25,970 nucleotides of DNA from a virus. Both the position numbers and the translations under genes were made by a program. Below are positions 1 through 25,970 of this stretch, in pieces (the first letter of the stretch is position 1; each line of letters begins with the position of its first letter). The stretch spans positions 1-25,970 of the IMG/VR virus record IMGVR_UViG_3300006080_000011, one strand, 5' to 3'. The notes under the pieces were generated by a model that did no database searches, had not been told where the DNA came from, and saw only the letters and a program-made list of their open reading frames with translations.

Positions 1-6
1 TATATT

Positions 7-321
7 ATGAAAATGAATGATAAAGAGACGTTAGAGCTTCTGAATCTAATTGGTAAAGAAGCCATCAATATTAAAAAGGATTTTAAATCTATAGATGATC
101 CATTGCAGCCATTAACGGCTATGGGAGTTGACTCTTTAGACTTTATTACTGTGTTTATTTACATCGGGGATATCTTTGGTATATCTGATGAAGAATTTAA
201 TACACATCCTAATATAACTCCAAGTACACCTAGGCCTCTCTTAATTGAAGACTTAATTGTATGCATTAACGATACAGCCACTCTTCACCCTACTCTGGAA
301 GAAGCCATTGAACAAATCTAA
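7..321 (+). CDS. Acyl carrier protein (ACP)
   Basis: A 104-aa acidic protein with the ACP signature GVDSLDFI at residues 40-47. Ser43 is the expected 4'-phosphopantetheine attachment site of the DSL motif. ACPs carry growing or finished acyl chains as thioesters for ketosynthases and acyl-modifying enzymes in the cytoplasm. Length is slightly above the usual 75-90 aa, with a C-terminal extension. ATG at 7 is used; an in-frame ATG at 13 is an alternative, and only six bases of upstream sequence are visible, so the RBS cannot be judged. A diiron protein and a FabF-like condensing enzyme follow directly on the same strand. This suggests a dedicated ACP for that pair rather than a copy of the host housekeeping acpP; that role is inference. 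Confidence 0.85.
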   Translation: MKMNDKETLELLNLIGKEAINIKKDFKSIDDPLQPLTAMGVDSLDFITVFIYIGDIFGISDEEFNTHPNITPSTPRPLLIEDLIVCINDTATLHPTLEEAIEQI

Positions 322-352
322 CAACCTTAACACTATAGTTAAATGGGCTGAT

Positions 353-1198
353 ATGTCTGATAAGCTTAGATGGAAATCTGACGGATATAACATATCATGG
401 TACGTTGACTTAGAAGAATCTGATATAGAAATTATTAAAAGATTGCAGAGATTAGGGGATGGGGAATACTCTGGTTTGGGATCTACTATATTATTATATG
501 ATATGATACTTCATGACATACCTAAAGAATATCAATCAGGATTTTCAGAGATTATAATGTATTCACATATTATAGCATATGAAGAGATGAGGCATGGTAT
601 TGCAGTTAGTAATTTATACGAAGCTGTATCCAATAACAATCCAAACTATCTAGATACTGTTAGTGTACAAGAGATTAGTGATAAGTTTATATTCGGATTT
701 GAAGATAATGTATATTGGGATGCTTATGGTTTATTGATATCTCATTGCTTATCCGAAGTACCTAACTGTGTATTATATAAAGATGTATTATCTCAAGCTA
801 AACATCCTAAGTTAAAATCACTCATTAAAAATATATTAAGAGATGAGATTAGGCATAAATTAGCATTAACAGAGATTGTATTAAACTTAGTTAACTTAAG
901 TGAATATCATAAACAAAGATGTTTAGATTCACTAGAGTCTGGTTTAAATCACCATAACGCATTACAACATGGAAGGTACTTCGAAGGTATTAATGACATG
1001 GCTTATTTGTTTAATAAAGGTGCTTCCGAAGTGATAGTAAAGGATAAGTTTAATATCATTCAGAAGTGGTTTGGCGAAGACAATCCTTATACATATCGTG
1101 ATCTTATTATTAAACACTTAAAATTTACACAATTATCTAAAGGTAAAGTCAAGAGTAAAGCCTGTCCAGAGGAGCAATTAGGATTCTGTTTTGAATAA
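353..1198 (+). CDS. Ferritin-like diiron protein, acyl-ACP-desaturase-like
   Basis: A 281-aa mostly helical protein from ATG 353; the open frame extends upstream to 257, but that part only overlaps the ACP gene. Two diiron motifs are visible: EEMRH (E78, H81) and DEIRH (E165, H168). Candidate remaining ligands are E38 and E135. The E38-E78-E135-E165 spacing (40, 57, 30) is close to that of the plant stearoyl-ACP desaturase ligand set (38, 53, 33). The motifs also resemble the EENRHG and DEKRH stretches of that family. AurF-type N-oxygenases have an extra His four residues before the last Glu; here that position is Ile. Flanked by ACP and ketosynthase genes, it probably oxidises or desaturates an ACP-bound acyl chain. 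The diiron fold is well supported; the exact reaction is not. Confidence 0.68.
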   Translation: MSDKLRWKSDGYNISWYVDLEESDIEIIKRLQRLGDGEYSGLGSTILLYDMILHDIPKEYQSGFSEIIMYSHIIAYEEMRHGIAVSNLYEAVSNNNPNYLDTVSVQEISDKFIFGFEDNVYWDAYGLLISHCLSEVPNCVLYKDVLSQAKHPKLKSLIKNILRDEIRHKLALTEIVLNLVNLSEYHKQRCLDSLESGLNHHNALQHGRYFEGINDMAYLFNKGASEVIVKDKFNIIQKWFGEDNPYTYRDLIIKHLKFTQLSKGKVKSKACPEEQLGFCFE

Positions 1199-2183
1199 AG
1201 TATACATTACCCAACATAAAGAATTATCATCATCTAACCTTAAATTAGTTGATTACATACACTCACCTACATATTATCATTCAGTATTATCAGACAATGA
1301 TTTAAAGGCTGTTAATAGAGGTATTAAGAATAAAGTACAAGTTCTCCTTGATAAACTATTCGAAGATGCTCAGTTTGAATTAAATGATGAGGGTAATGGA
1401 GTTATATTTGCTGCAGGTAATACGAATGCTGCTGGTACATTAACATACCTTACTAAGGGAAGACCCGATGATTATCCAGAAGCAAGAAACGTTGCATTGT
1501 CTGTATCAAATGTATTAGCCGGTTATAGTGTTAATAAACTAGGAAGATTCGAATATATGACTACAGATGCTACAGCTTGTATTTCATCGGCTTCGGCTTT
1601 AACACAAGGTTATAATCTTATTAAGAGTGGTCAATTAAAGAAGGTATTAATCATAGCATGTGAAGATGGTTCATCAATTGATCTATTAGAGTTCTTTGCA
1701 AAATACAAAGTTAGTAATACAGTATTAGAAGATAGAGGTTCATTTTACCTCGGTGAAGGTGCTTCATATATATTATTAGAAGATCAAGATACTACTAATG
1801 TTATTACAGCAGAAGTATTATCAGCTATTACGTATCACGAGCATTATTCCAATCCCTTAGGTATATCGGAATCAGGTGAGGGATATAAAACTATAATTAA
1901 GAGATCATTAAGTAATGCTAATGTAAAGCCTAACTTAATTGATTACATTAAGAAACATGATACAGGTACTCCAGACAATGAAATAGAATCAACTATAATT
2001 AATGATGTGTTTGGTGATATTAATACATTAAGCTATAAGAAAGAAATAGGACACACCTTAGGATCTAACGCCACTATTGAAATGATTAAAGCATTACATG
2101 GTACAGAATCACAAACAACCACTTTACATATAGCTGCAGGAATGGGTAATGTATTTTCTGGTATAATTACCAAGAACATATAA
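1191..2183 (+). CDS. FabF/FabB-like beta-ketoacyl-ACP synthase
   Basis: A 330-aa thiolase-fold condensing enzyme. Cys130 in DATACISSASAL matches the KAS I/II nucleophile region. DRGSFYLGEGA (181-191) matches the conserved DRDGFVLGDGA-type motif. His256 in KKHDTGTPDNE matches the first catalytic His (AHGTSTP in FabF). Lys283 and His288 in YKKEIGH match the Lys and second His. The Cys-His-His arrangement marks it as KAS I/II rather than FabH, which uses Cys-His-Asn. It would catalyse decarboxylative condensation of malonyl-ACP with an acyl chain. It is shorter than typical FabF (about 410 aa), mainly at the N-terminus. The start is TTG 1191, overlapping the upstream stop, with AGGA at 1180-1183 seven bases away. 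Coupling to the diiron gene is likely. Confidence 0.8.
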   Translation: MNKVYITQHKELSSSNLKLVDYIHSPTYYHSVLSDNDLKAVNRGIKNKVQVLLDKLFEDAQFELNDEGNGVIFAAGNTNAAGTLTYLTKGRPDDYPEARNVALSVSNVLAGYSVNKLGRFEYMTTDATACISSASALTQGYNLIKSGQLKKVLIIACEDGSSIDLLEFFAKYKVSNTVLEDRGSFYLGEGASYILLEDQDTTNVITAEVLSAITYHEHYSNPLGISESGEGYKTIIKRSLSNANVKPNLIDYIKKHDTGTPDNEIESTIINDVFGDINTLSYKKEIGHTLGSNATIEMIKALHGTESQTTTLHIAAGMGNVFSGIITKNI

Positions 2184-2253
2184 TAAGTATTCTACCTTCC
2201 GCATAACATAATTATATTATACCCTATTTTGACCACAATGGCAACCGTATTTT

Positions 2254-2261
2254 TATAAATA
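2254..2261 (+). promoter_or_regulatory. T4-type late promoter TATAAATA
   Basis: Exact match to the T4 late promoter -10 octamer, read by the phage sigma gp55 in T4. It lies in the 83-base gap after the ketosynthase gene. In T4 the octamer spans -13 to -6, so the predicted +1 is base 2267, exactly the A of the next ATG. Confidence 0.75.
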
Positions 2262-2266
2262 AAAAT

Positions 2267-2659
2267 ATGAGACATTTTATCTTATTACTAATAATACCAT
2301 TATTAGCGTCGTGTTCTAGTATTATGGGCAAGAACCTAATTAAAACTGGAGCGACTACTGCAGTGACGTACGCCGTCGCAGGACCACTACCAGCCATTAT
2401 AAACTTAGGCACATCTATAGCAGTGGATGAAATACTCCCTGAAGAAGGCCCTAAGATAGAAGATATTAAAAGTAACAAGCAATTAGTGGCTTATATATGG
2501 TCTGAATTCAAAACCATGATATTATACGGTGCTATAATATTCTTTGCCTTTACAACGGTTATAACACCATGGGCAGTACAAAGAAGAGCTCGAAGAAAAC
2601 GAAAGTATGATCAATACAAATATGAAGCTCAATTAGCAAGGGAGAAGAACGATGTATGA
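2267..2659 (+). CDS. Small membrane lipoprotein of unknown function
   Basis: A 130-aa protein with a lipoprotein-type signal peptide: positively charged start, hydrophobic stretch, then the lipobox-like LLASC with Cys16 as the candidate lipidation site. A second hydrophobic helix at about residues 86-106 is followed by a very basic stretch (RRARRKRK). A lipid anchor at one end and a TM plus basic cytosolic tail at the other would be compatible with an envelope-spanning protein, but I recognise no family. The start coincides with the predicted +1 of the late promoter just upstream, so the message may be leaderless. The gene overlaps the DUF1353 gene by eight bases, suggesting translational coupling. 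Confidence 0.7.
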   Translation: MRHFILLLIIPLLASCSSIMGKNLIKTGATTAVTYAVAGPLPAIINLGTSIAVDEILPEEGPKIEDIKSNKQLVAYIWSEFKTMILYGAIIFFAFTTVITPWAVQRRARRKRKYDQYKYEAQLAREKNDV

Positions 2660-3242
2660 TTTAGCTATTCAATTCTGGCAATTTACTATAGTGGGTATAT
2701 TAATACTCATAAGCTATATTACAGTATTAGTCTCATCAGAAAGTCATGATGATGATGATTATCTAACATTTAAATCTAAGGGCATGCCATGCATGAAACC
2801 TATTCCTATTCTAACTAAGGATAAGGGATTTTTCGGTGGCATTTGGGTTTGGCTAATGGTCACTCGTAAATGGGAGATTACAAAGGATTTTCATTACTCT
2901 ATTAACAATCAAGATTTAATTGTACCCAAAGGATTCGTATTCGATGGTGCTTCTGTGCCTAAGTTCTTTAGGAGTTGGTTAAGCCCCATGGGAGTTTTAT
3001 TGATAGGTGGGTTAGTGCATGACTATGGTTATAAGTATCAAACGTTATTAAGGAAGGGTAAGAAGACCTGTTACGGTCTTAAGAGACAAAGGGCAATGGA
3101 TGTTATATTTAGAGATATTAACATCCAGGTTAATGGATTCAAGATGATTAATTATTTGGCATACTATGCCTTACGATTAGGCGGATTTTTAGCATGGAAG
3201 GGACACAGGAAGCGTGGCTTAGATTGGAAGAGTTCGTTTTGA
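2652..3242 (+). CDS. DUF1353-family protein with N-terminal TM helix
   Basis: A 196-aa protein. Residues 9-29 form a hydrophobic helix followed by an acidic cluster (HDDDD). The rest carries DUF1353 hallmarks: VPKGFVFDGASVPKFFRS at about 92-109 and a GGLVHDYGYK stretch at about 118-127. DUF1353 proteins are small conserved proteins of phages, prophages and gene transfer agents with no firmly established activity. The Asp/His pattern suggests a metal or catalytic site, but that is speculation. The start ATG 2652 overlaps the preceding stop. The added N-terminal TM helix implies membrane anchoring, which fits its neighbours (lipoprotein, exported protease-like protein, MscS-like protein). Confidence 0.75.
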   Translation: MYDLAIQFWQFTIVGILILISYITVLVSSESHDDDDYLTFKSKGMPCMKPIPILTKDKGFFGGIWVWLMVTRKWEITKDFHYSINNQDLIVPKGFVFDGASVPKFFRSWLSPMGVLLIGGLVHDYGYKYQTLLRKGKKTCYGLKRQRAMDVIFRDINIQVNGFKMINYLAYYALRLGGFLAWKGHRKRGLDWKSSF

Positions 3243-3256
3243 CTGGGGCAACTATA

Positions 3257-3316
3257 ATGATTACTGTAGTATTTTTCATAGCGGTATTGACGTTAATAAT
3301 AGACGGTGTTTCATAG
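3257..3316 (+). CDS. Doubtful 19-aa hydrophobic peptide ORF
   Basis: ATG at 3257 opens a frame encoding a nearly all-hydrophobic peptide (core VVFFIAVLTLII) ending at TAG 3314-3316. A TTG at 3239, overlapping the stop of the DUF1353 gene, would give 25 aa. It could be a single-pass membrane microprotein. No clear RBS is seen, and AT-rich DNA readily makes such ORFs by chance. The 3243-3460 gap is otherwise without a recognisable gene, tRNA or exact late promoter. Confidence 0.22.
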   Translation: MITVVFFIAVLTLIIDGVS

Positions 3317-3392
3317 TCTCATACACTGTGTAGCCGAAAAAAAATGTTTTGAATCCTGGACGTGGCGTAAATGCTGTATCCTTGTTTATATT

Positions 3393-3464
3393 ATGGTTTG
3401 GATTATCGGCATGCCGTTACTTTTGATTGGCATTGCACTACTAATAACGGAGATTAATACATGA
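3393..3464 (+). CDS. Doubtful 23-aa membrane peptide ORF
   Basis: ATG 3393 encodes a 23-residue peptide with the hydrophobic core IIGMPLLLIGIALLI. Its TGA overlaps the ATG of the next gene as ATGA (3461-3464), the coupling geometry used between real genes elsewhere in this window. The same frame extends up to a GTG at 3306, giving about 52 aa with a Cys-rich basic N-terminal half. Neither start has a convincing RBS. It is listed because the overlap and hydrophobicity are suggestive, not because function is known. Confidence 0.28.
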   Translation: MVWIIGMPLLLIGIALLITEINT

Positions 3465-4261
3465 AACAATATTTAATAGCACTACTCGCAACATTACTTA
3501 CACTTAACACATACGCATTAGATGACTTTGACTTATACAAGTATGGTGATACAGAGCTCAATATAGAACGACAAAACTTTATTGTAAAGCTTATCTTATT
3601 TAAGGATGATGAGGAGTTAACTAAAGAATATTCTAAAGTTACTGGTACACCAATTGAAGAAGCTAATGTCAGGGCATTTACTTCAGTATCTGCAACAAAC
3701 GATGTGTGTTTCATTAATATCGTAGCCCCTAAGATATGGGATGATAGAGAAGCATTAACCATTATAGGGCATGAGTTAATGCATTGTGGATTAGCATCTC
3801 ATCAAGACGCGGCAGCCGAGATAGCCGAAAGAGAAAAAGAATGGGAAGATGAGCAAAAGAATAAAGCAGCACTTAATAATGAGTTACAATCTGTTGAAGA
3901 TTTGTATGCTGAAGATAGAAAGTTAGAATTAGAATGGCTTAAAGAAGATTATGAAAAGATGGGTATTGTAATTGATGAAGACCCCACAACAGTTCAGCCA
4001 GCATCTCATGCATGCAATGTAAAGGATGTAGTAGTTGAAAAGGATGTAATTGATACTGCAGTTAATGTAGGTCTTATCACAAAAGAAGAAGCAATACAAC
4101 TTAGAAAGGATATTGCTGATGGAAAGAAAGATGTTATTGATGTCAATTCAGATGAAGGTATTATATCATTCGGGACTATAACGTATGACATAGATGATTT
4201 AGAGCCTGACCCAGAAGAAGGTGAGTATATAGATGGCGAATGGTACGATGCTTACCATTGA
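3461..4261 (+). CDS. Exported HExxH metallopeptidase-like protein
   Basis: A 266-aa protein with an apparent signal peptide (residues 1-19, cleavage plausible after NTYA), so periplasmic or secreted. The zinc motif HELMH is at residues 104-108, and a further His at 114 gives HExxHxxxxxH. This spacing equals that of metzincins, although the Gly is one place early. Two short-range Cys (C83, C109) flank the site. The C-terminal half is charged and acidic, with a coiled-coil-like Glu/Lys-rich stretch at about 117-170 and an acidic tail. It could cut envelope proteins during lysis or exclusion, but no named family is recognised. CGGAG at 3448-3452 supports ATG 3461. The 3' end overlaps the MscS-like gene by 29 bases. 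Confidence 0.6.
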   Translation: MKQYLIALLATLLTLNTYALDDFDLYKYGDTELNIERQNFIVKLILFKDDEELTKEYSKVTGTPIEEANVRAFTSVSATNDVCFINIVAPKIWDDREALTIIGHELMHCGLASHQDAAAEIAEREKEWEDEQKNKAALNNELQSVEDLYAEDRKLELEWLKEDYEKMGIVIDEDPTTVQPASHACNVKDVVVEKDVIDTAVNVGLITKEEAIQLRKDIADGKKDVIDVNSDEGIISFGTITYDIDDLEPDPEEGEYIDGEWYDAYH

Positions 4262-4577
4262 AAAATTCGGGTTGAATTTAGCTGACCTAATAACACCTTT
4301 CTTTACAATGATGGCTGGAATAGTCATCGTATTTTGGATCAAAGATTTCGCAGGTAATATAGCACAAGGTTTAAGTTTTAAATACTTTGGTCCCTTTAAA
4401 GAAGGTGATCATGTAATGCTTGATAACCATAGGGCAGTCATTGTTAAGATAGGATTATCAGTTACAGTATTCGGTTGTGATGATCCAGAGCGTGGATATA
4501 TATGGAGATATGTGCCAAATGACCGGATTGACACTCTAAAACTCGGAAAAATCATTTCAAGCTCAAAGAAACTATAA
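4233..4577 (+). CDS. Miniature MscS-like mechanosensitive channel protein
   Basis: A 114-aa protein with one TM helix (about residues 14-37), then a segment typical of the end of MscS TM3 and its Sm-like beta domain: KDFAGNIAQGLSF, then GPFKEGDHVML (53-63) and a VPNDRI element (94-99) corresponding to the IPN motif of MscS. MscS channels release osmolytes under membrane tension. Here the first two TM helices and the C-terminal alpha/beta domain are absent, so this is the pore-lining helix plus beta domain only. It might form a small pore, act as a dominant partner of host MscS, or contribute to lysis; all of these are inference. ATG 4233 is chosen because of GAAGGTGAG upstream; ATG 4248 is an alternative. 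Confidence 0.62.
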   Translation: MANGTMLTIEKFGLNLADLITPFFTMMAGIVIVFWIKDFAGNIAQGLSFKYFGPFKEGDHVMLDNHRAVIVKIGLSVTVFGCDDPERGYIWRYVPNDRIDTLKLGKIISSSKKL

Positions 4578-4580
4578 ATA
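4573..4580 (+). promoter_or_regulatory. T4-type late promoter TATAAATA
   Basis: Exact late octamer overlapping the stop codon of the MscS-like gene, 38 bases before the next ATG. Predicted +1 is about 4586. It probably starts transcription of the coiled-coil TM gene and the downstream internal-protein and PAAR genes. Confidence 0.75.
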
Positions 4581-4610
4581 ATAGTAGTTATATATAACTT
4601 ATAGGATGTT

Positions 4611-5003
4611 ATGGAAAATAGGGTTAATTCTTTAGAAACTGATTTAGAGTTGCTAAAGAAGGATATGTCTGCATGTCAAGCTAGTATTAGGCAGGATATC
4701 AATCACTTGAGAGAAACAAGAGCAGAATTACCAGGTTGGTTAAAGAATTCAGCCGTGGGTATTATTCTTGCTATCTTTTCCCAAACAATTGCTTCTGTAT
4801 GGTGGGCATCACAAATATCTGCTGGACAAAATAATATGAGTATGCAAGTAGAAGCAAATACTCAATTTAGACTTAGTTGGCCTGAGAAGCATAATGAAGT
4901 TATGATAAAACTTACAGAGATATCAATTGATGCTAAAAACATGAAAGAGATGCTTCACGAGATTAAAACCAAACAGGGCGGCCACACCGATCCAACCAAT
5001 TAA
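4611..5003 (+). CDS. Coiled-coil single-TM protein, holin/XhlA-like topology
   Basis: A 130-aa protein. Residues 1-36 are a charged amphipathic heptad-like helix, and residues about 47-68 form one hydrophobic TM helix (VGIILAIFSQTIASVWW). A soluble helical tail follows. The layout (N-terminal coiled coil, short TM) is like haemolysin XhlA-type and some holin-associated proteins, which support phage exit. Topology is visible; homology is not proven. ATG 4611 has AGGATG just upstream and lies under the late promoter at 4573. With the preceding lipoprotein, protease-like and channel-like genes it could belong to a lysis or envelope cassette. Confidence 0.55.
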   Translation: MENRVNSLETDLELLKKDMSACQASIRQDINHLRETRAELPGWLKNSAVGIILAIFSQTIASVWWASQISAGQNNMSMQVEANTQFRLSWPEKHNEVMIKLTEISIDAKNMKEMLHEIKTKQGGHTDPTN

Positions 5004-5018
5004 CAAGGACAAATAATA

Positions 5019-5918
5019 ATGAAATCATTATCCCAAATTAGACAATCAGTTATCACAGAAGCCTCCGGCGGCAAAGAAGCTTATCAGAAATTTTTTAATA
5101 GTATGTTAAAGAAGTTTGGTGTTAAATCAGCTGCTGAATTAGAAGGTGATAAGAAGAAAGAATTCTTCGATGCTATTGACGCCGGTTGGGAAGGTGATAA
5201 TGAAGAGCCTGAGCCTGGAGATAAGAAAGAATCTGTTGACGAGAATTGTGGTGCTGATCACTCTGGTAAAGGTGTCTGTCCTGAATGTGGTAAGCAATTA
5301 TCTGAAGGTAAATTAGATGGTATTGCCAAAGCATTAACATCCATGGCTGGTAAGCCTGAATATAAAAAGGTTGCAAAAAACCTTAAGTCATTGGCTATGA
5401 GAGCTTCAGAAGGTGATAAGAAAGCCGCTAAACAAATTGCAACTCAATTAGATAAACTAATTATGAAAGTAGATAAGAAATCTGCTGCAAAATTAATGAA
5501 GCTTGCTGACCTTACTCTTACATACGAAGATGTAGAAGAGGGATTAGTAAAGGGCCGTGGATTTCCAGGTATTAAAGCTGATAAGAAGAAAAAGAAGAAT
5601 AAACGAGTTCATGGTGCTAATAAAAATATAGCGTATGACTACGATAGAGATAAACGTAAAGAAGACGTAGAAGAAGCTGTTTCTGTTGATATGAGAACCA
5701 GAGGTTTTAAATCAGCTGTGAAGAGAAATCTATTACGTAAAGAGAAGGCAACAGCTAAAAAGAAATCAGAGATTGATGAAATCATTGATGCAACCAATAA
5801 GAAGTTGAGGGGTGAATCTATGGTAGCTTCTGGTTCTGATGCAACTGGTGATGTAGCTGGTAAAGATATGCCATTACTTAAAAAGAAAAAGGTATTAAAA
5901 AAGTTTAAAGATGCTTAA
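5019..5918 (+). CDS. Lysine-rich candidate internal head protein with zinc-ribbon motif
   Basis: A 299-aa, very Lys-rich protein. The N-terminus MKSLSQIRQSVITEAS resembles capsid-targeting propeptides of T4 internal proteins (MKTYQEFIAEA). An ITE/A site at residue 14 fits the (L/I)xE cleavage rule of the gp21 prohead protease. Later features are an acidic stretch (about 58-73), a CX8-11 plus CPEC zinc-ribbon-like segment (about 77-90), helical repeats, and a strongly basic C-terminus. Basic proteins with such leaders are packed in T4-like heads and can be injected with the DNA. That role is inferred. ATG 5019 follows AAGGA. The last eight bases overlap the next gene. Confidence 0.62.
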   Translation: MKSLSQIRQSVITEASGGKEAYQKFFNSMLKKFGVKSAAELEGDKKKEFFDAIDAGWEGDNEEPEPGDKKESVDENCGADHSGKGVCPECGKQLSEGKLDGIAKALTSMAGKPEYKKVAKNLKSLAMRASEGDKKAAKQIATQLDKLIMKVDKKSAAKLMKLADLTLTYEDVEEGLVKGRGFPGIKADKKKKKNKRVHGANKNIAYDYDRDKRKEDVEEAVSVDMRTRGFKSAVKRNLLRKEKATAKKKSEIDEIIDATNKKLRGESMVASGSDATGDVAGKDMPLLKKKKVLKKFKDA

Positions 5919-6171
5919 ATTTAAAGACATAAGAGAAGCCTCTGCAGAGACAAAGGCAAGAATGAAGCGTGAACTCGACAAGGGTTATGCTGCACAACTT
6001 AAACTGAAATTGAAGAATGCTACGGATTCTCTTAAAGAGTTAGCATTTGATCTAGATAATAAAGTACAAACAATAGATCCTAAAATTTCTAAAGAGCTTA
6101 AAGCGAAACATAAAGAGCTTAAGAAATTCATTAAGACTTTTAACGACGCGATAAAAGCTCACATTAAGTAA
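5911..6171 (+). CDS. Small basic candidate internal head protein
   Basis: An 86-aa Lys-rich helical protein beginning MLKFKDIREAS. The KDIRE segment is shared with the proteins at 20625 and 20849, beside the portal and prohead genes. IRE/A fits the gp21 prohead-protease rule, so this looks like a capsid-targeted internal protein; the cleaved product would be highly basic and suited to packing with DNA. It starts inside the last codons of the upstream gene (eight-base overlap), which suggests coupling. No enzymatic motif is seen. Confidence 0.6.
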   Translation: MLKFKDIREASAETKARMKRELDKGYAAQLKLKLKNATDSLKELAFDLDNKVQTIDPKISKELKAKHKELKKFIKTFNDAIKAHIK

Positions 6172-6177
6172 CTCCCT

Positions 6178-8823
6178 ATGCCAGCCGCTGCTAGAGACGG
6201 TGATAATGTAACACTAGAACACGTTTGTCAAAGCACAACTATGACAGATGGTGGATCAACAAATGTATTCATTGAAGGTATTGGGGCCCACCGACAAACA
6301 ACTGACAAAGTATTATTTCATTTAGATGATAGTGATGCACCTATATGTGCAGCTACTCATAGTCCAACATTAGTTACTGCATCCCCTAACGTATACGTTA
6401 ATGGCAAACCATTAGGTCGTGTTACAGACTCATATGGATGTGGCTATATAACTGACGGTGCATCAAACGTATTTGTTAATGATGCATACACACCAACAGC
6501 TCCCGATAATCTAACAAATACATACGCATCAGTAGAACAAATTGATGAGGCTTTAGAAGCCTTATTACTAGCAGCTACTGGAATAAGTGCCAGTCAACCG
6601 AAATCAAGTGAACTTACACGTACAGCTACTGCAGAGTTTGTATATAAATCAAATGATGTCAGAATATCGGCTAACTGGGCTAGAGTAGCAGCAGAAGGTG
6701 ATGCCCTTGATTGGACTACATATCAACTAATACTTGGCGATGACACTGATTTTATAAAGACTCGTTATGTTAATGGTGATAAAAGAATAGTAAAATTATA
6801 TAGAGGTATAGGTGGTGTATTCCAAGGGGAGGGTTTCGGCCCTACGAGTACTAACATTGGTATAAAATATCTAACACCAGATCTATCATATGCTTCCTCG
6901 TGGATGAAGCAAGACTTTTCGAGGTGGACATATCATTCTATTGCAGACGGTGGGCAGGGGGCTCCAGCTAATGCAAGCGCGGCACGACTACAACGATATG
7001 CTGAAATGATAGACGGAGCTGGAGCCAAATTAAATCCATCTTACTTAGAAGAATACGCAGTATCATTTAATAAGAATGAAGTGATGGACTTAAATATTAC
7101 CCAAGACGCCACCTTGGATAAGGTTAAAGCTGCTTCTAGGTTTGGAGGTGATGATGTGTTGTTTGAGAAACTTAAAAAAGATACTAACTTCCGTATTGAC
7201 TTCTATGCTGATTGGGAGAATAAAACTTTTCAGGATTGGGCTAAGTCGGCAGGATATAAGGCCTTAGTTGGATATGATCCAAGTGCTAGTCAGGTTGTAG
7301 GAGTATTCCAATCTTTAAAAGATGTACCTGATTCTGAATACATAAGATTGCTTGCTTCAACTGATCCAGCAGACCATTGGTGGAAAAATTCAACTGGTAC
7401 AGCTAAGGTATTACCCCTTCCTAAAAAGGCTCCAATACCTAAATTCTATGTTATAGGTGAGAAGACAGGCATCCCGATAGACGCATACTCTAGGACGAGT
7501 GATGGTATGTTAGTGGGAGACACCCTTAAAAATGTTCCTCGTGATTGGATTGTGACTTATGAAACGTTAGCAACTAAAGCTGATGTAGCCCTACTCATCG
7601 ATCAAGAGGTAGTTAGTGGGAAAGCATACTTACACCTTTCTTTGGATAGCCATTATTCATTTGATAAGCCATCCACATTTACTGTTGTACAGATCCAGAC
7701 CGCTGAAGGCATTAGCACCTTTAAAGGTTTAGGACCAAATGAAGGATATAGATTATTGGAAACTGCATTTAGAAGTAGATTCTTTGCAGGGTTGACTGTA
7801 TTTGAAACAGACTCATTAACAGTACAAGGGTCTAGATTATACAGTAGGCTTATGCGTAATATAGCACTTACATTTAAAAGACATCCAGATTCATTAAAGC
7901 GTTATCCTATGCTTAGTAATCCTGAGTTTAAGATGCCTATTATGGAGTTAAGTAGTCAAGGGGTAGTGCAGGCTAAACCCCATATCCTAATAGCAGGAAG
8001 TGCTTATCCAACGGGGGGCTATATGAAGATGACAGATTTCTTAGATTACATCTTCAAGTATGGCAGTCCGTTTGAAGACGGTATCAATATATCTAAGAAA
8101 AGCTATTTGATAACTGCTCATTGGGCCCTCAGTGACACCACAGAGGAGTTTTATAGGAAGGGTACGGGTAAGTTTATTATTGGAACAAACGAGCAGCTAG
8201 CTAAGTACTTGCATAAGGCCCCTAATGTATTTGATTCTAGAATTGCTATACTCAAAGCTAAGGTTCCTGAAGCCCCCTCTTGGTTCTTTGATAGTCTTGA
8301 AGTAAATGTTAATAATAAGGCTGGTACGGTTCGTGAGGTATTTGAGGTATCAGCACTACATCCTATACATGGGAAGATTATGGCCACATTAAGATTTATA
8401 GGTAATGTAGCTCTCTTTCTTTTTGCACCATATATATACGATACAATTGAGGCACGGGGTGGTATAATCAAACATATTAAAGAATATGTAAATGATACTA
8501 TAGCGCTTTACGATGCACGAATTGATCGTATGGGAGACTACGATATAACAGGATTACGTAATATTAATTATGATCACCTTTCATTAGAGCAGCTTACCCT
8601 TATGAATAACTCAATAGATGCGGAGCAAAAGAAACTACTAGATCTAGGACTTGTGCAGTCTGGTGAACAATTAGAGAGAACACTGAATATTATATTTGAC
8701 ATCCCGTTATACTTCTTAGGAATGGGAATGATGTGGTATGCTGATGAATTAGATAGAAAGCTTGAGTCTATACATAAGAGCAATGAACTTACAAAGGAAT
8801 GGTTCTTTGAACTATTTGAATAA
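6178..8823 (+). CDS. PAAR-tip protein with ADP-ribosyltransferase-like domain
   Basis: An 881-aa protein. Residues 1-105 are a PAAR-type domain: PAAARDGD start, repeated short beta elements with Gly and His/Cys (VTLEHVC, ICAATHS, GCGYITDGASNVFVND). PAAR proteins cap the spike trimer of contractile injection machines (gp5.4 in T4). Residues about 195-380 resemble ADP-ribosyltransferase folds: LYRGIGG (207-213), KYLTPDLSYASSW (230-242), EEYAVSFNKNEVMDLN (291-306) and AKSAGYKALVGYDPSASQVVGVF (355-377). The usual final Glu position appears to be Gln, so activity is uncertain. The remaining about 500 aa are unrecognised, with hydrophobic helices near 738-762 and 839-858. The layout resembles T6SS evolved PAAR effectors. 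ATG 6178 lacks a good RBS. Confidence 0.65.
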   Translation: MPAAARDGDNVTLEHVCQSTTMTDGGSTNVFIEGIGAHRQTTDKVLFHLDDSDAPICAATHSPTLVTASPNVYVNGKPLGRVTDSYGCGYITDGASNVFVNDAYTPTAPDNLTNTYASVEQIDEALEALLLAATGISASQPKSSELTRTATAEFVYKSNDVRISANWARVAAEGDALDWTTYQLILGDDTDFIKTRYVNGDKRIVKLYRGIGGVFQGEGFGPTSTNIGIKYLTPDLSYASSWMKQDFSRWTYHSIADGGQGAPANASAARLQRYAEMIDGAGAKLNPSYLEEYAVSFNKNEVMDLNITQDATLDKVKAASRFGGDDVLFEKLKKDTNFRIDFYADWENKTFQDWAKSAGYKALVGYDPSASQVVGVFQSLKDVPDSEYIRLLASTDPADHWWKNSTGTAKVLPLPKKAPIPKFYVIGEKTGIPIDAYSRTSDGMLVGDTLKNVPRDWIVTYETLATKADVALLIDQEVVSGKAYLHLSLDSHYSFDKPSTFTVVQIQTAEGISTFKGLGPNEGYRLLETAFRSRFFAGLTVFETDSLTVQGSRLYSRLMRNIALTFKRHPDSLKRYPMLSNPEFKMPIMELSSQGVVQAKPHILIAGSAYPTGGYMKMTDFLDYIFKYGSPFEDGINISKKSYLITAHWALSDTTEEFYRKGTGKFIIGTNEQLAKYLHKAPNVFDSRIAILKAKVPEAPSWFFDSLEVNVNNKAGTVREVFEVSALHPIHGKIMATLRFIGNVALFLFAPYIYDTIEARGGIIKHIKEYVNDTIALYDARIDRMGDYDITGLRNINYDHLSLEQLTLMNNSIDAEQKKLLDLGLVQSGEQLERTLNIIFDIPLYFLGMGMMWYADELDRKLESIHKSNELTKEWFFELFE

Positions 8824-8825
8824 TT

Positions 8826-10049
8826 ATGATAGGGCAATACAAACGAACTCTTACCTGTAAACTCATTAATGACCGTAATCAGACAGAGTTAAAATTAAAG
8901 CATACAAATCTTGGTGTGGGTGACACATTAGGTAGTGAAACTATTGAAGCTATTAATATAACATATGATAGGCTCTTAAATACCCACTCAAATTTAGATC
9001 ACTTGAACTTTCCATATTATGCATTTAAAGCTAATATGTTGTGGTGGGTTGATGCAACTATTGGCATGGAAAGTAGATGGGTAAAAACTGCTAAGAATGG
9101 TGCTATTAGTAGTACAGCTTATGGTTGGGGTCAGATCACTAAGGACACAACCATAACTGCTTGTAATAGGTATGTTACTTTAGTCAATAGTTGTAATAAG
9201 ACTTCATTTCATCGAAGTTGGTCTCCTTCCAATGAAAATGACATCATGATATTAGGGTTTTTAGAAGTAGCAAGAGAAGAAGATGTACATCCTGAAGATT
9301 TAATTGCTGGCGTTGCAGTCTCTGGCGGAGCTGTATATAAGCTAATGCAAAGGGCTTCTGTATGGTATAATAAAGGAGCTACACCTGCAGAGAAACTCAT
9401 GACCTGGAAAGAGTTAATAAAGAATGATTGGAAGCAAGTCACACGGACAGATAAAGCTTTTGCCGAGGGTGCTAAAGGCATTAAAGGATGGCGGTTTTGG
9501 AAAGCGTTTATGTGGGGAAAGGCTGGATCACTTAAAGGTCAGTTTAAGACCGGACCAACTCCGTTATTCAGAAGATTAGGCTCCGCGTTAAGATTTATGT
9601 TAGGAAAAATATCAGGTGTGTTGCTGTTATTAGACAGTAAGTCATTGAATACTGGTGAGCCTGGTTTAGATGAGTGGATGGCACTACAAGAGCTGAATAA
9701 AATAATTAGATATGTACCAGCCTTCATTACTAAGATAATATCCAACCCTGCTACCGATTTTGCTAGTCATAAGAAGATACTAGATTCACTATCATACGAT
9801 GAGATAGGTGCGTTAATAATAGCTAATGCAGAAGGAGCATCCGGTACAGATGCTAATGGTTGGATACATATGACGTCTAACGATATTGATATACTACGAG
9901 ATGGTGCTAAAGGATTATACGAATATGGCCACCATAGTAAATTTAGTTCTACTACACCAGATCTAGCACAAATCCTTATCAACTTGGATGTTTTCTTTGA
10001 CTGTCCACAGTCAACAGCTAAATCTCTTAAGGCAGGTATAAGGCCTTAG
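8826..10049 (+). CDS. Tail-associated lytic transglycosylase/lysozyme-like protein
   Basis: A 407-aa protein with an SLT/goose-lysozyme-like core: the candidate catalytic Glu82 in GMESRW, then AYGWGQIT at residues 98-105, matching the ES...A.G..Q pattern of soluble lytic transglycosylases. Such enzymes cut the glycan strands of peptidoglycan. A hydrophobic segment at about 256-275 and an unrecognised C-terminal domain follow. It starts two bases after the PAAR-protein stop and has no signal peptide. It is therefore more likely a virion-borne wall-opening enzyme acting with the PAAR tip than a lysis endolysin. In T4 this activity sits in gp5; no gp5 is visible here. Confidence 0.65.
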   Translation: MIGQYKRTLTCKLINDRNQTELKLKHTNLGVGDTLGSETIEAINITYDRLLNTHSNLDHLNFPYYAFKANMLWWVDATIGMESRWVKTAKNGAISSTAYGWGQITKDTTITACNRYVTLVNSCNKTSFHRSWSPSNENDIMILGFLEVAREEDVHPEDLIAGVAVSGGAVYKLMQRASVWYNKGATPAEKLMTWKELIKNDWKQVTRTDKAFAEGAKGIKGWRFWKAFMWGKAGSLKGQFKTGPTPLFRRLGSALRFMLGKISGVLLLLDSKSLNTGEPGLDEWMALQELNKIIRYVPAFITKIISNPATDFASHKKILDSLSYDEIGALIIANAEGASGTDANGWIHMTSNDIDILRDGAKGLYEYGHHSKFSSTTPDLAQILINLDVFFDCPQSTAKSLKAGIRP

Positions 10050-10065
10050 TTTACTTCTTAAATCA

Positions 10066-10073
10066 TATAAATA
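10066..10073 (+). promoter_or_regulatory. T4-type late promoter TATAAATA
   Basis: Exact late octamer 30 bases before the gp13 ATG, with AAGGA (10086-10090) between them. It heads the neck-terminase operon 13-14-15-16-17. Confidence 0.8.
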
Positions 10074-10095
10074 AGTCTATACAATAAGGACAATT

Positions 10096-10908
10096 ATGGC
10101 AAAAGTAACCAACAGACCCCAGTTAATAGATCATGCAATGAGAGCATTGGGTGCTCCTGTAATTGAAATCAATGTAGATGAAGATCAAGTAGAAGATCGT
10201 ATTGATGATGCATTACAATATTATCAAGAGTATCATACTGATGCGGTTATACGAGTCTATTATAAGCATCAACTTACTGCTACAGACATTACAAATAGTT
10301 ATATTACCATACCTGATGGAATTACAAGTATAACTAGAATACTTGACTTTGGATCAGGCCTGGCAGAGAAGTTCTTTGATGTTGAGTATAATATGAGATT
10401 ACAAGACATGTATATGTTTAATGTTGGATCTCGTGGATTACAATTATACGAACAAAGAGTACAAAACCTTGCTTTATTAGATTACACATTTGGTTCAACA
10501 GAATTACTTAGATTTAATCGTCATATGAATAGACTTCATATTGATGAAGGGTTTGGCGATCTATTTCCATCATCATGTTCTGATGTAACATATACAGATA
10601 AGACTACATGTGAAGCTGCAAGTGAAACGTGGACTGAAGGTCAGTATATAGTTATTGAAGGATATGAGATTGTAGACCCTACTACATACGGCGATGTTTA
10701 TAATGACATGTTCTTAAAGAGATACGTTACGGCATTGATTAAACGTCAATGGGGTGCTAACATGATTAAGTTTGAAGGTATGCAATTGCCTGGTGGAGTT
10801 ACAATGAACGGCAGACAAATCTATGATGATGCCGTAGAAGAGGTTACTAAATTAGAAGACGAAATGCAGTTAGCCTGGATGGAACCAGATAACTTCTTAA
10901 TGGGATAA
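10096..10908 (+). CDS. 13: Head completion/neck protein gp13
   Basis: A 270-aa T4 gp13-like neck protein. It has the conserved N-terminal layout (PQLIDHAMRALGAPVIEINV, then DRIDDALQYYQEYH) and C-terminal KRYVTALIKRQWGANMIKFEGMQLPGG in two parts. gp13 joins the filled head at the portal vertex and, with gp14, receives the tail. The gene lies immediately before gp14 and gp15 apart from one inserted gene. An odd feature is a short Cys-containing insert at about residues 158-181 (C161, C172, W179), described separately. The late promoter and RBS upstream are clear. Confidence 0.88.
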   Translation: MAKVTNRPQLIDHAMRALGAPVIEINVDEDQVEDRIDDALQYYQEYHTDAVIRVYYKHQLTATDITNSYITIPDGITSITRILDFGSGLAEKFFDVEYNMRLQDMYMFNVGSRGLQLYEQRVQNLALLDYTFGSTELLRFNRHMNRLHIDEGFGDLFPSSCSDVTYTDKTTCEAASETWTEGQYIVIEGYEIVDPTTYGDVYNDMFLKRYVTALIKRQWGANMIKFEGMQLPGGVTMNGRQIYDDAVEEVTKLEDEMQLAWMEPDNFLMG

Positions 10909-10911
10909 TGT

Positions 10912-12741
10912 ATGAAGAATAATGCAGTTAGCGACAGCTTAGTAGGGTTCTCCAACAACGGTTTTGGTCATACATCTGATTCACAGCAAAGAAAGCGTGA
11001 ATGGAATATAGTAGTAGATAAGATTAATAATGCAGATGTGGATTGGCTAAATGGTAATGTTTTTACTAATATTGCAGATGCCGGTAAACCAGTAAGTGCT
11101 TATTTAAATAAATGGCATCCTAGTCATGGAGCAGATCAAGATTTAGTAGATCATTTTGCAGCTTCAGTAGTATTGAAGGAACGTGTAGGTGGTGCATTAG
11201 CATTGACAATTGGTATAGTTAAGGAAGTGATGGATATATTCACTAGTTCTGTAGGCTATAGTAATGATGATCTAGCTACAGACTTTGCTGGGTCATTGGG
11301 ATATAATGCATCAGAGGCACTTGCGGCAGGTTTATTTAATCATACTAATAGTGAGTATGATAGTAGTGATATGGGTTGGGTTGATAATGCTAGGAAGTTA
11401 ATAGATCTAATTAATCCGGATGTTACCCAGTCTACCGCAGATTTAAAATATTCTTCAGAAATGTGGAAGATGGTTAATGGTGTTGATAAAGATGCTGATA
11501 TACAAATCGACCTTTCTCCTTGGCACAAAGACTGTGGAAATCTCAAGGGTGGTTTCTCATGCGCTATAGATGAATATGTCACCCCTGTAGAGCTTTATAC
11601 AGCGCCAGTAGAATTGGCATGGCCTGTTGGTGCTGCAGAACCATGGAAATTCTATACTACAAAGAATAGTAGGAATAACTCATGGAATACCAATAATTGG
11701 GGTTTTTTTGCAGCCATAGACTCATATGAACACTATAGTACTTCATATCATAGCTACCAGAAATGGGTACCGACAGCCGATCCATGGGGTAAATATATCA
11801 CTGTTGATATGCCTCCTAGATCTAAGAAAAATGTATTGGTAAAAATACCTCAATCTATAATTGGCACTAGGAAGGGTATAGGTACAAATTCAGATTTCCG
11901 CACTATAGTAGAAAGAGACGCATTGCCTGATGAAGATGGCTCAAAATGGAATGATAATGGAAGTCCATGTACAGCTAGATGTGATATAATTGTGACAGGT
12001 AGTAGCTACCGTGAACATAATACAGATACTATGATTGAAAGCTTATCCTTTGTTAACTGCGTTAGAATTAAGCAGGAAACTCAAGTTGAAACTATTTCTC
12101 CTATAGTTGTTCCAGTAGTGACTAATACAACTGATACTGTAGTAGTACCGATGGAAGTAAATGAGCTTGGTCAAGATAAATCATTATCTGATGTAGCGGT
12201 GACAATGGATGGTGAAGAAGTAGCTTCAAGTAAGTATTCATATAATAGTATTACTAATGAGATTATATTTGATGATGATATCGTTGGTGATGTATCACTT
12301 ACCACTGCATGGTTAGATTTAGCATATGACGGTGATCACTTTGAATTTGATGACCTAACAGGACTTCCTATTATGGGATCGCTACCTTGGTTACCAGGGG
12401 ATGACTATTATAATCCTTATGTGTATACACCAGGAGCAGGTGACTTCATATATGATGAGCCACATACAATTACGACTGTTGAAGATTGGTTTGATGGTAA
12501 TACATATGAACAGGCTGATAACGGAGTAGTTAAAGATTGGGGATCGCCTGCTAAATTAGCTGCTGATTCTAGAATTAGAAATGTATCAGCTGTAACTACA
12601 ACTAACACATGGATCGGCGATAGTCAAGTACCATGTGATTATATAACATTTGAACATAATTGTCCAGCTTGTCAATCAGAACTTGCGGATTACCCTAATA
12701 ACACGTGGCTTAGATATGAAGTCACTTATAATTGTGGATAA
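10912..12741 (+). CDS. Unrecognised 609-aa virion protein inserted between gp13 and gp14
   Basis: A large acidic protein that I do not recognise. Residues about 60-140 form a helical region with small residues and a VLKERVGGALALTIGIVKE stretch (87-105), followed by DLATDFAGSLGY. This vaguely resembles helical domains with an invariant His/Asp/Asn pattern seen in some secreted phage proteins. The middle (about 215-330) is aromatic and Gly/Asn-rich. The C-terminal part has beta-rich segments and ends in a CPAC...C cluster (about residues 588-608). T4 has nothing between genes 13 and 14. Position and late transcription suggest a neck, whisker or decoration protein. It begins four bases after the gp13 stop. 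Confidence 0.6.
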   Translation: MKNNAVSDSLVGFSNNGFGHTSDSQQRKREWNIVVDKINNADVDWLNGNVFTNIADAGKPVSAYLNKWHPSHGADQDLVDHFAASVVLKERVGGALALTIGIVKEVMDIFTSSVGYSNDDLATDFAGSLGYNASEALAAGLFNHTNSEYDSSDMGWVDNARKLIDLINPDVTQSTADLKYSSEMWKMVNGVDKDADIQIDLSPWHKDCGNLKGGFSCAIDEYVTPVELYTAPVELAWPVGAAEPWKFYTTKNSRNNSWNTNNWGFFAAIDSYEHYSTSYHSYQKWVPTADPWGKYITVDMPPRSKKNVLVKIPQSIIGTRKGIGTNSDFRTIVERDALPDEDGSKWNDNGSPCTARCDIIVTGSSYREHNTDTMIESLSFVNCVRIKQETQVETISPIVVPVVTNTTDTVVVPMEVNELGQDKSLSDVAVTMDGEEVASSKYSYNSITNEIIFDDDIVGDVSLTTAWLDLAYDGDHFEFDDLTGLPIMGSLPWLPGDDYYNPYVYTPGAGDFIYDEPHTITTVEDWFDGNTYEQADNGVVKDWGSPAKLAADSRIRNVSAVTTTNTWIGDSQVPCDYITFEHNCPACQSELADYPNNTWLRYEVTYNCG

Positions 12742-12749
12742 GTAATAAC

Positions 12750-13673
12750 ATGGCAACTTCAGTATACTTTTCAGGAAGCGTAAAATCAGAACAGAATCTT
12801 TATGAGGATTTAATCATAGAGTCTATGCAGATGCATGGGCAAGATATTGTTTATATTCCCAGGGAAGAGATATCTCATGATGAGTTATTAAATGAATCAT
12901 ATTCTAAATTCACGGATTCATACGTCGTAGAGATGTATATTGAGAATCAAGAGGGATTCGAAGGTGATGGTGATTTATTAGCTAAGTTTGGTTTAGAGAT
13001 TAGAGATCAAGCTACATTTATTGTGGCTAAACGTCGTTGGGAGAAGCAGGTAGGTAAATGGGCTAATACAATAAGACCTAATGAAGGTGACTTATTATTC
13101 TTACCTATGTCTAATTCATTATTTGAGATTAAGTTTGTAGAGCATGAAATGCCGTTCTATCAATTGCAGAATCTTCCTGTATATAAATTACAAGCTGAAT
13201 TATTCGAATACTCTGATGAGGAATTAGATACATCTATTGATGCAATTGATAAGATTGAAACACTTAATGCTACATCATACACATATACATTAGATTCAGG
13301 TTCTGGTACAGCTGATGATTACCGAATTGGTGAAACAGTGATTCAATGGACTGGTGTAAACGATGCAGTAGGTGATCCAATTAATATTGAAGGTGAAGTC
13401 GCTGCTTGGGAAGATACTGGACTTAATATAGGAATCTTGACTGTGGTAAGTCATGTTACTACCGATGGTAAGTTTAGAAAGTTCTTCGCTGATGTCGATC
13501 CATTGTTAACCATTGTGGGTACAGAAAGTGGTGCAGTATATTCTGTAGTAGTTGCTGATTCACCACTCTATACAAACTTTAATAGAGATACATATGCTAA
13601 TAACGAAGCCTTTGAAGCAGCTGCTGATGATATCATAGACTTCTCTGAAAATAATCCATTTGGTATGCCATAA
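12750..13673 (+). CDS. 14: Neck protein gp14
   Basis: A 307-aa T4 gp14-like protein beginning MATSVYFSGSVKSEQNLYED, with the family pattern GQDIVYIPRE and the GDLLFLPMSNSLFEIKFVEH block in the middle. gp14 completes the head neck and docks the tail with gp13. The frame is open from TTG 12732, but ATG 12750 gives the conserved N-terminus. The protein is longer than T4 gp14 (256 aa), the extra length lying in a C-terminal acidic beta-rich part. Its stop TAA shares a base with the gp15 ATG. Confidence 0.86.
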   Translation: MATSVYFSGSVKSEQNLYEDLIIESMQMHGQDIVYIPREEISHDELLNESYSKFTDSYVVEMYIENQEGFEGDGDLLAKFGLEIRDQATFIVAKRRWEKQVGKWANTIRPNEGDLLFLPMSNSLFEIKFVEHEMPFYQLQNLPVYKLQAELFEYSDEELDTSIDAIDKIETLNATSYTYTLDSGSGTADDYRIGETVIQWTGVNDAVGDPINIEGEVAAWEDTGLNIGILTVVSHVTTDGKFRKFFADVDPLLTIVGTESGAVYSVVVADSPLYTNFNRDTYANNEAFEAAADDIIDFSENNPFGMP

Positions 13674-14404
13674 TGTTTGAAAATCATTTTTACAATTCAA
13701 GTACAAGACGGATGGTATCTGTCTTCGGTTCTATATTCAATGAGTTAGAAGTCGTTAAGACTGATGCTGCAGGTAAAGTATTACAGAAGATTAAAGTACC
13801 ATTAGCATACGGTCCTAGACAGAAGTTCTTGTCTAGAGCCAGTGACTTAACAGATTCAAAGATTGCAATTAAGTTACCTAGACTATCATTTGAAATAACT
13901 GATATGTCATATGACGGTGCTGCAAGACTTAATAAGAATAAGAAGTATATTAAAACTGATCCGCTTGATAAGAAGAATGTTAAATCATTGGGTGTACCTG
14001 CAGTCTATAGAGTAGGATTTGAACTTAACATAATGGCTAAAGCCCAAGATGATGCATTACAGATATTAGAACAAATTCTTCCAATGTTTCAACCAGAGTA
14101 TACAGTGACAATTAAAGACATTCCAGATATGGATATCACTTCAGATGTCCCTATTGTCTTAACTGATGTTTCGCTGAATGATGAATATGAAGGTGACTTC
14201 TTAAGTAGAAGAACAATTGTATATACATTGACATTTGAAACACGTATTAGATTCTATAGAGGCTTACAAGACCGCGCTGGTGTTATTAATAAGACAGAGA
14301 TATATTATAAAGATGGTGAGACTTTAAAGAATATGGAAGTGCAGAAAGTAGATGGAACTACAACACCTTACACGGAGACTATAGACTTTTTTAACGAACC
14401 ATAG
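13673..14404 (+). CDS. 15: Tail completion and sheath stabiliser gp15
   Basis: A 243-aa protein with a T4 gp15-type N-terminus (NHFYNSSTRRMVSVFGSIFN) and the PRLSFEITDMSYD and TIVYTLTFETRIRFYRG segments. gp15 forms a hexameric ring on the last sheath and tube layer and connects the tail to the neck. ATG 13673 overlaps the gp14 stop by one base, so the two are translationally coupled. Order 14-15-16-17 is as in T4. Confidence 0.88.
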   Translation: MFENHFYNSSTRRMVSVFGSIFNELEVVKTDAAGKVLQKIKVPLAYGPRQKFLSRASDLTDSKIAIKLPRLSFEITDMSYDGAARLNKNKKYIKTDPLDKKNVKSLGVPAVYRVGFELNIMAKAQDDALQILEQILPMFQPEYTVTIKDIPDMDITSDVPIVLTDVSLNDEYEGDFLSRRTIVYTLTFETRIRFYRGLQDRAGVINKTEIYYKDGETLKNMEVQKVDGTTTPYTETIDFFNEP

Positions 14405-14414
14405 GTAATATATT

Positions 14415-14756
14415 ATGAGTGATATAGATGATGATTATAATAACATAAGAAAATCATTATACGATTTAGTTGGTCAAGGTGATGAAGCTATTGAGTTAAT
14501 GATGGAACTTGCACGTGAGAGTGAACACCCTAGAGCATTCGAAGTACTAGGACAACTAATCAAACAAAATGCAGAGATTGGTGAGAAGATCATGAAGCTG
14601 CAAAAATCAAAGAAAGAAGTTGCCGTTATGGATGGTAAGAAATCCCTATCTAGTGCTGTAACTAATAATAATGTATTCATTGGGTCCACTACTGATTTAC
14701 AAAGACTACTACAAGATGAGAAAGTGATTGAACATGGCGATACAGAGACCGGATAG
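14415..14756 (+). CDS. 16: Small terminase subunit gp16
   Basis: A 113-aa, largely helical protein between gp15 and gp17, the place of T4 gene 16. It has an acidic N-terminus, a helix around ELMMELARESEHPRAFEVLG and a helical KQNAEIGEKIMKLQKSKKE segment, both typical of T4-like small terminases. The small terminase forms a ring that recognises or regulates DNA entry into the packaging motor. It is shorter than T4 gp16 (164 aa), as in marine T4-like phages. The 3' end overlaps gp17 by 23 bases. Confidence 0.82.
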   Translation: MSDIDDDYNNIRKSLYDLVGQGDEAIELMMELARESEHPRAFEVLGQLIKQNAEIGEKIMKLQKSKKEVAVMDGKKSLSSAVTNNNVFIGSTTDLQRLLQDEKVIEHGDTETG

Positions 14757-16308
14757 TTATTTAGGAAATGCCAATGTAAAGCGAGATGGTGTTTCTCAAG
14801 ATTGGACAAAAGAAGATGTTATTGAATACAAGAAGTGTATGGATGACATTGGATACTTCTGTCGCACATACATTAAGATTATACTCTTAGATAAAGGATT
14901 AGTCTCATTTGACTTATATCCATATCAAGAAACAATGATGACTAACTTCCACGACAATAGATTTAATATTGTATTGGCATGTAGACAATCTGGTAAATCA
15001 ATCAGCACATGTGCATATCTTCTATGGTATGTTCTATTCCAACCTGAAAAGACTGTAGCTGTATTAGCTAATAAGGGATCAACAGCTCGTGAGATGCTAG
15101 CTCGTATTACTCTGATGTTAGAGAATCTTCCGTTCTTTCTCCAGCCTGGTTGTAAGGCATTAAACAAAGGTTCGATTGAGTTCTCAAACAACTCAAGGAT
15201 TATTGCTGCTGCAACATCTGGTTCATCTATTCGTGGTATGTCTATTAACCTATTGTATCTTGATGAGTTTGCATTTGTAGAGAATGCTGCTGAGTTCTAT
15301 ACAAGTACATACCCTGTAGTATCTTCTGGTAAAACAACTAAAGTTATTATTACTTCTACTGCTAACGGCGTTGGAAATATATTTCATAAGTTATGGGAAG
15401 GTGCCCAACAAAAGTCAAATGAGTTTGTTTCATTTAGAGTAGATTGGTGGGATGTTCCTGGTAGAGATGATAAGTGGAAAGCCCAGACAGTTGCTAACAC
15501 AAGTGAGTTACAATTTCAACAAGAGTTTGGTAATACATTCCATGGTACGGGTAATACTCTTATATCGGCAGATACTCTATTAGGATTAAGGGCTCAAGAT
15601 CCAATTGCATATATGCATAATGTAAGCATATATAAAGATCCAGTTGACGACCATGACTATGTAATGTTAGTGGATGTATCTCGTGGTAGGGGGCAAGACT
15701 ATTCAACTTTTACTATTATTGATGCATCAACAAAACCCTTACAACAAGTAGCGGTATTCAGAGACAATATGATGAGTCCATTATTGTTCCCTGATTTAAT
15801 CTATAAGTATGCTGATGCATACAATAAGGCATATGTCGTAGTTGAGAGTAATGACGCTGGTCAAGTAGTGTGTAATGGATTATACTATGATTTAGAATAT
15901 GAGAATGTATATGTAGAATCACTGGTTAAAGCTAATGCTATTGGTGTTACAATGACAAGGAAGACTAAGAGAATTGGATGTTCTAATATCAAGGATATTA
16001 TAGAACAGAATAAGCTAGAGATTGTAGATCAAGAAACTATTATTGAAATGTCTACATTTGTTGCTAAGGGTAAATCATATCAGGCTTCGGCTACTAATCA
16101 TGATGACTTAATGATGAACTTAGTTATGTTTGGGTGGTTCTCAACAACTATGTTCTTTAAAGAGATATCAGATATAGACATGAAGAGTATGTTATACTCA
16201 GAGAAGATTAGACAAATAGAAGATGACTTATTGCCATTTGGCATAATAAACGATAATACTGATTTAAATCAGCCTGAAATACCACAATGGGAGGTATGGA
16301 AAGGCTGA
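14734..16308 (+). CDS. 17: Large terminase (packaging ATPase-nuclease) gp17
   Basis: A 524-aa motor protein. ATPase domain: Walker A-type CRQSGKS at residues 83-89, Walker B LLYLDE at 173-178, and a coupling-like TSTANG motif at 208-212. Nuclease domain: acidic residues D314 (LVDVSRG), E371 (VVVES) and D458 (NHDDLM), matching the D-E-D RNase H-like triad of T4 gp17. It pumps DNA into the prohead through the portal and cuts concatemers. ATG 14734 is preferred over the in-frame TTG at 14728. T4 gp17 is longer (610 aa), mostly at the termini. Confidence 0.95.
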   Translation: MAIQRPDSYLGNANVKRDGVSQDWTKEDVIEYKKCMDDIGYFCRTYIKIILLDKGLVSFDLYPYQETMMTNFHDNRFNIVLACRQSGKSISTCAYLLWYVLFQPEKTVAVLANKGSTAREMLARITLMLENLPFFLQPGCKALNKGSIEFSNNSRIIAAATSGSSIRGMSINLLYLDEFAFVENAAEFYTSTYPVVSSGKTTKVIITSTANGVGNIFHKLWEGAQQKSNEFVSFRVDWWDVPGRDDKWKAQTVANTSELQFQQEFGNTFHGTGNTLISADTLLGLRAQDPIAYMHNVSIYKDPVDDHDYVMLVDVSRGRGQDYSTFTIIDASTKPLQQVAVFRDNMMSPLLFPDLIYKYADAYNKAYVVVESNDAGQVVCNGLYYDLEYENVYVESLVKANAIGVTMTRKTKRIGCSNIKDIIEQNKLEIVDQETIIEMSTFVAKGKSYQASATNHDDLMMNLVMFGWFSTTMFFKEISDIDMKSMLYSEKIRQIEDDLLPFGIINDNTDLNQPEIPQWEVWKG

Positions 16309-16312
16309 TCCT

Positions 16313-16320
16313 TATAAATA
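16313..16320 (+). promoter_or_regulatory. T4-type late promoter TATAAATA (gp18)
   Basis: Exact octamer just after the gp17 stop, 69 bases before the gp18 ATG. A near match, TATAAATT at 16354-16361, lies 28 bases before that ATG and could be a second, weaker start. Confidence 0.78.
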
Positions 16321-16381
16321 ATAGTATTGAAAATAAACGTATTATGATAAACTTATAAATTAAATGACGAGGTAAACAAAT

Positions 16382-18052
16382 ATGGCATTTCTAGTATCAC
16401 CTGGTATACAGGTAAACGAAATAGATTTGACTAATGTTGTCCCGGCAACTTCAGCTTCAATTGGTGCAATCTCTGGTTCATTCCAGTGGGGTCCCGCCGA
16501 TCAGATTGTCACAGTTGGCACGGAAAAACAATTAGTTGAAAACTTTGGGCAGCCCGATAACGACACGTTCTCTACGGTCTTATCTGCTGCGCAGTTTTTA
16601 AGTTACGGCAACTCACTAAGAGTTGTTCGTAAGGTAGGCACATCAGCACGCAACGCAACTACATCAGGCACTGGTGTATTGGTTGTTAATGATACTGCCG
16701 CAGGAGCAATCACCTTCGGTGCTGGTGATTGGACTGTAGCTAAATATCCAGGCACTATCGGCAACAGCGTAGGCATTACTATATGTCCTGCAGACGCAGC
16801 AGTATTCGCTGCTTGGCCGGTAGCTGGATCATTCAATTCAGCACCAGGAACATCAGCAGCAGCTGCCGCAGTAGGTGGTTCTTTAGATGAATTACATATT
16901 GTAGTTTATGATAAAACTGGATCTATTACAGGAGTAGCAGACGCTATTTTAGAAACATATGAATATGTTTCGCAAGGTTCAGATGCAAAAGGAGCTGATG
17001 GCGCAACGAATTATTGGGTCGATGTTGTCAATAATAAATCGAATTGGGTTAGAATTACAGGTGCCCAACCTGATTTATCAGACTCTGGCGATACCTTAGC
17101 AGGCACAACTTTTGATGTTACTATTACTGGTGGTGCTTCGGATGACACATTATCTGGTGGTATTAGTGATAATGCATTAACAGTGGGTGAGCGCATGGCA
17201 GGCTATGATATGTTTGCAGATGCAGAGACAGTAGAGGTTTCTTTAATTATGCACGGTAACGTAGCTACATTATCAGATTCTACTACAATTTCAAACCATT
17301 TGGTTGCTATTGCAGAAGCACGTAAAGATTGTGTTGCATTTGTATCTCCTCCAATGGATGCTGGTACTACTGCAGAAGTAATTGCTTGGAGAGGTACAGT
17401 AACATCATCATCATATGCATTCGCTGATTCAGGTGCATTATATGTCTATGACAAATATGATGATAAGTATCGTTGGATTTCAGCTTCAGGTTCTATGGCA
17501 GGTTTATCTGCTAATGCAGATAGTGTAGCAGATCCTTGGTTTAGCCCAGCTGGTTTTACTAGAGGTAATGTTCGTAATGTTACTAAGTTAGCTCTTAATC
17601 CTAATCAGGTAGATAGAGATGATATGTATAAGCAAGGTGTTAATCCTATCGTAGCTTTCCCTGGACAGGGAACAGTGTTATGGGGTGATAAGACCTTACA
17701 AAATAAGCCATCTGCATTTGATAGAATCAATGTACGTAGATTGTTTATTACTTTAGAGAAAGCAATATCACAAGCTTCTAAAGCTTCTTTATTCGAGTTT
17801 AACGACGAGTTTACAAGAGCACAATTTAGAAATATGGTAGAACCTTTCTTAAGAGATATTAAAGGTAGACGTGGTATTACAGACTTTAAAGTAGTTTGTG
17901 ATGATACTAATAATACAGGTGACATTATTGATACTAATCGATTCGTTGCAGATATTTTTATCAAACCAGCACGTTCTATTAACTTTATTACATTAAACTT
18001 TGTTGCCACTAGAACTGGTGTCGAGTTTAGTGAAATTGCTGGAGGTAACTAA
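16382..18052 (+). CDS. 18: Contractile tail sheath protein gp18
   Basis: A 556-aa sheath protein. The N-terminus (FLVSPGIQVNEIDLTNVVP) and the GAISGSFQWGP block are characteristic of T4-like gp18. The C-terminal domain is also conserved: VRRLFITLEKAIS, FEFNDEFTRAQFRN and DTNRFVADIFIKPARSINFI. Sheath subunits surround the tube and contract to drive it into the cell. The variable middle (about residues 95-330) is shorter than in T4 (659 aa). The gene has its own late promoter and lies two bases upstream of gp19, fitting equimolar-type high expression. Confidence 0.94.
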   Translation: MAFLVSPGIQVNEIDLTNVVPATSASIGAISGSFQWGPADQIVTVGTEKQLVENFGQPDNDTFSTVLSAAQFLSYGNSLRVVRKVGTSARNATTSGTGVLVVNDTAAGAITFGAGDWTVAKYPGTIGNSVGITICPADAAVFAAWPVAGSFNSAPGTSAAAAAVGGSLDELHIVVYDKTGSITGVADAILETYEYVSQGSDAKGADGATNYWVDVVNNKSNWVRITGAQPDLSDSGDTLAGTTFDVTITGGASDDTLSGGISDNALTVGERMAGYDMFADAETVEVSLIMHGNVATLSDSTTISNHLVAIAEARKDCVAFVSPPMDAGTTAEVIAWRGTVTSSSYAFADSGALYVYDKYDDKYRWISASGSMAGLSANADSVADPWFSPAGFTRGNVRNVTKLALNPNQVDRDDMYKQGVNPIVAFPGQGTVLWGDKTLQNKPSAFDRINVRRLFITLEKAISQASKASLFEFNDEFTRAQFRNMVEPFLRDIKGRRGITDFKVVCDDTNNTGDIIDTNRFVADIFIKPARSINFITLNFVATRTGVEFSEIAGGN

Positions 18053-18054
18053 TC

Positions 18055-18582
18055 ATGGCTATTTTAGGAGTAGATGATTTTAAAGCAAAACTAACTGGTG
18101 GTGGTGCGAGAGCTAATTTATTCAAGGCAACTTTAGGTTTCCCTGGATACGTTAACTCTGACGTAGAGCTAGCATCGTTTATGGTTAAAGCAGCACAATT
18201 ACCAAGTTCAGTAATTGCACCTATCATGGTACCGTTCCGTGGTAGACAATTACAAGTAGCTGGTGATCGTACCTTTGAACCTTGGACTATTACAGTTATC
18301 AATGATACAGGTTTTGATATCAGAAATTCATTCGAAGTATGGATGAATGGTATTAACCAACACAATGCCAACACTGGTTTGACTAATCCTTCTGACTACA
18401 TGTCGGATATGATTATCAGCCAGCTAGATAAAGATGGCTCTGATGTTAAAGTGTATAACATTCGTGGTTGTTTCCCTACTAACCTAGGTGCAATTGAAGT
18501 TTCTTATGAGACTGAAAACACAATTGAAGAGTTCACTGTTGAGCTACAAGTTCAGTATTGGGAGTCCGATACAACGACTTAA
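18055..18582 (+). CDS. 19: Tail tube protein gp19
   Basis: A 175-aa tube protein, close to T4 gp19 (163 aa). Family features include ANLFKATLGFPG, AAQLPSSVIAPIMVPFRGR (in two conserved parts), and DRTFEPWTITVINDTGFDIR, ending in an EEFTVELQVQYW strand. It polymerises into the inner tube inside the sheath. It lies two bases after gp18 and is followed by a strong hairpin terminator, so gp18-gp19 probably form one late unit. Confidence 0.92.
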   Translation: MAILGVDDFKAKLTGGGARANLFKATLGFPGYVNSDVELASFMVKAAQLPSSVIAPIMVPFRGRQLQVAGDRTFEPWTITVINDTGFDIRNSFEVWMNGINQHNANTGLTNPSDYMSDMIISQLDKDGSDVKVYNIRGCFPTNLGAIEVSYETENTIEEFTVELQVQYWESDTTT

Positions 18583-18593
18583 TCATTATAAAC

Positions 18594-18620
18594 AAAGGGT
18601 ACTCGAAAGAGTACTCTTTT
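18594..18620 (+). terminator. Rho-independent terminator after gp19
   Basis: An 11-bp stem, AAAGGGTACTC (18594-18604) with GAGTACTCTTT (18609-18619), containing one G-T pair. It closes a GAAA tetraloop and ends in a short T run. It lies between gp19 and the late promoter of gp20. Confidence 0.85.
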
Positions 18621-18628
18621 ATAAACAC

Positions 18629-18636
18629 TATAAATA
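18629..18636 (+). promoter_or_regulatory. T4-type late promoter TATAAATA (gp20)
   Basis: Exact octamer nine bases after the gp19 terminator and 47 bases before the portal ATG. It starts the prohead operon. Confidence 0.8.
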
Positions 18637-18675
18637 ACTCTATAGTCTTTATAAAAGGGTAACACTCACACAATT

Positions 18676-20172
18676 ATGGCAGAAGAAAACAAATTATTTG
18701 GTTTTTCCTTTAAGAGGAAGAAATCAGAAGAAAAAAACAAAGCTAGATCGTTTGCTGATACTAACGAGGACGGCTCATACCAAATATCCCCGTCTGGCGG
18801 CTTCTTTGGCCAATACATGGACATCTCCGGGGACCAGTTCAAGAGTGATGCTGAACTAATTATGAAGTATCGTTCAATCTCTAATTATCCAGAGATTGAT
18901 GCTGCTATCGAAGATATTACAAATGAATCTATATCAACAGTCGGCGGTGACGTTGTTAAGCTAAGTTTAGATAATTTGGATCAACCAGACAATGTTAAGA
19001 AGTTAATCTTAGAAGAGTTTGATAATACAATTAGGTTATTAGACTTTTCGGATACTGGATACGACTTATTCAGACGTTGGTATATCGATGGACGTATATT
19101 CCATCATGTAATTGTCAATGAGAAGCAACCCGATGCTGGTATTCTAGAGTTAAAACAGATTGATCCAACTAAGATTCGTAAGGTTAAAGAAGTTGTTAAG
19201 GAGAAAGATCCTGCAACTGGAGCTGAGTTAGTTAGAGAAGTTGGTGAATACTATCTATATCAAGATCAAGAACATGTTAATAACTCTGAAGGATTAAAGA
19301 TATCTACAGATGCTATTATTCAGGTTAACTCTGGTCTATTAAATGATACAAGAGATAAGGTTGTAGGGTATCTTAATAAAGCACTCAAACCATTAAATCA
19401 ATTATCAATGATGGAAGACTCAATGGTAATCTACAGAATTAGTAGAGCACCTGAACGTCGTATATTCTATATTGATGTTGGTAACCTTCCTAAGGGAAAG
19501 GCTGAAGAGTATTTAAACAATACGATGAATAAGTATCGTAATAAGATTGTTTATGATCCTGCTACTGGTGAGATTAAAGATCAAAAAGATCATAGATCGG
19601 TTATGGAAGACTTCTGGTTACCTCGTAGAGAAGGTGGCAGAGGTACAGAGATTACTACATTACCTGGTGGACAGAACTTAGGTGAAGTAGAAGATATTAT
19701 CTATTTCCAAAAGAAATTATACAGAGCTTTGAATGTTCCATTATCTAGATTAGAGCAAGACTCTACGTTTAATGTTGGTCGTTCAAGTGAGATTACTCGT
19801 GATGAGTTAAAGTTCCAGAAGTTTATTGATAGGGTACGTACTAAATTTAGTAAGATATTCCTAGAAATATTAAAGAGACAGTTAATCCTTAAGAAGATTA
19901 TTGTTCCTTCAGATTGGAAACACATTAAGCAAGATTTAGTTATTAAATTTGTAAGAGATAACTACTATGCTGAAATGAAAGAAGCTGAGATTCTTAAAGA
20001 AAGAATTGAGACACTACAAACAATGGATGAATATGTGGGTACGTATTACTCTAAAGAGTGGATTAGAAAGAATATTCTACATCAAGACGACGAGATGATA
20101 GCTGAGATTGATAAACAAATTGAAGCTGAACCGAGTGATGAAGATGAAGATTTTGATGAGGATGACATCTAA
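18676..20172 (+). CDS. 20: Portal protein gp20
   Basis: A 498-aa portal protein (T4 gp20 is 524 aa). Signatures include ELIMKYRSISNYPEIDAAIE with DITNESIS following, LFRRWYIDGRIFHH, LKQIDPTKIRKV, YRISRAPERRIFYIDVGNLP, and the LYRALNVPLSRLEQDSTFNVGRSSEITRDE region in two parts. Twelve copies form the vertex ring through which DNA is packed and which initiates prohead assembly. The C-terminus is highly acidic (Asp/Glu run). It precedes the small prohead-core genes and gp21-23, as in T4. Confidence 0.95.
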   Translation: MAEENKLFGFSFKRKKSEEKNKARSFADTNEDGSYQISPSGGFFGQYMDISGDQFKSDAELIMKYRSISNYPEIDAAIEDITNESISTVGGDVVKLSLDNLDQPDNVKKLILEEFDNTIRLLDFSDTGYDLFRRWYIDGRIFHHVIVNEKQPDAGILELKQIDPTKIRKVKEVVKEKDPATGAELVREVGEYYLYQDQEHVNNSEGLKISTDAIIQVNSGLLNDTRDKVVGYLNKALKPLNQLSMMEDSMVIYRISRAPERRIFYIDVGNLPKGKAEEYLNNTMNKYRNKIVYDPATGEIKDQKDHRSVMEDFWLPRREGGRGTEITTLPGGQNLGEVEDIIYFQKKLYRALNVPLSRLEQDSTFNVGRSSEITRDELKFQKFIDRVRTKFSKIFLEILKRQLILKKIIVPSDWKHIKQDLVIKFVRDNYYAEMKEAEILKERIETLQTMDEYVGTYYSKEWIRKNILHQDDEMIAEIDKQIEAEPSDEDEDFDEDDI

Positions 20173-20177
20173 AATTT

Positions 20178-20185
20178 TATAAATA
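20178..20185 (+). promoter_or_regulatory. T4-type late promoter TATAAATA (prohead core genes)
   Basis: Exact octamer just after the portal gene and 30 bases before the next ATG, with AAAGGAT upstream of that ATG as the ribosome binding site. It would give extra transcription of the core, protease and scaffold genes. Confidence 0.78.
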
Positions 20186-20207
20186 TATTATACAAAGGAT
20201 AAATATT

Positions 20208-20396
20208 ATGAATATTAATGATTTGATTAACAATGTAAAGAGTGGTGATGTACAAGGTAGTAATAATGCTTTTAATAGTATTATGGCTGACAAGATTAAT
20301 AGTGCATTAGACGTACACAAACAAGAATTAGCTGGCGCCATATATGGTACTCCAGAAATAGCTGAACAGGAACCTGTAACGGATGAAGAAATTTAA
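20208..20396 (+). CDS. Prohead core protein, gp67-like
   Basis: A 62-aa protein directly after the portal, in the position of T4 gene 67 (80 aa). The pattern INDLINNVKSGD, then NAFNSIMADKINSALDVHKQELA, is typical of the small core proteins beside the portal in T4-like phages. The acidic end (EQEPVTDEEI) also fits. gp67 is part of the scaffold core and affects head shape. Assignment rests on position and pattern. It overlaps the next gene by 14 bases. Confidence 0.62.
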   Translation: MNINDLINNVKSGDVQGSNNAFNSIMADKINSALDVHKQELAGAIYGTPEIAEQEPVTDEEI

Positions 20397-20628
20397 AGAA
20401 TCATTTAGCCTATTAGAGAAGCGTAAATTAAGCGCTCCAAAGGATCAAGAGGTCGTTAAGACATTTGCGAACCTAGGTAATAATAAGGATACTAAAGTTG
20501 ATGCTCATATTACTAAGGATAAGAAGTTTCATTACCTATACGTTGATGGAATTAGAATGGACAAGTTTAAGTCAGAAAAGGAAGCTGAGAAGCAGCTTAA
20601 TCAATTTTTAAAGGTAATGGGTGTATGA
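20383..20628 (+). CDS. Small basic prohead-region protein
   Basis: An 81-aa basic protein starting MKKFKESFSLLEKRKLSAP. The leader resembles capsid-targeting peptides, and SLLE/K is a possible gp21-type (L/I)xE site. The rest has a compact alpha/beta look (AHITKDKKFHYLYVDGIRM, then KSEKEAEKQLNQFLK), resembling a small double-stranded-RNA-binding-like or ribosomal-like fold; this is impression only. It is embedded by overlaps at both ends in the portal-protease gene string, where T4 has gp68. Likely an internal or core protein. Confidence 0.55.
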   Translation: MKKFKESFSLLEKRKLSAPKDQEVVKTFANLGNNKDTKVDAHITKDKKFHYLYVDGIRMDKFKSEKEAEKQLNQFLKVMGV

Positions 20629-20849
20629 AGAACTTAAAAGATATTAGAGAAGATGTTAATAAGAAAAAGATGGATCTTAAATTTAACGTTATTGCTAGCA
20701 ATATTAGAGTATTAGCTAAATCTATAGATGAATTAGCTAAAGCTGATAAAGACTTAGACTTACATGATCAAATTATATCAATGGAAAAGTCCCTAGATGC
20801 TGTACAGAAGACGGCTAAAAAAGCTTCTAAAATCATTAAGGGGATGTAA
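20625..20849 (+). CDS. Candidate internal/core protein with MKNLKDIRE leader
   Basis: A 74-aa helical, Lys-rich protein. It begins with MKNLKDIRE, identical to the start of the next gene. IRE/D is compatible with prohead-protease processing. The rest is one or two amphipathic helices (IRVLAKSIDELAKADKDLDL and a Lys-rich end). The start overlaps the previous stop (ATGA) and the stop overlaps the next ATG by one base, so expression is coupled through the string. No catalytic motif is seen. Confidence 0.58.
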   Translation: MKNLKDIREDVNKKKMDLKFNVIASNIRVLAKSIDELAKADKDLDLHDQIISMEKSLDAVQKTAKKASKIIKGM

Positions 20850-21109
20850 TGAAGAACTTAAAAGATATCAGAGAATCCCAAGAGCTTGATGAGAAATGGG
20901 ACGAAAAGAAAGTTTTTAAAGCAATCATGGACCTGAGAACAGCTTGGTCACAGATTAGGTTTACAGCAGATAATGGTCCTTATCAAAAGAAATTAGATAA
21001 GCAAATGAAAGAAATGTACTATCAAGTCGTGGTTGGCAACTTTGGTGGTGAGCATGCCCGAAGAAAAGGTATTCTAAACCTATTAGATAATAAGCCATTC
21101 ATGAATTAA
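20849..21109 (+). CDS. Candidate internal/core protein, MKNLKDIRE paralogue
   Basis: An 86-aa protein with the same first nine residues as its upstream neighbour, but an unrelated-looking body (helical WDEKKVFKAIMDLRTAW, then a Gly/Arg GGEHARRKG segment). IRE/S is a plausible gp21 site. The body resembles small conserved phage proteins of unknown role. Position between portal and protease supports a core or internal role. It is coupled by a one-base TAATG overlap to the gene upstream. Confidence 0.55.
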   Translation: MKNLKDIRESQELDEKWDEKKVFKAIMDLRTAWSQIRFTADNGPYQKKLDKQMKEMYYQVVVGNFGGEHARRKGILNLLDNKPFMN

Positions 21110-21122
21110 GGAAGGTATTAAA

Positions 21123-21317
21123 ATGAATTTAATCGATGAATGTAAATCTATATTAGAAGGGGCAAATCCTAAATCAGTTGTTTCTGAATTAAAGAAAAAG
21201 CTAGCACTATTAAATGGTGATATGAAGGGTGGTAACACTAATGATATTATTACTAGATTAGAGAGTATCGGCATATTTATTGATAAATCAGTTAAGGATT
21301 TGAAGAAAGGCTTATGA
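21123..21317 (+). CDS. Small helical prohead-region protein
   Basis: A 64-aa protein (starts MNLIDECKSILEGANPKS) made of short amphipathic helices. SILE/G after residue 12 could be a prohead-protease site. GGAAGG upstream supports ATG 21123, and the 3' end overlaps the gp21 start (ATGA). Probably another scaffold-core or internal protein; no family recognised. Confidence 0.55.
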   Translation: MNLIDECKSILEGANPKSVVSELKKKLALLNGDMKGGNTNDIITRLESIGIFIDKSVKDLKKGL

Positions 21318-21970
21318 AACTAATAGCAGAATATATAGAAGAAGGATTAGGCTACTCAATTACCGAAGGAAAGAACGGTAAGAAGCAAGTCTATATCGAA
21401 GGAATTTTTATGCAAGCGGAAGGCACTAATAGAAACGGACGAGTCTATACTCGCCAAGTACTTACGTCTGCAGTAGATAGATATGTAAATGAACAGGTTA
21501 AAACAGGCCGCGCAGTAGGTGAGTTAAATCATCCAGAAGGCCCTAGTATTAACTTAGATAAAGTTAGCCATAGAATTACTGAACTTAAATGGGATGGTAA
21601 CAATGTGGTTGGAAAGGCACTAATATTAGATACTCCTATGGGTCAAATTGTAAAAGGTTTGGTTGAAGGTGGTGTTCAACTTGGTGTTTCTAGTCGTGGT
21701 ATGGGAAGCCTTGAAATGAAAAATGGCGTCAATTATGTGAAGGATGATTTTCATCTTAATACAATTGATATCGTTCAAGACCCCTCAGCACCTAATGCAT
21801 TTGTAAATGGCATTATGGAAGGTGTTGATTGGGAAATGAAAGATGGTCAGGCAGTTCAAGTGCAAATTGAAAAAGGTGAGACAGAAATGATGGAAGCCGT
21901 AACTGAGGAAGTAGTAGATAATACTGATTCTGAAGTAAGCGGATTTGAACATTTCCTCTCTAAACTATAA
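21314..21970 (+). CDS. 21: Prohead maturation protease gp21
   Basis: A 218-aa serine protease of the T4 gp21 type (T4: 212 aa). It carries GELNHPEGPSINLDKVSH (69-86), whose H73 is the candidate catalytic His, GVSSRG (124-129) with the nucleophile Ser, and IDIVQDPSAPNA (151-162), all strongly conserved in the family. It cleaves scaffold, core and capsid proteins after (L/I)xE, triggering head maturation. The sequence itself contains IAEYIEEG and ITEG sites near the N-terminus, consistent with self-processing. It lies immediately before scaffold gp22 and capsid gp23. Confidence 0.93.
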   Translation: MKLIAEYIEEGLGYSITEGKNGKKQVYIEGIFMQAEGTNRNGRVYTRQVLTSAVDRYVNEQVKTGRAVGELNHPEGPSINLDKVSHRITELKWDGNNVVGKALILDTPMGQIVKGLVEGGVQLGVSSRGMGSLEMKNGVNYVKDDFHLNTIDIVQDPSAPNAFVNGIMEGVDWEMKDGQAVQVQIEKGETEMMEAVTEEVVDNTDSEVSGFEHFLSKL

Positions 21971-21988
21971 CTCTTACAGGAGTAAAAT

Positions 21989-23035
21989 ATGTCAGAAGAA
22001 ATTAAAGACATCGCTGAAGAGGTTATTGTTGAGGAAACTAATGAGGTAGTAGAAACTACTATTGAAGCTCCCTTAACAGAAGCTCGTACGATCTCTGCAA
22101 TTAATGCATCTTTATCAGAAATGAATAAAGATGAGTTAGATGCTATCTTTGAAGCAGCTGAAAAGGCTAAAGCGAAAGCTAAGGTTGAAGCAGAAGCTGA
22201 TGATGATGAAGAAGATGAAGAAGAAGGTGATGACGAAGAAGGTGAAGTAGAAAACGAAAAGAAAGAAAGTAAAAAAGCTAAAAAAGAATCTAAGAAAGTT
22301 CAGAAAGGTGAGACTTTTAAAGAGGATCTTGATGCCTTAGTTGGTGCTGAAGAAGCATTATCAGAAGGGTTTAAAGAGAAAGCTGGTACTATTTTCGAAG
22401 CTGCTTTACAATCAAAAGTTGCTGCTAAGACAGTAGAATTAGAAGAGCGTTATGCGTCTGATTTAACTGAAGAAGTAGAAGCTATTAAAGAAGATTTAGT
22501 AGATAAAGTTGATGGTTATCTTAACTATGTAGTTGAGAACTGGACGAAAGAGAACGAAGTTGCAATTGAGCATTCTTTGAAATCAGAAATTACTGAATCA
22601 TTTATTAATGCAATGCACGGTGTGTTTGCTGAACATTACATCAATGTTCCAGAAGATAAGGTTGAAATTGTTGACGCCTTAACTGAGGAAGTTACTGATG
22701 CTAAAGAACAGTTAAATACAGCAACGGAAGCTAATATGGAATTGAGTGAGAAAGTTAAATCTTTCGAGCGCAAAGAAGTTGTAGCTGAAGCTTGTGAAGG
22801 CCTTGCTGCTACAGAAGCTGCTAAGCTTAAAGAATTAACAGAGTCAATTGACGCTGCTGATTTAGAAGAGTACGCATCTAAAGTCGCAACAATCAAAGAG
22901 TCTTACCTTACGAAAGACGACACTTCAGTGGAAGCAAAGGAAATCGATGCTATCTCTGAGGGCAATGTAGAAGACACTCAAGTTACTGGCGCTATGTCAG
23001 CATACCTGGATGCCATTAAACAACAATCTAAATAA
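21989..23035 (+). CDS. 22: Prohead scaffold core protein gp22
   Basis: A 348-aa, very acidic, helical protein between the protease and the capsid gene, the place of T4 gp22 (269 aa). An almost pure Asp/Glu run (about residues 68-90) is followed by a Lys-rich stretch (91-106). The remainder is coiled-coil-like, with a segment VENWTKENEVAIEHSLKSEI typical of T4-like scaffolds. Several (L/I)xE sites would let gp21 reduce it to peptides. It is longer than T4 gp22. CAGGAG precedes ATG 21989. Confidence 0.9.
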   Translation: MSEEIKDIAEEVIVEETNEVVETTIEAPLTEARTISAINASLSEMNKDELDAIFEAAEKAKAKAKVEAEADDDEEDEEEGDDEEGEVENEKKESKKAKKESKKVQKGETFKEDLDALVGAEEALSEGFKEKAGTIFEAALQSKVAAKTVELEERYASDLTEEVEAIKEDLVDKVDGYLNYVVENWTKENEVAIEHSLKSEITESFINAMHGVFAEHYINVPEDKVEIVDALTEEVTDAKEQLNTATEANMELSEKVKSFERKEVVAEACEGLAATEAAKLKELTESIDAADLEEYASKVATIKESYLTKDDTSVEAKEIDAISEGNVEDTQVTGAMSAYLDAIKQQSK

Positions 23036-23056
23036 TTCTAATATAGGAGAAATCAA

Positions 23057-24202
23057 ATGGAATTAAATGCAACACAACTACAGGAAAAATGGGCACCTGT
23101 ATTAGAAGCTCCAGAAGCGGCAACTATTACTGATTCGCATAAGCGTGCAGTAACAGCTATCATTCTTGAGAATCAAGAAAAGCACCTAACAGAAGTTAAC
23201 ATGACAGCAGGTGGCGGCGACGCTACAGGCGCTGTGGATAACTGGGATCCAGTACTAATTTCGTTAGTACGTCGTTCTACACCAAACTTAATTGCTTTTG
23301 ATGTAGCTGGTGTACAACCGATGACTGGTCCAACTGGCTTAATCTTCGCGATGAAGTCTAACTACGCTGATGGTACTTCAACAACTGATCCTACTGAAGC
23401 TTTGTTCAATGAGCCTAACACTTCTTTCTCTGGTCCATCTACTACAGCAGCAGCTGAGTATGGTACTATGGAAGAGATGGGTTTCTCAATTGACAAGACT
23501 ACTGTAACGGCTAAGTCACGTCAGTTAAAAGCTAACTACACAATGGAATTAGCTCAAGACCTTAAAGCAGTACACGGCCTTAACGCTGAGTCTGAATTAG
23601 CATCTATCCTTTCAACTGAGATCTTAGGTGAGATCAACAGAGAAATGATTAAAGCTATGAATGATCAAGCGGTTCCGGGTGCAGTGTTTAATGCTAAAGT
23701 TGGCGACGCAGCATCTACATCAGATGGTCGTTGGGAACTTGAAGTATACAAGTCACTAATTACTCATATCGAGAAAGAAGCTAATGCTATTGCAATTGCT
23801 ACTCGTCGCGGTAAAGGTAATTTCGCTATCATCTCTTCTGGAGTAGCTGCAGTATTAAATGCAACTGGTTCAGTTATGTATGGTAACACAGCTGGCACAG
23901 GTCTTGCTGATGTAACTGGTAACTTATTTGTTGGTACACTTAACGGTGGCATCAAGTTATATGTTGACCCATTTGCAGCTGCAGACTACGTTACAGTAGG
24001 CTACAAGGGTGCTAACTCTTACGATGCTGGTATCTTCTACTGCCCATACGTTCCTTTATCTATGATGAAGACGATTGGCGAGACTGATTTCCAACCGCGT
24101 ATCGGTTTTAAAACTCGTTATGGTTTAACTAACAATCCTTTCACTTCAGGTGCAGATGATTCGAATGTTTACTACCGTACGTTCTTGGTAACTAATCTTT
24201 AA
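23057..24202 (+). CDS. 23: Major capsid protein gp23
   Basis: A 381-aa major capsid protein. It has the T4-like blocks LENQEKHLTE (37-46), NWDPVLISLVRRSTPNLIAF and GVQPMTGPTGLIFAM, and a C-terminus with IGFKTRYGLTNNPF. LTE46 aligns with the T4 gp23 processing site (FLTE/A), so the mature form would be about 335 aa. T4 gp23 is 521 aa, so this is compact, probably through loss of the insertion domain and loops. AGGAG sits before ATG 23057. Codons here look more GC-rich at third positions than elsewhere in the window, as expected for a highly expressed gene. A terminator follows. Confidence 0.95.
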   Translation: MELNATQLQEKWAPVLEAPEAATITDSHKRAVTAIILENQEKHLTEVNMTAGGGDATGAVDNWDPVLISLVRRSTPNLIAFDVAGVQPMTGPTGLIFAMKSNYADGTSTTDPTEALFNEPNTSFSGPSTTAAAEYGTMEEMGFSIDKTTVTAKSRQLKANYTMELAQDLKAVHGLNAESELASILSTEILGEINREMIKAMNDQAVPGAVFNAKVGDAASTSDGRWELEVYKSLITHIEKEANAIAIATRRGKGNFAIISSGVAAVLNATGSVMYGNTAGTGLADVTGNLFVGTLNGGIKLYVDPFAAADYVTVGYKGANSYDAGIFYCPYVPLSMMKTIGETDFQPRIGFKTRYGLTNNPFTSGADDSNVYYRTFLVTNL

Positions 24203-24226
24203 TATAGAGTAGTTTAAGAGTATAAG

Positions 24227-24250
24227 AAGCCTCCGAAAGGGGGCTTTTTT
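24227..24250 (+). terminator. Rho-independent terminator after gp23
   Basis: Stem AAGCCTCC (24227-24234) with GGGGGCTT (24239-24246), containing one T-G pair. It closes a GAAA tetraloop and runs into six Ts. It ends the prohead-capsid operon. Confidence 0.88.
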
Positions 24251-24274
24251 ATTGCCTATACAATATACAATCAT

Positions 24275-24282
24275 TATAAATA
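24275..24282 (+). promoter_or_regulatory. T4-type late promoter TATAAATA
   Basis: Exact octamer after the gp23 terminator. With T4 spacing, +1 would be 24288, exactly the first base of the next gene's ATG, as also seen at 2254. Confidence 0.76.
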
Positions 24283-24287
24283 TACTC

Positions 24288-24743
24288 ATGAGTATAAATT
24301 TTCTAAGTCCAACATCATTCGTATTACAGCTAGATACTAAAGTATATCCGACAGCTGAGTTTACAGTACAAACAATGATACTTCCGGATGTATCAGTCGA
24401 TGGTGCACCTTACCACACCCCTAGCCGTTCAATTGCAATTGCTGCTGATAAGATATTATATGGCCAATTTGAATGTTCATTCTTAGTTGATGAAGATCTT
24501 ATTAACTACAAAGAGATATATGATTGGTTGTATAATCAGGTCGAAGATAATGAATCATCTTCAAACGTTAGAGACGTAACACTTAATATCATGTCAAGTG
24601 CTAATAATGTGACTAAGCAGATTAGATTTATTGATGCTTATCCTATTAACCTATCATCATTACCATTTGATATTACAACAACTGATATAGAATATCTAAC
24701 CGCTGTTGTATCATTTAACTATTCTTATTTCGAGATCGAATAA
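24288..24743 (+). CDS. Second tail-tube-like (gp19-fold) protein
   Basis: A 151-aa protein starting MSINFLSPTSFVLQLDTK at ATG 24288; the frame is open to 24252, but that part spans the promoter. It shares the tube layout of gp19: a strand with TVQTMILPDVSV, a proline loop, ADKILYGQFECSFLVDEDL, then INYKEIYDWL, and a final strand pair DAYPINLSS...VSFNYSYFEI. Such gp19-like relatives occur in marine T4-like phages and could form tube termini or a baseplate layer such as gp54/gp48. The exact role is unknown. It lies beyond the capsid gene, away from gp18-gp19. Its stop overlaps the next ATG by one base. Confidence 0.6.
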   Translation: MSINFLSPTSFVLQLDTKVYPTAEFTVQTMILPDVSVDGAPYHTPSRSIAIAADKILYGQFECSFLVDEDLINYKEIYDWLYNQVEDNESSSNVRDVTLNIMSSANNVTKQIRFIDAYPINLSSLPFDITTTDIEYLTAVVSFNYSYFEIE

Positions 24744-24901
24744 TGATTACAAGATGCGTAGTAGTATTCACAACTGCAGTAGTGCTTTCATTAGCAGCTA
24801 GTGCATTCTTCAACCAGATGTTTCAAATCCCACAACAGATGATGCAGCAGGTAATGCCTCCACCACCTTCTCCATGCACTAATGACGCTAAAAGCAACTA
24901 A
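24743..24901 (+). CDS. 52-aa membrane or exported peptide, Pro-rich tail
   Basis: ATG 24743 overlaps the preceding TAA by one base. The product has a hydrophobic segment at residues 5-23 (signal-peptide or TM-like, preceded by Arg4), then a Gln/Met-rich stretch (QQMMQQVM) and PPPPSPC. It is too short for many gene finders, but the coupling and signal-like layout make it credible. It lies between the tube-like gene and dsrA, before the dsrA promoter. No family recognised. Confidence 0.5.
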   Translation: MITRCVVVFTTAVVLSLAASAFFNQMFQIPQQMMQQVMPPPPSPCTNDAKSN

Positions 24902-24909
24902 TTAATTCA

Positions 24910-24917
24910 TATAAATA
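24910..24917 (+). promoter_or_regulatory. T4-type late promoter TATAAATA in front of dsrA
   Basis: Exact octamer 54 bases upstream of the dsrA ATG, followed by a very AT-rich leader and AAGGAG at 24953-24958, five bases before the start. It indicates late-class expression of dsrA, alongside virion genes. Confidence 0.78.
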
Positions 24918-24963
24918 ATACCATAATATATATTATAATACTATAATATTATAAGGAGTTAAT

Positions 24964-25970
24964 ATGGCAATAGATTTATTGAAGCAGATGGCAAATAGAG
25001 ATACTGAAGAGAACACTAAACCTGGAGCATTGTATAATACTCCTAACCTTGATGAATTAGAGAATGGCCCTTGGCCATCATTTGTTACAGGTCTTAAGCG
25101 TTTAGCTAATGATACTCACGAAGGTGCTAAAATGGCACGTGACGTACTTGGTACACTTGAAACATCATACGTAACTAAAGTAGGTTACTGGAAAGGTGGC
25201 ACCGTTGGTGTTATCGGTTATGGTGGTGGTGTTATTCCACGTTTCAACGAATTAAAGAATGAAGACGGTTCATACAAGTTTCCTGATGCTTCTGAATTCC
25301 ATACATTAAGAATCCAACCCCCTGCAGGAATGCATTATACATCTACTCTATTAAGAGACATGTGTGATATGTTTGTTGATAACGGTGGTTCTGGTTTAAT
25401 CGCATTCCATGGTCAATCAGGTGACATTATGTTACAAGGTTCTACTGAAGAAAGCACACAAAAGATTTTCAATACATTCAATGATTATGGATTTGATATG
25501 GGTGGTGCTGGTCCTGCAGTAAGAACTGGCATGTCTTGTGTTGGTGCTTCTCGTTGTGAAATGAGTAACGTTAATGAGCAGGCAGTTCTAAGAACTCTTG
25601 TTAATGCATTCCTAGATGATATGCATCGTCCAGCATTACCATACAAAATGAAGTTCAAAGTTTCGGGTTGTGCAAACGACTGTATGAACTCAATTGGTCG
25701 AAGTGACTTTGCTACTATTGGTACTTGGCGTGATGATATTAAAATCAATCAAGAAATGTGGAAGGCAATGGTTGATGATAAAGGTACTAAGTATGTACAC
25801 GATAATATCATTTCACGTTGTCCTACAGATGCGTTGCATTTAGAAGAGGATAACTCAATAGCAATTGATAATAAGAATTGCGTTAAGTGTATGCACTGCT
25901 TAAATGCGGTTTCACCTATGGTACATAATTACATTAAACCAGGGGAGAAGGAACAATATATTCTTGCTCC
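24964..25970 (+). CDS. dsrA: Reverse dissimilatory sulfite reductase alpha subunit DsrA, 3' end beyond window
   Basis: The first 335 residues of DsrA (Allochromatium DsrA is about 417 aa); the frame is open at the window edge. The cysteines binding the [4Fe-4S]-siroheme centre are seen at C192 and C198 (GMSCVGASRCEM) and C236 and C240 (VSGCANDC). The inserted ferredoxin domain has C286 (SRCPTDA) and C306, C309, C312 (NCVKCMHC). These motifs match oxidative-type DsrA of sulfur oxidisers. With DsrB it forms the cytoplasmic enzyme that, in sulfur oxidisers, releases sulfite from sulfur carried by DsrC. It is intact as far as visible. Phage rdsrA is known from viruses of SUP05 bacteria; dsrB and dsrC are not in view. 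Confidence 0.94.
   Translation, partial: MAIDLLKQMANRDTEENTKPGALYNTPNLDELENGPWPSFVTGLKRLANDTHEGAKMARDVLGTLETSYVTKVGYWKGGTVGVIGYGGGVIPRFNELKNEDGSYKFPDASEFHTLRIQPPAGMHYTSTLLRDMCDMFVDNGGSGLIAFHGQSGDIMLQGSTEESTQKIFNTFNDYGFDMGGAGPAVRTGMSCVGASRCEMSNVNEQAVLRTLVNAFLDDMHRPALPYKMKFKVSGCANDCMNSIGRSDFATIGTWRDDIKINQEMWKAMVDDKGTKYVHDNIISRCPTDALHLEEDNSIAIDNKNCVKCMHCLNAVSPMVHNYIKPGEKEQYILA

Follow-up and report, generated by a model that had tools for sequence, protein, structure and literature searches.

A phage gene trio for an acyl carrier protein, a ferritin-like di-iron protein and a divergent ketosynthase as a candidate acyl-ACP module

The left end of a linear virus contig of 25,970 bases (the whole stretch of DNA analysed, hereafter the window) carries three plus-strand genes encoding an acyl carrier protein (ACP), a ferritin-like di-iron protein and a beta-ketoacyl synthase superfamily protein (KS). 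On balance, we favour the reading that the trio functions as a unit, acting on a chain that the phage-encoded ACP carries. Because the same trio was found in a biosynthetic cluster of a Sulfurovum metagenome-assembled genome (MAG), and because the ACP–KS pair is conserved, the three genes are regarded as a recurring functional set and not as a chance juxtaposition.

Products of the three genes

The first-pass annotation described an adjacent or overlapping module of a carrier protein, a desaturase-like di-iron protein and a FabF-like condensing enzyme at positions 7–2183. The arrangement was borne out: the three reading frames are intact, with complete active-site residues, and the start of the KS gene overlaps the stop of the di-iron gene by 8 nt (Table 1). 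Profile searches gave a mixed result, since all three matches are weak and those to PF00550 and PF03405 are sub-threshold, but the KS matched PF02801 at 48.7 bits (E = 9e-13).

Table 1. Coordinates of features in the window and in related loci
Feature	Location	Strand	Details
Acyl carrier protein, 104 aa	7..321	+	Phosphopantetheine Ser43 in DSLD
Ferritin-like di-iron protein, 281 aa	353..1198	+	Likely start ATG 353; frame open from 257
Beta-ketoacyl synthase superfamily protein, 330 aa	1191..2183	+	TTG start; Cys130-His256-His288 with Lys283
T4-type late promoter-like box TATAAATA	2254..2261	+	Before next gene (2267); downstream of and outside the trio
All TATAAATA boxes	2254, 4573, 10066, 16313, 18629, 20178, 24275, 24910	+	
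Mechanosensitive-channel beta-domain match, 114 aa	4233-4577		PF00924
PAAR-motif protein, 881 aa	6178-8823		N-terminal PAAR motif
Terminase	14728-16308		In T4-like late gene block
DsrA-type sulfite reductase alpha subunit	24964-25968		Cut by contig end
Sulfurovum MAG locus, JALSPX010000176.1 (L166)	179-10100		Di-iron 179-1003, ACP 1027-1293, KS 1309-2433
Campylobacterales contig (L167)	2-6135		Begins inside KS; chromosomal further along
Small protein downstream of the phage pair (L001)	13100-13540		Homologues about 145–160 aa in most
Divergent ACP–KS pair (L173)	7496-8597		107-kb phage contig

The carrier protein retains the serine ascribed to it, in an intact D42-S43-L44-D45 motif. Its match to PF00550 (17.9 bits, E = 0.0037) lies under the cut-off of 20.8. 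Against a profile of 79 phage ACPs, in which the D, the S and the second D of the DS-x-D motif are invariant, it scored 45.6 bits (E = 2.5e-12), and it aligns with the ACPs of Sulfurovum and ctpbd312.

The middle protein contains the motifs EExxH (77–81) and DExxH (164–168) and six putative di-iron ligands (E38, E78, H81, E135, E165 and H168), all of which are kept in the Sulfurovum homologue (30% identity; pairwise E = 2e-34). An AlphaFold model from the single sequence was unusable (pLDDT 36), and a two-sequence model was used (pLDDT 68, pTM 0.71, all-helical). Structure prediction could have shown a different fold; with the six ligands intact, the modelled protein is a ferritin-like di-iron bundle, in keeping with the desaturase-like di-iron protein proposed earlier. 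The best Foldseek matches (E 0.03–0.05) were aldehyde-deformylating-oxygenase-type proteins, one of them on top at E 0.034, acyl-ACP desaturases, PaaA and VlmB. In VIA-align, 2uw1, an acyl-ACP desaturase, ranked first (Z 13.7, 236 residues, 4.5 Å), tied with PaaC (13.6), aldehyde-deformylating oxygenase (13.3), sMMO (13.2) and VlmB (12.3). Since helical bundles easily reach such Z values, the fold alone indicates a di-iron ferritin-like protein and no more.

Two further features tilt the protein towards acyl-ACP desaturases. Its ligand spacing is 40/57/30 (E38–E78, E78–E135, E135–E165), compared with 38/53/33 in the castor acyl-ACP desaturase and 28/55/29 in aldehyde-deformylating oxygenase. 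In addition, PF03405 was weakly matched over the same stretch (108–212) by the window protein (17.3 bits, E = 0.0023) and by its Sulfurovum homologue (17.6 bits), both under the gathering cut-off of 22.7. We suggest that the protein is probably an ACP-acting desaturase or oxygenase, predicted to oxidise the carried chain. An AurF/VlmB-type N-oxygenase was rejected as the leading reading. AurF has an extra His ligand (H223) four residues before its last ExxH, and this position, mapped by motif correspondence only, is occupied by Ile in both the window and the Sulfurovum proteins.

The KS can be described as a condensing enzyme with intact catalytic residues (C130, H256, K283 and H288), as proposed. 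In an alignment of 152 members of the family, both His residues (H256 and H288) and K283 never vary, and 150 retain C130. The label "FabF-like" holds at the superfamily level (Cys-His-His and Lys) but not at the level of FabF itself, the NCBIfam fabF score being 73.4 bits against a cut-off of 493.75. The C-terminal motif is GMGN, which replaces GFGGTN with the gatekeeper Phe of FabF/KAS II; it occurs in the window KS and nearly all family members, with its glycines and asparagine invariant in the aligned rows. The KS matches the phrog_35856 profile over its full length (E = 8e-48; residues 4–328 of 330, profile positions 1–332 of 334), and the TTG start region is backed by the aligned N-terminus of the Sulfurovum homologue, MNKIAIT. 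The window KS is without two segments present in its relatives (about 12 and 24 residues). Given these absent segments and its long branch in the KS tree, its activity could be altered. FabF-like stretches also occur in several unannotated records labelled as phages of Listeria, Enterococcus or Staphylococcus or as gut "phage"; these resemble contaminating host DNA, and the matches, probably ordinary host FabF, were left out.

Relatives in environmental phages and bacteria

Two IMG/VR scans yielded 205 and 168 KS relatives in overlapping sets, and 80 were kept from each. In total, 151 KS loci were examined, two of them bacterial (the phage loci include L004–L083 and L176–L246); they group into 48 clusters at 80% identity. 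An ACP gene adjoins the KS gene in 148 loci, directly upstream and usually overlapping; in 78 of these, the last 4 nt of the ACP gene are shared with the KS gene as called. The three loci without an adjacent typical ACP comprise two at contig ends (L046 and L167) and one divergent pair (L173). In a Manatee Spring siphovirus (MW202545.1), a KS of the same type is likewise preceded immediately by an ACP gene, annotated as hypothetical, which overlaps it by 4 nt. The ACP–KS pair is conserved and widespread in environmental phages. PHROGs enters both members as "unknown function" (KS phrog_35856, ACP phrog_28189), and phrog_28189 is matched by the ACPs that accompany this KS in Sulfurovum and in further phages.

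The pair lies in a virion-gene region in most representative loci and beside helicase-like genes in some. The same small protein is encoded directly 3′ of the pair in 27 of the 35 representative phage loci; its identification as a GNAT was rejected for want of Pfam or PHROG support. A link to defence systems was rejected, as PADLOC returned no match. The L173 pair, an ACP-like protein (82 aa, MDSFS) with a short KS (288 aa) beside virion-type genes, is very divergent and forms a separate lineage.

A search of viral databases for the same trio had been proposed. The pair does recur there, but the di-iron gene was found in no other phage: tblastn with the window protein found nothing in phages, and with its Sulfurovum homologue nothing in phages or plasmids; peptide-pattern scans of IMG/VR and of genome contigs, one of them with all residues outside the two metal motifs masked with X, were negative. 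None of the other phage KS loci examined, the 80 first loci included, has the di-iron gene as a neighbour. Among bacteria, the di-iron protein turned up once in 397 Campylobacterota genomes and once in 175 Sulfurovaceae genomes, in both cases in the Sulfurovum MAG itself, and the KS in two of the 397.

One scan of genome contigs for the KS returned only two bacterial loci. In the Sulfurovum MAG, homologous di-iron, ACP and KS genes are adjacent, as in the window, but in the order di-iron–ACP–KS, and they are followed by genes for an MBL-fold hydrolase, FabG, an FMN-reductase/SCP2 protein and a KS-AT-ACP polyketide synthase. In the Campylobacterales contig, the KS is followed by an MBL hydrolase, an FMN reductase, a YbgC-type thioesterase, FabF, another FMN reductase and FabG. 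By gene content, both appear to be rare PKS-like biosynthetic clusters. The solanimycin cluster, to which a weak match between the MBL hydrolase and SolJ had pointed, was discarded as a template, its two papers describing no di-iron enzyme. In the KS tree, the window KS groups with the KSs of these two loci (96/98) on a long branch; because the branches of the window and the outgroups are very long, this grouping is supporting evidence only.

It had been considered that the adjacency might be an unrelated, non-conserved juxtaposition. This did not survive the comparison, given the recurrence of the trio in Sulfurovum and the near-constant ACP–KS adjacency, and the functional linkage of the three genes gained support from the same protein types being adjacent in the bacterium and from the pair being kept in phages.

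Proposed acyl-ACP chemistry and alternative readings

The three proteins together could, according to the first-pass annotation, elongate and oxidise or desaturate an ACP-bound chain. Doing so would depend on enzymes of the host or on genes lost upstream, since no ketoreductase, dehydratase, enoyl reductase, malonyl transferase (AT) or phosphopantetheinyl transferase was recognised within the window; the contig breaks off at base 1, so whatever preceded the trio is missing. Malonyl loading, keto reduction and release must come from one of these sources.

Based on the above, we suggest the following pathway. The ACP would be primed by host AcpS. The KS would then take an acyl group from a host acyl-ACP and condense it with malonyl on the ACP, and the di-iron protein, supplied with electrons from a host reductant, would desaturate or otherwise oxidise the acyl-ACP using O2. 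The cycle could be closed by host FabG/FabZ/FabI or by missing upstream phage genes, with host FabD also leaned on. The trio would thus branch off type II fatty acid/polyketide synthesis as a dedicated side route, and the infected cell would gain an acyl product that its host does not make, either in membrane lipids or as a small lipid-like product. By analogy with the bacterial relative, a polyketide-like product is as plausible as a change in membrane lipids.

It is possible, although we hold it to be considerably less probable, that the di-iron protein is a non-desaturase oxygenase (a hydroxylase, an aldehyde-deformylating or decarboxylating oxygenase, or an N-oxygenase, acting on the ACP or on a substrate) serving to tailor a polyketide-like product in the manner of the bacterial cluster. 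The tie of desaturases with PaaC, aldehyde-deformylating oxygenase, sMMO and VlmB in VIA-align, the top Foldseek match with its E of only 0.034 and the position of the bacterial homologue in a PKS-like cluster are consistent with this. On the other hand, the ligand spacing is nearer to that of the castor desaturase than to that of aldehyde-deformylating oxygenase, both homologues match the same PF03405 stretch weakly but repeatedly, and an N-oxygenase is disfavoured by the missing AurF-type His four residues before E165.

We consider it unlikely that the KS is non-elongating and, together with the ACP, loads, transfers or decarboxylates acyl groups, with the di-iron protein modifying the loaded group; such a system might, for example, acylate a protein or small molecule, or drain host acyl-ACP. 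The GMGN motif, the two absent segments, the lack of reductive enzymes in the window and the same small protein following the pair in a virion-gene region in 27 of the 35 representative loci would fit. However, the Cys, both His and the Lys, the set for decarboxylative condensation, are nearly invariant, and the KSs of the bacterial relatives sit with FabG.

A broader proposal, which we hold to be rather unlikely, is that environmental phages share a dedicated, non-host acyl-ACP system, of which the window phage has an oxidised-chain version. The ACP and the divergent KS, whose genes mostly lie within the block of late virion genes, might make or attach an acyl group needed for infection; an injected or virion protein or a host molecule could conceivably be its target. 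The oxidised-chain version would owe its character to the di-iron enzyme, which the window phage would have in common with the polyketide-type cluster of Sulfurovum.

Phage context and comparison with known systems

The window, which comes from a marine phage, contains a T4-like late gene block (terminase, portal, prohead protease and capsid), and its nearest named relative based on the terminase is Phage C48C1 (67%). That the first 2.2 kb form a chimeric end of the contig, or are carried along without a function, is very improbable: the trio does lie at the extreme end of a linear fragment, its KS has no homologue in the 30 T4-like relatives searched, most of them fragments, and its GC content is lower (31% vs about 36%), but three intact, overlapping frames with complete active sites share one strand, their codon usage is close to that of the other window genes (distance 0.083; null 5–95% 0.067–0.12) and unlike that of the Sulfurovum trio (0.171), and related ACP–KS pairs sit within long phage contigs.

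All eight TATAAATA boxes are on the plus strand, each 6–62 nt ahead of a gene start. Their count does not exceed chance expectation (21 of 100 shuffles), so that it is their placement, not their number, that suggests T4-type late promoters. Because one box comes just after the trio, the trio is probably the end of an operon with its promoter before base 1.

Other genes of the window deserve mention. The DsrA-type gene (PF01077, E = 1.9e-16), with a TATAAATA box 47 nt upstream, points by analogy to a sulfur-oxidising host; known sulfur phages provide a parallel (PMC8190135). The long C-terminal part of the PAAR-motif protein is without a Pfam match, and the protein is possible baseplate-spike cargo. 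The mechanosensitive-channel beta-domain match (22.0 bits; cut-off 20.2) is unusual for a phage late region.

Phage ACPs, fabF-type auxiliary genes and a prophage fabG-acpP-fabF set are already reported. The latter, found in Rhodobacteraceae prophages and interpreted as fatty-acid auxiliary genes (PMC8224337), shares with the window a phage-borne ACP and ketosynthase, but it includes FabG and follows the E. coli gene order, whereas the window has no FabG, its KS is distant from FabF and a di-iron gene separates the ACP and KS genes. Stand-alone phage ACPs of unclear function (PMC5463345) are phage-encoded as well, but no ketosynthase or di-iron partner is described for them. The phrog_35856/phrog_28189 entries include the same KS family, but were not recognised as a carrier-protein/ketosynthase pair and have no di-iron partner. 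A functional analogy is offered by petroselinate synthesis in coriander (PMC10669383), where a soluble acyl-ACP desaturase works with a seed ACP and a specialised ketoacyl-ACP synthase: an ACP-bound chain undergoes di-iron desaturation and then condensation, and ligand motifs and the general di-iron fold are similar. The window protein, a putative desaturase, differs in scoring below the Pfam cut-off and in its phage context. In agreement with the first-pass annotation, which knew of no phage pathway with this exact trio, no description of the trio, or of the KS family as a carrier-linked pair, was found in open-access full text.

If active, the trio would mean that the phage imports its own carrier-bound acyl chemistry instead of strengthening a step that the host already has, and its tie to the bacterial cluster offers a concrete route to the product. 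With at least 48 phage lineages carrying a conserved ACP–KS pair listed under unknown function, the question becomes which acyl product these phages need.
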